IMG/VR virus record: IMGVR_UViG_3300008954_003475 | Location: 62,001 to 126,000 of that record | Strand: one strand, 5' to 3' | Length of the DNA stretch: 64,000 nucleotides | Origin: a virus | Shown: positions 1 to 64,000 of the stretch, one piece after another | Numbering within the stretch: the stretch's first letter is position 1 | How the letters are laid out: the number at the start of each line of letters is the position of its first letter | The notes under the pieces: generated by a model | What the model was told of the DNA's origin: nothing | Seen by the model: the letters and a program-made list of their open reading frames with translations, nothing else | The model's database searches: none | Made by a program: the position numbers and the translations under genes

Positions 1-579
1 AGATGCTGAAAGAAAATCATATATAGCATTTGTTGGAGCCCCGGGCCGAGAGGTGACGGATAGCTGTCTGGTGTCTAAAATACTCATATAAGAATAACTT
101 CCATCTTGCGTAAGGTTTTCCTGTTCACTAATCAAGTTTCCCGTTTCACTTACAGCAATCAATGCCTCATCAGCGTTTAAATCTGCCGAAGAAGGCATTC
201 CTAACATTCTGAAAAACGCATTCTCATATGACTCCATTACAGCCTCTGCATCCACAACTTCTTCAAGAGTTTTCTCCTCCCCTGTTACAGTTGGAATTTC
301 CTGAGCCAATTCAAATGGTAAATACGAAGACCTCATTCCGCTAAGTTCAGCAAAAAGTGAAGAAAAATTTTCCGCTACTTCTCCAAACATTTTCGCATAA
401 GCCTCGCCTTGGCCTCCTGGTGGTACAAAATCATTGTTTACACCGAACTGATCTGCCAAAGAGGCTAGGGCGGTTCCGAGGGCGGCGCTTAATTCGTTTG
501 TGGTCATACCAGAAGCGTCTACATTTGATTCTGCTTTTGCTATAAGATCTTGAATACCACCCGAGCTTGCAACTGTCAT
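1..579 (-). CDS. Tail/baseplate-region protein, partial (cut by left edge)
   Basis: An open frame of 193 codons starts with ATG at 579 and runs without a stop to base 1, so the C-terminus lies outside the window. The N-terminus reads MTVASSGGIQDLIAKAESNV and is followed by acidic, alanine- and glutamate-rich predicted helix with no obvious membrane segment. It starts 3 nt after the stop of the 2738-aa gene upstream, so it is almost certainly the next cistron of the tail operon. I do not recognise a family. Position after the baseplate genes suggests a virion or baseplate-associated protein, but that is inference from gene order only. Confidence 0.7.
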   Translation of the reverse strand, partial: MTVASSGGIQDLIAKAESNVDASGMTTNELSAALGTALASLADQFGVNNDFVPPGGQGEAYAKMFGEVAENFSSLFAELSGMRSSYLPFELAQEIPTVTGEEKTLEEVVDAEAVMESYENAFFRMLGMPSSADLNADEALIAVSETGNLISEQENLTQDGSYSYMSILDTRQLSVTSRPGAPTNAIYDFLSAS

Positions 580-582
580 ACT

Positions 583-3500
583 TTAATTCTCCAATTTCGT
601 TCCGAAGGTTTGAGGTCCTGGCTTGGCAGACTTGGCGCTTTCATCTCTATCGTCATCTCCATACTTGCCGGAAGCTCCTCCGCCACCGGAGTCGGACCCG
701 CTCTTAGGTACGAATAAAATAGTAAGTGTTCTATCTACCTTCATTAATTCACCTGGAGCAAAAAGCAACGAATCTGCTTCTGCATCGCCTGTGCTTTCCG
801 CATCTTCTATGCAATCTACATCGGAAGAGGCCGAAGCATCCTCAGACTCTCCTCTTGTATCAATTATGCCTGACTCTGTAACAGCCTGTATGATAACCGA
901 ACAAACGGTCCCTCTCATAACAACCTTGCCCGGAGAATCCGCCGTTACAGCCAATGTATATGTTGATTCGTCCTTATCTACCAAATCTTCTTCTCCGGCG
1001 ATAACCTCGATCCGTCTTGCCGAACCTGTGTCGTCCGTCAAAAAGTCTATTTTGATGCTATCGCTTAAATCAAGAGCTTGAGATATTTCTTCATCATAAC
1101 AATCTCTTGGTATAAGTTCAATAAGAACCTTTGATTCGGCCTCTGCAACGATCATATCTCCAACTCCAGAAGCATATTCCATAGCTCCCGTAATAGACGG
1201 GAAGCCTTCCATTTCATCAAAGTCTAATTCGTCAACAATATCGCTCTTAATCAAGGTTGCAAGATCTTTTTGCTCTGGATTTATATATTCCGTAAGCGGT
1301 GTTTCATCGTCATCTCCAAGCAGCTTAAACGTTGTATTCAATGGGTTAATAACAAACCTGCAAGTATCATCTATAGAATTCTCAACGCATGCCTTAAGAG
1401 CGTCATACTTCGTTATAATGAGCGGCATCGGAACGGGATTGAGGGCCAGCTTAAGCTCCCCTGTATCTTCATCCTCAACGGCTCCGATGGCAAGTTCGTG
1501 TCTTAACTTTGGAATAATCCCAAGAGGCACGCCATCGTCATCTAACTCTTCGCTCTTAAAGTGCTGAAGGAATTCCTGCAAACAATCTAATGTGGGGGTT
1601 ATTGCTATGTCTCCCAAGTCTTCTTCGAAGCCTGGAAGGTCCAAGAGAAGCTCCATCGGCCCCGAGGCACCGCAAGCTGATGCGATATCATCGGCAACCT
1701 GTCTAACGTCAACAATGTAAAGCCTTGGGAAGTCAAACACCTTGATTGAATCAAGAGAATTTCCAAGATCCTTTTGTTCTTTTCTGTGACCGCCGCCAAA
1801 ATCATATGCCCATCCAAGCTCTGGAAATGGCATTTTATGTGCATCTTCCCAAGAGACTTCAAGAGTGTCGTCTGCTACAGTCTCCATAACAAGGAAGGAG
1901 GAGGCTGTGGAGGTGGCTGCATCTCCGCTATTTGTCCAACTTATCTCATACCCTTCCACAAAGCCCTCCCCCGCATCTGTATCAGGCTCTCCAGATATCT
2001 CAAAGGCTGTCCACGCAGCCTCTAAGGCCGCCCCCTGTTTTGTCTTTGGCAAATATTCAGTACCAGATGGTGCCAAACCAGACAAGAAGCTTGCATTGGC
2101 TTGAGCTTTAATAACAAGCTCTCCATCAACGGGGTATTCTGCTACGCCGGAAGCAGTCGCAGCAGCTCCTGGGTCGCCGGATAATATAGTACTTTTTGGA
2201 TCAATATTTCTATAAACCTCTTGATCTTCCTTTCCAAATCTTTTCTTTGGAGCACTTGGATGATTAATCATCTTTGCGTTTATTGATTCAATCTCCCCAC
2301 TCTCAGTCACAATAATTCCACCGCCTGTATCTGTTTCTTCGACAAAATATACATTAAACTCATCATCAACAAGGGCAATCATTGGAATGTTTCCAAAAGT
2401 TTTAGTAACTGTAACTGGATTAAACTCAGCCACCATAGTCTCCTCATTAACACTAGCCTCTTGAAGTTCAATCTCTACAGTTAACGGCTTTGGCTGATAG
2501 CCGTCTCCAGACTTTGTTAAGAAAATACCCGTCTTTCCATCTATTGGGCTAATAAAATCAAAATCACTTCCATCCTCTCCCTCGCCGGAGCTACCGCCAC
2601 AAACATGTAATGAATCATCCGTACTTCTCAAAAACATCGGTGGAGAATCAAGAGTCTGTAACTCGCTTATAGTTTTCTTTCTAAAAAATAATGGGAACAA
2701 TAAGAAGAATGGCCACCACGAAACTATACTTGTTTTGCCCCTATCGTTGAATTGAAACTCCACAATTCTTGGATCTGGACCTGTAAATATTGCAAACTTT
2801 TTAACGCTTCTTGTAAAAGACAAGCCAAATGTTGCATTGAAATCACTGTCATCAAACTTCAAACCTGGATAATCAATATTGGGCATTTCCCCAGAGCCTT
2901 CGGAATCTCCTTCAAAGAACCCTCCTTCTATTACGAGCAAATTATCACCTGTAGCACTGTCTGTAAGGCCAGGCAACTCATTACCCGCATAACCACTGTT
3001 GCTAGATACAACAGCCGTACCTAGTTCATCAGATGAATCTATTAAAATATCACTAGGACATATACCGGCGGGATCATCACACCAGTCATCTCCATCGACA
3101 TCTCCATCGAGCAGATCCGGCGGCGTATTTCCCCAAGTTTTCACATTATCTACCGGCAAAGTTGTATAGGTCTGAGCCAATGGCAGTAGCGCATCGGGCT
3201 CAATTCTTCCTCTTGGAGCAACCTTGCCAAGTATCAATCCGGCAAGCTGCGATGGATCAATACAAGCCTCTTCGTCGTCATCCGCACCAATTTGACAAGG
3301 GAAGGAGAATACAAGCATCAACAGCTCCAAGAATAGCTTTAGAATCGTTATAATTGGCTCTAGAACCGATAGGTCAGCCTCAAGGCTGAACAGGTGCTCA
3401 TTTATGGCCTCCTCCAGCGCTACAATCGCCGGATAGTTCTTCTGCTCAATTGCGTTTACAAGAGCTGTTATGATTTCGTTTATAGCGTTGATGATGCTTA

Positions 3501-6500
3501 AGATCTTCAGAATCACGCAGAGCAGCAACTCCAGAAGGTGCAGTAATAATGCCAAGAACATAGCAGGAACAGAAAGCTGCGGCAATAACAATATAAGATC
3601 AAATAAGCACAAGAATAATCTAATTATTGCAAACACCAATCTTATCGGATGCAGTAAAGCACATATAACATCAATAATGCAGAAGATAACCTTGATTGGA
3701 ATCAAAAGAACTTTAAAGTTTCTAAGCTGAAGCGATAACTCTGCAGTCAAGTGGAAGGAGAGATCACAGAAACTTTGCAAAAACTCTTTTGCGATATTTG
3801 CCTTATCTAGCGTTACAGATGTAAACTTGAGGAAAAACATCTCAAGCTCTTCTTGCAGCTTGCCCGCAGGACCCGTCTTGTTTCTGTTTCCACCAAAAAT
3901 TTGGTCTGGCCATTTATCATCTAGATTTAAAGCAATATCATTGCCCATCTGACGCTTGAGCCTCATTCTATTTTCTTGAGAATTTGTAAGAGAAATGCTC
4001 ATACATTCACTCATTCCAAATACTGCAAAACTGCTCATATCCGGAATTGTGATTATCCAATTCATATAAATTCCGTCTGTAAACGGAGTTCCTTTTTTGG
4101 CCTTTACTCTCTTTCCAGCAACTTCAAATTTAGTATCCTTCTTTGTTCCAATTGTTCTTAAGTAAATATTGTCATCAGAATTGACAATCATTGTTGAAAA
4201 TATTTTTTTACCATATGATTTATATGGAAGCTTTTCATTCGGATCATTAATCCGAGCTTCTACAATTTCTGGAACATTAAACTTAATTGCAGCAACCTGC
4301 TCAAACCTAAAGGATAAAACCAATTTAAACTCATTCTCAAACTTATCTATTCCCGAAGATTGAATTGCCGCATCTTTATCTATAAAGACTTGATTAATAT
4401 TTACCTTTGTAAAATCATTTGGCCTTGGCCCCATTGACGAAGCCCTCTGCTCCACACCTTCTGCTATTTGATTAAGCATTTGGCCAGCACTTGATAATTG
4501 ATCTGAAAGCGTATTTAAAGCAGCAACCCCTGACGCTATTGCGTCAAGAACAGATTGGGCTCCGTCCATAACATCATCTACTGCACCTTGCGCAGTATCA
4601 AGAGCATTTGTAATGTCATCACCTATTGACGAAGAGTCAAGCCCTCCAGCCGCATCTGCTGCTGCACGAGCCTCCTCCAGAGCCTGCTCCTCAGCCTCTG
4701 CCGCGCTTAAGGCCTCATCTCCCAAAGATTCTTGTGCCGCTTCTTCTTTTGCAGCATACTCTGCTGCAGCTGTATCATAGTCTAATTGTAGCTCCTCGAA
4801 GGCGTCACCAGCTTCATCCATGGTTTCCTTGGCAGCATCAAGCTGCGCCTTCATCCCCTCCAGGGTTGCTGCAGCCTCTTCCTTTATCCTTTCATACATT
4901 GCGGCCATTTCAGATAAGCTTAAGGCAACCGTAGTTTGGCCATTCGTATCTATCGCAATAATCTCAACACCAGGCTTCCCCTCTTCATTTACTGGCGAAT
5001 CAGACAAAGACATGCCATATATGTCTCCACCATCTTCGGCTCCAAAAACCATATCTACACTTGGATATATTTTAATTGGATTAGCAAATTCATAATAAGC
5101 ATTTTCATTTGTAGATGGTTTGGTCCCAACCTCTTCGCCGCCCGGTCGCAAGGGATAACTTTCATTGGCAATTAATGGAAGTGGAGTTAAGCCTGCATTG
5201 CCTCCTGGGAAAATTATTGAAGACATACTCTCTTCGCCACTTGAGTCGGTAAACCTGCTAAGAGTTCCGGACAACATTGTTGTTGGTCGATCCTGACCTC
5301 TGGCCAAGACCGTTATATCCCCATCGTCCTTTACGGGGCTGCTGTCTACAACATCATCACTTATTCCACCATACCTTTCGTTAGAAAATGTAACAGTCGT
5401 TCTGTTATATAAAGTTGAATCATATGTTACATTGAAATATCTATCCTTTTTGCTTATGACTACATCTGTCCATCCCTCATCTTTAATGTTTCTTATATTT
5501 CTATAATTTGCGACAAGATATGAATTTTCAGCATACTTTATCCTTCCGGCTCTCGATGGCTTTAGTCTTTTTGACCCAATATATCCTTTATACATTTTGG
5601 ACATTCTGGCCTGCTTTGGACCGGTAAAGACTACAGACAAGCGGTCTAAACCATCTGATGTAATAATTGAAAATGGAGATATTCCAGAGCTATGACCACC
5701 TTGCGTTAGTTCGCTTAAATTATTATTTTTTATTTTTTTATTAAGCGTATTTGAATCACTATTGAGAATATCGAGAGGTATATTAGACTCAATTCTTGGC
5801 TTTCCACCTAAGGCTGATGGCAAAGTTGCAACAAACCCCAAGATATGTGGCGGAGTAATAAAGGGTCTAAGCTCAGATCCTGGCTTACTATCTTTGGCTC
5901 CCAGCGGAATAATCCCATAACTTTGATCAGAACTCGACAAAGCCTGAGGGCCGCCTGGCTCGTTGAGAGGCTCGTTAGTTATAAGAATATATGCTGGATA
6001 TTCCTTTTCTGATCCAACCAATTCAGTAAATCTGCTATAATTTAAAGATGCAGCCGCCGAGCCTGGAAAGTTTAAAATAGCTTTTCTTTTACTTATATAT
6101 TCAAAGTCTGAAGAACCAATTTCGTATCCAAATTTCATAGGAACATGAAAACTAGCTCCATTCGGACTTGCAACGGTAGCCATTTCTATCTCCGAAATAG
6201 TACCCCCGCTTCCCGTCCAGCCTATATCTTCTTCTAAAATATCAAGATTTTTACCACCAGTGTCATTCAAAATTGCTATATAAGCATAAAAGGTTCCTCC
6301 AAAAATTGGCTTTTTGGATTTAATTTTAATTTCTGCATTTTGACCATCCATAAGAAGTGGAATGGAATGAACAGCGTTTGTCTCACTTCTAAACTTTGGA
6401 ACAAAAAATCCATCTCTATCTGGGATTGGCGTAGGCGTAGGCGTAATGTCTGGCAATTCTATTTTGTCAGTACCTGGTGCTGCTACATAAATTTGAAACC

Positions 6501-8799
6501 CAGGAGAAGGATCAGTCGCGCCTTCTTCGGTCTGCGGCTGGGAGCATGTTCCGCTTGAAAGCTGTAAGCATACATAAAGCGTTCCCACATTAGATCCTAA
6601 GATATCAGACACAAGAGCTTCAGAGCGCACAGTTAAACTAGTTGATGATTGATTTGCAAAAATTACCGAATAATCACCAACGCTATCTCCGTCTTGAAAA
6701 GACCCTATTAAATTCTGCATTAATGGATCTGTATAAAAGTTAACCGAAACTACATCTGTCAAACCCTTCCCTGTAAAGGTTAATGCCTTGGTTCCATAAA
6801 AGCTAGCATCTGCGGAGAAAACCAGTTTATCATCAACAAAACCATTTGGCTTTATCTTGGTTAATGTGACTGCCTTTGGATATACTTCTATATTATTTCC
6901 TGGAACTCTTACAATTTGACCTATATCATCAACCACATAAAGAGCATATTCTGTTTTTTCTGACTCAGAATAAATATCCAACCCACTTGCAGCACCACTG
7001 GATGACCCGCTTGATGTATAAGGAATCTCAAGAACCCATTCATCGTCTGGAGCATCTTCGCTCTTTGTTTTTGTAAGCGGAATCCAAATAGGAGGAATCT
7101 GATCTTCAACACTTGTTAAAATATTTGGCCTATTAGAAGCAACAATATCTCTGGCCCCGATGGTTTTAGATTCGAAAAACTTTTCATCGTTTGTTTCGTC
7201 CGCAGGCATTCCATCTCTAAACCCGAGAAGAATATCAGGTCTATTTGCCTCACCCAAAACATCCGAAGTTCTATTCGCGCCCACCTTTGCAAGCGGAACG
7301 GACAGCGGAAATCCAAGATCTTGAAATCTATATCTATTAAATGCATTTATAAAAAAATACTGTTGCTCCAGACTGTCCTTTGCCGACTGAGAATAGGCTG
7401 TTAACATCTCTTTATTAAAAGCGGATACATCACCACTATTTATATAATCTAAAAGAACTTTATATACTGCCTGAAAATCTTCTTTCGATATATCATCAAC
7501 AGACACCACAGGGCTTGCAGAAGAATCTAAATACCCCTTTGTAAGAACCGGCGCTGTAAACATCTCTACAGCCTCCCAAGACTCCCTAAACCCCCTTACT
7601 CTGGGTGGCTTTTTCGGAGTTATAATTGGAGATAAAAAGAACTCATAAGACGCAGAGGCTTTGTCTGAATCTCTATTCGTATCATACAGCCCCTCTCTGC
7701 TAATCGCTATATAACCCTTATCTCCATATTCTGGATATGTTGTATCACCCGCCATTAACTCACAGGCCGGTGGCGCTTGATATTCAAAAGCTTCTGCAGC
7801 ATAATTATTTCCATTAAGAAATTCAAAACAAAATGTTATATACTCTTCCGAAGGCTCTCCTAGGTCGTACATATTTGTTGTGTATCCAGAGCTATCTCTT
7901 CCAGATAGGTCTGGCATTTTAATATATACCGAATCATCGTTGGCCGTATAATATCCTATATCTGATTTAAACAAATCTCCAAGGATATAATCTTCTTCTA
8001 TATGAAATATAGGAAATATATCAAGCAATATTTTGACGATACTATCATCTTCTATATCAATAACACCATCGGTTTCAGCCCCTACCCCGGTCAGGTACTG
8101 TGATAACGTTTCAAATGTCTCGCCGGAAATTCCAACGTAATTCTTTAGCCCAAACTCCTCATCTGCAGCATTAACCAAGATATCCAGCATATCTTTTAAT
8201 ACTTGCATCGGAATAAACTTAAATGTTCCAACCGTTTTTAGTCCAGATAATCTTATATTATCTTCAGCCAAAGGATCTAGCTTCTTCTGCAGGTCCGAAG
8301 CATCTTCTATGCTTTCTGAAATCATCCTTGTAAGCACAATAGATGGAACGTTACCTTCATGCCAACCATCTGTAATAGACGGCATGCTTTCTAATGATTT
8401 ATTTATTTTATTTCTAGCAGTTACAAGGCTGGCTACTCGCGGAAATTCACTCGAAGTATCAACCCCCGGTGTAATAGCGCTTATATGAGCCTTTAATCTT
8501 CCAAGTCTATATTTATTAAGCTTTTTGCTATACGTAGCTTTTGTTGTGTTTATTTTCTTATCGGACTGTAAAGATATCTTTACAATTGATCCTCCAATTA
8601 ATGGAATTTTTTCTTTATCTTTTGCAGCATCAGGAAATAAAATTTCCATATCTTTAATCTTAAGATTAGAACGCCCAGAGGATGCCGTGGACGAATCATT
8701 ATCCTCTGGATTGCAATTTACGTATATTTTTGAAAATTCTTCTTGAAGATTAATATCGCCAACTAATAGCGGAAGAATCTTAGATACATTATCACCCAT
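583..8799 (-). CDS. Giant tail/baseplate-associated protein (2738 aa) with a central hydrophobic block
   Basis: This is the longest gene in the window. The ATG at 8799 is preceded by AAGGG about six bases upstream. The first ~1300 residues are beta-rich and acidic, with a proline/threonine linker (TPTPTPIPD) near residue 790. An Ala/Glu-rich predicted coiled coil covers about 1300-1440. About residues 1674-1833 form a strikingly hydrophobic series of helices (for example VLLIPIKVIFCIIDVICALL and LLLHLLELLLCVILKILSII), which is unusual inside a large virion protein. The C-terminal ~900 residues return to acidic beta-rich sequence. It sits at the distal end of the tail/baseplate operon. A membrane-contacting or membrane-inserted role during DNA delivery is possible, but nothing catalytic is visible and I cannot assign a family. 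The frame itself is certain; the function is not. Confidence 0.9.
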   Translation of the reverse strand: MGDNVSKILPLLVGDINLQEEFSKIYVNCNPEDNDSSTASSGRSNLKIKDMEILFPDAAKDKEKIPLIGGSIVKISLQSDKKINTTKATYSKKLNKYRLGRLKAHISAITPGVDTSSEFPRVASLVTARNKINKSLESMPSITDGWHEGNVPSIVLTRMISESIEDASDLQKKLDPLAEDNIRLSGLKTVGTFKFIPMQVLKDMLDILVNAADEEFGLKNYVGISGETFETLSQYLTGVGAETDGVIDIEDDSIVKILLDIFPIFHIEEDYILGDLFKSDIGYYTANDDSVYIKMPDLSGRDSSGYTTNMYDLGEPSEEYITFCFEFLNGNNYAAEAFEYQAPPACELMAGDTTYPEYGDKGYIAISREGLYDTNRDSDKASASYEFFLSPIITPKKPPRVRGFRESWEAVEMFTAPVLTKGYLDSSASPVVSVDDISKEDFQAVYKVLLDYINSGDVSAFNKEMLTAYSQSAKDSLEQQYFFINAFNRYRFQDLGFPLSVPLAKVGANRTSDVLGEANRPDILLGFRDGMPADETNDEKFFESKTIGARDIVASNRPNILTSVEDQIPPIWIPLTKTKSEDAPDDEWVLEIPYTSSGSSSGAASGLDIYSESEKTEYALYVVDDIGQIVRVPGNNIEVYPKAVTLTKIKPNGFVDDKLVFSADASFYGTKALTFTGKGLTDVVSVNFYTDPLMQNLIGSFQDGDSVGDYSVIFANQSSTSLTVRSEALVSDILGSNVGTLYVCLQLSSGTCSQPQTEEGATDPSPGFQIYVAAPGTDKIELPDITPTPTPIPDRDGFFVPKFRSETNAVHSIPLLMDGQNAEIKIKSKKPIFGGTFYAYIAILNDTGGKNLDILEEDIGWTGSGGTISEIEMATVASPNGASFHVPMKFGYEIGSSDFEYISKRKAILNFPGSAAASLNYSRFTELVGSEKEYPAYILITNEPLNEPGGPQALSSSDQSYGIIPLGAKDSKPGSELRPFITPPHILGFVATLPSALGGKPRIESNIPLDILNSDSNTLNKKIKNNNLSELTQGGHSSGISPFSIITSDGLDRLSVVFTGPKQARMSKMYKGYIGSKRLKPSRAGRIKYAENSYLVANYRNIRNIKDEGWTDVVISKKDRYFNVTYDSTLYNRTTVTFSNERYGGISDDVVDSSPVKDDGDITVLARGQDRPTTMLSGTLSRFTDSSGEESMSSIIFPGGNAGLTPLPLIANESYPLRPGGEEVGTKPSTNENAYYEFANPIKIYPSVDMVFGAEDGGDIYGMSLSDSPVNEEGKPGVEIIAIDTNGQTTVALSLSEMAAMYERIKEEAAATLEGMKAQLDAAKETMDEAGDAFEELQLDYDTAAAEYAAKEEAAQESLGDEALSAAEAEEQALEEARAAADAAGGLDSSSIGDDITNALDTAQGAVDDVMDGAQSVLDAIASGVAALNTLSDQLSSAGQMLNQIAEGVEQRASSMGPRPNDFTKVNINQVFIDKDAAIQSSGIDKFENEFKLVLSFRFEQVAAIKFNVPEIVEARINDPNEKLPYKSYGKKIFSTMIVNSDDNIYLRTIGTKKDTKFEVAGKRVKAKKGTPFTDGIYMNWIITIPDMSSFAVFGMSECMSISLTNSQENRMRLKRQMGNDIALNLDDKWPDQIFGGNRNKTGPAGKLQEELEMFFLKFTSVTLDKANIAKEFLQSFCDLSFHLTAELSLQLRNFKVLLIPIKVIFCIIDVICALLHPIRLVFAIIRLFLCLFDLILLLPQLSVPAMFLALLLHLLELLLCVILKILSIINAINEIITALVNAIEQKNYPAIVALEEAINEHLFSLEADLSVLEPIITILKLFLELLMLVFSFPCQIGADDDEEACIDPSQLAGLILGKVAPRGRIEPDALLPLAQTYTTLPVDNVKTWGNTPPDLLDGDVDGDDWCDDPAGICPSDILIDSSDELGTAVVSSNSGYAGNELPGLTDSATGDNLLVIEGGFFEGDSEGSGEMPNIDYPGLKFDDSDFNATFGLSFTRSVKKFAIFTGPDPRIVEFQFNDRGKTSIVSWWPFFLLFPLFFRKKTISELQTLDSPPMFLRSTDDSLHVCGGSSGEGEDGSDFDFISPIDGKTGIFLTKSGDGYQPKPLTVEIELQEASVNEETMVAEFNPVTVTKTFGNIPMIALVDDEFNVYFVEETDTGGGIIVTESGEIESINAKMINHPSAPKKRFGKEDQEVYRNIDPKSTILSGDPGAAATASGVAEYPVDGELVIKAQANASFLSGLAPSGTEYLPKTKQGAALEAAWTAFEISGEPDTDAGEGFVEGYEISWTNSGDAATSTASSFLVMETVADDTLEVSWEDAHKMPFPELGWAYDFGGGHRKEQKDLGNSLDSIKVFDFPRLYIVDVRQVADDIASACGASGPMELLLDLPGFEEDLGDIAITPTLDCLQEFLQHFKSEELDDDGVPLGIIPKLRHELAIGAVEDEDTGELKLALNPVPMPLIITKYDALKACVENSIDDTCRFVINPLNTTFKLLGDDDETPLTEYINPEQKDLATLIKSDIVDELDFDEMEGFPSITGAMEYASGVGDMIVAEAESKVLIELIPRDCYDEEISQALDLSDSIKIDFLTDDTGSARRIEVIAGEEDLVDKDESTYTLAVTADSPGKVVMRGTVCSVIIQAVTESGIIDTRGESEDASASSDVDCIEDAESTGDAEADSLLFAPGELMKVDRTLTILFVPKSGSDSGGGGASGKYGDDDRDESAKSAKPGPQTFGTKLEN

Positions 8800-8833
8800 A
8801 CTTAACCCTTAAACTAACTTGATTTACAAACTT

Positions 8834-8839
8834 ATTATA
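8834..8839 (-). promoter_or_regulatory. Candidate -10 box upstream of the 2738-aa gene
   Basis: The 100-nt gap between the baseplate spike-like gene and the 2738-aa gene contains TATAAT on the minus strand, 35 nt upstream of the ATG at 8799. No convincing -35 box sits at 17 nt. The rest of the gap is AT-rich with no hairpin. This could be a promoter serving the 2738-aa gene and the gene beyond it, but AT-rich DNA yields such hexamers by chance. Confidence 0.3.
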
Positions 8840-8899
8840 CCAACTTATCTACACAAAGATTAAATAAATTAATTGATTATAAAATAGAAAATATAACAA

Positions 8900-11344
8900 C
8901 TATTCACTATCTGCTAAATCTGCCAACAAATCTGTGATGCACTGAATTTTCTTACCAACCTCTTCAGCCGCATCTAAAGGATTTGTCTTTGGCGAAGCAG
9001 CCGGATCATCAGAACATGGAGCTTTGTGCGTTTCTCTTGGCGGCCTGTTTGCCTGCCTTACCTCTATTCCGTTTCCTGCAAGAATAAGCTTTGCCGTACT
9101 CTCTAAGCATAAATTTCCATCATTTCTAATAATCATTGGCGCTCCGGGCTTCATCCCAGCTATAACCAAGCCTGCCTCACTTATGGAAATAATATAATCC
9201 GAAGCATGATTTCCATCTTCGGCCGCCCATCCTTCTTGTCCGCAATATCCTTTATCTGTCATATTTACTCTTAATTCAAACCTGCCTTCGCTAAAGTTAT
9301 CGCCCGTTCTGCCTCCAACATTAAGCAGGAAATCTCCATCGGTCTGAACGACCACGCTTCGACCCTCTGAATCTGTACCAAACCAAGCAACCAAGGCCCC
9401 TGCTGTATCTAAAACGATACTTTTACCGTCTTGATTATCGGCCCCGACAGAGGTCTCTATTGATCCTTCGAAATTTAAATTAGCACTTTTTCCTCCAGAC
9501 TCCTTTCTCGTGCCTTCGCCTTTGTCGGCACTCTCAGTGGCTAGTTCTTCGCTAATAGAGAATGAATTTGTATATGGAACATTGGTTTCTCCCGCGCCGC
9601 CGGAAAAACTTTTGCCAGCAACGAGAACCTCTCCGCCTGGATCCATAGCGGGTGGACCCGGATTAATCTCCACTGTGGACATAAATGTTACATCATTAGC
9701 GTCTGAGCCGTCTGCGTTTGGATCTTTAGACTTTCTCTCAAAGGACTGTCCAAGAGAATTCCCCAAAACAATACCTGGGCATGCAGTTACCGAGGTCGGA
9801 ATATGAACACATTTTATTAAATTTCCAATAAGCATTTCTGCTGCAGCATACATGTTATGATACTTTGTAGAGTTAACACGCACCTTTGTGCCGCCTGATG
9901 AATCAATTATATTTTTTAAATTATGAAAATAACCATCTTCATTCGTATGTCTAACCCCGGTTTGTCTTGTATATTTAACATCCTCCTCTGTATCTGCAAA
10001 CATAGCTTCTCTAGCAGCAGCTGTAGGATATATTTCCGTACCTTCTTCATTGCGCAGCGTAACAGGAATCTTTTCTGAAACACTCTCTGACGATGGCTTG
10101 CTTAAAGTTCCGCCCGAAGTTCTGTAGAATAAGGCATCAGTAGGGTATAAAACATTGCCAGTGTTTGATGACTTTGGAACATTTAATTTTAAAATACCCT
10201 CTTTATCAATTGCACAAATAAAGTTATCATTATCATTTGAGGTTGCTTCAGATAAAGAATTTGTAGATAACTGAAAATGATAACCAATCCCTCTTCTGCT
10301 TATTAATCTAGCAGATTCATAATCTTTATCAGAAACTTCAGACGGAATTAGACCATTATCATCTCCTGTTTTTACAACTCCATAATTTGGATCTAAAACT
10401 TCTCCCCTATGATTTACAACATTACCACCTATAATCTCTATCAATTGATGTGGAGCCAAATGTAATGCATTTCTACTTCCAATGGCCTTTATATCACTCT
10501 CCCTTTCATATATGCTAGGCACAGAAGATGCTCGATTAACGACCTCTTGATCATACCCTATGTACCCTGAATGTTCAGAAAGCTCATTAATAACAAGTCT
10601 ATATTCTGATATTGGAGGATTTCTCATTAACTCATTTGAGGCAATATTAAGAGCCCCACGGCCAGGCCAAATACCTCTAGATTTACCATCCGTATTCTTA
10701 GGATACATCAAAACCTGATGTCCACAGGGAACTGCTGCACTAGCAGAGTTGCTTTGCGGATCAAACCTTATTGCATCACCAGAGACTAAACGACTACCTG
10801 TACTGACGGATTGAATTGTATGCCCAACGGTTGATACTTTTGTTTCAGTTCCGCGCAAACTTATATATAATCCACTTTTTTGATCATTTCCTAAATATAT
10901 ATTATTATCTGTACAAGAGCCTTCCAAAAGTAACTGCCCGCCGCCAAACGCCGCCAACTTCATGTCGTTTGTATTCATGGCCGCTATAGGATAATCCGTA
11001 GTAGCTGTCGGAACAAAATCGCCTGGCTCGACCCCCTGGCGGCCCTTCCAGCCGGGTGCCCGGTCGCTATTCGGCTTTGGGATAACCTTTAAAGCCTGAA
11101 TAGTGCCTCGACTTCCTGGATGCACTCTAATGCAAAGAACTCTATCTCCTTTGTTTGGATGCCTAAATAGCCCCGAATCTCTTACTCCACCATAATAAAG
11201 AGGCGGAATTACAAAGCTGGTCCCAGTATCTTGAGAGCCCTTATGAACCGTAAGCTCTCCAGTCTTTTTGTTAACATCCAAAACAACTGCTTCAAATGGC
11301 CAAAACGATGTTATCTGTCCGGCAATATCTGAATTTCCACTCAC
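8900..11344 (-). CDS. Baseplate spike/assembly protein with N-terminal OB-like domain (gpV/gp5-like)
   Basis: The 814-aa frame starts with GTG at 11344, preceded by a strong AAGGAGA eight bases upstream. The first ~110 residues (FWPFEAVVLDVNKKTGELTV, then a phrase on ring-closing beta strands ending RVLCIRVHPGSRGTIQALKV) resemble the OB-fold domain of phage baseplate assembly protein V and spike proteins. The rest is glycine- and serine-rich beta sequence with repeated short strands, ending in a short helical tail with two cysteines (C777-C798 region by eye). It lies directly after the baseplate hub gene, where a spike or hub-cap gene is expected. The OB assignment is by pattern only. No lysozyme domain is visible. 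Alternatively it could be another baseplate structural protein. Confidence 0.6.
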   Translation of the reverse strand: MSGNSDIAGQITSFWPFEAVVLDVNKKTGELTVHKGSQDTGTSFVIPPLYYGGVRDSGLFRHPNKGDRVLCIRVHPGSRGTIQALKVIPKPNSDRAPGWKGRQGVEPGDFVPTATTDYPIAAMNTNDMKLAAFGGGQLLLEGSCTDNNIYLGNDQKSGLYISLRGTETKVSTVGHTIQSVSTGSRLVSGDAIRFDPQSNSASAAVPCGHQVLMYPKNTDGKSRGIWPGRGALNIASNELMRNPPISEYRLVINELSEHSGYIGYDQEVVNRASSVPSIYERESDIKAIGSRNALHLAPHQLIEIIGGNVVNHRGEVLDPNYGVVKTGDDNGLIPSEVSDKDYESARLISRRGIGYHFQLSTNSLSEATSNDNDNFICAIDKEGILKLNVPKSSNTGNVLYPTDALFYRTSGGTLSKPSSESVSEKIPVTLRNEEGTEIYPTAAAREAMFADTEEDVKYTRQTGVRHTNEDGYFHNLKNIIDSSGGTKVRVNSTKYHNMYAAAEMLIGNLIKCVHIPTSVTACPGIVLGNSLGQSFERKSKDPNADGSDANDVTFMSTVEINPGPPAMDPGGEVLVAGKSFSGGAGETNVPYTNSFSISEELATESADKGEGTRKESGGKSANLNFEGSIETSVGADNQDGKSIVLDTAGALVAWFGTDSEGRSVVVQTDGDFLLNVGGRTGDNFSEGRFELRVNMTDKGYCGQEGWAAEDGNHASDYIISISEAGLVIAGMKPGAPMIIRNDGNLCLESTAKLILAGNGIEVRQANRPPRETHKAPCSDDPAASPKTNPLDAAEEVGKKIQCITDLLADLADSE

Positions 11345-11363
11345 TAAAACTTCTCCTTTAACT

Positions 11364-14300
11364 TTAACTTAATACGCTATTTGGTATGTCTATAATACCA
11401 ACTTCAATAACATTTATTTCACCTGTAAAATTAAACCCACTTATTTCATCTCTGAAGTCTAACCAGCTGTTTTGTTTGGGCCCGCCTTTTGGAAAAATAC
11501 CCAAGGCTTTATTGCTGCTGATATCTCCGGAAAGATCAGAAGTAAATACACCCAATAGCTTTCTATCCATGCATTTTATCTCACCAAGAGGATTCGTATC
11601 ATCCTCTCTTGTAAGATATGATATCTGCTCTATAATCTTTGTAGAATTTATCGGAGTTACTGGCATATTGTTTGGCAACTTCATAGATGTAAGCTCTTTT
11701 GTAGTACCCGTTGATCCGCCACCAAAAAGAGAACCAACACTTGTCATTGCCTGACTTATTCCATCCACAAGGTCATCGCCTCCAGAGTATGCATGATCTT
11801 GAGCTACTTGGCTCGGATTCTCCAAAAGAGATCTGACTATTGCCATCTTTTCGCTAACATTTTGAATCGCCTCTGTATCGTCTGGATCTTTTACGAATCC
11901 TCTAACTAAAACATATCTAGTTCCCATCATTGAGCCTGATAGGTCCATCATCATATTTGTAAATCTTATTTGATTATCTTTATAATCTAACAGCTCTGCC
12001 ATACCAGCGCCTCCAGTTGGAAATACAAGTGTCGAATCTGGCTTCAACACTCTGTAACTATCATCTGTTGATTCCGTTCTATACATCAGAGCAGGATCCT
12101 CAAGGAAGTTGGAAACAAGATCCTGTCCAATAATATCTAGCGGGCTTGGCAAATACTCTCCGGGAGGATGGCCGTAAATTAAAGAAAGGCTTGTCGTAAA
12201 ACTTTGTCCACTATATGAAAAGCTATGGTTAACAGATCTAACATAATAAAGCAATCCCTTTGCCGGAACATACACCGTATCTCCTGGCTGATAAAATTCA
12301 TTTCCAGGTACAGAAATTTCTCCTCTATTTATATTCATTTTTTGTAACAATAATTCTAATATCGCATATGGCCTCGCCTGCCCTTCGGCATCACTTATAA
12401 AAGGAACATTTATTGGACCACCTGACTTATAGCCATACTGTCTCCAAAGATCAAAGTCTGTTGCTCCAGCCCAAAAATACAAGCCATCTGTTCCAGAGTT
12501 TAAATTGGCCCCCATTCCTAGTGGCGCATCACCCTGCACATCCACTCGACAAAAGTCTGGTGGATTTTCTGTAAAGGTAGCAGATAGAATATATTCATCT
12601 TTCAATATATATCTCTTTCCTGATCCATATCCTAAAAAGTTTCTTGTATCATCTTCTATGAGATGATCAAAGACAGAACCCTCATTTGCATCTCCAGTTA
12701 TAATATCAATAGCATTTTGAGTGCTTTCTGCTAAATTCTCAAGAAACTCAACCCCATCTCCAGATATTATTCCATCTGCAACATCTATCTCATCAGAATC
12801 TTCGCCAGACTCAAGAATTCCCGAAATCTCCTCTAACTCTTCTTGTTTTGACAAGTTTGCTTGCAACATAGAAACATAACTATCTCTTTGAGATATAGCT
12901 TTTTTAATTTTATCCAAAATTCCATTGTTTCCTGTAACCACACTGTCAATATCTTCTTCATCCATAAAGAATATTAAATCTTTATTCTTAAAACCTTCTT
13001 TTTTGTCAATGCCTATGCCTTGAGCGGGATCTCTTCCGAATTGCTTCTTAAAAGTATTTCTTATGCCATTTAGGTTGTCAATTGTTGCCAGGTGTTGCGC
13101 TGGAGGCCTTATCGTATTGCCGGTGCCAGAACTGCCTGCTGCTGTCATTATATCGTTAACAATACCAGCCTCTTCTTGAAAGATTGGATCAAAAATACCC
13201 AAAAGAGTCTCTGTGTCTCCAGATAAAATATCTCCATTTTCCTGAAAAGCAGCCGTAACCTTTAGCCCATCTCCGAACAACGAATTATTACTCTCTGTTA
13301 TATCTCCAGCAGTTCCTTCAAACTCTCTCTGCTTAAGCTGCAAGCCTCCAGTTTGTGGAGAGTTGGCTCCAAAGAAATTTGCAATATCCCCAAACACTCC
13401 GCCGGCAACGGGGGCTTGAACTCCAAAGAAATCTAATGAATCTGGACCAGATAGCTGCATATTTGGAATTATCGTATGATCTGGATACCTTCCCATCATA
13501 AGGCATAATAATACAATCTTTACATTCAAAGTGTGTACCGATAAATATAATCCTTCAATTCTTGTTGAAAAAAGATTGGTTATAAACCCTGGCATAATAT
13601 CTCTGCCAGTTTCCTCCTGCGTTCTTATAACTTCCTTTAAAATAGAAAGGGGTGTTCGATTCCAAAGAGGAGGTCTAAACTCTAAATGACCCTGACTGTT
13701 GCAAAAGAATTCCAGGTGCAAATACCTAGCTGCCTCATCACATTTTTGATAAGTATCAACAAAGGTTCCTTTAAATAATGGAAAACTTCCATTATTTAAT
13801 GATAAAATAAATGGTTTAATATCAGCACTATCATACTGATCTGATACAACAAATAAATTCCTATCCCTATTCAGCCTAACATCTTCAATTCTTCTTTGCG
13901 CCCCAATCAGCCTCATTGCTCTATTTATATCATGATTTTCCTCTTCATCATCATCCAGCGGAAGGCCGGAGCTTGGACCAAACAAGCTTATTTCAATGCC
14001 AACATCGTCGGCCGAAGTTAATGCACTATTAAACTGAGTTCCAACCCTTATCTGTTCTTGAATCGCAGCATCAATTGTATCAATTTCAGCCTGCAATGTG
14101 GCAACCAAAGCGGCTGCCGGAATTCCCGTCTGAACCCCGCTTCCAGCGTTTTTTTGAAGACTTCTCATCTTCTTTCTAAGTTTCACCTTTCTCTTTTGCA
14201 AATTTTTAACCTGATTATTAGCCGTAGATCGAACCCCAGCCTGATTAATCATCTGTTCTGCCGCAGAAGAGCTAACTGACGCCATTCTATATGGGTGAAA

Positions 14301-16697
14301 ATTTCCATAATATTCATTTTGCTCTCTTACCGCCTCCACAACACCTGTTAGTGGATCTTCTGGGCTAAAGTTTGTAGAACGATCACTCTTATTGTGCGCC
14401 GCGAGAGATTGCTCTATAAATGTTTCTACATCATATGGCTGCCCAACAATCAAAATGCTTAAAATATTTGGAATATCAAGATTATTTAAAACATCATTTG
14501 TAGCTGTAACAGAATAATTTTGATCAAATTGTGAAGACATCTGGCTCTCTCCGGTTGGATCTACAATTTGAAATCCAGCCGTGGCCGTGATAACTCCGGT
14601 CTTCCACCTGTATACAAAACCATCCGGATGTTGCATTACCTTCTTTCCATCTAAAGAACCAGGTCCATTGTATTGGCTTTGAAGAAGATTTCCCTCTGTA
14701 GCGTTTTGTCCGGCTAATATCCCAGAATCATAGCTAAGCAAGCCTGATGATAATAAATTTTTATTTTCATACAGCAATTCTCTTTCAGAGCCTATAACCT
14801 GTCCTAATTCATCTTTCGCCAATTCAAACGGAGTCAGCGGATCTTCCAAGATTCCCTGAGGATCGGCCATCGCTGGTTTTATAGCAAACCTACTCCACTT
14901 TAGCCAAGACATATTATCTGTGCATGAAACATTCAAAGTCCAATAACCTCCTGAAAAATTTTCAGAAGTATTTGTAATATACCCTCCGAACACATGAATC
15001 ATTCCAAATGAATTATCCTGCATATGCCTTAATTTTTTATAAGTTTCAATATCCATTCTTTGATTTGTATATAATTGATACTCTGCCTTTAAAACTGCAG
15101 TGTCAATTTCCATAAAACCTGTATCAAAAGGTGCTTCGCTAGCCTCCTCTGGGTATAGTGACCCTCCTAATGTATAATCTGTATATGTTCTATTTCCACG
15201 AATATAAAAATGAACAGGATCTGGCGGACTCACAATTGGCTTTCCAAGATAAAAGGTTCTAAGCCTCTCTCTTACATATTCCATGTCTAAAGAAGAATCT
15301 GCAGACCCCGCGCCACCGAGCTCCATAGCGGCAGATACAATGGATGACCCATCTATCGGAGGCATACTTCCGGCCATACCCTCAGATTGCATTCCACCGT
15401 TTACTAATTCATCAAGAATTCCAACCGTTCCATTCAAAGCCTCTTCTATTGCAAGCTCTATATCATCCTCTAAAATGGTTCCAAGCCTATATGGATAAGT
15501 CATTGCGAAACTGGCAGTCCCAGGAGCAGTCTCATAGTTGGTTGAAGTTTGAAAACTATTAAAAATTGTAAGCTCAATGACCCCAGTTCCTGGCCCTATT
15601 ATATAATTGGCCGGATCGTGCGGATCAACTATCCATGTTGTTAATTGATTATCAGTAGAAAATGCATTCCTTTTAAGCACCTTTGCTATATCTTCATTCA
15701 TAGCACTATATTGCTCAACAGAAGATCCATAAGCAAAGGCATCCCCTATATCGCTAAACATGGTGTCCCAACTAAAGCTGAGATCTGCATCTGCATCTGC
15801 TCCACTTATAGCGGAAGCGTGACCATCTACACCTTCGTATTCATTTTTAAACTCTTCTTTTTTGCCTTCAAGAATCAACTTTGCAGTAGAGGCTGGCAGT
15901 GTATCTAAATAAGTTCTATTTGTATCTAAAGTAACACTCAAATAAGCTTCAATCTCTTCTCCTCTTTCATCAGTCAATAAGTTTCCATCCTCATCTCTAA
16001 GAAAAAGATCAGTAGTTGGCGCAGCGTCTGAACCTGGAGGGGCTACCGAAGATCTAGACTCAGCCAGTTGTTCATCACTTGCGTATATATACTGACCAGT
16101 GGCTGTATCATAGTATGCAGAGCCACCTTCGAGGCCCAAATTGTCCCCCCTAAGCTCAGAAAGCCACTCCTCAAGTCTTTTTGCAACATATTCTTCAGAA
16201 GTATATCCAAGTTTGTTTATATCGAATAAAGCTCCTTCGTTTATAAAAGAAGACAGCAAGTTCATACTGTACATCTTATTATCAGAAAGAAAATTTTCAA
16301 ACTTTGTTAAGCTCTCATATGCTCTTATCTGCTGAACTTTATAAGCAAACAATGCCTTAGTTGCTCTTAAAAGCATTTTTTCAGTTTTGTCCATAAACCT
16401 TAAATCATTAGCGCTTTTTAATGAAGAAAATGGCTTTTTCTTTATTAAAATTGTTGCCTCAGGAGACATCGCCAACAAGTTTCTGGTATCAGGAGTTACA
16501 GAGTTTGCATGATTTTGGTCTAAGAATATAGAAGCACCCGTGCCAACAAGCGAAGGCGGCGGGTTCTCTATAGATCCATAATCAACATGTATAGGGACTG
16601 CTCCCTGAGATATCTTTGTTCTTGCCTCATTCAAAACCTCTTTGATGCGAACATCCAACTCTGGAGTTAAACTCGGACTGGGCGCACTACCTGCCAT
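11364..16697 (-). CDS. Giant baseplate hub protein (gpD/gp27-like C-terminal region)
   Basis: This is a 1777-aa protein with an ATG start at 16697. The most diagnostic part is about residues 1459-1525, with phrases such as EFYQPGDTVYVPAKGLLYYV and VNHSFSYSGQSFTTSLSLIY. This 'parameterised path, then return to loaded sheet' pattern is typical of gpD/XkdQ-type hub proteins. Around 589-605 is CTDNMSWLKWSRF, and around 995-1085 is a domain with GHLEFRPPLWNRTP, also hub-like. Long acidic and low-complexity stretches separate these blocks, and a basic coiled segment lies near residue 850. Usual hub proteins have roughly 300-500 residues, so this one carries several insertions. It lies between the small LysM/Dit-type tail protein gene and the OB-domain gene, in canonical tail order. 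Confidence 0.7.
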   Translation of the reverse strand: MAGSAPSPSLTPELDVRIKEVLNEARTKISQGAVPIHVDYGSIENPPPSLVGTGASIFLDQNHANSVTPDTRNLLAMSPEATILIKKKPFSSLKSANDLRFMDKTEKMLLRATKALFAYKVQQIRAYESLTKFENFLSDNKMYSMNLLSSFINEGALFDINKLGYTSEEYVAKRLEEWLSELRGDNLGLEGGSAYYDTATGQYIYASDEQLAESRSSVAPPGSDAAPTTDLFLRDEDGNLLTDERGEEIEAYLSVTLDTNRTYLDTLPASTAKLILEGKKEEFKNEYEGVDGHASAISGADADADLSFSWDTMFSDIGDAFAYGSSVEQYSAMNEDIAKVLKRNAFSTDNQLTTWIVDPHDPANYIIGPGTGVIELTIFNSFQTSTNYETAPGTASFAMTYPYRLGTILEDDIELAIEEALNGTVGILDELVNGGMQSEGMAGSMPPIDGSSIVSAAMELGGAGSADSSLDMEYVRERLRTFYLGKPIVSPPDPVHFYIRGNRTYTDYTLGGSLYPEEASEAPFDTGFMEIDTAVLKAEYQLYTNQRMDIETYKKLRHMQDNSFGMIHVFGGYITNTSENFSGGYWTLNVSCTDNMSWLKWSRFAIKPAMADPQGILEDPLTPFELAKDELGQVIGSERELLYENKNLLSSGLLSYDSGILAGQNATEGNLLQSQYNGPGSLDGKKVMQHPDGFVYRWKTGVITATAGFQIVDPTGESQMSSQFDQNYSVTATNDVLNNLDIPNILSILIVGQPYDVETFIEQSLAAHNKSDRSTNFSPEDPLTGVVEAVREQNEYYGNFHPYRMASVSSSAAEQMINQAGVRSTANNQVKNLQKRKVKLRKKMRSLQKNAGSGVQTGIPAAALVATLQAEIDTIDAAIQEQIRVGTQFNSALTSADDVGIEISLFGPSSGLPLDDDEEENHDINRAMRLIGAQRRIEDVRLNRDRNLFVVSDQYDSADIKPFILSLNNGSFPLFKGTFVDTYQKCDEAARYLHLEFFCNSQGHLEFRPPLWNRTPLSILKEVIRTQEETGRDIMPGFITNLFSTRIEGLYLSVHTLNVKIVLLCLMMGRYPDHTIIPNMQLSGPDSLDFFGVQAPVAGGVFGDIANFFGANSPQTGGLQLKQREFEGTAGDITESNNSLFGDGLKVTAAFQENGDILSGDTETLLGIFDPIFQEEAGIVNDIMTAAGSSGTGNTIRPPAQHLATIDNLNGIRNTFKKQFGRDPAQGIGIDKKEGFKNKDLIFFMDEEDIDSVVTGNNGILDKIKKAISQRDSYVSMLQANLSKQEELEEISGILESGEDSDEIDVADGIISGDGVEFLENLAESTQNAIDIITGDANEGSVFDHLIEDDTRNFLGYGSGKRYILKDEYILSATFTENPPDFCRVDVQGDAPLGMGANLNSGTDGLYFWAGATDFDLWRQYGYKSGGPINVPFISDAEGQARPYAILELLLQKMNINRGEISVPGNEFYQPGDTVYVPAKGLLYYVRSVNHSFSYSGQSFTTSLSLIYGHPPGEYLPSPLDIIGQDLVSNFLEDPALMYRTESTDDSYRVLKPDSTLVFPTGGAGMAELLDYKDNQIRFTNMMMDLSGSMMGTRYVLVRGFVKDPDDTEAIQNVSEKMAIVRSLLENPSQVAQDHAYSGGDDLVDGISQAMTSVGSLFGGGSTGTTKELTSMKLPNNMPVTPINSTKIIEQISYLTREDDTNPLGEIKCMDRKLLGVFTSDLSGDISSNKALGIFPKGGPKQNSWLDFRDEISGFNFTGEINVIEVGIIDIPNSVLS

Positions 16698-16705
16698 ATA
16701 TCACC

Positions 16706-17731
16706 TCAACTACCACTTTTGATAGAACTCTTTCTGTTTGGATTAACAGAGTTCGGCTCTACTTGTTTATTGTCATCATCTTTAAATGTAGACTTTGTAG
16801 GGTTATTATTTAAAGAGTAATTATCATATAACTCTGGTGCTGTAGGCACAGTCGTTGAAGAGCTTGCGAATGATAAATTATCAGAGCCTGGAGTGTGCCC
16901 CTTATCAACTGTGGTGCCTTGAGCCATCATCGCTTCTCCGTCATATGACAACGGCTCCCTATGCCATGGCATAAAGTTTTCCCTTCGGCCCGTTCTTCTT
17001 AATACTGTAAATGTAAATTGATAAGTAAAATGACCAGGCTCTTGAGCAGATTCTGTTGTACTAAAGTTTTCAAAATAACCTCTGTAAAACTCTCCCTGAT
17101 AATACATGTCTACATTTGTAGCAAAAGCTGCCAAACTTGGAACGCTCGTAAACTGCTCATAACTAGCCGCAGTTCCACTTCCGGTAAATGGAGCAGATAT
17201 TATATCTATAGCATTACTAACTCCAGAAACAGTGTCTGAAAAAGCCCCGCCCGTAAGAACATCTGCAACATTTGTTAGTGTTATTCCGGAAGAGCTGCTT
17301 TCTGCCAAAAGAGCTGCAGCTTCTTGCGCTGCAATTTGAGCTTCGAGCGCCAAGGCCTCTTGCCTCTTTCTTAAAACATCTCTATACTGTATTTGCTCAT
17401 GCCTATAAATATCTCTCAAAACATTTATTCCCTCTATACCCGAAGAGCCCGTTGTGCCCCCAACCTCAATCTTGGTCAAAGCCTCTCCCCAGTACTGAGT
17501 AACGAAGCCACCCTTTGTAAGATCAGACTTAATCAGTTTATTATCTCGAACATTAAAGCTCTGAGGGTTTATATACAACTGCCTTCTTGCCCATAAAGGA
17601 TCTCCGTCATCATTGTAAACCGTACCAGTTTGATTAGATCCAGATGCAGAATATGGATTTACACCGCCTGTAATAGCCTCCAATGATAAAGGAAGAAAGA
17701 AAATTATAGTTTGTCTTGTTATATCACCCAT
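16706..17731 (-). CDS. Conserved tail/baseplate protein downstream of tape measure
   Basis: This is a 341-aa protein with an ATG at 17731 and AAGGA seven bases upstream. Residues ~50-110 contain INPQSF, GGFVTQYWGEALTKIEV and TGSSGIEGINVLRDIYRHEQ. I associate this pattern with a conserved tail/baseplate-assembly family encoded just after tape measure genes in contractile phages (some members carry a LysM domain, which I do not see here). A central Ala/Glu helix and a glycine/serine linker follow, then a second beta domain (YYQGEFYRGYFENF... FTYQFTFTVLRRTGRRENF) that looks like a tail-tube or Dit-like fold. It probably links tube and baseplate hub. The C-terminal ~70 residues are polar and disordered. 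Confidence 0.6.
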   Translation of the reverse strand: MGDITRQTIIFFLPLSLEAITGGVNPYSASGSNQTGTVYNDDGDPLWARRQLYINPQSFNVRDNKLIKSDLTKGGFVTQYWGEALTKIEVGGTTGSSGIEGINVLRDIYRHEQIQYRDVLRKRQEALALEAQIAAQEAAALLAESSSSGITLTNVADVLTGGAFSDTVSGVSNAIDIISAPFTGSGTAASYEQFTSVPSLAAFATNVDMYYQGEFYRGYFENFSTTESAQEPGHFTYQFTFTVLRRTGRRENFMPWHREPLSYDGEAMMAQGTTVDKGHTPGSDNLSFASSSTTVPTAPELYDNYSLNNNPTKSTFKDDDNKQVEPNSVNPNRKSSIKSGS

Positions 17732-17740
17732 GTTTTATCC

Positions 17741-19813
17741 TTAGTCTGTACTCGCGCCCGCACGATTTCTAGTTCCCTGTCCAAGTTCATTACTTATTGT
17801 GGCTGCTGCATTTAATACCGATCCAGCCCTATCTGTCAAATCAATCTCTATAGAAAGCTTAGCAGCAAAAGCATCCGCTATTGCTACAGCCATGGCGTCT
17901 GCCAAGTCCCTCCTACTTGAAAACCCGGCCTGCTCCAAAGCCGATGTTGATGCCTCAGACGCCGCAAGCATAGATGCTCTCTCTATATTGGCAGGTAATT
18001 CATTCATATTTAAATTAAAATTATCAAGATTACCGCTCAAATTAGTAGCAGCCTCAACGATGCCGGCATTATCGGCCGGGCCCTCCATTGTCGCGGCTCG
18101 CGTTAACGTTCCAACATCCCCTCGGGTAGCGCGAGGAGCATTGGCCCCGCCTCCTGGTGCAGATAAAATTTGACTTATAGAGCTATCTCCCTCCAGGCCA
18201 AGACTGTCTAATGCGCTAAGCAGACTATCCTGAAGGCCGCCTGATCCGGCGGCTCCTATTCTTCCCCGAATAGCCTCTCCACCCGCCTGAATACCTCCCG
18301 TTAACTTTCTTCTGCCTGCCGCAGCCACGCCTCTCATTCCTTCCAAAGCCGGTCTTGCCAAAACTGCTAACAAATTAGATTGAATTGCAAGCTGTTGATT
18401 TGCCTTTTCCCATTCATCAAGGGTTTTATCTCTTCCTTCCATCTCATTCTTTAATTGTTTTTCTAATTCTGCCTTGGTATCCACATCTCCAGATCTAGTT
18501 GCATCATCTAATCTTGAAAGCATGTCCAAAACACGAGTTGCTGACTTATCATCACCAACTCCAAATTGATTTTTTAACATCTGCTGCTGTATATAAAACT
18601 GATTCTGAAGCTCTGGAGACTCAGCTGCCTGCTGAACAGTTACGATATCTCCCCCTGTAAACGAAGCAAGGGTATCTTTCATCCCCATTGCCAATTGAGC
18701 CCCTATATCTGATTGTTCTCCAGTCTGTTCAGCCTCCAGCATGGCCGCCTGCATTCCGATTGATGCTCCCAGCACTCCTGATCCGCCACCGCCGCCGATA
18801 TCTAATCCACCTCTTTGAAATACAAGATAAGCATTTGCATAATTCGTTGTTAAATCTGCCAATGCACTAGTCAAAGTCCGCGTTAAATCAACAGCATTTT
18901 CAATTCCAAGCCCCATATCTTGCATTGTTCGTCCAAACCCTTCTAATATTGGTCTTCCAAAATCTGCTGACATTCCAAGCTTTTCGAACCCTTGTACTGC
19001 GCTATTCAATGTAGACGCAACAGTTGATGCTCTTAATCCTGTTTCTTTTGCAACTGCACTAAATCCGCCGATCATCTCTGCAGCTTCTTGGGCGCTTTTT
19101 CCCTGCTTGTTCATAGCTGTATTGAAATATTCAGCACCCTCGGATACAGATACGCCCATGGCAGCAGCTTGAGCTGCAGCAACAGCATAGAGCTTTGTTG
19201 ACCCAATTCCCGTATCAACACTTTGATTTAACTGATCTAATGATAAGCTGGTATTTTTAGTCGCCTCAACAAACCCTGTCATGGCATCTTTTGTAAGATA
19301 CATAGATTGTGCAAATTGACTTGCCGTCTCTGTCCTTAAACCATCTGCAAATCTTTCTGCTTCGCCAATTGTGCTTCCAAACTGCTTTCCTAAGTCAAAA
19401 ATGCCTTTATCATATTCTCTTAACGCTCTGGAGGGCCCGTCAAAAGTTTCTGCCAATAACTTAGCAGATTCAACAGCACCTTCTCCAAGCTCGCCAAGAA
19501 TGCTCGTGCCAACCGACATGGCTTGAAACATAGCATTTGCCGCGCTACCAACCCCTGGAATTTTTGAAGCAAGAGTTCCAAGAAAGCTAAGAGATTTAGA
19601 GCCTGCGTCTGTCATGCCGCTGATTGCCTCTGCAGCCTCCTCAAAGGCTGGAGTCATACCGCCGACCTTACTGCCACCAACTGACGAGCCAAGTTCAAAA
19701 ATACTCTTTACAGAACTATTAAACCCCTCTGTAGTATCCTTGGCCTCTTTCGCAGCCTTACGGTACGCCTCGACCTCAGCACGGAGCTGTGCAACCTCAT
19801 CTTGAACGGACAT
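17741..19813 (-). CDS. Tape measure protein
   Basis: This 690-aa protein is mostly alpha-helical, rich in Ala, Gly and Ser. It has an N-terminal coiled coil (VQDEVAQLRAEVEAYRKAAK) and a hydrophobic glycine-rich stretch near residues 75-110 (LSFLGTLASKIPGVGSAANA). Its position directly after the frameshifted chaperone pair and before baseplate genes is the classical place of the tape measure. At ~0.15 nm per residue, the known relation for siphovirus and myovirus rulers, 690 residues would predict a tail near 100 nm, modest for a phage with proteins this large. The start codon ATG at 19813 has only a distant AGGA (13 nt), so translation may be coupled to the upstream chaperone frame, which stops at 19820. 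No lytic transglycosylase or peptidase domain is visible. Confidence 0.85.
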   Translation of the reverse strand: MSVQDEVAQLRAEVEAYRKAAKEAKDTTEGFNSSVKSIFELGSSVGGSKVGGMTPAFEEAAEAISGMTDAGSKSLSFLGTLASKIPGVGSAANAMFQAMSVGTSILGELGEGAVESAKLLAETFDGPSRALREYDKGIFDLGKQFGSTIGEAERFADGLRTETASQFAQSMYLTKDAMTGFVEATKNTSLSLDQLNQSVDTGIGSTKLYAVAAAQAAAMGVSVSEGAEYFNTAMNKQGKSAQEAAEMIGGFSAVAKETGLRASTVASTLNSAVQGFEKLGMSADFGRPILEGFGRTMQDMGLGIENAVDLTRTLTSALADLTTNYANAYLVFQRGGLDIGGGGGSGVLGASIGMQAAMLEAEQTGEQSDIGAQLAMGMKDTLASFTGGDIVTVQQAAESPELQNQFYIQQQMLKNQFGVGDDKSATRVLDMLSRLDDATRSGDVDTKAELEKQLKNEMEGRDKTLDEWEKANQQLAIQSNLLAVLARPALEGMRGVAAAGRRKLTGGIQAGGEAIRGRIGAAGSGGLQDSLLSALDSLGLEGDSSISQILSAPGGGANAPRATRGDVGTLTRAATMEGPADNAGIVEAATNLSGNLDNFNLNMNELPANIERASMLAASEASTSALEQAGFSSRRDLADAMAVAIADAFAAKLSIEIDLTDRAGSVLNAAATISNELGQGTRNRAGASTD

Positions 19814-19819
19814 TTTGCT

Positions 19820-20757
19820 TTATTTATCCTTTGTTATATTAAATAATCTAGACATATCTTTCGGCATCCTCGTACTCCTAGCGTCTCTAGGCTTGTCTCC
19901 AGTATTACCTTGTAAATTAGTATTTTTATACTTACCCCGAATAGACTTAACCAATTCATCATTCTTTCTAAATTCTTCTTGAAGTATTTGTCTTTCGAAT
20001 TCTTCATCTGAAGCAAATCTGTCATCATCCTTAGAATCTCTAATATTTCTAATTTTTTGCACAGCTTCAGAATTCCAGAACGAAGCCAAATATTCAGCAA
20101 GATCTAGATTATATTCATATTTGTTTTTTTCATCTTCTTGCAACATTTGGGCGTACCAAAGCCATTGAGCTTCGCTGATATTCTCGAAACGCTCATCGTC
20201 AGAAGTGCAACTCCATGTCTTGCATAGAGCCCAGCGGAGCCTGCTGATTGGCTCCTCGGTTATACTTTTAAATCTTCTAAACCAATCTCTTCACTAGAGG
20301 CTGCTACAAGCTTTTCGTATATTTGATATACTCTTTCAACAACAACTGACTGCATGTTAAGAACAACATCCAACCTTCTCTCTGCAACGCCCTCTAACTC
20401 TTCATTTGCACAAAGATCTTCTAAAGGAACTCCATTTACCGACTCAATAACATAAGAAACAGTAACAGGCTTTATGTCTAGCAATCTATCTATCTGATCA
20501 AATTGCATCACTGTTTGCATAATTTCCTTTTGCTGCTTTGTAGATAATGTGGTTATAACAAATTTATATCCAACTATATCCACAACCTCATTTATCTTTC
20601 CTAAAAAAATTAAATTTTTCAAATCATCTAGACCGAGCATTGTTTCATTTGTTTCTTCTTTACGATTGTCGTCTACAACGGGCTCGATCTCTTCTAAGCT
20701 ATCTTCTTCATTACTTGTATCATTAGAACGACTAATCGTGGCGGTTCTCTTTGGCAT
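19820..20757 (-). CDS. Tail assembly chaperone fusion made by -1 frameshift (gpGT-like)
   Basis: After codon K164 (AAA at 20266-20268) of the short chaperone, a -1 slip gives a frame open without any stop to 19822, adding 148 residues for a 312-aa fusion. The added part begins SITEEPISRLRWALC and contains SEAQWLWYAQMLQED, a W/Y-rich motif typical of the second half of tail assembly chaperones. The only ATG-led ORF in this frame starts at 20146, inside this conserved part, and would lose 40 coding residues. The fusion therefore explains the sequence better than a free-standing gene. By analogy with lambda gpG/gpGT, the fusion should recruit tube subunits onto the tape measure encoded immediately downstream. 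Confidence 0.85.
20236..20272 (-). promoter_or_regulatory. Programmed -1 ribosomal frameshift signal
   Basis: Reading the minus strand, the 0-frame codons are GAT TTA AAA GTA TAA. They contain the heptamer T TTA AAA (20272-20266), which matches X XXY YYZ exactly and allows full re-pairing of both tRNAs on TTT AAA after a -1 slip. Ten nucleotides downstream begins a perfect 6-bp GC-rich hairpin, GGAGCC (20255-20250), loop AATCAGCA, GGCTCC (20241-20236). Slippery site, spacer and stem together form the standard signal of tail assembly chaperone genes. The 0-frame stop lies within the spacer at 20262-20260. Confidence 0.88.
20260..20757 (-). CDS. Tail assembly chaperone, short product (gpG-like)
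   Basis: This 165-aa protein has an acidic disordered N-terminus (residues 1-45). A compact domain follows (NLIFLGKINEVVDIVGYKFV, then a helical part with RLLDIKPVTVSYVIESVNGV), with the order and look of myovirus tail assembly chaperones. The ATG at 20757 is preceded by AAGGAGA with optimal spacing. The gene lies between tail tube and tape measure. Near its 3' end a slippery heptamer lets part of the ribosomes slip -1 and make the longer fusion annotated separately. Without the slip, translation ends two codons after the slippery lysine. A terminator upstream (20820-20844) separates it from the tube gene, so it may need its own promoter or limited read-through, consistent with lower expression than tube and sheath. 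Confidence 0.85.
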   Translation of the reverse strand: MPKRTATISRSNDTSNEEDSLEEIEPVVDDNRKEETNETMLGLDDLKNLIFLGKINEVVDIVGYKFVITTLSTKQQKEIMQTVMQFDQIDRLLDIKPVTVSYVIESVNGVPLEDLCANEELEGVAERRLDVVLNMQSVVVERVYQIYEKLVAASSEEIGLEDLKV

Positions 20758-20811
20758 TGAGTCTCCTTTCTTTAGTTATACTAAAAATGCTATATTATTT
20801 TACTTTATATA

Positions 20812-20844
20812 AACAAAAAACACCATCTTTTAAAAAGATGGTGT
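20812..20844 (-). terminator. Intrinsic terminator after the tail tube gene
   Basis: A perfect 12-bp inverted repeat (20820-20831 and 20833-20844, with one base between, so effectively a short AT loop) reads ACACCATCTTTT on either strand. On the minus strand it is followed by TTTTTGTTT. It lies 29 nt after the tail tube stop. It should end the abundant sheath-tube transcript before the weakly needed chaperone and tape measure genes. Confidence 0.8.
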
Positions 20845-20872
20845 CTTTATAATTTAATTTAATTTTTGTATA

Positions 20873-21508
20873 TCAACTATAAGCTGCCGAAATAAGACCC
20901 GGGAAGTCCAAGGGACCTCTGCGGTCGCCCATATCCGCAGCCTGCTCAACTGCATCCACATCGATCTTGGAGGCATCGACCTCTCTGCTGCCACCCACGC
21001 CTTGGCTGTTTGCAACCGGCTCGTGTGCTCGCTTGGAAGATATGAATTCACAATCAATACCAGCAGATTCTGCAATAGTATAATCAGAAGTTTGATAAGT
21101 CTTTGATAAATTATTGAACCAGCAATTATGATAAGTCGTTATAACCGCATCATCACCGTCTCCTGTAAACTTATCAATAACCACTATATCAAACGGCATT
21201 CTTTGAGCATGAATATTCTTAAAGCCTCTGGCAAAAGATTCAGGCAAAGATAAGCCATCAAATACAATTCTGTTAACCTGCAAAGAGAACTTTGCCGGAG
21301 ACTGAGGAACTAACTCTATTATGCCATCAGTTCCAACTTCCGAAATAGGCTTGTTAGATCTTGACTGAGTTTCTTGAAAAGACTGGATCGCGCCGACTGG
21401 CTCGCCATTGACATAAACAATAACCTGCGTTGATAGACCGGTTCTAGTCTTTGCGCCTGTAATTGTAGCGCTATCAAATAAAGTTGATGTATTTGGATAA
21501 TCTGCCAT
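20873..21508 (-). CDS. Tail tube protein
   Basis: This 211-aa protein has the size and look of contractile tail tube subunits. It begins with a short N-terminal arm, then strands with VIVYVNGEPVGAIQSFQETQ, RSNKPISEVGTDGIIELVPQ and KFSLQVNRIVFDGLSLPESF, then DIVVIDKF. This is the gp19/tube pattern of a chain addressing a common background strand, an interaction site and a beta-barrel sheet. It follows the sheath gene by 12 nt, as in most myoviruses, and is followed by a strong terminator, consistent with high expression. The last ~45 residues (after SSKRAHEPVANSQ) are polar and probably lie outside the barrel. Confidence 0.88.
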   Translation of the reverse strand: MADYPNTSTLFDSATITGAKTRTGLSTQVIVYVNGEPVGAIQSFQETQSRSNKPISEVGTDGIIELVPQSPAKFSLQVNRIVFDGLSLPESFARGFKNIHAQRMPFDIVVIDKFTGDGDDAVITTYHNCWFNNLSKTYQTSDYTIAESAGIDCEFISSKRAHEPVANSQGVGGSREVDASKIDVDAVEQAADMGDRRGPLDFPGLISAAYS

Positions 21509-21520
21509 TATTTTCTCCTA

Positions 21521-24500
21521 TTATATGACCCCAACTTCTATATCTATAAAGATGTAATTTATAGGATAAGCTGGAGAGAACTGTAAAAATACGTTAATCT
21601 GTCTTGGGTCAACCTTATCTTGTTCAACCCTAACATTCTTATACTGAGTGACCAACCCTTGAGCAATTAGTGCCGACATAATCGAACTAACCCTAGCTCC
21701 AACAAGGTTGTTTGTATCTCCGCTTTGTACTCCGCCTATAAATCCCTTAAGAGAGTTTCTCAAAACTCGTTTAACGGTGTCTCTAATGAAGATAATAGAG
21801 ATTTCTTCATCCTCAACAAATCCTGATTGACTTGTTGTTCTGCCTGCCAAAACCTTTCCGCCTCCGGTTACTGGCTCAACAACTGTTGCGCCGACGTTAC
21901 CAAGGCCATTTAAAATGACAGGTCTAAAAATCTTGTCTCTGGTTAATGCAAATCCAGATAATGTCTTGTATGTTAACGGAAGAGCTACATTCTGTCTTGC
22001 CGATAGCCACCCAGAAGCTGCTGCGGCCATATAAAACCCGTGTAGATTAACATTTGTTCCATTTACATTTCTAACAATCGTATCTGGGAACATATAAACA
22101 CATCTGTTGCTCGTATAGTTATCACTTAGCTTGAAGTTTACAAGGTCTTCCACATTATCATCAAGAACCTCTTCTGGATCATCTCCCTGAATTCCTTCAA
22201 GAATTCCGATATCTTCGACCGCAACCTCTTCTGTTCCGATTAAAGCAGCGGCTGAAACCCCCATTTGCGCTCCGATAAATGCCACCCTCTCCATCCTGTT
22301 TGCAACAGAACTCATGTTCTCACAGTGATTAACTGTTGCTCTAAAGATTGAAGAAATAGCCTGAGTTGGAAGAGGTACGATGATTTGAGCATCCGCAGCC
22401 TCAAGCGCCTCAAGCGCGTTAAACCAATTTGTATCAAAATAATCTGAATCATTTTCGTCTACATAAGAAATCTTAAGACCATCACCATCCTGAAGAACGC
22501 CGCTAGTTACAAGATCTTCATGAAGAAGAAGACAAGCATCATCAGGGGTGCTAGAAGGATCCTTGATGAAGAAGTTAATATCTTCATATTCAGCCGCAAG
22601 AGTTATAGCCTCACCATCGCTGGCCCTCACAACATATGCTTTTGAATCATCTGTTACTGCGCTTATTGTAAGCTCGACCTCATCAACTCCATCATTATCC
22701 AGCCCCAGCGCTCCAGAAACCTGCTCTTTACTTGTTAAAGCCGTTCTGCTATCCCAAGCTTCTCCGGCATTTTCCATGCTTGTAACGACAATTGTCATCC
22801 CAACATGTTCTCCGTCAAAATCAAATTCTGGAGTTGTGAAGTAAAATCCATCATCATCTTCGGCAATTTCGCCTTCGATTCCATTTCCAACAATGTCCTC
22901 ATCTATATTTACAACCGTATATGAGAAAGCATTATCAGAACTTCCTATCCAATTATATTGCTGGATATCTGATTCAAGCTGAGAGTTATAAAAGTCTACT
23001 TTATTCGGGAAAACCTGTGTTTCTTCGCCATCTCTTACAATAAAAATGTTAACCCTAGAGTCTGCATCAGGTCGGCCATTTCTAAGGCCTGTAATTGGTC
23101 TTGAGATAACGAACCTAAGATCATCTACTTCGCAACCAGATCCACAATCTGGAAATCCACCGACTCCCAAAGAATCTCTTTCTTCTAATAGAGTTGCGGT
23201 TGTTCTTCTTGGGATTGCAGGCTTGCATTGAAGCGCAAGAATTGCTGGCGCCCCATTCTCCATGGCCATCTGTGACCCAAGAGAAAGAGTGTTGTCTTCG
23301 CTTGGGTTTCCGTGCTTCGTAAATAATGAATTAGCACCTGTAAAAAACTCTGGATCATTAAGATCACCTTCGAAAACATATTTTGCCTCTAAGTTATCGC
23401 CCAAAGCTAAAGCTCTTGAGTTTACATCAATATAGAACTTATCCCCCACCTCGAATGGAACCGCACCCTCTTCTATTCCTAATAGTAAAATTCCATTATT
23501 TTCTAACATATGGAATGTAAGGCCTGTGTCTGATAAACCACCGGTACCCTCTAAGTCTGGAAGGCCTGTACTTTCATCGTCAAGAGCATGAAGTCTAAGC
23601 CTTCTGGTTGAAGTAATTGCGCTAACAGTATACCTGCCTCCATTGGAGTTCGTTCCTGCGCACATCACCACAGTCTTTCCTACATCGCCGCTTGTAAAGC
23701 TGCCCTCAGTAGTTGGCGCTCCAGTTGTAGTATTGTGAAGAACATCCTCATCATCTATCAACAGGTTTGTCGCCCGGATCTCCCAATCCATATCAGTCCA
23801 ATCGGCGGGGCCAAGACTGTCTGTAGTAAGAGTTATTGTTGTGTCTGTTCCATCATATTCTAAATCTTCTATTTCATATCCTGCATAACCATCTATGCAT
23901 AAAAAGTCTCCCGCCATGGCCTGACCCTGAGTAACAATATCGGCACCAGCAACAACAAAAGTATCAGTCGTAGATTCTGTTTCATCCCCACTCTTTAGAG
24001 TTGCAGAGCCCTGGGGGAATGCAAGTCCGGAGACATCTCCGTAAGCTACAACAAACCCATCTGTGCATTCGTCTGAAGTTCCAGAGATTGCTCCATCTCC
24101 ACTGGTGTAATATGAACTGTGAAAGGCCATCGGGCTTCCTGCGGAATCATAAATCTGTCCAGATTCAGACCCTGTAACGCTAAACGTGGCCAGCCCAGGA
24201 ATGGGATCGCCATTTGAATCTCTTACGACACTTACGCATCTTACGGTCCACCTCTCTGCCGGAGCAGAGTCATCAAGTACATCCAGGGTAATAAACGGAT
24301 CACAACTTGCATCTTCAATGATTGTTCCCGTTCCTATATTCATACTTGCTGCAGAATATCCCTTTCCGTCCTGATCGCCAATAGAGGCTCCCTGCAGCTC
24401 AATGCATCCTGTTGCAGGATCTAATCTAAAGTCAAAGGCTGAATCAAAACCATTTGCATCAATCTCATCTTCCTTTCCAAAAAGAAGAGTTCCGTTTAAT

Positions 24501-24763
24501 CGAAGCTCTGTTCTTCCGCTAACGACAGGAATGTTTTGAAGCTCAAAAAAGCGCCCATCACCGCTACCGGTGGGGCTGCAATCTGCCGCTCCATCCTCTC
24601 CGCCGCCTGCTGCGGCCTGAACAATGGTCTCCTCCCTGAGGCCTTCGCCCATAACACAAACTATTCTTATTCCGCCTGGGATAGAGACCCCACGGGAAAG
24701 AACCCTATCTCTTGCAAATGCTCCAGGCTGAATGAAACCTGAAATGCCGGGTATATTAGCCAT
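21521..24763 (-). CDS. Tail sheath protein, enlarged (1080 aa)
   Basis: The N-terminus (IPGISGFIQPGAFARDRVLS) and especially the last ~250 residues (YKTLSGFALTRDKIFRPVIL, then a helix-strand part with FIRDTVKRVLRNSLKGFIGG and INVFLQFSPAYPINYIFIDI) match the conserved core of contractile sheath proteins. Family members usually have about 400-700 residues, so about 400-600 residues between the two core parts are extra. They are acidic, beta-rich and repetitive in character (many DDE, TTD and GDxG runs) and probably decorate the tail surface. GGAGG lies six bases before the ATG at 24763. The tube gene follows at 12 nt. Confidence is high for sheath, low for the role of the inserts. Confidence 0.9.
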   Translation of the reverse strand: MANIPGISGFIQPGAFARDRVLSRGVSIPGGIRIVCVMGEGLREETIVQAAAGGGEDGAADCSPTGSGDGRFFELQNIPVVSGRTELRLNGTLLFGKEDEIDANGFDSAFDFRLDPATGCIELQGASIGDQDGKGYSAASMNIGTGTIIEDASCDPFITLDVLDDSAPAERWTVRCVSVVRDSNGDPIPGLATFSVTGSESGQIYDSAGSPMAFHSSYYTSGDGAISGTSDECTDGFVVAYGDVSGLAFPQGSATLKSGDETESTTDTFVVAGADIVTQGQAMAGDFLCIDGYAGYEIEDLEYDGTDTTITLTTDSLGPADWTDMDWEIRATNLLIDDEDVLHNTTTGAPTTEGSFTSGDVGKTVVMCAGTNSNGGRYTVSAITSTRRLRLHALDDESTGLPDLEGTGGLSDTGLTFHMLENNGILLLGIEEGAVPFEVGDKFYIDVNSRALALGDNLEAKYVFEGDLNDPEFFTGANSLFTKHGNPSEDNTLSLGSQMAMENGAPAILALQCKPAIPRRTTATLLEERDSLGVGGFPDCGSGCEVDDLRFVISRPITGLRNGRPDADSRVNIFIVRDGEETQVFPNKVDFYNSQLESDIQQYNWIGSSDNAFSYTVVNIDEDIVGNGIEGEIAEDDDGFYFTTPEFDFDGEHVGMTIVVTSMENAGEAWDSRTALTSKEQVSGALGLDNDGVDEVELTISAVTDDSKAYVVRASDGEAITLAAEYEDINFFIKDPSSTPDDACLLLHEDLVTSGVLQDGDGLKISYVDENDSDYFDTNWFNALEALEAADAQIIVPLPTQAISSIFRATVNHCENMSSVANRMERVAFIGAQMGVSAAALIGTEEVAVEDIGILEGIQGDDPEEVLDDNVEDLVNFKLSDNYTSNRCVYMFPDTIVRNVNGTNVNLHGFYMAAAASGWLSARQNVALPLTYKTLSGFALTRDKIFRPVILNGLGNVGATVVEPVTGGGKVLAGRTTSQSGFVEDEEISIIFIRDTVKRVLRNSLKGFIGGVQSGDTNNLVGARVSSIMSALIAQGLVTQYKNVRVEQDKVDPRQINVFLQFSPAYPINYIFIDIEVGVI

Positions 24764-24835
24764 TTATAAATCCTCCACGCTTGCGATAACTCACCAAATT
24801 ATTTATTATTAGTAGTTTCATTTTTCTATAATCTT

Positions 24836-25645
24836 TTAAAAAATTTCTGTTAATTCAATGATATCATCGAACCTACTAGACAGAACATCTGCCTCAGTTT
24901 TAACTCCTGGAATTGGATGCCACGTCGGCTGAATACTAAATGCTATTTTTTCAACAACATTTTCAATCGGAATCTCAACCCTCCACTCGGAAAAAGTACT
25001 TAAACTAATGCTTGTGTTATATACATAGTCATTAGCATACGGCTCCGCTGCTTCTGCGCCAATTCTTAATTGACTTACAAATAAACCATTTGCCCTTAGC
25101 TCATTCCATAGCACATACTGTATTGCCATTGAAACTATATCAACCAATTCTTCCAATTCACTTTGACTTTCAGAATGAATTCCCAATTCGAAACCTAACT
25201 CCCAACGTCCTGCGTAAACCCTATGAGTGGGAGTGCTAACAAGCCTTCTTGCGCCATAATCCGTCTCTACCATATCGGTTCTATACTTATAAGTCATATT
25301 TTGATTAAAAGACACTGGCTTATAAGATCCGCCGCTTGACTTTACAACAATTGCTGGAAAAAACTTAACTTCATATCTGTATGCATCACTTATCAATATT
25401 TTAGTGGTAAACTCTGAGTCTACATCAATGCCTGTTTGGTCTGGAGTCAAAGGATAACCATATTCATCATCTCGATATGTAAAGATGGAATCATTTCTAA
25501 AGACATTTCTCAAACCATCAATCAATAATGTTTTAGGATGTACTATTGCTGTTTGCTGAACAATATAGTTATCAGTGAAAAAACTTGAATAAACAACATG
25601 ATCGCCATTAAGGCCAGATCCTGGTAAATTCTGTTCGTCAATCAT
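24836..25645 (-). CDS. Probable tail terminator / neck protein
   Basis: This 269-aa protein is encoded directly upstream of the sheath. It reads as an alpha/beta protein with an N-terminal beta part (VVYSSFFTDNYIVQQTAIVH), a middle helix (SESQSELEELVDIVSMAIQY) and a final strand pattern (YNTSISLSTFSEWRVEIPIE). The family is not certain. Tail terminator and completion proteins occupy this position in many myoviruses and often have a comparable middle helix, so I infer that role from place and shape. The ATG overlaps the stop of the previous gene by 4 nt (ATGA type), which implies translational coupling. Confidence 0.5.
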   Translation of the reverse strand: MIDEQNLPGSGLNGDHVVYSSFFTDNYIVQQTAIVHPKTLLIDGLRNVFRNDSIFTYRDDEYGYPLTPDQTGIDVDSEFTTKILISDAYRYEVKFFPAIVVKSSGGSYKPVSFNQNMTYKYRTDMVETDYGARRLVSTPTHRVYAGRWELGFELGIHSESQSELEELVDIVSMAIQYVLWNELRANGLFVSQLRIGAEAAEPYANDYVYNTSISLSTFSEWRVEIPIENVVEKIAFSIQPTWHPIPGVKTEADVLSSRFDDIIELTEIF

Positions 25646-25989
25646 TTCTTATAATCCCTAAACTGTAACGGTAAATATTTCAAGTCTTCGATACTGGAGG
25701 CTTGTTCACAAAAATGTTTAATCTCTCTAACATACTTATCTAACTTTTCTTTATTTTTTAAATCATCAGCATCGAGTATAATAGTTTTTTTGAACATTAA
25801 CTCTGTAACAATCTCACCATTATTAGCATCTAAATTACCAGAAACCATCTCTATAGAATTATTGTCAGAAACGATATTAACGCTTCGACTCATTTCTTTC
25901 TTAAGAAAATCAGATAGATTTTGAATCGTTCGTTCTAGAATATTATTCTTTCTTCTTTTTTTACTAAAAATTTTAACAGCAAACATCAC
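25642..25989 (-). CDS. Small conserved-position protein of unknown function
   Basis: This 115-aa protein is basic at the N-terminus (KIFSKKRRKNNILERTIQNL) and helical. It has a central beta hairpin (IEMVSGNLDANNGEIVTELM) and a helical C-terminus with one cysteine. It overlaps both neighbours by 4 nt, so it is translated as part of the neck/tail operon. There are two consecutive ATG codons at the start (25989 and 25986). I recognise no family. A small neck or head-tail joining protein is plausible from position alone. Confidence 0.7.
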   Translation of the reverse strand: MMFAVKIFSKKRRKNNILERTIQNLSDFLKKEMSRSVNIVSDNNSIEMVSGNLDANNGEIVTELMFKKTIILDADDLKNKEKLDKYVREIKHFCEQASSIEDLKYLPLQFRDYKK

Positions 25990-26465
25990 CTTACCTCGTA
26001 GTCAGAAATATCATCAGCCAAATCTATCACTATGTTTATTGGCTTGAATTTCTTATGAATATATTCTACTCCGTATTTTCCCGAAGGCAATCTTACTTCC
26101 CAATATCCGTCACTATTGGTTTTTGCATTTTTAACAAGCTTGTTATTTCCATCGTAAACATTAACTATAACATCATAAATTGGAACCTTGGACTTGTTAA
26201 CAATAAATCCATGTGTTTTTATATTTCCCAAAACTAATCTATCAACCTTTTGCTGTTTTTGTGTAGGCCGATTTGAAGAAGGCTCCTTAATTACGGGAGA
26301 AGCAGTCACTGCTGCGGCTGCATTTTTATTAAGTTTTGAAACTTTATTGCTTAAGAGTTTTACATTATCATCTACAACCTGCACTCGTTTATCAAGGGTT
26401 TCCAATTTATCTAAAATTTCATAAATAGCATCTATGGCCGATTGTTCTTTTGTCTTAGACATCAC
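25986..26465 (-). CDS. Coiled-coil protein with C-terminal carboxypeptidase-regulatory-like (Ig-like) domain
   Basis: This protein has 159 aa. Residues 1-45 form a predicted coiled coil (IDAIYEILDKLETLDKRVQV). A Pro/Ala/Ser linker follows, then residues ~85-159 contain VDRLVLGNIKTHGFIVNKSK, IYDVIVNVYDGNNKLVKNAK and TNSDGYWEVRLPSGKYGVEY. That second part matches the 'transthyretin-like / CarboxypepD_reg' beta-sandwich pattern (TNSDGYWEVRLPSGKY is the telltale turn). Such domains are common adhesion modules on phage virions. It sits between the giant adhesin genes and the neck genes, so it may join a fibre to the tail. The start uses the first of two ATGs. Confidence 0.65.
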   Translation of the reverse strand: MMSKTKEQSAIDAIYEILDKLETLDKRVQVVDDNVKLLSNKVSKLNKNAAAAVTASPVIKEPSSNRPTQKQQKVDRLVLGNIKTHGFIVNKSKVPIYDVIVNVYDGNNKLVKNAKTNSDGYWEVRLPSGKYGVEYIHKKFKPINIVIDLADDISDYEVR

Positions 26466-26470
26466 TCCTC

Positions 26471-29400
26471 CTAGTAATCATCATCTGATACGTTATTCGC
26501 CTCTACGTACCCATAGAATGTAGAGTTGTTCAGTCCAGACTCAGCCCCAATACCATAAGGGCCAGTCGTTTGGTCTGTTACATTTATTGAAATGTTTCCA
26601 TTTATAATAACATTATTAACGTAGCTGCCGCCATCCCAATAAATAGCCCCGTCGCCCCAGCCTATAGAATCAAAAAAACAATCTTTTACAATCAAATTGC
26701 CGAAATATAGCCCAGAACCACGGCCCTGCCTAACAGCCCACTCCCATGGCTCAGCGTCATTTACACTAGTCCGTGTTCCATTGTCAATTCCTATACAATT
26801 TATTTTAGAAAGCCTAAAAGTAGCCTCTGGAGAGCTGGTTGAGCTTCCAGTGCTAGATATTTCTTGAGCTACTTCAACAATAGAGCCTCGGTCTGTAAAG
26901 GATTCATGCTGTTTATATGTAAAACTTTCAAGCGTTACTCCATAAACTATATCCTCAGAAGAAGATCTGTTTCCGGGCTCTCCTCCTCCTATATAAATTA
27001 ACACACTTTGATCAGCAGAACTTCCACCGACCAGCAGCTCTCCGCTTCGCTGTATTATAGTGTTTGGCCCAGCGCCGCTAAGTATCAAGTCAAAATCAAT
27101 AATAATTGTTTCAGAAACATTATATGTCCCTTCTTTTAGAAAAATATTTGGGGTTCCCATTTTTGGAAATAATTTTGAAAACATTCTCGCATAATCTACG
27201 GCAGCCTTAATATCTGTAAAGTGTCCAAACCTTTGATCATTGGCAACCGTTATATCACCAATAAGCTTATGGTCAATATGATCTATAAACAATCTAAGAT
27301 CTGTTACCGTTGTTGTCTCCCCAGAAGTATCTACTTCCACATAAGCAAGATTTGCTACGGCCTGACCCGCAAATGGCGACACATACTCTGCACCAGCACC
27401 TGCTCGATCAACCTCGTTTTCAACAATAATACATCCACTTCCATCCAAAGCTATATAAAAATTATCTGTATCATTATAATCCTCAACACCCCCATCGTAT
27501 TTGTAAACAAGATCTGTAACTCCCAAGTATTCAAACCTTACACCGTTTACTACTGCAACTCCTGGGTTTATAGTTATCTTGCATGTACTGCTATCCACAT
27601 ATGTAATGCTATCTATATCTGTAGCTCGAATTACTCCGCTTGTTCTTAATTCATTTCTTGGACCCTGTATGTATCTTTCAAGAAATGCTTCTCCAATGAT
27701 TGTATCATCAACAGTTCCTGTGATTCTTTTGTTCCTTACAGTCGGAACTGCTCCACCGGTTTCAGATGCAGATCCTAAAATAAATCCAAAATCAGCCGAA
27801 TAAACCCCTCTGCACAAATGCAACACGCTACTTGGAAGATCATCATAGCCTATTAACACCGATGTCTGTTCTGAAAGTGGCGGGCCTGATGCTAAAACCT
27901 CCAAAACTATATACGACATCTTATCTCTGGAAAAAACCTTATATTCTCCGGTTGCACCCACAAAGGTCTCCTCCCCCTCACTCCCCGGCGTCACATCATA
28001 AGGGGGCGTTGTAGACTCTCCAACCGTGGTTCCCAAATAAGCCATACCATCGGTTGTTACTGTTACAACATAAATATCATCCGCTTGAATAAAGCCTCCT
28101 GACACATCTGAAACAATGGCATAAAATCCGGCTGTTTCAATATGCCTTACAGTGTCTAGTTTCTTTTTATAAAAAATATCTTTATTTTGATCAACGAATA
28201 CATCAAACATAATAAGACCATCGGTCTCAAGAAACTCCATCTCTCCGATTGGGGCTGTACACCTTATTACAAAAACTGAAGAATCATCCGAAATCTCCCC
28301 TTGTAATGCTGGAGTTCCAGATGTAGGATCCAATATTATTGTATTTGCAGATACATTACGAATTCTGAAAGTACCATCGTCTCCAGATTCTGTAGAGCCG
28401 TCAATTACACATAAATCACCAGTTCTAATATCATCTGCTATAAAGTCTGTAGATACAGAGCTCAAATACATTGTTCCTGCAGCAATAAGTATAGAGTCAT
28501 CTCCATACTTCTTTATCTTTCCAAAATCTTCTAAAAGTCTTCCATTAATATGATAAGCGTTTCCCCCAGAGCCTTCAACCTCTCTGTCCAAAAGATATGA
28601 TAGCCCCAAGACTTCTGCCGCATCAGTTGTTGCTGCGACCAATTTGATTGTTCTGTTTTTAGAATCTTCTGCAAAGCTTGGCAAAACGTGCGTAATTGCC
28701 AACTCATAACATCTTAATGATCTTATCTTATATGCAAAAATGTTTAAGTTATTAGCTACAGCATAATCATTTATTTTAAAAACAATTGTATCAAGATTTT
28801 GAATATCAAAGTCTTCATCATAAACTGTTATCTCAACTGTATCTCCTCCGTCTATTTCCAAGGCAATCATATCAGCCACGCCATCTTCAAGACTCGTTGG
28901 CTTTATTCCGGACGATATAATTGTTGCTGCATTCGGAAGGGCCACTTGAACATCTGGCGTATTAGATTTATCGTATCTAGGTCTAACGCTACAGTTTAAT
29001 CCATTCTCATTATAATTTACAAATTGATTTTTAGTTATCTTAGCCGTCGTTCCTTCTTCAATCTCATTTACTGGACCGCCAAATATCATTACATAATCTA
29101 CATCACCTTCGTCGGTCAATGCTACAGATGCAATTAAATATTCTGTATTATCTTCTTCAAACGAAGAATCTACAACGGAAAGTATATCAAAAGGCTTTGG
29201 GGCGGTCGTTGGTGTTGGCGGGGTTGAAAAAGATACTTTAGATGTGCTTTTATCATTTGGACCATCATAAATTATTTCGCTGGCCTCTGTCAGCAGCGTG
29301 CCTATCTCATTCCCCTCCCAGGCATTATAGGAAGAACCCGTTCTTATTATTCCATTCGAATTGAAGTTAAGATTTGAATTTCTGAGCCCCTCTCCTTCCA

Positions 29401-30094
29401 ATTCTGCTAAATCATCAATGGCTCCTTGAACACTTGATGAGCTAATTAAATCTGAAGTTTCTTCATTGCTATAATATATCTGTCCCGCAATATGAGAATT
29501 ATTATTTGCGCCTATACTTTCACCGGTATAGTTCATATGAGCATTATAAATTTCTTCCAAAATCTCCTGAAGAGTTCCCTCTCCAAGAGCCATCGTTGCA
29601 TCGGAAGACTCCTCAGCCTCCGCTGCTTCTACGGCTATTGCTTTGGCATAATGTCTATTTATAGCATCATCATGAACGTGTGCCGAAACAATCGCATTAA
29701 GCTCTTCAAGGGTTATAATAAACGCATCTAATCTGTTGTCCAAAATAGAAATTTGATCTTGCAGCAAATGAGTTGGAAAGTTTAATCGTAATTTGCTTTC
29801 ATTAATTGCCGCGACTTTTGATACGTCTGTATCTGTAACAGGGCCTGAAAGAACATTCGATCTATCCAAAGCTTCTTTTAATATATTTCCATTTTCATCC
29901 AAAGCATTTGACAGCCTTGCCGAAACGGTATTTCCGGTTGCTCCTTGCGGATTTATACCCAGAGCCTTTTCAATATTAAATATTGCAGACCTAAGACTAT
30001 TAAACACATCAGAGCCTATCTCGGTAATATTATCTCTAATTACCGGGATCTCTACTGATGTATCTAATTCATTTGGATATTTTGATTTTGGCAC
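26471..30094 (-). CDS. Giant tail adhesin with beta-helix C-terminus (paralogue of the next gene upstream)
   Basis: This is a 1207-aa protein. The first ~160 residues (KYPNELDTSVEIPVIRDNIT, INPQGATGNTVSARL, then NESKLRLNFPTHLLQDQISI) are clearly paralogous to those of the adjacent 1970-aa adhesin and are probably the virion-attachment domain. The middle is made of beta domains with repeated wording, such as TGDLCVIDGSTESGDDGTF. From about residue 953 to the end is a pectate-lyase-like right-handed beta-helix (AAVDYARMFSKLFPKM, PNIFLKEGTYNVSETIIIDF, ILSGAGPNTIIQ), the typical fold of phage tailspikes. Unlike the paralogue it ends inside or just after the helix and lacks the conserved C-terminal domain. 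No catalytic residues can be assigned by eye. Confidence 0.8.
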   Translation of the reverse strand: MPKSKYPNELDTSVEIPVIRDNITEIGSDVFNSLRSAIFNIEKALGINPQGATGNTVSARLSNALDENGNILKEALDRSNVLSGPVTDTDVSKVAAINESKLRLNFPTHLLQDQISILDNRLDAFIITLEELNAIVSAHVHDDAINRHYAKAIAVEAAEAEESSDATMALGEGTLQEILEEIYNAHMNYTGESIGANNNSHIAGQIYYSNEETSDLISSSSVQGAIDDLAELEGEGLRNSNLNFNSNGIIRTGSSYNAWEGNEIGTLLTEASEIIYDGPNDKSTSKVSFSTPPTPTTAPKPFDILSVVDSSFEEDNTEYLIASVALTDEGDVDYVMIFGGPVNEIEEGTTAKITKNQFVNYNENGLNCSVRPRYDKSNTPDVQVALPNAATIISSGIKPTSLEDGVADMIALEIDGGDTVEITVYDEDFDIQNLDTIVFKINDYAVANNLNIFAYKIRSLRCYELAITHVLPSFAEDSKNRTIKLVAATTDAAEVLGLSYLLDREVEGSGGNAYHINGRLLEDFGKIKKYGDDSILIAAGTMYLSSVSTDFIADDIRTGDLCVIDGSTESGDDGTFRIRNVSANTIILDPTSGTPALQGEISDDSSVFVIRCTAPIGEMEFLETDGLIMFDVFVDQNKDIFYKKKLDTVRHIETAGFYAIVSDVSGGFIQADDIYVVTVTTDGMAYLGTTVGESTTPPYDVTPGSEGEETFVGATGEYKVFSRDKMSYIVLEVLASGPPLSEQTSVLIGYDDLPSSVLHLCRGVYSADFGFILGSASETGGAVPTVRNKRITGTVDDTIIGEAFLERYIQGPRNELRTSGVIRATDIDSITYVDSSTCKITINPGVAVVNGVRFEYLGVTDLVYKYDGGVEDYNDTDNFYIALDGSGCIIVENEVDRAGAGAEYVSPFAGQAVANLAYVEVDTSGETTTVTDLRLFIDHIDHKLIGDITVANDQRFGHFTDIKAAVDYARMFSKLFPKMGTPNIFLKEGTYNVSETIIIDFDLILSGAGPNTIIQRSGELLVGGSSADQSVLIYIGGGEPGNRSSSEDIVYGVTLESFTYKQHESFTDRGSIVEVAQEISSTGSSTSSPEATFRLSKINCIGIDNGTRTSVNDAEPWEWAVRQGRGSGLYFGNLIVKDCFFDSIGWGDGAIYWDGGSYVNNVIINGNISINVTDQTTGPYGIGAESGLNNSTFYGYVEANNVSDDDY

Positions 30095-30103
30095 GTTATC
30101 CTC

Positions 30104-33100
30104 TTAACCGCAATGGTATGTGCATCCAACAAATGCTTTTTTATAGGTTTGACCATCAAACTCAAATTCAACACATTCATAATTATTACTATTTAAATCA
30201 AAATTACAATCTTGGGTAATCTTTGCCACAGTATAGTTGTGAAGCAAATCATCATCTTGCCTCATACCATAACCAGGAATTTCGCAAGTTGTTATGTAAT
30301 CTCCATTCTCCAAATCACCATTTATATTACAAATCCAAACAGCACCTTCTCCTAGTGAGTTAATAATCAGCCTTTCATCATCCTCTTTTTTTGCATAAGA
30401 AGATACGAATGCTCCTATCGAATAAGATCTTGTATCACTGCCTTCATCCTCCATATCAGATATTACTCCAAAAGCTTTTTTATCATTTCTTACACTTGAT
30501 AGCCCAACCTCTGGCAATGATTCATTTATGCTAGGCTTTTTTAATCCATCTAGATTACTATAAAAACCCTTTGAAATAACTATCAGCCCTATGTTGTCCT
30601 TGTCGTGCAAGGCTTTATCCCCCAGAGATCTATGCTGACCTGTAAAGTTAAGCTCGTCTACATTATTTGCCGGATTTAAATATGCTCGAACACCATCGAA
30701 GGAACCTCCATAACTATTTTTATGATGAAAGGCTAATACGTTTGAGTTTCCATCGTATGAAGATCTCACGTGTATTGTCCATCTAACATCTGCCGTACCG
30801 GCAAGGATTCCGTCATCACCGCCATGGGTTGCATACTGATGAATCCTTATTCCTGAGTTGCTATCATCGTCAGATTGAAACACATCAAATCGCCCATTCT
30901 TCATAGCCATTCTAAATTTTTCATCAAAATTAGTGCCAAGCAGACCAGTGTTAAATGGATCTTCATCTACATTATATGGCCCAAAAGCTAAATTACTATA
31001 GGTATCTGACGATGAAGACCAATATGTTGCTATATCTCCATACATAGATGTAGAGCCAGCCTTTATAAAAAGACATGGTCCCTCCGCCTGGCTGCCTGCA
31101 ACATTTATTACCCCAACCTGATGACCTGGACTGCTTACTGATAAAGAATCATATATAGCAACATTTCCGGTTCTATCTATATACAAGGCCTTGCCATAGT
31201 CGGTCCACAAGCTCAAAGTATCATCGTCTGCAGCGGATCCAATCAATGTTTCAACGCCACTGCGGATAGCGAAACTAACATCGTCTATAGTAATGGATCC
31301 ACCAACATTGAGATCGCCTGTGTTCACGGAACCACTAACATTCAACCTGTGGCCATCAGGTGTCGTGGTCCCTATCGCAACGCCACCACTGCCATTGGCA
31401 CACATCATAAGATCACTATCTCCAGAGTTTTGAAGATGCATTGAAGAAGAAGCGGAACCATCTCTGGCCAATATCTCATTGGCATCGAATGCTAGATGAT
31501 CACCGCTTGTATCTCCTACTATTAAGATTCCGGTACTATTTGACTCACTTATTTCGTCCGAACCTGTGGTGCCTCCATAAACATATAACGGCACTTGAGA
31601 ATCGGCCACCCCTATCCCAACTCCATCTTCAGTTATGGTCAAACTATCACTTAAAGATCTTCTGTTGATCTTGAATACCGCCGAATCAGTTGTAGAGCTA
31701 CTTCTTGTTCCCATTACAAATTGGCCATTGGAGGCAGGCGTGTCTCCATCCCACTCGATAAAGCCACCATGGTTAAACACGCCCGCATCTCCGGAGCAAT
31801 CCTCAACAAACTCAATTCTTGATGAACAGTTTCCTCCCCCAGCATCGGGCGATCCCAGTCTAAACACCACATCATCACCAATGAGGTGAAGATTTGGCTG
31901 AGTTGTTGATGGACTTGAGTTTTCAATCGTTATACTTTCTGCTATAATATCTGTTGCTGCAATATTTGTAACAGCAAGCGTTTCAATGGGAAGAAGCCTA
32001 TCTGACCATTCATGATTGCCGTCATAGTCGATCTTGCCCGATCCTGAGCCATCATTATCAGCACATATGTTTCCAACTATTTGTATATTATTTATTGCAG
32101 GACAATCATCAAAGTCAAAAATATTTTCTCCAGCAACATACGAGCCAACCAGCGGATCGACATAAGCACAATGAATAAGATAATTGTCCATCCCATCCAC
32201 CACCATATCCGTTCCACCGGGAGCGATTCCTGACCCTCTAGAAACATTATTTGATATATTTATATTTCTAATATTTGCTGCAGCAAAATCATCAAACTTT
32301 ATTGCTGAATTTAAAAATTGACAATTTGTTATAGAGATATTTCCTGCGCCATGATCTGTCGCCTCTTCCAGCCTGTCATGAGCCTCAACTATAATTCCGC
32401 CATAGCTAATGTCGGCAGCACCGTCAGCGCCCTCATCACACTCTGATGAGTCAAAAATAACATTATCAATGTTAACTCCCCAATTTAGCTTATAGCCTTC
32501 CGAATCTGAAAGATGATTTGGGTCTTTAATAGATGGATCTATAATATTTATAGAAGAAAGTCTCATTCTGAAATTGCTTAAATTCACAAAGCCATTATTT
32601 ATTACATCCATGTCCATATCTGGCACAGAAGAGCTTATAGTCGGATCAAGGCCATATGCATCATCATCAATGGCCATTCCAGGTCCTGCAATTTTTATAC
32701 CAGACCAATTATCGGCGCTTCTTGAGACCAGCCTAGTATCTAGATCGTTAGAGTCATCATATATGTCGGCTATATCTATAACTGTCGAATATCCTTCTCC
32801 AACTATATTTACGGGAAAGTTTATCCATATACCTTGATTTAAATGTCTTGCATTAAGAGTTTTGTTATCGGTTGTTGTTCCAGAGTCCTCTGCGTGATCA
32901 ACAATGACCCTATGAGTTCCAGACTTCAGATGAATCGTCGGAACACCAGCGCTTGAATATGCTTCAGAAAATCTTTTCGCATACTTGAGAGCTTCATTGA
33001 TTGTTAAAAAGTGTCCCATACCTCTTTGCGGAGATACGGTAATTGAATTAAGAATTCTTAAGTCTAATTGGTCAATAAATAATCTCAAATCAGTTGCAAA

Positions 33101-36016
33101 AGGAGGATCTCCAATAGTGGTGTCAGAACCATCTCCATTGTATTCTACAGTACATAAGACGCAATAATCATACGGATCAAATGGTGAGGAACAAACCCCG
33201 CTTGCTCCAGAGGAGTTTGAACTAGCAAAAACAATCTCTCCCCACTGGTTCATGGCTACAAAAAATTTATCTGTATCGGGAGAAGGCCCCCAAGGAGAGT
33301 TGATTCCTGTTATCAAATTATTTCTTGCGCTTATTTCAAATCTTTTTCCCTTCACATAACAAACGCCACCCGCTATATCTATAACATAATGTCCGTTTAC
33401 ATTTATTGACTCATGATCATCCAAGTCAGTATAGGGCGTTAATAAGTCCGTGCTAGAGTCAAGAACCGATGTTGTCACCTCAAGCCCGCTGACTACACCA
33501 TTTGATCTAGTTTCTCGAATAGGCCTTTGCTGCATTGTGTATATGGCATCAGTTCCAAGATCCTTGTGTCCAACATTTCCTCTGCGCAACTTTGAAAAAA
33601 GCCTAGGATAATCAGTTCCAGCCCCGGAAACTCTTGAGGATCCAGCTTCATAATGCGATCTTGCAATGAGAAGATTTTGCCCATCATTTACCTCCTCAAA
33701 CCCATAAAGACCTATAGTGGTAGCAACTCCAGACCCAGCGGCTCCAATGTCATCATCTATCTGTGCCGATATAGCAGAAGAATCCTGAATAAACAATGTA
33801 AGCTTTATATCATACTTTCCAGAAGATACCTCTATATAAGAGTTTGAAAGACTGCCCAGAATAACTGGATCGCCTCCATCTAAGGCTATTAAGTCAACTC
33901 CATCTACAGTCCTCTCTAACGTTAGCCCCTCTCCAGATGCTGCCGAATACACAGAGACATCCCCAGCAAAGTCTACTACGGCCACTACGTTCGAAACAGT
34001 ATCTCCATCCCCCGTGTTGGATAAGGCTCCATATATTAATCTTCTATTATAAAAAACACTTCTATCATAATCCATAAAAACATCTATAATTGCAACATAT
34101 GAAGATCCGTCTATCTCGCTAAATGCCATATCTGCCAATGATAATGAATTTTTAAATATATAAAACTCTGTACTTTCATCAGAAGATCCTGTCCAAGCCC
34201 CGCCTGACAGTTGGTTTGAATCTACACCAACCTTGGACCCTGACTCATGAACGCTTGTTACGAGATAAGTTCCATCGTCAGCGCTAGATTCCGCAATGAC
34301 CAAAAGGTCTCCTACACATATCGCTTCTTCTAAAAAGTTTACAGAAGTTGACGATATCTGTGACGATCCAGACAAAAGCTCCAACCCGGTCTCTGCCAAT
34401 TTTGTACCAAGACCGTTATAAGCTTTGCCCTGTATATAATATCTTGTTCCAAGACCAGCATCTATAACTGAGTCTTCATAATCTGATAAGCCCATAGAGT
34501 CAAGGGCGTCATCGGATCCTCTTGAAACTTTTAATGTATAAGAATTTGTAGCAGAACTTTCTATAGAATGAACAAATGCAATTTCAGAAGGCTTATTCTC
34601 ATCATAATCTATTCTGTATGCATAAACGCTATAACCTCCAGCCGAGAATTGTTCATTTAGCTTTTTAAGAATCGTATCAACCGTTTGTACTGTAGCTTCT
34701 CCATCATAAACATCCAAATCAATGGCGGTTCCTTCGTCAATTGTTATAGAAAAATATCTATTTCCTTCGGACCCTATTCCGTTTATTTCCGAAGGCCTTA
34801 TTCCGTTTGTTATAATTGCTGCGGCTTCTGGGTTTGCTATTTGCAAAGTATCTGCATTAGAAGTTGGAATGCCAGATTCGTCATAGGCCTCATACTCTCT
34901 AACTGACACAAGCAATCCGCCAAGATTTGCTTCTTTGTTTGTGTTTTGATAAATTTTTGCCGTAGTATCAACCTCTGCATCTTCTCCGAATCTTGCAAAA
35001 ACATATACTCCTGTTATTTTGGTCTCATCATCAGGGTCGTATACAACTTCGCTAATCTGATATTCTGCAGTTCCAGACTCATCTGTTATTTGTAATATAT
35101 CAGACTTTTTAATGCTTATTTCAGGCACATCTTGTGCTGTATTAAAACCAATATGATGGCCCTGAGGCGACTCATAAGATATGCTTGCATAATAGGTTAT
35201 GCCAGTACTATCCAGTATCAGCTGTCCTACGTCATCCTCAAGAGAGGATACAAGCTGACCAGTTCTTGCTACTCCATTATCATGCTGATGATTCTGGTGA
35301 TCATCAAGCTGACCAACGGCATGTGCCAAGATATCCTCTATAGCGCCCTGAACATCATCTGAATCTATATAGGCAGAAACATCTGTTGTATCAAAAAATA
35401 ACTGATCAGCTTCGTGTGATCTGTTTGATATCGATATATCACTTCCATCATAATTTATATGCGATTGAAAAACTGACTCAAAAGCATCTTGCGATGTTGT
35501 AATATCTAAAGATGTAATTCCAGTTGAAGAAGAGGTATTATCAATAGCCTCTATAGTAATTGCCTGCCCCTTGTGTCTATTTGTAGCAGAAGTATGCACA
35601 TGGGCATTAAACAAAACTGCAAGCTCATCTATTGTAGCAAGCATGGCATCTACTTGATTCATCAATTGAGATACTTCGTCTTGCAATAATTGCGTTGGAT
35701 AATTTAAACGAAGCTTGCTTTCATTAATAGCGGCAGTTTTAGAAACATCACTATCAACAATTGGGCCACTTAAAACGTTCGCCCTATCAAGGGCTTCTTT
35801 TAATATATTTCCATTGCCATCTATAGCCTTATTGAGTCTGTCCGAAACAGTATTCCCAACAGCTCCTTGCGGATTAATACCCAACGTTCTTTCTATCTGA
35901 AATAAAGCAGATCTTATACTATTGAGGACATCAGAGCCAACCTCTATGATGTTGTCTCTAACTGCCGGTATTTCAATAGATGTATCTAATTCATTTGGAT
36001 ATTTTGACTTTGGCAT
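30104..36016 (-). CDS. Giant tailspike/adhesin with conserved C-terminal domain (1970 aa)
   Basis: The N-terminal ~160 residues match the neighbouring 1207-aa adhesin. Middle domains are beta-rich, and a beta-helix-type block starts near residue 998 (INEALKYAKRFSEAYSSAGV, PTIHLKSGTHRVIV). Fibre-like pieces follow at ~1400-1750 (DGVGIGV, SGSVNTGDLNVGGSITIDDV). The last ~180 residues (FTGQHRSLG, IGLIVISKGFY, INSLGEGAVWICNING, GDYITTCEIPGYGMRQDDDL, NYTVAKITQDCNF) form a domain I recall from tail fibres of environmental phages and from proteins of large algal viruses. It may be an intramolecular chaperone / autoproteolytic type (Peptidase_G2-like). The ATG at 36016 is preceded by AGGAAGAG. The virion role is secure, the C-terminal assignment tentative. 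Confidence 0.8.
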   Translation of the reverse strand: MPKSKYPNELDTSIEIPAVRDNIIEVGSDVLNSIRSALFQIERTLGINPQGAVGNTVSDRLNKAIDGNGNILKEALDRANVLSGPIVDSDVSKTAAINESKLRLNYPTQLLQDEVSQLMNQVDAMLATIDELAVLFNAHVHTSATNRHKGQAITIEAIDNTSSSTGITSLDITTSQDAFESVFQSHINYDGSDISISNRSHEADQLFFDTTDVSAYIDSDDVQGAIEDILAHAVGQLDDHQNHQHDNGVARTGQLVSSLEDDVGQLILDSTGITYYASISYESPQGHHIGFNTAQDVPEISIKKSDILQITDESGTAEYQISEVVYDPDDETKITGVYVFARFGEDAEVDTTAKIYQNTNKEANLGGLLVSVREYEAYDESGIPTSNADTLQIANPEAAAIITNGIRPSEINGIGSEGNRYFSITIDEGTAIDLDVYDGEATVQTVDTILKKLNEQFSAGGYSVYAYRIDYDENKPSEIAFVHSIESSATNSYTLKVSRGSDDALDSMGLSDYEDSVIDAGLGTRYYIQGKAYNGLGTKLAETGLELLSGSSQISSTSVNFLEEAICVGDLLVIAESSADDGTYLVTSVHESGSKVGVDSNQLSGGAWTGSSDESTEFYIFKNSLSLADMAFSEIDGSSYVAIIDVFMDYDRSVFYNRRLIYGALSNTGDGDTVSNVVAVVDFAGDVSVYSAASGEGLTLERTVDGVDLIALDGGDPVILGSLSNSYIEVSSGKYDIKLTLFIQDSSAISAQIDDDIGAAGSGVATTIGLYGFEEVNDGQNLLIARSHYEAGSSRVSGAGTDYPRLFSKLRRGNVGHKDLGTDAIYTMQQRPIRETRSNGVVSGLEVTTSVLDSSTDLLTPYTDLDDHESINVNGHYVIDIAGGVCYVKGKRFEISARNNLITGINSPWGPSPDTDKFFVAMNQWGEIVFASSNSSGASGVCSSPFDPYDYCVLCTVEYNGDGSDTTIGDPPFATDLRLFIDQLDLRILNSITVSPQRGMGHFLTINEALKYAKRFSEAYSSAGVPTIHLKSGTHRVIVDHAEDSGTTTDNKTLNARHLNQGIWINFPVNIVGEGYSTVIDIADIYDDSNDLDTRLVSRSADNWSGIKIAGPGMAIDDDAYGLDPTISSSVPDMDMDVINNGFVNLSNFRMRLSSINIIDPSIKDPNHLSDSEGYKLNWGVNIDNVIFDSSECDEGADGAADISYGGIIVEAHDRLEEATDHGAGNISITNCQFLNSAIKFDDFAAANIRNINISNNVSRGSGIAPGGTDMVVDGMDNYLIHCAYVDPLVGSYVAGENIFDFDDCPAINNIQIVGNICADNDGSGSGKIDYDGNHEWSDRLLPIETLAVTNIAATDIIAESITIENSSPSTTQPNLHLIGDDVVFRLGSPDAGGGNCSSRIEFVEDCSGDAGVFNHGGFIEWDGDTPASNGQFVMGTRSSSTTDSAVFKINRRSLSDSLTITEDGVGIGVADSQVPLYVYGGTTGSDEISESNSTGILIVGDTSGDHLAFDANEILARDGSASSSMHLQNSGDSDLMMCANGSGGVAIGTTTPDGHRLNVSGSVNTGDLNVGGSITIDDVSFAIRSGVETLIGSAADDDTLSLWTDYGKALYIDRTGNVAIYDSLSVSSPGHQVGVINVAGSQAEGPCLFIKAGSTSMYGDIATYWSSSSDTYSNLAFGPYNVDEDPFNTGLLGTNFDEKFRMAMKNGRFDVFQSDDDSNSGIRIHQYATHGGDDGILAGTADVRWTIHVRSSYDGNSNVLAFHHKNSYGGSFDGVRAYLNPANNVDELNFTGQHRSLGDKALHDKDNIGLIVISKGFYSNLDGLKKPSINESLPEVGLSSVRNDKKAFGVISDMEDEGSDTRSYSIGAFVSSYAKKEDDERLIINSLGEGAVWICNINGDLENGDYITTCEIPGYGMRQDDDLLHNYTVAKITQDCNFDLNSNNYECVEFEFDGQTYKKAFVGCTYHCG

Positions 36017-36089
36017 TAACTCTTCCTATAATTTTAACTTTCATATTCATTAAAATAAAATTAGTATTAGAAACTTGACAGATAATTGA

Positions 36090-36539
36090 TTAAGGCATTT
36101 CCATCTGATCTGTAATAGCATCAGCACCTACAAAGGCTGCAATTGTAATTGCAATGCCTAAAGATAAAAATCCTATATTTTCCAATGTTTGAAATCTATC
36201 TCTTCTATTATATTTATCCAAAAGATCCTGATTTATTACAGTCAGATGAGCATATCTATCCACCTGTGACTGAGAATAATCAAGGTTTAACTTATACAAA
36301 TCTATCTGCTGCACCCTCAGAACCTCTAACTCTCTATGCCTATCTAACTCCAACTCTTTAGCTTCTAATTCTTCAATTCTATTAAGAAGAGCTGTTGCCT
36401 CATCGATGGTAAAGACATAAGAGTCTTCCTCAAGTGTTGTTCCAGCCTTCACTATATCTCCCGCCCAACTTATGCTGGGAGTAAAAACAAGAGAAGCTAT
36501 AACAGCAAAAGACATCAATTGCTTTAAAACGAACCTCAT
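36090..36539 (-). CDS. Exported coiled-coil protein with C-terminal membrane segment (lysis cassette)
   Basis: This 149-aa protein has a clear Sec-type signal sequence (residues 1-26, FVLKQLMSFAVIASLVF, cleavage likely after SWA). A long predicted coiled coil runs at about 45-110 (ELEAKELELDRHRELEVLRV). A C-terminal hydrophobic segment sits near 123-140 (FLSLGIAITIAAFVGAD). There is no lipobox cysteine. The stop and start of neighbours overlap (ATGA), placing it at the end of a four-gene membrane-protein cassette. The topology (periplasmic coiled coil anchored at one end) is compatible with a spanin-like lysis protein, although it is not a standard Rz/Rz1 or unimolecular spanin. A host-envelope effector is the alternative. 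Confidence 0.6.
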   Translation of the reverse strand: MRFVLKQLMSFAVIASLVFTPSISWAGDIVKAGTTLEEDSYVFTIDEATALLNRIEELEAKELELDRHRELEVLRVQQIDLYKLNLDYSQSQVDRYAHLTVINQDLLDKYNRRDRFQTLENIGFLSLGIAITIAAFVGADAITDQMEMP

Positions 36540-36748
36540 AAATCTAACTCCATATTTCCGATATGATCTTTAACGTCTACCTTATCTGGAGACATTAAAG
36601 ACTCCATCTCTTTTATATCAATTAAAAGATATTCCCTTCCTGTTGATATATTTTCTTTTATTTTTTCCGCAAGGGATATTAAGCCCTCATAAACTTTGCT
36701 ATTTTTATCTTTTGAAATATCAATAAGCTTGTTAATCTTTTCTAACAT
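36536..36748 (-). CDS. Small helical protein in lysis-like cassette
   Basis: This 70-aa protein is wholly soluble, helical and charged (MLEKINKLIDISKDKNSKVY). Its start overlaps the preceding stop by 1 nt and its stop overlaps the next start by 4 nt, so it is a translated member of the cassette despite its size. I recognise no family. It might be a regulator of its membrane-protein neighbours, but there is no sequence evidence for that. Confidence 0.6.
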   Translation of the reverse strand: MLEKINKLIDISKDKNSKVYEGLISLAEKIKENISTGREYLLIDIKEMESLMSPDKVDVKDHIGNMELDL

Positions 36749-37110
36749 TAAAAACCTCTTTCATCAAAAAACTCATCTAGTTCATCTTCCGAAACTTCTT
36801 TTCTTGCCTCGAATTCTTCAAGAGTTTTTATTTCTTCTATTATTTCTTCTATTCTGCTTTCTAAACTTAAAATCTTTTCATCATTTCTATCTATTTCTTC
36901 TTGAGCTTTCTCAATTTCAACTTCGGTTCTAACCTTTTTAAGTTCTAGCTCAAGAATCTCGCGAGCATTTATTTTCTTTCTTAATAAGAAGACCGCTATA
37001 AAGCCAAAAATGCCTACTATTGCACCAAATATCAGTTTAGCTTTTAGTCCAACCTTTTTAAAAAAGTCACCAATTGCATACCAAAACCCTTTATCTTCTT
37101 CTTCACTCAT
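36748..37110 (-). CDS. Membrane-anchored coiled-coil protein, inner-membrane-spanin-like
   Basis: I place the start at the ATG at 37110 (MSEEEDKGFWYAIGDFF), preceded by AGGAG and GGAAG. A longer frame from 37203 would overlap the holin-like gene by 100 nt and has a basic, unrelated leader. The 120-aa product has one transmembrane segment at about 26-43 (LIFGAIVGIFGFIAVFLL), then a long Glu/Lys coiled coil (residues ~47-105), and an acidic tail. This N-in, coiled-coil-out layout resembles an i-spanin. The holin-like gene directly upstream overlaps it by 8 nt, supporting a lysis cassette. No matching outer-membrane lipoprotein was seen. Confidence 0.6.
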   Translation of the reverse strand: MSEEEDKGFWYAIGDFFKKVGLKAKLIFGAIVGIFGFIAVFLLRKKINAREILELELKKVRTEVEIEKAQEEIDRNDEKILSLESRIEEIIEEIKTLEEFEARKEVSEDELDEFFDERGF

Positions 37111-37375
37111 TATCTTCTTCCTGCTCCTCTTCCTTGCTATTTTCAGCTTCGTACTTCCTGTCAGTCCAACGCCTGGTAACATATGCTGTAAATGTCGCAG
37201 CAAGATATGCCGTCATTGCCGAAGCCTCCATGGGCTGAAGGCCTAATTCAAAGTCTTTATAAGAAATTCTACCGAAAGTCGCTAACAAAATGTTCAGTGT
37301 AACTACTGAAAAAGCAAAAAATGCGAATGTAAGCATTGCATCTGGCTTTCCTGCTGTATTTTTAATCCAATACAT
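37103..37375 (-). CDS. Holin-like small membrane protein
   Basis: This 90-aa protein has two predicted membrane segments (about 15-33, LTFAFFAFSVVTLNILLATF, and about 52-67, AMTAYLAATFTAYV) and a strongly charged C-terminus (KEEEQEEDNE). Size, two-helix layout and charged tail match class II type holins. It opens a cassette of membrane and exported proteins. Phages also use small two-helix proteins for other tasks, and no endolysin is present in this window, so holin is the best guess rather than a certainty. Confidence 0.6.
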   Translation of the reverse strand: MYWIKNTAGKPDAMLTFAFFAFSVVTLNILLATFGRISYKDFELGLQPMEASAMTAYLAATFTAYVTRRWTDRKYEAENSKEEEQEEDNE

Positions 37376-37383
37376 TATCCCTC

Positions 37384-39375
37384 CTAAGTGCTCAAACTAT
37401 ATGGAATAGTATAAACAATATCTGTCTTATCCATCCTCTTTAACTTTAACCTTTGCCTTGTGAAGTGTCTATAAAACAACTTATCTTTCGTAACGTCCAA
37501 AACTTCATATATATATTCTGCATCATCATTAAAATCAAATCGCACGATTAAATCTCTATCTCTTATTGCCGGGTTTGGCAAAGTCCAACCCTGAGGCTCA
37601 TAAACTTGTTCGAGATGCGTATGCAGCCCTAACTTCAAATCTTCTGTTGTATCTCCAAATGCGACCATAACCCTGCCATCCTCTCTTCTCTTGTAGTCAT
37701 ACTGAGTAAAGCCGCCGATAAAGCCTGTTCCATAACACTTCTTGCAAGATTTAATCTTTGGATGCATCCTTCTGGAATCAGAACAGCTGCAGATCTCTCC
37801 ATCCCAGATTCTTTTCAAAAGAATTATGGGCTCCCCAGATTGATCCAGAAGAACCTCTTCTCTGTTGAGCATTCGATCAAAGAGGTTCATACCTCTATAT
37901 TTATTAAACTCTCCTCCGAGATAGCTTCCACAATCACTTTGTCCTTGAAAAATATGTTGAGGAATGGCCCTATGATATCCGCAGAAATCAAAGCCTTGAA
38001 AAAACTTTTTATCATTATCTGTATAGTCAGTTATAACCAGCCCCGTTCCGTCAAGCTCTCGTCCGCTCTCATATCCGTCTATATATGTTGGCGTTGCCAT
38101 TATTATTACAGAGTTTTTATCCTGACATGCCAAAAACATCTTTATAGGATCCCCCTCTAAATAAATTCCGGCGCTTGTTCCATTTAATCCTCGTCCTCCG
38201 GAAGGAAGAAGAAATGAAGTGTCTGTTTTTGCTGTATATTTAATTACCTCTGCATTATTAACAATCAATATTCCAGTAGCCGGATATCCATCTGTTGAAG
38301 AAACGGGAAATATTGTATCATCCTCTAAAACTTGTTCGGTTATTTCAATATCATCTGGAATACGATATGTGTCATCGGCAACTTCTTCCATTCCTGTTAA
38401 ATCTACACTTCCCGAAAAGGTCTCCAAGGCTCTGACTGCAAATGACAAAGTAAGCCCGGGAGTCAGCCCAGAAATTTGCGCACACCTGCTTTCTGATGAA
38501 GATATATATTTGGGATTTGAATCAAAAATTTCTAATCTAGACTCATCATGAAAGATTAAAGCGTAAGAATCTCCCTTATAAGATCTAGACATGGGTTTGT
38601 ACCACTCCACCTGAAGCATATCTCCACGACCCATGTTGGATACTTTTCTAATTCCTTGTGCAAATCCTAAAAACTTAACTTGTGGAAATGTTGATGAAAG
38701 AATTATCTCTGGCAAGTCAACAGTATAAGAGAACTTTCCTCTTAGTACATTTCCAGAAGTATCTTCTATCGTATATCTCAACTGATATGGGCCATCACGG
38801 AAAGATTCTGTTGGCTCGATTCTAACGGAAGCTCCGTCTGTTATCTTGGTTATTGCTGACGAATCTCCATCGAAGTATTCTTCAAACTCACCATCAACTA
38901 CTATCGGAAGATCATTTAACCATACATTTATAGAGCTAGTATTTACATCGTCTATTTCATCTTTAAATTGCAAAAACAGCACCTGGTCCGATTTAACCAA
39001 ATCTCCAGGCTCAGGTGAGGACAATTCCAGTATAGGCTCTAGCGGTATAACTTTAAAAACATATTCAAAGTTATAATATTTGCCATCAAGATCTTTTACT
39101 TGAATTTTGACAAGAACAACCGTTCCAGGAATAAAATCATCTTCACGATCTATAGCGACAGAAAGCCCTGCATCTATTACAGATATATCCGAATAAGTTC
39201 CATCATATCCCGCTTTAAACTCTAAATCTTTGATCGCTCTTGCGCCACTTATCTCAACGACCAAAGAGGACGAATCTATGCCTGTGTCATCATCTACGAT
39301 GACAAATTCTATTAAGGAATCTAGGTCTGCGTAGGTAGTTCCCTCAGATGGGGATTGCCCAGATAATGTTAGCAT
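37384..39375 (-). CDS. Virion protein with N-terminal Ig-like domains and C-terminal zinc knuckle (probable neck/connector)
   Basis: I choose the ATG at 39375 (MLTLSGQSPS) because GGAGG lies five bases upstream; the longer ATG at 39387 has no ribosome-binding site. In the 663-aa product the first ~230 residues form two to three Ig/cadherin-like beta domains (SSLVVEISGARAIKDLEFKA, DGPYQLRYTIEDTSGNVLRG). A fibronectin-like section follows. The C-terminal ~130 residues contain a cysteine cluster at about 528-555 (CSCSD... SCKKCYGTGFIGGF), like the CxxCxGxG element of DnaJ-type zinc modules. Behind it comes DDLKLGLHTHL-type sequence and IRDRDLIVRFDFNDD. I recall this zinc-knuckle domain in structural genes of other large phages, near the neck. 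Role inferred. Confidence 0.6.
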   Translation of the reverse strand: MLTLSGQSPSEGTTYADLDSLIEFVIVDDDTGIDSSSLVVEISGARAIKDLEFKAGYDGTYSDISVIDAGLSVAIDREDDFIPGTVVLVKIQVKDLDGKYYNFEYVFKVIPLEPILELSSPEPGDLVKSDQVLFLQFKDEIDDVNTSSINVWLNDLPIVVDGEFEEYFDGDSSAITKITDGASVRIEPTESFRDGPYQLRYTIEDTSGNVLRGKFSYTVDLPEIILSSTFPQVKFLGFAQGIRKVSNMGRGDMLQVEWYKPMSRSYKGDSYALIFHDESRLEIFDSNPKYISSSESRCAQISGLTPGLTLSFAVRALETFSGSVDLTGMEEVADDTYRIPDDIEITEQVLEDDTIFPVSSTDGYPATGILIVNNAEVIKYTAKTDTSFLLPSGGRGLNGTSAGIYLEGDPIKMFLACQDKNSVIIMATPTYIDGYESGRELDGTGLVITDYTDNDKKFFQGFDFCGYHRAIPQHIFQGQSDCGSYLGGEFNKYRGMNLFDRMLNREEVLLDQSGEPIILLKRIWDGEICSCSDSRRMHPKIKSCKKCYGTGFIGGFTQYDYKRREDGRVMVAFGDTTEDLKLGLHTHLEQVYEPQGWTLPNPAIRDRDLIVRFDFNDDAEYIYEVLDVTKDKLFYRHFTRQRLKLKRMDKTDIVYTIPYSLST

Positions 39376-39410
39376 ATAAACCTCCAATTGAGGCTTTTCT
39401 ATTAGTAGAG

Positions 39411-39923
39411 CTAATCGTCGTTAGCTCTTTCCATTATCTCTTCTTTTTTATCTTCTTTTTGACCCTCTGGAACATCATGAAACTTTAAAAGATGATTTAC
39501 ATACTTTTCAGCCTCATCCTCGCCCCTTTGTTCTTCATCAAATTTTACTTGATATTGAAAGGCTTCAATCTCATCTTCTCTGTTTAAATAATCTTTTCTT
39601 TTATCAGTTTGCTTTTTACCATATTCATCAATATGCTGTATAGCATGAACTAGCTCATGTATTACATATCTCATTAATACTTCAAAGGGTTTCTTCATTA
39701 ATTTTGGACTTAAAACAATATTTCCATTGACCGTTTTAGCTGTAACTTTAACTTTGTCGAATCTAATCGGTACGCTTTTTAATATCCACACACCTACGCC
39801 AAGGTCTTCGCATATCTCTTTTGCAACACTATCATTCATAAGCGCTGTTCTAATCTTTGATAGCGTTTCCATTTGATTCATCAAATGGTTATTTTTTTTC
39901 TTTGCCGATATTACCTTGATCAT
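39411..39923 (-). CDS. Zinc metallopeptidase, HExxH type
   Basis: This is a 170-aa intracellular-type protein. Residues 89-93 are HELVH within YVIHELVHAIQHIDEYG. A downstream glutamate (E116 or E118 in LNREDEIEAFQYQ) is placed as the third zinc ligand of gluzincin-like enzymes, with an acidic C-terminal tail. There is no signal peptide. The start at 39923 has an AGAGGG site and overlaps the previous gene by 35 nt. An internal ATG at 39881 would avoid the overlap but lacks a ribosome-binding site. The target is unknown: processing of a virion protein or of a host protein are both possible. It may also act as a SprT-like or ImmA-like protein; I cannot distinguish these by eye. Confidence 0.7.
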   Translation of the reverse strand: MIKVISAKKKNNHLMNQMETLSKIRTALMNDSVAKEICEDLGVGVWILKSVPIRFDKVKVTAKTVNGNIVLSPKLMKKPFEVLMRYVIHELVHAIQHIDEYGKKQTDKRKDYLNREDEIEAFQYQVKFDEEQRGEDEAEKYVNHLLKFHDVPEGQKEDKKEEIMERANDD

Positions 39924-40143
39924 CTAACTCGCCCTCTTCTTTAAAAAAATAATCATCTAAATTTTCAGACTCACTAGTTATAGCTAAATTAGCAAGAAAC
40001 GAACTTTGCTCAAGCATAGATATGCGCTCTTCAGCTCTTTTTATTAAGTGTTTTAGCCCTAAAAGCTCAAGCTGTATCTCCTCAAACGTCCGAGGGGAGT
40101 TAAAACCGCAATAAGAAAGGGAACAATTTTCTGGCTCTCTCAT
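39889..40143 (-). CDS. Small coiled-coil protein of unknown function
   Basis: This 84-aa protein has two cysteines near the N-terminus (NCSLSYCGF), a helical centre (FEEIQLELLGLKHLIKRAEE) and an acidic tail ending in lysines. GGAG lies seven bases before the ATG at 40143. Its 3' end overlaps the metallopeptidase gene, suggesting coupled expression. No family recognised. Confidence 0.6.
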   Translation of the reverse strand: MREPENCSLSYCGFNSPRTFEEIQLELLGLKHLIKRAEERISMLEQSSFLANLAITSESENLDDYFFKEEGELDDQGNIGKEKK

Positions 40144-40170
40144 ATAATCTCCAACTAATATATTACCTAT

Positions 40171-40740
40171 TTATTCTGGTGTTGCTTCAAGTTCTTTAGA
40201 TAATTCTTGATACCTTCTATAGGTTACGCCTGTCGAGTCGTGACCTCCGCGTTCCCAAACTTCATTCATAAGGTGATATCTTCTATAAGTGTGATCCCAG
40301 CCAAAGGCGTGTCCAAGCTCATGCTCTAAAACCCTTTCTTTTGTTGTCTCTTTTTGTTGTAAAAAAATCTCTGCATGTAATATTATATTTAAATCTCTAT
40401 TTATAGTCCTTCTTGTTATTGCAATTTTATCGTAATCAAACCCCTGATCTGGAATTGTTATAATAATTTCACCGAAGAGTGGCCTTCCGGCACAAGACAT
40501 AGACTCATCATTATATATTACTTTTTCAAAAGTATACCCCAACCTCTCCCAATACCCCAAAGCCTTTCTTACCCGACCATCTGAAATTGACAAAACTTTA
40601 CATACCTTTACGACTGGGTTCATTACCCAGTATGAGTTTGTATCAGGATATGACGGAGGGCCGAACATTGCCTCCTCCGGAGTGTAGGATGCAACAAGAA
40701 TCGGCGTTAATAGTAACAATATAAAATATTTCAATTTCAT
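40171..40740 (-). CDS. Exported metzincin-type zinc metalloprotease
   Basis: This 189-aa protein has a signal peptide (residues 1-18, KYFILLLLTPILVAS). Residues 140-150 read HELGHAFGWDH, a full metzincin signature HExxHxxGxxH with three histidine ligands and the catalytic glutamate. Eight residues later comes YHLMNE, a plausible Met-turn (M158). The domain before it (SDGRVRKALGYWERLGYTFE... GEIIITIPDQ) resembles the strand and helix layout of small matrixin-like enzymes. There is no obvious propeptide or cysteine switch. As an exported enzyme it should act in the periplasm or outside the cell, perhaps on host envelope or surface proteins. It is the first minus-strand gene left of the plus-strand adhesin block. 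The Shine-Dalgarno site is weak (TAGAG, far upstream). Confidence 0.85.
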   Translation of the reverse strand: MKLKYFILLLLTPILVASYTPEEAMFGPPSYPDTNSYWVMNPVVKVCKVLSISDGRVRKALGYWERLGYTFEKVIYNDESMSCAGRPLFGEIIITIPDQGFDYDKIAITRRTINRDLNIILHAEIFLQQKETTKERVLEHELGHAFGWDHTYRRYHLMNEVWERGGHDSTGVTYRRYQELSKELEATPE

Positions 40741-40871
40741 TACTTATTTTATACTCTATTTCATTTGAATATATTCCTCAAAAGTGATAGCTTTAAAATA
40801 TAAGAATATTTTTACTAATATTATTATTTAAATTAATACTCATAAGAAGAGTTTATTTAGAGAGGTTCAAA
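40741..40871. promoter_or_regulatory. Divergent intergenic region
   Basis: This 131-nt AT-rich gap separates the minus-strand metzincin from the plus-strand virion gene, so both units need promoters here. On the plus strand AGAGAGG precedes the ATG at 40872 by six bases, and TTAATACTCATAAG lies upstream. On the minus strand TATAAAAT lies too close to the start at 40740 to be its own -10 box. No convincing -35/-10 pair or operator is visible on either strand. Confidence 0.3.
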
Positions 40872-41504
40872 ATGGCACTTATACTTTTAAATCCAGGACT
40901 AAGACCATTGGGGCAGTTTGACTTTGCTGACGATGATGCATCCAAAGTAACTGGTGGCGAAATAGCAAAAATTGTAACATATACTTCATCAACTGAGAAG
41001 GCGGCTCCAGATGTAACTGGCAATCAAGACCTGGTACACTTCCAGCTTGATTCATTTTCAGATGGAAGACTTTGCGGATTAGTAGACGAAGGAACTTCCT
41101 CGGAAGAAGATTCTACTCCTGGATATGGAACTTTGATGGGACAAGCAATAGGGGTAACTACCACCATGGTCGCCGGATCAACTATTATGGGCCCATCAAC
41201 TGTTTATAGCTCAGGAAAGGCCACAATCTGGCATCAAGCTGGACTTTATGGAATCACAGAGGAGGCTTTTGTCTCTGGACAGCCAGCTGCAGCTTTTGGG
41301 GCCGGTATTAACACCAGTTTGTTCGGAACAGCAACTGGCGGAGCAACCGCCGGAAAACTAACCACAGTAAGCACAGGCAATGAGGCCGCTTGGTGGCTAA
41401 GCAGAGAATCAGGATCTTCGCTCGTATCAACCACCAACTCCCAGGCCGGGCTTACCGCCGCTACAGAATATCACATAATATATTTCCCCGGACCAACCAA
41501 ATAG
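40872..41504 (+). CDS. Virion/decoration-like protein, copy 1 of a three-member family
   Basis: This 210-aa protein begins with ALILLNPGLRPLGQFDFADD, which parallels ALKLLNPGLRPLGTFDLDGA in the minus-strand gene just upstream of the capsid gene (52562-53218). Both also share SSGKATIWHQAGLYGITEEA versus ASGKVTVWHQPGLYGVNGSA, and a similar C-terminus (SSLVST... AATEYHIIYF). A third protein (56430-57122) shares only the central motif. The copies near the head genes suggest a capsid-associated protein. Here the gene is paired on the plus strand with a fibre gene 9 nt downstream, so this copy may serve a surface or fibre-attachment role. The capsid role is inference. Confidence 0.75.
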   Translation: MALILLNPGLRPLGQFDFADDDASKVTGGEIAKIVTYTSSTEKAAPDVTGNQDLVHFQLDSFSDGRLCGLVDEGTSSEEDSTPGYGTLMGQAIGVTTTMVAGSTIMGPSTVYSSGKATIWHQAGLYGITEEAFVSGQPAAAFGAGINTSLFGTATGGATAGKLTTVSTGNEAAWWLSRESGSSLVSTTNSQAGLTAATEYHIIYFPGPTK

Positions 41505-41513
41505 GAATAAACC

Positions 41514-43298
41514 ATGGCTAATGAATCTCAAAACAATTACGCTGCAAAAGCAGCATCCTCAACACCATCTACTGCAGATGGCGCAGCACTTGGATCTGCA
41601 ACTGCCGAATACTCCGATTTATACCTTGCAGACGAAGGCGTTCTCTATTTTGGCAATAATCAAGATGTCTTATTAACACATAATGCAGATACTGGACTTA
41701 CTTTGTCCGGAACAACAAGTGCCATTCTTGTTGCCGGTAGCTTTACAGGAGATCTTACAGGAGATGTGACAGGAGATCTTACAGGAGATGTGACAGGAGA
41801 TGTGACAGGAGATGTGACAGGAGATCTTACAGGAGATGTGACAGGAGATCTTACAGGAGATGTAACGGGCGGAACCATAACTGCCAGCGGAAACTTAACA
41901 GTCGATACCGACACTCTCTTTGTTGATGCATCAGGGGACAAGGTTGGAGTTGGAACGACGAGTCCCGCCTATACTCTTGATGTTCATAACCCTAGTGGTG
42001 CTGGAATGTATACCATAGTTGCATCAGATACTACCTCCATGGCGGAGGGCGTGGGCGGAGGTATTACTTTCCGAGGCGTTTACAATGCCGGGACTTCGTT
42101 AACAGAGTTTGCGAGCATCCGAGCTGCTAAATCAAATGGAACAGCTGTAAATTATGATGCTGACTTAGTTTTCCTTACTAGAGCCGATGGATCAGGAGAG
42201 TCGACTGAGCATATGCGTATTGACTCCTCTGGCAAGGTTGGAATTGGAACGGCGAGTCCCGACTATACACTGGAGGTCAAAAATCCGACTGGCTATGGGA
42301 TGTATACCATAGTTGCAACAGATTCTACCTCCCAGGCTGCGGGCGTGGGCGGAGGCATTACTTTCCGAGGCGTTTACAATGCCGGGACTGGGGTAACAGA
42401 GTTTGCGAGCATCCGAGCCGCTAAATCAAATGGATCAGTCGGAAACTATGATTCTGACTTAGTCTTCCTCACTAGAGCGAATGGATCAGGAGACTCAACT
42501 GAGCATATGCGCATTGATTCTGCAGGAAATGTAGGCATCGGAACAGACTCTCCATCAACAACTTTGGATGTAAGCGGAGACCTAACAGTCTCGGGAACTA
42601 TAACAAATACGGAAATCGCAACGAATACTACTCACAGTGGTGGAGATGGTTCTGATCATGCAGATGTGGCAACGAATACCGCAGGTATCGCTACCAACGT
42701 AACTGCTATTGGGCTCAACACCACTCACAGAGGAAGCAGTGGCTCTGAGCATGCGGATGTGGCAACGAATACTACTCACAGTGGTGGAGATGGTTCTGAT
42801 CATGCAGATGTGGCAACGAATACTACTCACAGCGGTGGAGATGGTTCTGATCATGCAGATGTGGCAACGAATACTGCACACCTCAGTAGCACCGGCGCGG
42901 ATCACAGCTACATCGATCAAGATGTAACCTCTACCGCTACCCCCTCCTTTGCCGGCCTGACTGTCGCGGGAGCAGCAGCGTTCTCTGGTCCGAGCGAAAC
43001 ATTTGTTACATTTACAGATTCAGACGCTACACCCTCTGTAACTGCTGGCAATTTGTTCAAAACCAACACATCAGGTGTTACGATTACAACATTCGATGAT
43101 GGAACTGCCGGACAGACGGTAGTCGTCATCTCTGCTGGAGCCATAGTTTACGATGCTGCCTCTGCCACTTTAAACTGCGGAACCTCAAATATAACAACTG
43201 CCTCTGGCGATGTCACAACATGGGTTTTCGATGGAACTATTTGGTACTTATTGTCTTGGATGGACAATGATGCAGACCTGTCTTCTGGCGGATTCTAA
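41514..43298 (+). CDS. Repeat-rich tail fibre/adhesin
   Basis: This 594-aa protein is built almost entirely from repeats: ten TGDL/TGDV units (residues ~78-117), two copies of a ~98-residue beta module ending HMRIDSSGKVGIGT or HMRIDSAGNVGIGT (residues ~140-340), and later four THSGGDGSDHADVATNT-type units with one diverged. The C-terminal ~120 residues are unique (PSFAGLTVAGAAAFSGPSET, DGTIWYLLSWMDND) and form the likely tip. The ...MRIDSxGxVGIGT... wording is common in environmental phage fibres. It follows the virion-family gene by 9 nt on the same strand. The stop at 43298 faces the end of a minus-strand gene across 51 nt. Confidence 0.8.
   Translation: MANESQNNYAAKAASSTPSTADGAALGSATAEYSDLYLADEGVLYFGNNQDVLLTHNADTGLTLSGTTSAILVAGSFTGDLTGDVTGDLTGDVTGDVTGDVTGDLTGDVTGDLTGDVTGGTITASGNLTVDTDTLFVDASGDKVGVGTTSPAYTLDVHNPSGAGMYTIVASDTTSMAEGVGGGITFRGVYNAGTSLTEFASIRAAKSNGTAVNYDADLVFLTRADGSGESTEHMRIDSSGKVGIGTASPDYTLEVKNPTGYGMYTIVATDSTSQAAGVGGGITFRGVYNAGTGVTEFASIRAAKSNGSVGNYDSDLVFLTRANGSGDSTEHMRIDSAGNVGIGTDSPSTTLDVSGDLTVSGTITNTEIATNTTHSGGDGSDHADVATNTAGIATNVTAIGLNTTHRGSSGSEHADVATNTTHSGGDGSDHADVATNTTHSGGDGSDHADVATNTAHLSSTGADHSYIDQDVTSTATPSFAGLTVAGAAAFSGPSETFVTFTDSDATPSVTAGNLFKTNTSGVTITTFDDGTAGQTVVVISAGAIVYDAASATLNCGTSNITTASGDVTTWVFDGTIWYLLSWMDNDADLSSGGF
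41744..41863 (+). repeat. 12-nt tandem repeat encoding TGDL/TGDV
   Basis: Ten consecutive 12-nt units, ACAGGAGATCTT or ACAGGAGATGTG, encode alternating TGDL and TGDV. Units are almost identical at DNA level, including the wobble bases, so the array expanded recently by slippage or unequal exchange. Its length is a multiple of three and does not affect the reading frame. Confidence 0.9.
41937..42530 (+). repeat. Two ~294-bp tandem copies inside the fibre gene
   Basis: Units beginning GGTTGGAGTTGGAACGACGAGT (41937) and GGTTGGAATTGGAACGGCGAGT-like sequence (42231) run for about 98 codons each. They share long blocks such as GGGCGGAGG...ATTACTTTCCGAGGCGTT. They differ by scattered substitutions, mostly at third positions or conservative. 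This is a segmental duplication of one fibre module. Confidence 0.8.
42620..42880 (+). repeat. 51-nt repeats encoding THSGGDGSDHADVATNT
   Basis: Three near-identical 51-nt units (two adjacent, one separated by a spacer) and one diverged unit (THRGSSGSEHADVATNT) encode histidine-aspartate-rich turns. Each has the pattern H...G..DHADV, with regular H spacing along the chain. In trimeric fibres such histidines often face the axis and bind metal, so these units may form a metal-braced stalk (inference). Confidence 0.8.
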
Positions 43299-43349
43299 AC
43301 ACCATACAAAACACCATATAGCGCCGGCACCAAGGCCAAGATCGCTATC

Positions 43350-44258
43350 TTATATGATTCTACGGCTTCTAAGGTGACGTAAGCGCACGAACGCTGGCGC
43401 TCCAGAGCTTAGGTTTGTAAAGGTTCCAAAAGACGCTGGGTTTGGGCGAATGCTGTTTTTTATAAACTTTAACCTTTCACGATATGATGTTAAAAAGTTT
43501 TGATAATGTGATGCAAGAAAGTCTCCAAGCGCTGGAGGCTGATAAGAAATGCCTCCGTCGCTAATTGTGAAGTCTCTTCCTTTTTCAACCATTGATTGAG
43601 ATGCTAATGCCAAAATATATGCACCCTCTGTAACTGCATGGCTAAATGTTTTATATATAATCTCATCTGCAAATGTATATGATGTAAAAAATGGAACCAT
43701 ATTAAATTCAGATAATGCTGAACATAGAAAGCATGCTAAAAGCTCATCACTGAAAACATTGCACTCTTCTGTTACCAACTCTCCATATCCATCTGTAACA
43801 AAGGCTCCATACTCATCTCTCTTTGGCTTTTCTCCATCGGATCTAAGCCTTGCCTTTAACAGCTTCAGCAAGATGTTTAAACCTGTAAGCTCTGATGTTG
43901 AAAAGTCAAAATTTACATCATCACCAAGTGATGCTGCTCCAGCAACTGCAGACGCTTCATCTGTAGTTAAAAATTTAAACTCGTTAGATAGAGAAACACC
44001 GCCTATTGCCGCAGACCAAGTGTCGGTCCACAGACCTTTATCTGCAGAATCACTAACACTATATGTATATACATACAGCCCTGTATCGGTCCTTGAAACT
44101 CCGTCAGATGTTGCTGCTACGATAACACCTCCATCTGGATCTGTAATTTTTATTTCAGGAGTTGAATCTGCATTCATAGCCAGACCATCTGGCCCAAAAT
44201 ACTGAATGCTAAGCTCTACGTCCTCACCTCTAATCGCTTTATTTCTATTGTTTGCCAT
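43350..44258 (-). CDS. Structural protein with N-terminal Ig-like domain (probable neck-region protein)
   Basis: This 302-aa protein opens with a bacterial Ig-like fold (residues ~8-100; ELSIQYFGPDGLAMNADSTP, DTGLYVYTYSVSDSADKGLW). A mostly helical part follows (~130-240, FSDELLACFLCSALSEFNMV). The last ~60 residues are basic (SHYQNFLTSYRERLKFIKNS... LRHLRSRRII). The next two genes upstream also read as small beta-sandwich proteins, so the three form a unit. The basic tail recalls proteins that line capsid-tail joints in other large phages, but I have no firm family. It ends 51 nt from the convergent fibre gene. Confidence 0.6.
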   Translation of the reverse strand: MANNRNKAIRGEDVELSIQYFGPDGLAMNADSTPEIKITDPDGGVIVAATSDGVSRTDTGLYVYTYSVSDSADKGLWTDTWSAAIGGVSLSNEFKFLTTDEASAVAGAASLGDDVNFDFSTSELTGLNILLKLLKARLRSDGEKPKRDEYGAFVTDGYGELVTEECNVFSDELLACFLCSALSEFNMVPFFTSYTFADEIIYKTFSHAVTEGAYILALASQSMVEKGRDFTISDGGISYQPPALGDFLASHYQNFLTSYRERLKFIKNSIRPNPASFGTFTNLSSGAPAFVRLRHLRSRRII

Positions 44259-44581
44259 TATCTAGACTCTGCTCTTGGAATTGCTGTTGACGCAGCTTTA
44301 ACTGTAAAATTCTCAAGAGTTGTATACTCCTGCGCATCCACTGTATAGGTGATAATTACCACATAGTCTCCAACTGTTGCAGGTGTGTAATCATAATAAT
44401 ATGTTCCATAATCGCTGTCAATTTCGCTCATTGCCGCAGGAAGGCCAGTCTCAGCAATTCCATCTGGCTTTATTATCGAAGTTATTGTAGGCGAAATATC
44501 GCTTGTTTCGGCAATTCCTCCTTCGGTAACCTGAAGAGGCACTCTTACCGATGATCCTATGCTGTAACTTCCTAATGCCAT
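44258..44581 (-). CDS. Small Ig-like structural protein
   Basis: This 107-aa protein is predicted to be all-beta (SSVRVPLQVTEGGIAETSDI, YGTYYYDYTPATVGDYVVII). It looks like the Ig-like first domain of the next gene downstream, with the same 'TGLYVYTYSV / YGTYYYDYTP ... GDYVV' pattern, suggesting a common origin. Start and stop overlap the neighbours closely (the stop overlaps the next ATG). A virion role is inferred from context. Confidence 0.65.
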   Translation of the reverse strand: MALGSYSIGSSVRVPLQVTEGGIAETSDISPTITSIIKPDGIAETGLPAAMSEIDSDYGTYYYDYTPATVGDYVVIITYTVDAQEYTTLENFTVKAASTAIPRAESR

Positions 44582-44584
44582 TTG

Positions 44585-45022
44585 TTACGACTCCTCTACA
44601 TAAACTGCATATAGTGACGATCCTAAACCAATAGCTTCCTCGTAAGTGTTTATAATAGTAATTACATTGCTTGCTACAGAAATTTCATCATTTATCAAAA
44701 CACCATTTAAATATACCGTTAGAGTATTGCTCTTTGGGATTCCAGACAACGTGTATGGGCCAGCGCTGCCAACTACCAACTGAGAGGATAAATCCTCTAC
44801 CGTAAGAATTGATGTAGTTGTAACTGTCTGAAGAATCGTCGTCTCTAAAACATCTGAGTCCAAAACCCTATTCGTAATAGACTTATTATCATCATCCTCT
44901 ACAAACTCTACAAATTTAACTAAATTTCCAGATAAGTCTTTTTTTAAAGAAGTTCTTTTAGTTACAGTAACGCCATCAACCTCTACTTCTACTGCTGGCC
45001 TCTGGTATGTAGTTGAACCCAT
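44585..45022 (-). CDS. Small beta-rich structural protein
   Basis: This 145-aa protein starts at the ATG at 45022. An N-terminal polar part is followed by a beta domain (AGPYTLSGIPKSNTLTVYLN, GVLINDEISVASNVITIINT) typical of short phage fibre or neck modules. It starts downstream of a strong terminator, so the three-gene unit 45022-43350 probably has its own promoter in the gap before it, although I cannot mark one. No family recognised. Confidence 0.6.
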   Translation of the reverse strand: MGSTTYQRPAVEVEVDGVTVTKRTSLKKDLSGNLVKFVEFVEDDDNKSITNRVLDSDVLETTILQTVTTTSILTVEDLSSQLVVGSAGPYTLSGIPKSNTLTVYLNGVLINDEISVASNVITIINTYEEAIGLGSSLYAVYVEES

Positions 45023-45049
45023 TCTAGATCTCCAAAATAGTTAATTTAA

Positions 45050-45085
45050 TTAGTATATAAAATGCTGGGGGCCGAAGCCCCCAGC
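45050..45085 (-). terminator. Intrinsic terminator with UUCG loop after the 539-aa fibre gene
   Basis: A perfect 9-bp GC-rich stem, GCTGGGGGC (45064-45072) and GCCCCCAGC (45077-45085), closes a loop that reads TTCG on the minus strand, giving the very stable C(UUCG)G tetraloop. It is followed on that strand by ATTTTATATAC. It lies 53 nt past the fibre stop at 45139. Termination is clearly aimed at the minus strand. Confidence 0.88.
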
Positions 45086-45138
45086 AAGAACAGTTAATTC
45101 ATAATTTTATTTGTTACAATATTTAATCAGTCTTCAGT

Positions 45139-46758
45139 TTAGTCTACGATGCAGAACTGGACCAACCAATCATCGCCATCGAAATCACTGGCGGCCGTTT
45201 CAAAGAGTTCTATATTTATGTGATCGCCTGAAGCTACTAGTCTCCATTCAGAATCGGCAGCAGGTGCCTCACCTCCACTATAAATTCCGTCATATAGCAC
45301 TCCGTTTCTGAATAACATTAAATCACCATCGAACTTATGACCACCAGGAAGCAAATCCTTGCTTGCTTTAACCTGGGCAGTTCGAACATTGCTGGATGGA
45401 GCTCCAAGCGCACCAGCACCTGTAGCAGGAACCCTGGCATTGGTCTTCTTGAAGTCAAGCTGCAGAGTAGCTACAGCGGCAGAGCCATTGAAAGAGAAAG
45501 CCTTAACTCCTCCGTTGTTCGCCGGGCTGAGCGCGAGAAGGTTGGAGCCCAAGCGCACACCCGAAATTTCCTGAAATTCAAGTTTGTCAATATCAATAGC
45601 GGCGTCGGCGGCAATATGAGCATCTGAAAGCGCAGAATACACAGGAAGTGACCCATTCGACACAAGAACAGTATTGTTCCCTCCAAGCGCAAGATGCGCA
45701 GGGTCGTCCCCCGCATCGCCGTAAATCAGATTTCCAGCTGGAATATCAGCAAGATTGGACAAGGCGACCTGATCAGCCCCAATATGATCACCGGTGACTC
45801 CACCTGCGGTGATTTTAAGCGCATCTTCTGCAATTGAAAGACCACCAGTTGCTCCAGCTGTAAGGTTTATATCAACGGTTCCAGCGTTAGCAACAAGGCC
45901 GCTTCCGAAAGCATAATCAGTAGGCATAGAAACCTGGACCCAGGAGGCATCAGATTTGCGAGTATAAAGGATTCTAGAGCTTATATCTAAAACTGTAGAA
46001 CCTGTTTCAATAGTATCCGCCACCCAAGCGCCACCGACTCGCTCCTGAACCGTGTTGGCGAGACCGTCAAAGGCACCGCCTCCAGTTGGAGAGGCAGAAA
46101 CAAGAAATCTATCTCCATTGTTGGAAGAGGTCGGAGCGTTGACCCTTCCCAATACAGGCTCTTCATAAGAAAGACCCTTAATGAGGTCGTCTACATACTT
46201 TTTGCGAGCAGCATCATTGTCGCCAGCAGGTGCTGGGAGGCCACCGAGCTGCTGACTGTTCATATTCACAACTGCATTTGGTGCAGTCATCTGGTCTAAC
46301 CTATGAGCTTGAACGCCAGCACTGAAGTTATTCACCTGAGAGTGAGTAATATCAATATCTCTGTGACTAGCAGCAGTTAAACGACCCTGAGCATCAACCG
46401 TGAATGTTGGGATCTGATGATCGTTGGCCTCGACGCCGTAGTCCCCAGCTGTAACAGCGGTGTTTGCAAGTTTGTCAGCTGTAACAGCATCATCAACAAT
46501 CATATTTGTTGCAACCTGAACTTCAGAGACGGTGCCGCCGGCGACCGAGCCCAATAGTCTGTTCGCGACAGCAACATCCTGCATCTTAGCATATGTTACA
46601 TTGTCATCCAGAATTTTGGAAGTTTCAACTGCATTGGCAGCAAGGTGACTTGCGGCAATGGAAGTCCCTTTAACGCGAAGCGAATCGCCGGTGTCTTCGA
46701 TGGTGATTTCGTCACCCATGCCGGTCATATCTATTTGTTTTCCTTTAATTTTAGCCAT
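45139..46758 (-). CDS. Tail fibre protein
   Basis: This 539-aa protein has GGAG six bases before the ATG at 46758. The N-terminus (MAKIKGKQIDMTGMGDEITI) carries the 'IKGxQI' phrase also seen at the start of the plus-strand fibre at 48688, pointing to a shared attachment module. Then follow repeats typical of collagen-like or trimeric fibre shafts (SHLAANAVETSKILDDNVTY, DDAVTADKLANTAVTAGDYG), a coiled section with DNDAARKKYVDDLI, and a beta-rich C-terminal tip. Such proteins recognise host surface structures. It stands alone between a weak and a strong terminator, so it is transcribed on its own. Confidence 0.8.
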   Translation of the reverse strand: MAKIKGKQIDMTGMGDEITIEDTGDSLRVKGTSIAASHLAANAVETSKILDDNVTYAKMQDVAVANRLLGSVAGGTVSEVQVATNMIVDDAVTADKLANTAVTAGDYGVEANDHQIPTFTVDAQGRLTAASHRDIDITHSQVNNFSAGVQAHRLDQMTAPNAVVNMNSQQLGGLPAPAGDNDAARKKYVDDLIKGLSYEEPVLGRVNAPTSSNNGDRFLVSASPTGGGAFDGLANTVQERVGGAWVADTIETGSTVLDISSRILYTRKSDASWVQVSMPTDYAFGSGLVANAGTVDINLTAGATGGLSIAEDALKITAGGVTGDHIGADQVALSNLADIPAGNLIYGDAGDDPAHLALGGNNTVLVSNGSLPVYSALSDAHIAADAAIDIDKLEFQEISGVRLGSNLLALSPANNGGVKAFSFNGSAAVATLQLDFKKTNARVPATGAGALGAPSSNVRTAQVKASKDLLPGGHKFDGDLMLFRNGVLYDGIYSGGEAPAADSEWRLVASGDHINIELFETAASDFDGDDWLVQFCIVD

Positions 46759-46844
46759 TTTAATTTTCTCCTTTTAAATGGTTGTTAGCAGCCTTCTTTG
46801 TTTAGGAAGGCATAAAAACTTAACATAAGGTATAAGAAATAAAA

Positions 46845-46868
46845 CAAAAGAAACTTGCCTATTGGCAA
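46845..46868 (-). terminator. Weak terminator-like hairpin after the 124-aa gene
   Basis: On the minus strand TTGCC (46868-46864), loop AATA, GGCAA (46859-46855) is followed by GTTTCTTTTG. It lies 27 nt beyond the stop of the gene ending at 46895. The stem is only five base pairs, so termination would be partial. A second small hairpin with GCCTTC and GAAGGC arms lies nearer the fibre start, in its leader. Confidence 0.35.
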
Positions 46869-46894
46869 ACTAAAGATAGATTCAGCAAAGTGTG

Positions 46895-47261
46895 TTATTT
46901 ATTTTTTTTAACAATTTTATTTTTTATCTTAATAATCAATTTAATAAAAAAATTAATTATTTTTTGAGAAAAAGAAATTGGATACAGATTCTTTTCACCC
47001 CTCTTTATAACAAAGTCGTCTATATTGCTTAAATTTAAGACTATTTCCTTTGCCTCTGGAACCCAAACCTTCTTGCCTCCTTTGCCAGGCAGCCAGGTTC
47101 TGCCTTCCAATAGGACTACGCGTAATTCAGCAGATGAGACTTCACAGCTTGAAACCAATCTAATTGTTTTATTTTTCTCTAAAAGAATATCTCCAGGTAT
47201 TGGGATTGGGAGTATCTCATTCTCTATTATTATATAATATTTATCTTTATAATTAAAAACT

Positions 47262-47269
<8 letters not shown>
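46895..47269 (-). CDS. Small protein of unknown function, accessory region
   Basis: The ATG at 47269 (MDKVFNYKDKYYIIIENEIL) is preferred; an ATG six codons upstream would overlap the previous gene more. The 124-aa product has a beta-rich first half (LPIPIPGDILLEKNKTIRLV, GRTWLPGKGGKKVWVPEAKE). The C-terminus is lysine-rich and hydrophobic (NFFIKLIIKIKNKIVKKNK), perhaps an amphipathic membrane-binding helix. It overlaps the upstream poly-glutamate gene by 8 nt, so the two are co-translated. A basic partner for the acidic neighbour is an appealing but unproven idea. Confidence 0.6.
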
Positions 47270-47692
<423 letters not shown>

Positions 47693-47693
<1 letters not shown>

Positions 47694-48280
47694 TATATAG
47701 CCCTGTTTTTTATAAATTCATTTACAACAAACTCTTTATCTTTAGTAGTTGCCCAATGCCAAATATAAGTTTTTTTCATTGTATCTATCTTTTCCTCAAA
47801 GCTTTTGCATTCATTTTTTATTTGGTTTTTATGTTCTTTTTTTAACTCCGGAATATCTAAATATAAGGAGTTAGCACAAACTAAAAGACTAAATAAATTT
47901 TCATTTTTTATAGAATCTACACATTTCTGATAAACCTTAATTAACTTGCTGCTTTCAGCTTTAGTTAAATATTTAGCGTGCTTATCGGGATGAGTGATTT
48001 TTACAATCCGTTTATATAAAGACTTTATGTCTTCATCATCTAAAAGTCTACAATCTAATAGAGCTGCATCTTCAGTCTTTTGAGCATCTTCAGACGACAG
48101 CTCTTTTATCGCCTTTTTGTTCAAAACTTCATTTGTAACTAAAGAATAATTTTCTCCAGAATGCTTTTCAACTTCTTTAAAAAATGGCTCATAATTATCT
48201 AAAAAAAATTCTTCAACTTCCTCATATTCTTTTTCCAAATATATTGCTTTTAAAAAAATACTTTGATCACTATTCTGCAT
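47693..48280 (-). CDS. J-domain (DnaJ-like) protein
   Basis: I place the start at the ATG at 48280 (MQNSDQSIFLKAIYLEKEYE), which has GAGGGG nine bases upstream; a GTG three codons earlier would be possible. In the 195-aa product residues ~78-125 form a J domain: a first helix with DDEDIKSLYKRIVKITHPDK, the HPD tripeptide at 97-99, and a following helix. J domains stimulate the ATPase of Hsp70 (DnaK). The N-terminal ~70 residues are helical and match a broken copy next door. The C-terminal part (TYIWHWATTKDKEFVVNEF) may bind a client. The gene is coupled to the poly-Glu gene by a TAATG junction. The likely role is to recruit host DnaK to phage proteins. Confidence 0.75.
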
Positions 48281-48305
48281 AGTATGCACCCCTCAGGAAG
48301 ATCCT

Positions 48306-48529
48306 TCAATATTTAGAGAAAGTATTAACAGATGCTAAAATTCTTACAATTAAGCGCGTATTTTCAGCGTTATCTAGCTCTGGAGAAATATTTAAATTTT
48401 GCAATTTATTTACTTCTTTGAAAAAGTCTACACAATAATTGTCAAACTTTTCCTTTACTTCTTTACTTCTTTAAATTCTTCCGAAAGATATTTTGCTTTA
48501 AAGAATATACTTTTTTTAGTTGCTTGCAT
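48306..48529 (-). pseudogene. Broken partial paralogue of the J-domain gene (8-bp duplication)
   Basis: From the ATG at 48529 the frame reads MQATKKSIFFKAKYLSEEF and hits TAA after 24 codons. An exact 8-bp tandem duplication, AAAGAAGT (48457-48472), precedes the stop. Removing one copy restores an open frame of 71 codons ending at 48306, whose product (continuing ...KFDNYCVDFFKEVNKL) aligns with the N-terminus of the J-domain protein next door (QNSDQSIFLKAIYLEKEYE... NYEPFFKEVEK). The restored frame lacks the HPD domain. The copy therefore seems to be a truncated duplicate now knocked out by the 8-bp insertion, or a slippage-switched gene. The region 48290-48687 holds nothing else except the candidate -10 box below. 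Confidence 0.7.
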
Positions 48530-48635
48530 ATTGATAACCAAGGAATATTTATGTTTGTGTTAAAATTTTAACGATTATTTTAACCTAACACACTTGGTCA
48601 CATACAGAACTGTAGCTTTAGCTATATACTTATCT

Positions 48636-48641
48636 TATAAT
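48636..48641 (+). promoter_or_regulatory. Candidate -10 box for the plus-strand adhesin unit
   Basis: A TATAAT hexamer lies 47 nt upstream of the ATG at 48688 on the plus strand. It is the first plus-strand gene after a long minus-strand run, so a promoter is required near here. No good -35 hexamer is present 17 nt upstream (TAGCTT at 48613). GGAT close to the ATG is the only weak Shine-Dalgarno match. Confidence 0.35.
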
Positions 48642-48687
48642 ATTAATATGTAAAGAGAATAACCACTATACTGTGTAAGGATTAAGC

Positions 48688-49482
48688 ATGTCAGCAGGAA
48701 TAAAAGGATCACAAATACGAGATGAAACAGTAACCGCTGCAGATCCAGGCCCAAATTCTGTTGGAAACAGTGAGCTAGCTAGCACAGCAATCTCTAGCCA
48801 AACAGAAAAGAATCCAGCTGTAAACGGTGATTCTGTTTTAATCAGCGACTCTGCTGACTCCGGAGCCTTGAAGAGGGTTCAGATTGGAAACCTCGGAATT
48901 GGCGGAGGTGGTGGCGACTCAAATATGATTGAAGATGCCGATCATGATACGAAAATACAAGTAGAAGAATCTGCAGATGAAGATAAAATAAGATTTGATA
49001 CTGCTGGTGCTGAAAGAGTAATTATTGATAATGCTGGCAATGTCGGTATTAATATATCAACACCTAAAACCATACTTGATACTCACCACAACCCTACTGG
49101 GTTGTCTAATGATACCGGTGGGGGAGAAGTAGTTACTTTCGGCACTGGCAACCTAACTGCTGGGAAAATTTATTTTCTTAACAGCAGTGGAGCTTGGACT
49201 GAAACAGACGCCGATGCTATCCCAACAAGTGATGGTCTATTAGCCATTGCATTAGGCTCAGCACCATCAAATGGAATGCTTTTACGCGGCTTCTTTGATG
49301 CAACTACTTATCTTTCAAATTTTATTTCAGGTCTTCCTGTTTATCTTTCTGCAACAGCGGCAACTATGGATACAACACAACCTTCAGGTACCGGGAAAAT
49401 AGTCCGATGTATAGGCTATTGTACAAACACGGCCAATGTCATTTACTTTAATCCAAGCTCTACTACAGTAGAGTTATCATAA
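48688..49482 (+). CDS. Tail fibre-like protein
   Basis: This 264-aa protein has an N-terminus (MSAGIKGSQIRDETVTAADP) that shares the 'IKGxQI' start with the minus-strand fibre at 45139-46758. A glycine turn, then AGAERVIIDNAGNVGIN and the IRFDTAGAERV phrase resemble the VGIGT-type modules of the repeat-rich fibre. The C-terminal ~130 residues are unique and beta-rich (PSNGMLLRGFFDATTYLSNF). It is short for a fibre and may be a cap or chaperone-like partner for the gene downstream. Its stop TAA overlaps the next ATG (TAATG), so the two are translated together. Confidence 0.75.
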   Translation: MSAGIKGSQIRDETVTAADPGPNSVGNSELASTAISSQTEKNPAVNGDSVLISDSADSGALKRVQIGNLGIGGGGGDSNMIEDADHDTKIQVEESADEDKIRFDTAGAERVIIDNAGNVGINISTPKTILDTHHNPTGLSNDTGGGEVVTFGTGNLTAGKIYFLNSSGAWTETDADAIPTSDGLLAIALGSAPSNGMLLRGFFDATTYLSNFISGLPVYLSATAATMDTTQPSGTGKIVRCIGYCTNTANVIYFNPSSTTVELS

Positions 49483-50560
49483 TGCCAATTAATAAAGTCA
49501 ATGGGAATTTACTTTCAGCTATTAACAAAATGCAAGGAATTGCCGATTCAGCTATCACCAAAATAAATGGACAAACTATTGGAGAGGCAATACACAGCCC
49601 ACTCTGGGTTGCAGTAGGGGCACAAAGCTTGCATACTCTACAGATGCAGACGCCTCAACCTGGACCGAGGTTGCGGTCGCTAGTGTTTCGGCCTTTAAAG
49701 ATCTCACATTCGGAAAGAATGGTAGTGGCACAGATACATGGTATGGGTGTTCCACCACAGATTCAAAAGGAGCCGTTTACAGCACAGACCCCACAGACGC
49801 CAATTCGTGGTCAACAGTTAATCCTCCGGGTTCCGGCGGCGGCACAACTATAGAATATAGTGCGACTGAAACTTTGATAATGGGCAGAGAACATGAAAAC
49901 TATTCAATTCGACGCTCCACAGACTTCGGGGTTACATGGGTTAACACGACAATTAATAATATTCCAGGCAATGATCCAAAAGCATCAGACTCTTTAGCAA
50001 CTGACGGAAATGGGTTGTGGATGGCAGGAATGGGAACACTAGGCGTTATATTAAAATCTTATGATGATGGTATCAATTGGTATAAGTCTACCGATTTGGG
50101 TTCCGACAAACATATTGGATTAGAATATAATAATGGCGCATGGATAGCAACGGAACAAGGCGAAACAATTAACAGATGTATATCTGTGGCTCAAAGCGAT
50201 ACCACAGATACATGGACCCAAACTGCTCCTCCAACATGGAATCGTCCTGCTGATGCAATTGCTCATGTAACTGGCAACACTTGGATGCTTGGCGCTACTA
50301 GACGAAATATGTATAAAAGCACAGATAATGGAGCAACTTGGACAGCTGTAACAAGCCTTACTAATGTTGCTGAAACATCTGCACAAACAAACAATAATGC
50401 CTACTCAATGGCTTCTGACGGCACTACAGTAGTGGCTACTGGCCGTAACGGCTATATTAATGTGTCAACCGATTTGGGCCAGTCTTGGACTGTGGCTCAT
50501 ACCATGTCAAATAATCAACACATGGTAGCTGTTGAATATAATAAGGTTAAGCCTTATTAA
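49482..50560 (+). pseudogene. Beta-propeller-like adhesin broken by a one-base frameshift
   Basis: The ATG at 49482 gives MPINKVNGNLLSAINKMQGI and a good sequence up to LWVAVG. The same frame then becomes unlike protein until 49853. The -1 frame from the GGGG run at 49617-49620 continues GTKLAYSTDADASTWTEVAV, KGAVYSTDPTDANSWSTVNP, then IRRSTDFGVTWVNTTINNIP and many similar blades (GVILKSYDDGINWYKST, NMYKSTDNGATWTAVTS) to the stop at 50560. Adding a single base in the G run makes one 359-aa ORF of BNR/sialidase- or Ycf48-like repeats. The frame break is a real mutation, a sequencing error, or phase variation. Annotated as one gene because both parts are clearly one protein. Confidence 0.75.
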
Positions 50561-50634
50561 TATGACGGGCGGGTGGATAATTATAGGCTCGTATCTTCCA
50601 CCACACCCATAGAGCTTATTGCTTCGTTATATAT

Positions 50635-50856
50635 TTAGCTTGAATACAAAAGCTTTTTCAGGGATCTTACTTGGTTATCGAACTTGCAGAAGTCACTGCT
50701 AAAGTATTCCAAAGATAACGTATCTGCTTTCGAGTCTTGATCATCCAGTATAAACTGAAACCTTCCAGTTGGAAGTTTTTTTGCGCTAACAAGCGGCAAA
50801 CCTTTAAAGGTCAAGTATGCAGCCAGTGCCAAATCAGATGTCTCATATTGATTCAT
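50635..50856 (-). CDS. DUF5659-like small protein
   Basis: This 73-aa protein (NQYETSDLALAAYLTFKGLP, then KLPTGRFQFILDDQ and a C-terminal RSLKKLLYSS) follows the pattern I recall for DUF5659: 'YxTSDLxLAAxLxxKG', a beta hairpin with F-F, and a final helix with RSxKxLLY. It is a small alpha/beta fold of unknown function found in bacteria and phages. AGAGGA lies seven bases before the ATG. It faces the plus-strand adhesin unit across a 74-nt gap that has no strong terminator, only GGTGGA/TCCACC arms with a long loop. Confidence 0.6.
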   Translation of the reverse strand: MNQYETSDLALAAYLTFKGLPLVSAKKLPTGRFQFILDDQDSKADTLSLEYFSSDFCKFDNQVRSLKKLLYSS

Positions 50857-50904
50857 ATAAGTGTCCTCTTACATAATGTTGTTTTAAATTAATAGAAGAA
50901 AAGA

Positions 50905-51408
50905 CTATTTCGCATCATGTTTCTCTATATACCTTCTGTGTGTAGAACAAATAGTATTACCATTTGGAGCCTGTCTCTTACACCTGTTGCCATCGGTTTT
51001 TACAAAATCACACTGTATAAATTCAAATCCGACCACATCGGTGTATGTATTATTCTCTTGATGATTAAGGGCCAAATCCTTAACCTCATCCATCTCTATA
51101 GGCTCAGACAGAATAGTCTCTTCCATAACGATGGGCCCAAAAGACTCTTCTTCAACCTCATCTTTCTCTTCCAAAGTAATATATGGATCTGGATTAATCA
51201 TTTCCATATATTGTTCACCAGAAGGTTTTAAGTCTGCAAGATTTTCTTCATAGTCGAAAAATGTGTCATACTTTTCCAACTCATAATCTTCTTCATCCAT
51301 AATTACATGATTCTTTCCTCGCCTGGAAAAAACAGAAGTTTTGGCCCTATTTTTAAGAGGAGTTGCTTCAATAAATTTTAATCTAGATTGTAATCTTTTG
51401 GGTATCAT
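50905..51408 (-). CDS. Acidic protein with C-terminal small zinc-finger-like motif
   Basis: This 167-aa protein has a basic first 30 residues (PKRLQSRLKFIEATPLKN), a long acidic middle, and a C-terminal motif C133, C143, C154, H157 in FEFIQCDFVKTDGNRC and NGNTICSTHRRY. The spacing C-x9-C-x10-C-x2-H with glycine turns looks like a small zinc-binding module found in many phage and plant proteins. Function unknown; it sits behind the capsid gene but beyond its terminator. The ribosome-binding site is weak. Confidence 0.6.
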   Translation of the reverse strand: MIPKRLQSRLKFIEATPLKNRAKTSVFSRRGKNHVIMDEEDYELEKYDTFFDYEENLADLKPSGEQYMEMINPDPYITLEEKDEVEEESFGPIVMEETILSEPIEMDEVKDLALNHQENNTYTDVVGFEFIQCDFVKTDGNRCKRQAPNGNTICSTHRRYIEKHDAK

Positions 51409-51440
51409 TTTTCTTATTTATATAATAAAATTACCATAAA

Positions 51441-51475
51441 AACAAAAAAGGTACAGTGGAAACCACTGTACCTTT
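51441..51475 (-). terminator. Intrinsic terminator after the major capsid gene
   Basis: A perfect 13-bp stem (51447-51459 and 51463-51475; arms AAAGGTACAGTGG and CCACTGTACCTTT) with an AAA/TTT loop is followed on the minus strand by TTTGTT. It lies 25 nt past the capsid stop at 51500. The A-rich other flank makes it nearly bidirectional. Confidence 0.88.
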
Positions 51476-51499
51476 AATGTTGTCTTAAAGACTGAGCTG

Positions 51500-52552
51500 T
51501 TAAGCAGTCACAGTACCTGTAGCGACACCACGAGGGTTGACGATACCAATACCAATGATTTCATTAACGACCCAACCAAGCTTAAGCTGCTTGGGCTCAT
51601 CGGCAGGAAGAACCTCAATGTCCTGACGGACAGGCATCACACCAACAAACTCTGGATCAGCACAAGCAAAGGCACGACCGGCTGGAACAACCTTGGATAC
51701 GACAATGTCGGCACCAAAGATGTGACCATAAAGTCCGGTCTGAAGCAACTCACGCTGAGTCACTGGATCGACCTGCGATCCACCGCCTGCACCAGCAGAC
51801 TCCCAGTTCAGCATATCAGTAAATTCATTAATGTTGAGGAAGTACTTAGAAGTAACTAAGTCCCAACGATCAATGCTTCGCTTAAGATCAAGCATACCAG
51901 ACTTAGAAAGCTGAGTGGTATTAGTTCCGCCTGTAGCGTTACCATCAGCATTAGAAAGGTCTAGCGAAACAGGAGCATTCTCACCACCGCCATTTGTAGA
52001 ATCTCCAGCGAACTGAAGAGCAGCAAAGACGTTAGCATCCTCCTGTGCCTGGATCTCCTGACGAGCCTTCTGCTGCGCACGATCAACAACGTTGAATCGA
52101 CGCCGCTTGACTTCAGCGATACGAACCGTTGGGTTTGAAACAACCTCAAACTCAGGGACGGTCACGCGATCACCAAAGACGCGAGACTCAGGGGCAGAAC
52201 CATTACTGGATACAACTACGGCCGCGACATCAATATCACGATCATAAACTGGAAGAGCGCCTTGTGGCAGCGGATCAACAACTAATGCCTTACGAGCGAC
52301 ACCCTGATAATCAAGGTTTCGACGGATCGGATTAGCCATTGCCTGACCTAAAGCAATCTTTCCTTCTTGGGTCATCAAAGCCTGCTTGATCATCTCATCT
52401 CTCTGGCTATCATTCAAGCCAGGCGCGGTGGCCTGAGCATTGCTTGATGGCTGAAGATCTTCGATAACAGAAGCATACTTGACGATTTGACTTAGAGCCT
52501 CCTGAACATTGGAGGCATTGATTTCACCATGTGTATTAAATAGTGTAGACAT
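51500..52552 (-). CDS. Major capsid protein, HK97 fold
   Basis: This 350-aa protein has a perfect AGGAGG seven bases before the ATG at 52552 and a strong terminator behind, both expected of the most expressed gene. An N-terminal helical arm (EALSQIVKYASVIEDLQPSS) is followed by LPVYDRDIDVAAVVV, VTVPEFEVVSNPTVRIAEVK and RRRFNVVDRAQQKARQEI, then DLKRSIDRWDLVTSKYFLNI and late IFGADIVVSKVVPAGRAFAC. This P-domain/spine-helix order is that of SPO1/HK97-type capsid proteins with the 'SNPT...RRRFNVVDRAQ' phrase. The upstream protein-family gene ends 9 nt before, so the two are expressed together. Confidence 0.88.
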   Translation of the reverse strand: MSTLFNTHGEINASNVQEALSQIVKYASVIEDLQPSSNAQATAPGLNDSQRDEMIKQALMTQEGKIALGQAMANPIRRNLDYQGVARKALVVDPLPQGALPVYDRDIDVAAVVVSSNGSAPESRVFGDRVTVPEFEVVSNPTVRIAEVKRRRFNVVDRAQQKARQEIQAQEDANVFAALQFAGDSTNGGGENAPVSLDLSNADGNATGGTNTTQLSKSGMLDLKRSIDRWDLVTSKYFLNINEFTDMLNWESAGAGGGSQVDPVTQRELLQTGLYGHIFGADIVVSKVVPAGRAFACADPEFVGVMPVRQDIEVLPADEPKQLKLGWVVNEIIGIGIVNPRGVATGTVTA

Positions 52553-52561
52553 AATATCCTC

Positions 52562-53218
52562 CTATGGACTAGTCGGGTTAAGACTAAGCAGGTATACTGC
52601 GTAGTACTCGACAGCAGTGTTAGTTAACCCTGCTGACGCTCTATTGGTTGAGACAAGTGACGAATCTGCCACTGCTCCACAGAAAACTCCAAGCTGATCA
52701 CCGCCTGTAGTTCCAAGACGACCTGTTGCCGCCTCTCCAAAGACAGCTGTATTAACAGCCGTCATAGCATCAATACCATTGGTCGCATGAGCGGTAGCGG
52801 CAGAGCCGTTAACGCCATAGAGACCAGGCTGATGCCACACGGTAACCTTACCGGAAGCACGATTAGTCGCAGGACCAATCGTTACTGCACCGGACTCACT
52901 TGTAGCCGCTCCAGTATTTGAGCCAATCAGTTCTCCAAACAAAGTACCATACTGAGCAATACCCTCGTCGGCAAGGCCGCCTAAGGCACCATCTGTACGA
53001 ACACTGAGCTGAAAGTTCCAAAGAATCGGAGCTAAAAGACCAGCACCACCGCCTACACCCATAGGACCAACATCGCCAACATCAGCAGCGTAACCATCAC
53101 CCGCAGAATCTGCGGCCAAGGATACATATTCACCACCAGTAATTGCAGCAGCATCGGCACCATCGAGATCAAACGTACCAAGGGGTCTTAACCCTGGGTT
53201 TAATAATTTAAGAGCCAT
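52562..53218 (-). CDS. Virion/decoration-like protein, copy 2 (capsid operon)
   Basis: The start at the ATG at 53218 (MALKLLNPGLRPLGTFDLDG) is chosen because it matches the start of the plus-strand copy at 40872 and has GGAG nine bases upstream. A longer frame from 53263 with its own AGGA is possible. The 218-aa product shares with copy 1 both the N-terminus and the motif ASGKVTVWHQPGLYGV. It sits immediately ahead of the capsid gene and is co-expressed. I infer a capsid-bound role such as decoration or head-vertex protein; the fold is unknown. Confidence 0.75.
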   Translation of the reverse strand: MALKLLNPGLRPLGTFDLDGADAAAITGGEYVSLAADSAGDGYAADVGDVGPMGVGGGAGLLAPILWNFQLSVRTDGALGGLADEGIAQYGTLFGELIGSNTGAATSESGAVTIGPATNRASGKVTVWHQPGLYGVNGSAATAHATNGIDAMTAVNTAVFGEAATGRLGTTGGDQLGVFCGAVADSSLVSTNRASAGLTNTAVEYYAVYLLSLNPTSP

Positions 53219-53305
53219 TTTAATATTCTCCATATTAAATTTTACATTGATATGTTCAACCATTGAACATATCCTTTAGTCATTAGACTGTAACTTAAAA
53301 GCTGA

Positions 53306-55966
53306 TTACTTACTTCTTTTTTCAAGAACATCACGCACCCAGGCGTAGTTTGCTCTATAGTTTCCCGTTGGAGCACTAAGTGCCACTCCGTGTGTCTGAC
53401 GCTTTTGTTCTAATCCGTTTTCAACCAAGCCACCTCTTCCGATAGAGTCTAAGACAACTACCGCCTTTGGATGAGCCGAGTGAATCAGGTCAACTCCAGT
53501 TTCATCATGCACATTATATAGGGATTTGTAATCACCCTTTGGTGTTTCCGCCTTTTCGTCATACAGTCCTTTAAGACCTGTAAAATAAGATCGGAGATAT
53601 TGGTCGCTATTGTTAAGATCTGTTACAGCATCTTTACAATAGGCCTTCGAAACATCATCTGCGCCCTTAAAGAGCTCAGAATCATCGTAAATTGTATTGT
53701 TATTAGTAGAACTTAAAGCTTCTTCTGCAATTTTCTTAAGAGAATCAAATCTTTCTAGTCTACTTTCTTCAAAAATATCATGTGTTTGCTCCGCATATTT
53801 CATGAGCAACTCTATTCTTTCAGAAGCATCTACGCCTAATCTAAAGGCTCTACGGCGTCGGCGCCTAACGTCTCGACCCATCCTCTGCTTCTTTCTTCCG
53901 GCATAACCCTGGCCTCGTAAGCCTCTGATTTTTCGGCCCCTTGTTAGCCTTCGGCTTCTTCTTCTGCCCATAAGCTTTCCTCCAGCTACGCCTCTTTCTG
54001 CAAGGCCATAACCTGCGGCGGCAATAAATGCTTCATTTATAGCCCTTTGTGCATCGCCTCCCTGTTCAACAAGCTTTACATTATAAACACCTCCAGCGCC
54101 TTTTAGGTCATCCAGACCCTCTCTGACTGATGCTACAAGAAATGGATCTGTTGGGTTTGGGCCTCCTCGAACTCTTCTTACAAAAGCATAATGCAAATCT
54201 ATCCCATCATCCGTAGTAAAGGGTGGGACCAATCTAACATAAAATGGCATTCTATATACTCTCTTAAGCTGCTCTAAAGACTGTCTTAAAGCAGCTTGAG
54301 CCGCTGGATCTCCAGCATCCGCTGCAGCCTGTAACTCCGCAAGCCCTTGAGCCGCTCTTTTCCAATCTCCAGATCTTGCACTGCTTGTTATCTCCTCTAC
54401 TGATGGAGGAAGGTCTTCGGGGGTTTGACCGCCACTATCTTCCGGCGGTAGATCACCACCCTTGTCTTCATCATCGTCCTGCCAAGGAAGATCCCCCTGG
54501 CCTGCCTGATAGGCAAGGTAACCAATGCCTGCCACGGCAGCTCCTCCAAGAAGCCACTTTAACCACTTTCGGCCCTTAGCAGCTTTAACAGCATCCTCTC
54601 CAACATTAACGGCTAATTTTAAATGAGTATTTCCAATATCTTGAAGCTTTTGTATAACCCTTACATACTCATCATCAGCAATTCTTCCTGCTCGCTTAGC
54701 ATCGTCAAGAACAGTAACTATCCTGTCCATATCATCAGCCTCTCGCAACAAAACTTTATTTCCAGTTTGCTCAGCTAATTGACGCATTGAATTCTGTGTT
54801 TCTCCAATGTGAAGATGCAGCTCTGCTTTTCCGCCAGCAACATCCCCAACGCTTCCGCCGCCGCCTCCGCCGCCGCCAGCGCCAGCGCCGCCTCGACCTA
54901 TTGACGTTGCCTTAGCATCTACCTCAGATATAGCATTGGTAACCTGCTTCATCTCTGAATCAAGTCCATTCACATAGTTCTTAAAGCCTCTCATGCGGTT
55001 GCCGAAACCAGCCTGCTGAGTTGCTACTTGATTTATTCCCATAAATATATCACCAGTTGAGGCGTTGTCCCCAATCCTAAGTGACTGTCTCGCATTCTGT
55101 TCGGCAAGCTGAGCATACGAAAACCCCTTTTCTAAACTTTTTCTCATACTAGCACGAAGAGCGACCGGACGTATTTTATCAAGAGACTTCCAAGCGGCCT
55201 TTAAGTCTTTCACATCACCAGATCTTAAATACTGCTTTAATGAAACATCTATCTTTTCAATACCTTTTACTATCTTTTCTCGATTCCTCTCCATCTCCAG
55301 AAGCTCATCTGGAGTATATTTCCCTGCTCCACGAGCAGCCTCTTCGCCCAAACTCTTGGCGCTTCCCCTCGTAGCTCTTGCAAGATCTCGTTCTCGCTTA
55401 GCCGCTTCGGCTGCTGCTCCGCCGGTTCTTGTCCCGGCCGCTGCCGTATCACCTGCTTTTCCAAAAGCAGAATAATCACCTGACTTAATAGCCTTCCATA
55501 CCTTTTGTGCATTCTCTTTCCCAACAGCCCTTTCAACTATAAGAATCATCTCGTCTTCAGACTTTCCTGCCTTTACCGCATCCCCAAGAGCAGCGCCAAG
55601 CTTTTGAATCTTCTGTGTTTGTGCTCCGCCTCGATTACTGGCGGAAAACAAAGCCCTAAAGCCTTCCGGAAGATCCAGGCCTCTTATCGAACCTCCTGCT
55701 GCAATGGTGCCTTCCGTTGCAACAGCCGCTGCTCTGCGCGCAGCAGCAGCGGCTGCTTCAGCGGCAGCTTTGTCGGCCGCCCGGGCAGCGGCAACAGCAG
55801 CATCGGCCTCTCTTACGGCCTTAGCACCCCTAAGGGCATCGTCAAATCCCGAGACCACCCCGGCCTCTTTCTTTAAAGACTGATCTAATCTCTTCTCTTG
55901 AAGCCTGAACATAGTTTCAAAATATGCATTTATAGCGCTGTCTTCAGATATTTTATTTATACGCAT
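53306..55966 (-). CDS. Large head-associated protein with membrane segment and arginine-rich region
   Basis: This 886-aa protein starts with 50 residues of helix, then an Ala/Arg-rich coiled coil (residues ~50-85). More helices follow, then a glycine run near 370 and AELHLHIGETQNSMRQLAEQ. One transmembrane-like helix lies near 467-489 (WLLGGAAVAGIGYLAYQAG) next to a Pro/Asp/Gly linker. At ~664-709 there is a basic block with R/K clusters (GRRRSRRLTRGRKIRGLRGQ). The C-terminal ~180 residues are a conserved-looking domain (HSAHPKAVVVLDSIGRGGLV). Basic block plus membrane segment suggests an internal virion protein packed with DNA and ejected into the host, but this is inference. The start overlaps the previous gene by 10 nt. 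Confidence 0.65.
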   Translation of the reverse strand: MRINKISEDSAINAYFETMFRLQEKRLDQSLKKEAGVVSGFDDALRGAKAVREADAAVAAARAADKAAAEAAAAAARRAAAVATEGTIAAGGSIRGLDLPEGFRALFSASNRGGAQTQKIQKLGAALGDAVKAGKSEDEMILIVERAVGKENAQKVWKAIKSGDYSAFGKAGDTAAAGTRTGGAAAEAAKRERDLARATRGSAKSLGEEAARGAGKYTPDELLEMERNREKIVKGIEKIDVSLKQYLRSGDVKDLKAAWKSLDKIRPVALRASMRKSLEKGFSYAQLAEQNARQSLRIGDNASTGDIFMGINQVATQQAGFGNRMRGFKNYVNGLDSEMKQVTNAISEVDAKATSIGRGGAGAGGGGGGGGSVGDVAGGKAELHLHIGETQNSMRQLAEQTGNKVLLREADDMDRIVTVLDDAKRAGRIADDEYVRVIQKLQDIGNTHLKLAVNVGEDAVKAAKGRKWLKWLLGGAAVAGIGYLAYQAGQGDLPWQDDDEDKGGDLPPEDSGGQTPEDLPPSVEEITSSARSGDWKRAAQGLAELQAAADAGDPAAQAALRQSLEQLKRVYRMPFYVRLVPPFTTDDGIDLHYAFVRRVRGGPNPTDPFLVASVREGLDDLKGAGGVYNVKLVEQGGDAQRAINEAFIAAAGYGLAERGVAGGKLMGRRRSRRLTRGRKIRGLRGQGYAGRKKQRMGRDVRRRRRRAFRLGVDASERIELLMKYAEQTHDIFEESRLERFDSLKKIAEEALSSTNNNTIYDDSELFKGADDVSKAYCKDAVTDLNNSDQYLRSYFTGLKGLYDEKAETPKGDYKSLYNVHDETGVDLIHSAHPKAVVVLDSIGRGGLVENGLEQKRQTHGVALSAPTGNYRANYAWVRDVLEKRSK

Positions 55967-56382
55967 GTAACTTCCTGCTCTAAAATCTCATCAATTGTTC
56001 TTTCGATCTTATAAGCCAATTTGATGTTTCCCTCTTCTATAGCCGCTCTCGCCAAGCTTCTAAGGTCATCAACAACTTCATCCTGAAGGTCATCACCATC
56101 CTCTATAAGTCCATCTTCTGCAGATTCATCATCTGCGACTTCATCATCTTGAGCATCGCCCGTAAAAACTGATTTTACAGTCTCCTTTACCTCTTGAGCT
56201 TTTTGTTTAACCTTTTCCAAAAGATTCATATTTTCGTTAGCCTCTTGAGCAACATCTGCGGCAATTTTTCTCTGAAGAATCTCTGCTCTATGAACAGTAT
56301 CTACAATGCTCTTTTCAAGCTCTTGCCATACTTCGCTGCTTTGGTAATGGGCTCGATCTTCCTTGCTCCATGAATTAGGCAT
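55957..56382 (-). CDS. Acidic helical protein, head operon
   Basis: This 141-aa protein has a long helix (HRAEILQRKIAADVAQEANE), an acidic middle rich in D/E (VADDESAEDGLIEDGDDLQD) and a C-terminal helix LARAAIEEGNIKLAYKIERT. The last helix is like the 'A-x-x-GN-KLA' repeats of the protein encoded at 57208-57762. No family recognised. It is co-transcribed with the large head-associated protein, whose start it overlaps by 10 nt, so a chaperone or scaffold-like role for it is conceivable. Confidence 0.6.
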   Translation of the reverse strand: MPNSWSKEDRAHYQSSEVWQELEKSIVDTVHRAEILQRKIAADVAQEANENMNLLEKVKQKAQEVKETVKSVFTGDAQDDEVADDESAEDGLIEDGDDLQDEVVDDLRSLARAAIEEGNIKLAYKIERTIDEILEQEVTCV

Positions 56383-56429
56383 TTATATCTCCAATATTGT
56401 ATATCATCACATTTTAAATAATTAGTAGT

Positions 56430-57122
56430 TTACAACAACATGAATTCCAGGGTTCCAATCGCTGCAGATGGAGGCCCCGTACATATCGAAACTCCCGGAT
56501 GACTATCCGTAGGCTGAGAAGAGGTTAGCTTGCCGTCAAGCCCTACATATAAAGTGCAATTAACCGGATAAATCTGTGTTGTATCAAACTGATCTGTTGC
56601 ATATATACCTCTTTGGTAATGAAGAGTAACTCGACCACTACCTACTGTAGTGTCGTCTCCCGGTTTGCCTGCAACTCTATAAATATAATTTACAATTATC
56701 CTATAGCTATCATATGTTCCATCGCCATCGGCATCATGGTTTAATTCCGTTCCAGCCGGAATAGTCACAACTCCATTTACAGAATTCAAAACAATAGATA
56801 TAGTAGAGGTAAAGCTACTTTCTATAATATTTGGATATTCCATAACGCCAGTAACCTCAACGGTTCCAACGCGATTTCCATTATCATCTATTTCAGAAGA
56901 TTGAGCCTCAATCACTAAGACCTCATCTATTTGAGCCTTTGTAAACGCAGAGGTTCTAACATCATCAATAATACCTAACGGGGCAGTTCCATCGCTTATA
57001 CTTGCAACTATATCATTTCCAATTAATCCAAGCTGGGCAAACATGCCGGGTTCAAACTCTGCCGTTGGATCAACGGGCAAGCTCATTGGCAATGCATTAC
57101 CACTATGAATAACTTTAAGCAA
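56430..57122 (-). CDS. Virion/decoration-like protein, copy 3 (diverged; TTG start)
   Basis: This 230-aa protein starts with TTG at 57122, preceded by GGGGAG seven bases upstream; no closer ATG keeps the N-terminus. Its central motif GSGRVTLHYQRGIYATDQFD lines up with SSGKATIWHQAGLYGI and ASGKVTVWHQPGLYGV of the other two family members. The N-terminus (LKVIHSGNALPMSLPVDPTA) is different. The rest is all-beta, with a long loop (DADGDGTYDSYRIIV). It lies in the head operon directly downstream of a terminator. I infer a capsid or vertex protein, since the two better-conserved copies flank the capsid gene and a fibre gene. Confidence 0.65.
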   Translation of the reverse strand: MLKVIHSGNALPMSLPVDPTAEFEPGMFAQLGLIGNDIVASISDGTAPLGIIDDVRTSAFTKAQIDEVLVIEAQSSEIDDNGNRVGTVEVTGVMEYPNIIESSFTSTISIVLNSVNGVVTIPAGTELNHDADGDGTYDSYRIIVNYIYRVAGKPGDDTTVGSGRVTLHYQRGIYATDQFDTTQIYPVNCTLYVGLDGKLTSSQPTDSHPGVSICTGPPSAAIGTLEFMLL

Positions 57123-57138
57123 TTTGTTCTCCCCGGTT

Positions 57139-57178
57139 AAAAGTATTAAAAGGGAGGGAAAAGACTTCCCTCCCTTTT
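57139..57178 (-). terminator. Intrinsic terminator downstream of the 184-aa gene
   Basis: A perfect 13-bp stem (57148-57160 and 57166-57178; AAAAGGGAGGGAA and TTCCCTCCCTTTT) with a 5-nt loop is followed on the minus strand by AATACTTTTAACC. It lies 30 nt after the stop at 57208 and just before the TTG start of the next gene, whose own ribosome-binding site lies in the flank. Confidence 0.85.
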
Positions 57179-57179
57179 A

Positions 57180-57199
57180 TTTTACTATTAATAGTAAAA
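57180..57199. repeat. 20-bp perfect AT-rich palindrome
   Basis: TTTTACTATT followed by AATAGTAAAA is a perfect 20-bp inverted repeat with no loop, sitting between the stop at 57208 and the terminator stem. On DNA it looks like an operator or a protein-binding site. On RNA it would form a weak AU hairpin. Nothing else in the gap explains it. Confidence 0.8.
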
Positions 57200-57207
57200 A
57201 TATTTTA

Positions 57208-57762
57208 CTAGTAACCGATTTTATTAATGGTAACTCTCACCATATCAGCAGCAAATTTATCACCATTATTAGAAAAATCAGAGGCCATCTTATTAAGGGT
57301 ATTAACTATACCCTCTTTTCTTTTGCCCTCTTTTACCAAGTCGCCCCTAATGCTAAAAGCAGTAGCCTCAACAACGTCTGCCGCGAAGGCTTCGCCCTTA
57401 GCTCGCAAGCTGCCTGCAATCTTTCCAAGTCCATTCATAATATATTGGCCGGAAGGGTCAACGGATGAAAATGTTTCAAGATTATCTATCACATCATCGA
57501 CCATAGAAGCGCTATCGGTTACAGCATCATCACCAGAATCAACCAACATATCAGAAAGAGCTGCGTCAGAAAGATAGTCTTCAGCATCATTAATCATGTC
57601 ATCAGCTTTATCTCCGCCATCTTGGTTGAGCTTTTTATCTCCGCCATCATTGTTGCCCAGAGGCTTCTGCTCCTGAGCTTCCTTTACCATTGTTTGACCA
57701 CTGCCCATGAGCCTTGAAAACTCATGAGCAATGTTATCGCCATTAGTTCTAATGCTATACAT
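57208..57762 (-). CDS. Head-operon protein with C-terminal helical repeats
   Basis: The start at the ATG at 57762 (MYSIRTNGDNIAHEFSRL) is preferred because AGGGGG lies five bases before it; the upstream ATG at 57780 has no site and lies in the previous gene. The 184-aa product is acidic in the middle (residues 45-100). It ends with two similar helical units, LGKIAGSLRAKGEAFAADVV and LNKMASDFSNNGDKFAADMV. It follows the protease/scaffold gene by 8 nt. A head-assembly role is inferred from position, with no family match. Confidence 0.65.
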   Translation of the reverse strand: MYSIRTNGDNIAHEFSRLMGSGQTMVKEAQEQKPLGNNDGGDKKLNQDGGDKADDMINDAEDYLSDAALSDMLVDSGDDAVTDSASMVDDVIDNLETFSSVDPSGQYIMNGLGKIAGSLRAKGEAFAADVVEATAFSIRGDLVKEGKRKEGIVNTLNKMASDFSNNGDKFAADMVRVTINKIGY

Positions 57763-57770
57763 ATTACCCC

Positions 57771-60700
57771 CTATTCCCACATCGAAGACAAAGAGTCTGG
57801 AGATAATAGTACTGTGTTAGAAGAAGTGTGGGATCCAGAATCAGACTCTACACCAATATTGACGCCTCCAAGATCAGAAGCAATCTTTGTAGAACTGACA
57901 GATCTCGCGTTTCCTATGCTTCTCTTGAATGCCTCAAACGCATTATTATCAAAAGTCATAATCTCATCAACCTGTCTATCAAGAGCCACCTTGGTTGTTC
58001 CAAGAAGTCCCTTGTTCTGCATTTCCATTCCAACGTCATATGCTCTACGCAACTTCACTCTGTACACCTCTCTCTCTTCATCCGCTCGCTTTTCAGCCAA
58101 CTTAGTATTCAGAGTATTCTGCAATGAAGCTGTTACACTGTTTGGATTACTCTCAACAGCGTTTGTTGTTACATTAGTATCGGCAACAATCGAGCTAAGA
58201 CCATCCTCTGCAACCTCGTCCGCAACAGTTGTCGTATCATCAGCACTCTTCAACAGAGCCTCTCTGCTTCTGGCACGTTCTGCCAAAACTCGACCTTCTG
58301 CCTGCTTTAGAATGGCTTCACGACGAGAGCGCCGAAGGTTCATAGCCTCAAGAACCAGTCCGTCTGCAGCTTCATCGCCGCTGCCATCGCCCGCCTCCCA
58401 AGCTTCATCGTCAGAACCTACATCTGGACCGAGCATTGCATCTTCAGCATAATTGACAGTATCTTCAGCAGCATCCTCCACAGTATCTTCAGCAGCATCA
58501 TCAGCAGCATCAGCAGATAGGTCAAAATCTTGAGCAAATCTCACCAAAGCCCTGGCCTCGCCTGTAATTTGATCTGCATCTTTTACAGCAGAACTTGCAA
58601 GCTTAACGAACTGGCCTGTCTGAGCGTTAGAAAGCTTAGAAATATTATCATAAGTTTCTGCAACCATAGAAAGTTCATCAGCAGAGCTGTCTAGCTTTCT
58701 ATATGCTTTCTTAAGATTTGTTACAAGCTGACTTGATAACGCTCCAAGGCCGCCATCTCCAGCCTCAACCTCTTCGCCCGGCCCGCCTTTATCCTTTCCG
58801 GTAAAGACATTTACGTCAACATCTGCAAGCCTCTGATCTTCAAGCTGTCCAACAAGGTCTCTCACCTCATCGAGCAACTGCTCAATTTCGGCCAACCTAT
58901 TATCAATAGCTTCAGCAGGCTCCTCCTCAGCCCCCTCTTCCGCCTCAGGCTCTTCGTCGCCAAGCGGAGGGAGATCATCCATCGGAGCAGCTTCAGCCTC
59001 ACCGCCTCCGAGGTCTGGAACATCACCGCCTCCGAGGTCTGGAACATCACCGCCTCCGAGGTCTGGAGCATCACCGCCTCCGAGGTCTGGCATGTCTTGA
59101 GCTGTCTTTAAAAGACCCGAAACATAATTAAGACCAAAAGCGCGAATCTGATCACAGACCTCTCTGCCATACTCCTGGCTCTTTAACCAGTTCCAATTAC
59201 TTCTTAATTCTGGTCCAAAAATATCACCAGCAGTAGCGGCAACAACCCTTTTGTTCCCTGCAAAAACTTCAAACATACTGTTTGTATGATCAACAGACCC
59301 ATCCAAATTTCTACGAACACTAAAGCGTGTACTCAAAGAAGGCCCATTATAAGCCTGCTTTGTAAGTCCGGCGGACCCATCAGAGGCTCTATGCAGAGTT
59401 TCCTTGACCTGAGAATCTCCAGGCCACGTACCAGAAGTTCCGCCCATGTTGCCGCCTTGCAGCATCTGCTTGTCTTGATTGTCCCTAACGCCCTTATAGT
59501 CTTCAGACTTATAAGCGTTAGGCTCAACACCATCTGCTCCACCTTGCATATAGGCCAACCTGCGCAATCTGCGATCCTCTAACTGAGCACGACTAAGCTT
59601 CTCCTTAGCGTTAATCTCTTCCTTCTCCTTAGCTGACAGGTCATAAGTTCCCGTCATCTGCCTATCTTGGTTATCTCTAAGATTCTTAGAATCTTCAGAC
59701 TTATAAGTATTGGGCTCTGCACCATCTGCTCCACCTTGCATATAGGCTATACGGCGGCGAAGCTCTGCCCTCTTTCTCATTCTTGACTCATTCATAATAT
59801 CCTCCACTATTGAATTGATTGAAAAGTCGTCTACATAATCATTGGTCTTTTCATTATTGTTTGCCACTTTAACGTTAAGACCAACGCTTGTAGCTGCGAA
59901 TCCAGTCAAAGGCTCACCGCCAGACGGATGCACTTGTGATAAAACATCATCACCTTGTGGAAAATCGGGATTATTCCCAGAATCTCCACCACCTAAATAA
60001 CCTATCCTAGAACTTACTGCACTCTGTTCTTGAACATCCCCAGGAAGCCTTGATCCCTTGACATTCTCATATGTAGTAAATCTCTCAGTAGGCGTTACAG
60101 AAGTATCCTCTCTCGAAGGCAAATTCAATTCTCCAATTAAATTTGCAATTATTTCTTTTACATTAGAAGGTACTCCAGGATCACTTAGTACATTTGCCGC
60201 CTGGGATACCGCTTTTAAAGCTTCAGCTGTATTTCTAGATCTTTCCGATGAATCTGTAAACTCATCAGACGAATTCTTTAACAAACCATTATTTTCCAAA
60301 AATCCTCTTACAATATTTTTTCTTTCCGATACAGAACAGCCATCTTTACCACAGGCCGTCTTCATGATTCCTTCCAAATGCTCTGCCTGCTTAAGACTCA
60401 AGGTCCCAAGCATACTGCTAACATCATCTATTCCATAATTTATAAACTCAGTTTTATATTCTTGCAAAGAAGCAATACACTTTAATAATACCGCTCCAGG
60501 TTCAGCAGGCTGAACAACAAGGCTGTACTCTATTGGCTTTAGCCCAACATTAATCTCCCCATGAGCTGTCTTGTTTAAAATATGTTGACAATACTCTTTT
60601 TGAGTAGTGGCCTTATTTAAACATTCAGAACATACGGATGTTTCTACGGCTGTTCCCATAGAGCCATATCTCACAAGGCCTGTTTCAACCTTTCTTGCTA

Positions 60701-61190
60701 AATCTGGATAATTAATCTTGTCCAATGCACACAAGCCAACAACTTGCTTGAACTTTTCATCATAATGGGTATCTAAGATTATTCCTCTTATTCCGTCTAC
60801 GGAACTTGATTCATGATCCCTACACAAAGGAAGGCCAACCCATCGACTGGTGGCCTTCTTTAGTTCAGACTCTGGAAAAATATCTCTATTATTATTCCTA
60901 TGTGGCTGAACGTTTCCATGCCACTTCCAATTTTCATCGAAAAAGCCCCAAGCGTCTTCTCCGCCCGAGGCTTTCTTTATATGCCCTTCTTCGTTTAACA
61001 AAGAAGATTCTGCTGCTTTTAAAAATATTATTGAAAAATATAAAAAGTCATCTGACTTAGGAGCTATAGATTTTATATTGCTAGCTAATTTTGATAGTTG
61101 CTTTACCAGCTTTGGGTTTGCAAGCACTTCTTGCTGTTCGTGCGTATCTACAACATTGTTCTCTGGAGAAGAACATATCTTTTTAAACAT
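57771..61190 (-). CDS. Head-maturation protease fused to long scaffold-like region
   Basis: The ATG at 61190 is chosen because it has GAAGGG upstream; the ATG at 61223 has none. The product has 1139 aa. Residues ~80-235 resemble phage assemblin-type head proteases: WVGLPLCRDHESSSVDGIRG (candidate catalytic H126), IILDTHYDEKFKQVVGLCAL, and VRYGSMGTAVETSVCSECLN (candidate nucleophile S177). A cysteine cluster C187, C190, C201, H203 looks like a zinc site, a feature I recall in proteases of other large phages. Residues ~480-590 are two ~64-residue tandem copies (RRRIAYMQGGADGAEPNTYK). Near ~715 come four DLGGGD units, then a long acidic helical part. Protease-plus-scaffold in one frame, just before the capsid operon, fits head assembly. 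Confidence 0.65.
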   Translation of the reverse strand: MFKKICSSPENNVVDTHEQQEVLANPKLVKQLSKLASNIKSIAPKSDDFLYFSIIFLKAAESSLLNEEGHIKKASGGEDAWGFFDENWKWHGNVQPHRNNNRDIFPESELKKATSRWVGLPLCRDHESSSVDGIRGIILDTHYDEKFKQVVGLCALDKINYPDLARKVETGLVRYGSMGTAVETSVCSECLNKATTQKEYCQHILNKTAHGEINVGLKPIEYSLVVQPAEPGAVLLKCIASLQEYKTEFINYGIDDVSSMLGTLSLKQAEHLEGIMKTACGKDGCSVSERKNIVRGFLENNGLLKNSSDEFTDSSERSRNTAEALKAVSQAANVLSDPGVPSNVKEIIANLIGELNLPSREDTSVTPTERFTTYENVKGSRLPGDVQEQSAVSSRIGYLGGGDSGNNPDFPQGDDVLSQVHPSGGEPLTGFAATSVGLNVKVANNNEKTNDYVDDFSINSIVEDIMNESRMRKRAELRRRIAYMQGGADGAEPNTYKSEDSKNLRDNQDRQMTGTYDLSAKEKEEINAKEKLSRAQLEDRRLRRLAYMQGGADGVEPNAYKSEDYKGVRDNQDKQMLQGGNMGGTSGTWPGDSQVKETLHRASDGSAGLTKQAYNGPSLSTRFSVRRNLDGSVDHTNSMFEVFAGNKRVVAATAGDIFGPELRSNWNWLKSQEYGREVCDQIRAFGLNYVSGLLKTAQDMPDLGGGDAPDLGGGDVPDLGGGDVPDLGGGEAEAAPMDDLPPLGDEEPEAEEGAEEEPAEAIDNRLAEIEQLLDEVRDLVGQLEDQRLADVDVNVFTGKDKGGPGEEVEAGDGGLGALSSQLVTNLKKAYRKLDSSADELSMVAETYDNISKLSNAQTGQFVKLASSAVKDADQITGEARALVRFAQDFDLSADAADDAAEDTVEDAAEDTVNYAEDAMLGPDVGSDDEAWEAGDGSGDEAADGLVLEAMNLRRSRREAILKQAEGRVLAERARSREALLKSADDTTTVADEVAEDGLSSIVADTNVTTNAVESNPNSVTASLQNTLNTKLAEKRADEEREVYRVKLRRAYDVGMEMQNKGLLGTTKVALDRQVDEIMTFDNNAFEAFKRSIGNARSVSSTKIASDLGGVNIGVESDSGSHTSSNTVLLSPDSLSSMWE
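59000..59090 (-). repeat. 24-nt tandem repeat encoding DLGGGD[AV]P
   Basis: Four copies with period 24 nt (starting at 59001, 59025, 59049 and 59073 on the plus strand, ACCGCCTCCGAGGTCTGG...) encode PDLGGGD[AV] in the scaffold-like part of the protease gene. Identity is almost complete, so expansion is recent. It is in frame and coding. Confidence 0.9.
59470..59790 (-). repeat. Two ~192-bp tandem copies in the protease/scaffold gene
   Basis: The phrase CATCTGCTCCACCTTGCATA occurs at 59531 and again 192 nt later at 59723, within longer similar blocks. They encode the AYMQGGADG[AV]EPN[TA]YKSED units followed by RDNQD[RK]QM. The second copy is slightly diverged. Each unit is 64 codons, so the frame is kept. 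Confidence 0.8.
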
Positions 61191-61286
61191 AGCAAACCCT
61201 TCTAGACTAATAAACCGGTACAAACATTTATATAAATATTAGTTTTTAAACTTTTTGTGTAATTTTTTTTTGAATTACATAGTTTT

Positions 61287-61469
61287 TTATTCTTTGTTTT
61301 CCAATCCATCTTCCGAAGAATATTCATTTATTATCTTAACTCTTCTATCTTTTTCTTCGTCAGAGTCTAAATAAATAGTATTTTCTTCTTGATTATCAAC
61401 GTTGTCATCTTTTTCTTTAGAATTTTTTACTATGATTTTCTTAGTCTTATCACCAAACTTTATAAACAT
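61287..61469 (-). CDS. Small acidic protein, head operon
   Basis: This 60-aa protein begins MFIKFGDKTKKIIVKNSKEK and becomes highly acidic and polar (NQEENTIYLDSDEEKDRRVK). Its ATG is 2 nt after the stop of the DUF192-containing gene, and it is followed by a 96-nt AT-rich gap that may hold the promoter of the protease gene (TATAAATG at 61229-61222 on the minus strand, 32 nt before the ATG at 61190). No family recognised. Confidence 0.55.
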   Translation of the reverse strand: MFIKFGDKTKKIIVKNSKEKDDNVDNQEENTIYLDSDEEKDRRVKIINEYSSEDGLENKE

Positions 61470-61471
61470 GC

Positions 61472-63739
61472 TTACTCCGATAGTACCAAAATTCCTAAAA
61501 TATTTGAATTTATATACTCTTTTGCTCTAGAAAGAGAAAGTCCCATATCATTTATTAAGTTTTCTGCACTTCCAGTTTTCTCTGTACATTGATTTATAAA
61601 ATCATCAGATTCTATAATATTTATTAAATCAAAAACGTCTTTAATTCCATCGGACGAGTTTTTTGCAGCAAGCGCAATAGAGCTTATTATCTCAGATGTA
61701 GTTGAAACATCCTTGATGTCATTCATTATCTGAATTCCATTCTTTATGTTTATTAACATTCTTTTTGTAATTCGCGCATTTCTTTTAGAAGATTGACTAT
61801 ATTGTCCTTTGCTATTTGCAATTACCTCAACATTTCCTTGAACTTTCTGATATTCTGCAAGATTCTTTTTAAGATTTTCAACCAACGTTTCGCACATATC
61901 TTCAGATCTGTCAAAATATCTCATCGCTTGCTTTGCTTTGTTCTTAACCTCATCCGGAACAGGAATGCCTGCTGTTTTTACAAAAGAATCATTATATAGC
62001 TCAATAGTTCTTCCTGAATACTTTTCTTTAAGGGCCGAAAAAACATCCTCTGTTCCAAAGCCTTCAGGAACTCTGATCAAATCTGTATCAACAGAAATCT
62101 TAACGCCTGTCTTAATCTCAATCTCTTTTTGAATTATATTTTCTAATACAAATTTATCATTATCTCCCCTGGATACAAAAACAAGTTTTTTATTTGTATC
62201 TGTCGATATATCAGATATTTTCTTCAATGCTTTATTTCTATTTACATTATTCAGATTAGAAAAGCTCATAAATTGACTAGGGATTAATGAATATTTAAAA
62301 TTAATATTTTCATAGAAACCCTTTGATACTAAATTATTTAATCTAATATCTACAAAAGCTTCTTTATCAATCGAAAAGGTTTCATCATATAGACCTCTAA
62401 ATATTTTATCATCCCTATCTGGAGGCCTATGCCTATACAGTCTAATCTTTGCTTTATTATCTATAATTAAATTATCAATATCAAATGCAACTATATCTTT
62501 TATACTATCATTATTTAATGATGCCTTTTTAACTATTGTTTTTGCAGAATTTTCATCATCATTTATAACATAAATCTTATTATTTAAAATATTATAAAAG
62601 CCAGAATTTAATAAATTAGAACGCTTAAAAATAACTTTATCTACACCAATTCCATTAATTATATTTGATATCTTTGATAAATCTTTATCAAGACCTGCTC
62701 CATAATCTATATACATTAAATTAGATTCTTTAATACCAAGAACATCAGAGAGTCCTCCGGATATCTCTAAAACGTTTTTAACCCCAGAGCACCCATATAC
62801 GCCCAAAGATCCTGGTTTAATATTTTTGCAAATCTTTTTAATTTTTGAATTATCATCTATAAAAATAATATCAATTGGATAATTAACACTTCCCATGTGA
62901 TAACAAACGTCTGTAGGCTTATCATATGGAAATAATAATCCGGATTCCTTTTCTAATTTAGAATAAACTTGGAGGCCATCAATTTTTTCTTTATATGTTT
63001 TTGCCACATCACACTTAAAAACAATAGATGCATCATTGATATTGTCTTTCCCATAGCACCTAACAACTGCCGTTTTGTTTAAATCATTTCGTGAAACAAT
63101 ATACTTGCCAATCTTATCTATATGTTTATCTGTAATAATAAATCCTAATTTTTCTATAGAAGAAGATATGTCTATTGAGTTACTCGTAACAATAAACCCA
63201 TGGCCAACCGGTCTGAGGTGGTCGCAGATGTTGCCCAAAACTATCTCTAAAGAATCTTCTTCAGATGGCGTGCTGGTTATATAAAAACCATCAAATTTAT
63301 TTCTAAAAGTATGAAACATTGGATTTCCATATTCTTGATGAAAATTATGTAAATTTACTTTACTCGTTGCATTTTTAGATAAATTAATTAAATTATGACC
63401 TGCTTTTAAAATAACAGAAGCATTATCATCTGTCTGTTCTCCAATCCCCAAAACTGTTGATCCTCGCCTAAGCAGCCGCATAAACTTGTTGGAAAGATTT
63501 GCCAAAGCTTGATACTCATCATCTTCTATATCTGAATATAAATCTTCTGCCGGAAAAAATATACCTCCAGAGTATCCCACAGGGGCTTGCTCTTCAGGAG
63601 TTGTAGATATTTGAGCCACCATCATATCATAACGAGGCTGTGCATCCATATGTATATCCATGTGCGCATCTCCCGATGCAGACATAGATCCCATCTCAAG
63701 CTCTGGATCTCCAATATATGGCCAAGATAACTTTCTCAT
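61472..63739 (-). CDS. Multidomain protein with DUF192 domain (head region)
   Basis: This is a 755-aa protein. After a polar N-terminus, residues ~126-220 resemble the second half of a class I methyltransferase fold (NKFDGFYITSTPSEEDSLEI, then VLGNICDHLRPVGHGFIVTS and a LGFIITDKHI tail), but no intact SAM-binding glycine loop is visible. Residues ~265-337 match the DUF192 pattern: ESGLLFPYDKPTDVCYHMG, VNYPIDIIFIDDNSKIKKIC, and GCSGVKNVLEISGGLSDVLG. A region with several strand-helix units follows, and a helical C-terminus (SSKRNARITKRMLINIKNGI). It precedes the protease/scaffold genes, so it is probably a virion or assembly protein; a role for DUF192 in phage heads is not known to me. Confidence 0.6.
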   Translation of the reverse strand: MRKLSWPYIGDPELEMGSMSASGDAHMDIHMDAQPRYDMMVAQISTTPEEQAPVGYSGGIFFPAEDLYSDIEDDEYQALANLSNKFMRLLRRGSTVLGIGEQTDDNASVILKAGHNLINLSKNATSKVNLHNFHQEYGNPMFHTFRNKFDGFYITSTPSEEDSLEIVLGNICDHLRPVGHGFIVTSNSIDISSSIEKLGFIITDKHIDKIGKYIVSRNDLNKTAVVRCYGKDNINDASIVFKCDVAKTYKEKIDGLQVYSKLEKESGLLFPYDKPTDVCYHMGSVNYPIDIIFIDDNSKIKKICKNIKPGSLGVYGCSGVKNVLEISGGLSDVLGIKESNLMYIDYGAGLDKDLSKISNIINGIGVDKVIFKRSNLLNSGFYNILNNKIYVINDDENSAKTIVKKASLNNDSIKDIVAFDIDNLIIDNKAKIRLYRHRPPDRDDKIFRGLYDETFSIDKEAFVDIRLNNLVSKGFYENINFKYSLIPSQFMSFSNLNNVNRNKALKKISDISTDTNKKLVFVSRGDNDKFVLENIIQKEIEIKTGVKISVDTDLIRVPEGFGTEDVFSALKEKYSGRTIELYNDSFVKTAGIPVPDEVKNKAKQAMRYFDRSEDMCETLVENLKKNLAEYQKVQGNVEVIANSKGQYSQSSKRNARITKRMLINIKNGIQIMNDIKDVSTTSEIISSIALAAKNSSDGIKDVFDLINIIESDDFINQCTEKTGSAENLINDMGLSLSRAKEYINSNILGILVLSE

Positions 63740-63794
63740 TTCTTAACTTTTAACTCCTAATAACTATATAATCTATACTAAAAATAGCAGAATA

Positions 63795-63995
63795 TTATAA
63801 CCTTATCATTAGCTCGCTTAAAACAATATTTATAAAATATGGATCTTTTCCATTCAAAATATTCTTAACAAGACTAAGACTGACCCCTATAGCGGCCCCT
63901 CCCGGAGACTTCTTGCCTGCAATCTCCATTACATTAAACTCTTCTAATTTTTTTGAAACATTACTATACGACCTTACTCGGGCCTCAGGGGACAT
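63795..63995 (-). CDS. C-terminal part or short protein at right edge
   Basis: A frame of 66 codons with ATG at 63995 (SPEARVRSYSNVSKKLEEFN, then GKKSPGGAAIGVSLSLVKNI and LSELMIRL) ends at 63795. The five bases before the ATG keep the frame open to the window edge, so this may be the end of a longer gene. Mixed helical sequence with a glycine turn; no family recognised. Confidence 0.5.
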   Translation of the reverse strand: MSPEARVRSYSNVSKKLEEFNVMEIAGKKSPGGAAIGVSLSLVKNILNGKDPYFINIVLSELMIRL

Positions 63996-64000
63996 GCTGC

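Follow-up and report, generated by a model that had tools for sequence, protein, structure and literature searches.

Two overlapping ORFs in the tail gene module of this virus almost certainly constitute, judging from their sequence and that of their relatives, the chaperone operon of a contractile-tailed phage, expressed through a programmed −1 frameshift of the lambda G/GT type. The window, i.e., the whole stretch of DNA that was analyzed (64,000 nucleotides, 40% G+C), comprises bases 62001-126000 of a virus record of 221,878 bp. The sequence-only reading had proposed a tail assembly chaperone frameshift at this position, and that proposal is supported by synteny, the −1 overlap, the heptamer, the stem, selection, the comparison of 55 loci and homology to phage G.

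The site is located on the minus strand, as are all of the genes described below. ORF1 (20260-20757), taken from the ORF list, encodes the short, gpG-like form of 165 amino acids, which corresponds to the N-terminal part of the tail assembly chaperone. Its 3′ end reads GAT TTA AAA GTA TAA and includes the slippery heptamer TTTAAAA (20266-20272), in the phase T_TTA_AAA, together with the zero-frame stop TAA (20260-20262). A spacer of 10 nt (20256-20265), which overlaps this stop, leads from the heptamer to a stem-loop (20236-20255) composed of GGAGCC (20255-20250), an 8-nt loop and GGCTCC (20241-20236). The heptamer, the spacer and the perfect 6-bp hairpin were all found as the sequence-only reading had described them; its placement of the heptamer two codons before the first stop holds if AAA is counted, while otherwise only GTA lies between heptamer and stop. 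The −1 frame opens just after an upstream TGA at 20293 and, as had also been claimed, continues through 148 codons to a stop at 19822-19820. The portion following the slip (ORF2; 19820-20266, 148 codons and the stop) is gpT-like, as determined from the frame read-out and from homology to gp182 of phage G. Because TTTAAAA occurs 46 times on the two strands of the window, the motif alone means little, and what counts as evidence is the phase in which it is read, its position ahead of the stop and its conservation.

The gene neighbourhood is that of a contractile-tail module, and the virus is thus a contractile-tailed phage. The order of genes on the minus strand is tail sheath (21521-24763; PHROG tail sheath profile, E=2e-16), tail tube (20873-21508; PHROG_985, E=3e-12), ORF1, ORF2 and then a gene of 690 amino acids (17741-19813) at the tape measure position. 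The tube protein is homologous to gp180 of phage G and to proteins of Staphylococcus phages that are annotated as tail tube proteins. The 690-residue candidate had no match of its own in the profile search and is called a tape measure gene by its position and by synteny with phage G; with this assignment, two overlapping ORFs sit between the tube and tape measure genes. Since the GTDB genomes that were searched gave no relative, no host was inferred.

The assignment of ORF1 and ORF2 to the tail assembly chaperones is supported by the phage G homology of both halves, by PHROG profiles and by a fold match to HK97 gp14. In pairwise BLASTP comparisons, ORF1 is 26% identical to phage G gp181 (2e-11), and the ORF2 part is 28% identical to the C-terminal end of gp182 (4e-8). 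The “tail assembly chaperone” profile PHROG_2792 was matched by 17 of 22 ORF1 proteins of the family (best E 8.5e-7), while the window ORF1 alone reached 0.0041 against the chaperone profiles PHROG_2792/2992; the Pfam search returned no chaperone family for either ORF. The AlphaFold2 model of ORF1 (pLDDT 71, with a low-confidence N-terminus) found its best viral fold match in gp181 (E 4e-7), and fold matches to the gp181/gp182 pair were obtained at E 4e-7 and 2e-6. Its best match among solved structures was HK97 gp14 (PDB 2ob9; probability 0.96, TM 0.61 by target), a likeness at the level of the fold which, at E 0.14 and 18% identity, falls short of proven homology. The chaperones of actinobacterial myophages, e.g., Rhodococcus phage Finch, also matched the ORF1 fold (E 2e-6), and their sheath is related as well. 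The model of ORF2 is helical (pLDDT 69), with gp182 as its best viral match (E 1e-3).

The closest described counterpart is Bacillus phage G (JN638751), in which the same order is observed: sheath gp178, the tube homologue gp180, gp181/gp182 and the tapemeasure protein gp183. Its gp181 and gp182 likewise overlap in the −1 frame with a heptamer at the stop, and are annotated as a tail assembly chaperone with a joined CDS. That annotation was based on the frameshift signature, and neither protein was detected by mass spectrometry (PMC8570332). The two systems nevertheless differ in several respects: the phage G heptamer is AAAAAAC rather than TTTAAAA, the 15 codons following its slip fold weakly (−5.9 kcal/mol), its ORF1 lacks the first ∼40 residues, and its ORF2 is longer.

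Conservation of the site was analyzed in two overlapping sets of viral loci. A search of viral contigs with the ORF1 protein gave only near-identical copies, and the tail tube gene and then an ORF2 alignment were therefore used as bait. The tube-bait set consisted of 30 loci, a few of them identical. In all 27 loci for which both ORFs were found by the script, ORF2 was read in the −1 frame, with an in-frame heptamer 0-3 nt ahead of the ORF1 stop; of the others, the sequences of L018 and L033 break off too soon, and L032 escaped the motif filter, although by eye it reads AAAAAAG TAG. The ORF2-bait set contained 80 loci, 55 of which were readable after removal of repeats (L069 is cut off upstream). 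All of these 55 non-redundant loci show the −1 overlap of ORF2 with ORF1, and all have an in-frame X_XXY_YYZ heptamer (TTTAAAA, AAAAAAA, AAAAAAC or AAAAAAG) placed 0-3 nt before the ORF1 stop. Relatives lacking both the heptamer and the −1 open frame were looked for among them, and none was observed. The comparison with homologous genes called for by the sequence-only reading thus found the heptamer throughout and the stem in nearly all of the loci. Among 12 close relatives, the heptamer codons exhibited zero synonymous variation and the surroundings of the slip 0.02 per same-residue pair, versus 0.41 over the gene pair as a whole. The site itself varies in nature: the heptamer may be moved by one codon, the spacer measures 10 nt (as in the window) or about 7 nt (as in most of the relatives with an A6N heptamer), and two types of stem occur.

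The stem-loop was examined by several approaches. The 81-nt region folds more stably than its dinucleotide shuffles (z = −2.7). In a synonymous-recoding test, in which the −1-frame protein was kept unchanged, codons were drawn anew and the stability of the region after the slip was compared, 23 sequences gave a mean z of −3.4 after the slip versus −0.3 for control windows in ORF2; in the window alone the result is borderline (z −2.0, p 0.05), and the support is therefore family-wide. Over 41 distinct aligned sequences, 96% of the cells were paired, as opposed to at most 55% when the arms were slid. A stable stem within 5-10 nt of the heptamer is thus conserved as a structure, albeit with few two-sided changes, which were seen at two of the six pairs (G-C to U-A and C-G to U-A) and in three cells. 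Covariation within each close clade is uninformative, as the stems hardly vary, and the wider set of 41 sequences provides a modest signal. In L051, L057 and L063 the outer two pairs are lost and a bulged variant is retained, while the structures following the slip are weak in L086, L087 and L094. A scan of the window against Rfam gave no match. A pseudoknot, formed by CAGC of the loop with a GCTG that directly follows the stem, was considered as well and rejected: no linker would be available to cross the 6-bp stem, and L013, L016 and L019 cannot form the pairing, which is hence not conserved.

Both arms of the stem are doubly constrained, in that they also encode conserved residues (EP..SRLRW), and this, together with the sparse covariation, would be expected if the hairpin, lying beside a functional heptamer without stimulating it, merely terminated transcription (intrinsic terminator) or arose by coincidence from the coding sequence. 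We consider this unlikely, since the hairpin is not followed by a T-run and its stability exceeds that of synonymous recodings across the family. Moreover, in a second clade a different, longer and unrelated stem, AAAGCTCC...GGGAGCTTT, occupies about the same distance from the heptamer.

Selection indicates that the −1 frame is translated from the slip onward. As the sequence-only reading had noted, an ORF caller begins the second frame at ATG 20146 and misses 40 residues and the fusion; this ATG is indeed the first in the −1 frame, 40 codons past the slip, with no in-frame ATG, GTG or TTG earlier. The start-less stretch (20147-20266) is the most conserved core of ORF2 (RLRWxLCKxW..DD..F), and the invariant residues W12, L14, C15, K16 and W18 all fall within the part that would be dropped. 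For the 39 codons that follow the slip, the 12 close relatives showed 585, 364 and 1094 differences at positions 1, 2 and 3 of the −1 frame, respectively; dN was 0.04-0.28, and dS, where it could be estimated, was at least 0.6 (three pairs were saturated). The resulting dN/dS of about 0.07-0.25, again where dS could be estimated, indicates purifying selection, and no comparable pattern was seen in the other two frames over these 39 codons. Because this stretch is the most conserved part of ORF2 and is under purifying selection in the −1 frame, the 40 start-less codons are taken to be translated. The predicted fusion measures 312 amino acids, whereas the ORF from 20146 would be a truncated protein of 108.

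These data bear directly on the view that ORF2 is a separate gene and that no frameshift occurs. Its start would be ATG 20146, as listed by the ORF caller, or else a non-standard codon near the AGGAG of the stem (20257-20253), which resembles a ribosome binding site. Such a gene would leave the selected, most conserved 40 codons without a conventional start; in addition, the sequence preceding 20146, gctttggtacgccca, carries no Shine-Dalgarno motif. Among the relatives an early ORF2 start is often lacking too, the first one occurring up to 102 codons in, and still the heptamer is kept in all of them. A separately initiated ORF2 is accordingly very improbable.

A change of frame brought about by the polymerase, through transcriptional slippage on an A/T run rather than on the ribosome, appears equally remote for the window. 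Many relatives do carry runs of A7 or A6 at the site, but in the window the site is just TTTAAAA, whose longest run is four, and runs of four or fewer are too short for the usual polymerase slippage. The X_XXY_YYZ phase and a stem at 7-10 nt fit the slippage of tandem tRNAs instead. In the A7 relatives, slippage of the polymerase may still occur. That a single gene was split by a sequencing or assembly error, single-base frame breaks being common in assemblies, is refuted by the same frame relation and a heptamer in 55 non-redundant contigs from many samples, and by the same frame relation in the isolate phage G, so that the chance of it is practically nil.

The programmed −1 frameshift can be pictured as follows, where the slippage itself, its efficiency, the ratio of the two products and their roles in assembly are what we infer. 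Most ribosomes would complete ORF1 and produce the short chaperone of 165 amino acids. A minority would be held by the GGAGCC stem at U_UUA_AAA, where the two tRNAs would re-pair one base upstream (UUA-AAA to UUU-AAA), and these slipped ribosomes would yield the fusion of 312 residues, ...GLEDLK-SITEEPISRLRW.... The arrangement resembles that of lambda G/GT, reportedly described by Xu et al. in 2004, in its place between the tube and tape measure genes and in its short form and −1 fusion. The lambda heptamer is GGGAAAG, unlike the TTTAAAA found here, and lambda is a siphovirus whereas the tail in this case is contractile; the likeness drawn here is one of gene layout. In lambda, the short chaperone made by most ribosomes binds the tape measure protein, while a few ribosomes slip back one base and produce a fusion with an additional domain that binds the tube protein (PMC5009743). 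By this analogy, coating of the tape measure protein would fall to the short form, and recruitment of tail tube subunits to the C-terminal extension of the fusion.

Tail assembly chaperones made by frameshifting belong to the textbook examples, and thousands of phages carry such an annotation; in the SEA-PHAGES genomes, 2397 joined chaperones were counted (PMC10885494). The present site, from uncultured phages of a phage G-like lineage, is an ordinary new example without a new mechanism, and leaves knowledge of these chaperones unchanged. Its value lies in a corrected gene model, the fusion in place of the truncated ORF, for large uncultured phages that are misread by standard annotation. In addition, a single frameshift site is available in at least 55 natural versions, which vary in heptamer, spacer and stem and are useful for testing the determinants of slippage.

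Another conserved feature was detected inside ORF2 and outside the frameshift signal. The synonymous-variation scan and the locus counts defined a stretch, AAATACTAATTTA (19913-19925), which lies 112-118 codons past the slip and lacks synonymous variation in the 12 close relatives; from there the tape measure gene is about 100 nt downstream. Of the 47 loci that were checked, 31 carry the octamer ATACTAAT 77-113 nt ahead of the ORF2 stop, despite variation in the residues around it. A Thr-Asn pair is encoded by ACTAAT in 33 of 36 cases inside ORF2 versus 11 of 55 elsewhere in the same loci, a contrast that is biased upward by the choice of loci for the octamer and is uncorrected for kinship. 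Over the window the octamer is present at chance level (4 found, 3.8 expected). The string ATACTAATT appears at two other places in the window (36060-36067 and 45049-45056, both on the minus strand), each in a short intergenic gap, 51 and 34 nt upstream of the genes that start at 36016 and 45022, respectively; the copy preceding the latter gene directly follows a GC-rich hairpin.

The simplest guess is that the AAATACTAATTTA stretch may serve the tape measure gene as a promoter or as a processing signal. A T4-like late promoter was considered and rejected, as the 13 TATAAATA sites of the window do not include this stretch and L009 does not retain the TATA part. The nucleotide-conserved AATACTAAT element upstream of the tape measure gene may be a less familiar finding than the frameshift. 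As a tentative proposal, to which we give something like one chance in three, the chaperone pair of this lineage of large uncultured myophages would carry two cis signals: a frameshift cassette, whose heptamer and stem types were exchanged between clades with the spacing roughly kept, and AATACTAAT, acting as a promoter or processing signal that sets the dosage of the tape measure gene apart from that of the chaperone.

Several further observations concern the region between the tail tube gene and ORF1. A terminator-like hairpin, CACCATCTTTT/AAAAGATGGTG, followed by T6, is located at about 20815-20843 and suggests that the chaperone pair has its own transcript. In most relatives (seen in L007-L028) a TTTAGTATAAT-like string occurs ∼15-25 nt before the ATG of ORF1; its counterpart in the window is TAGTATAACT, at about 20770-20785, and the string looks like a −10 promoter element. 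In two loci, L030 and L031, an ORF of ∼209 codons with paired CxxC motifs (zinc-finger/HNH endonuclease-like) is inserted between the tube and chaperone genes, and is perhaps a homing endonuclease.

Farther upstream in the window, two adjacent large ORFs on the minus strand, 26471-30094 (1207 amino acids) and 30104-36016 (1970 amino acids), have near-identical beginnings, MPKSKYPNELDTS.EIP..RDNI.E.GSDV.NS.RSA, which suggests a tandem duplication of a structural gene.
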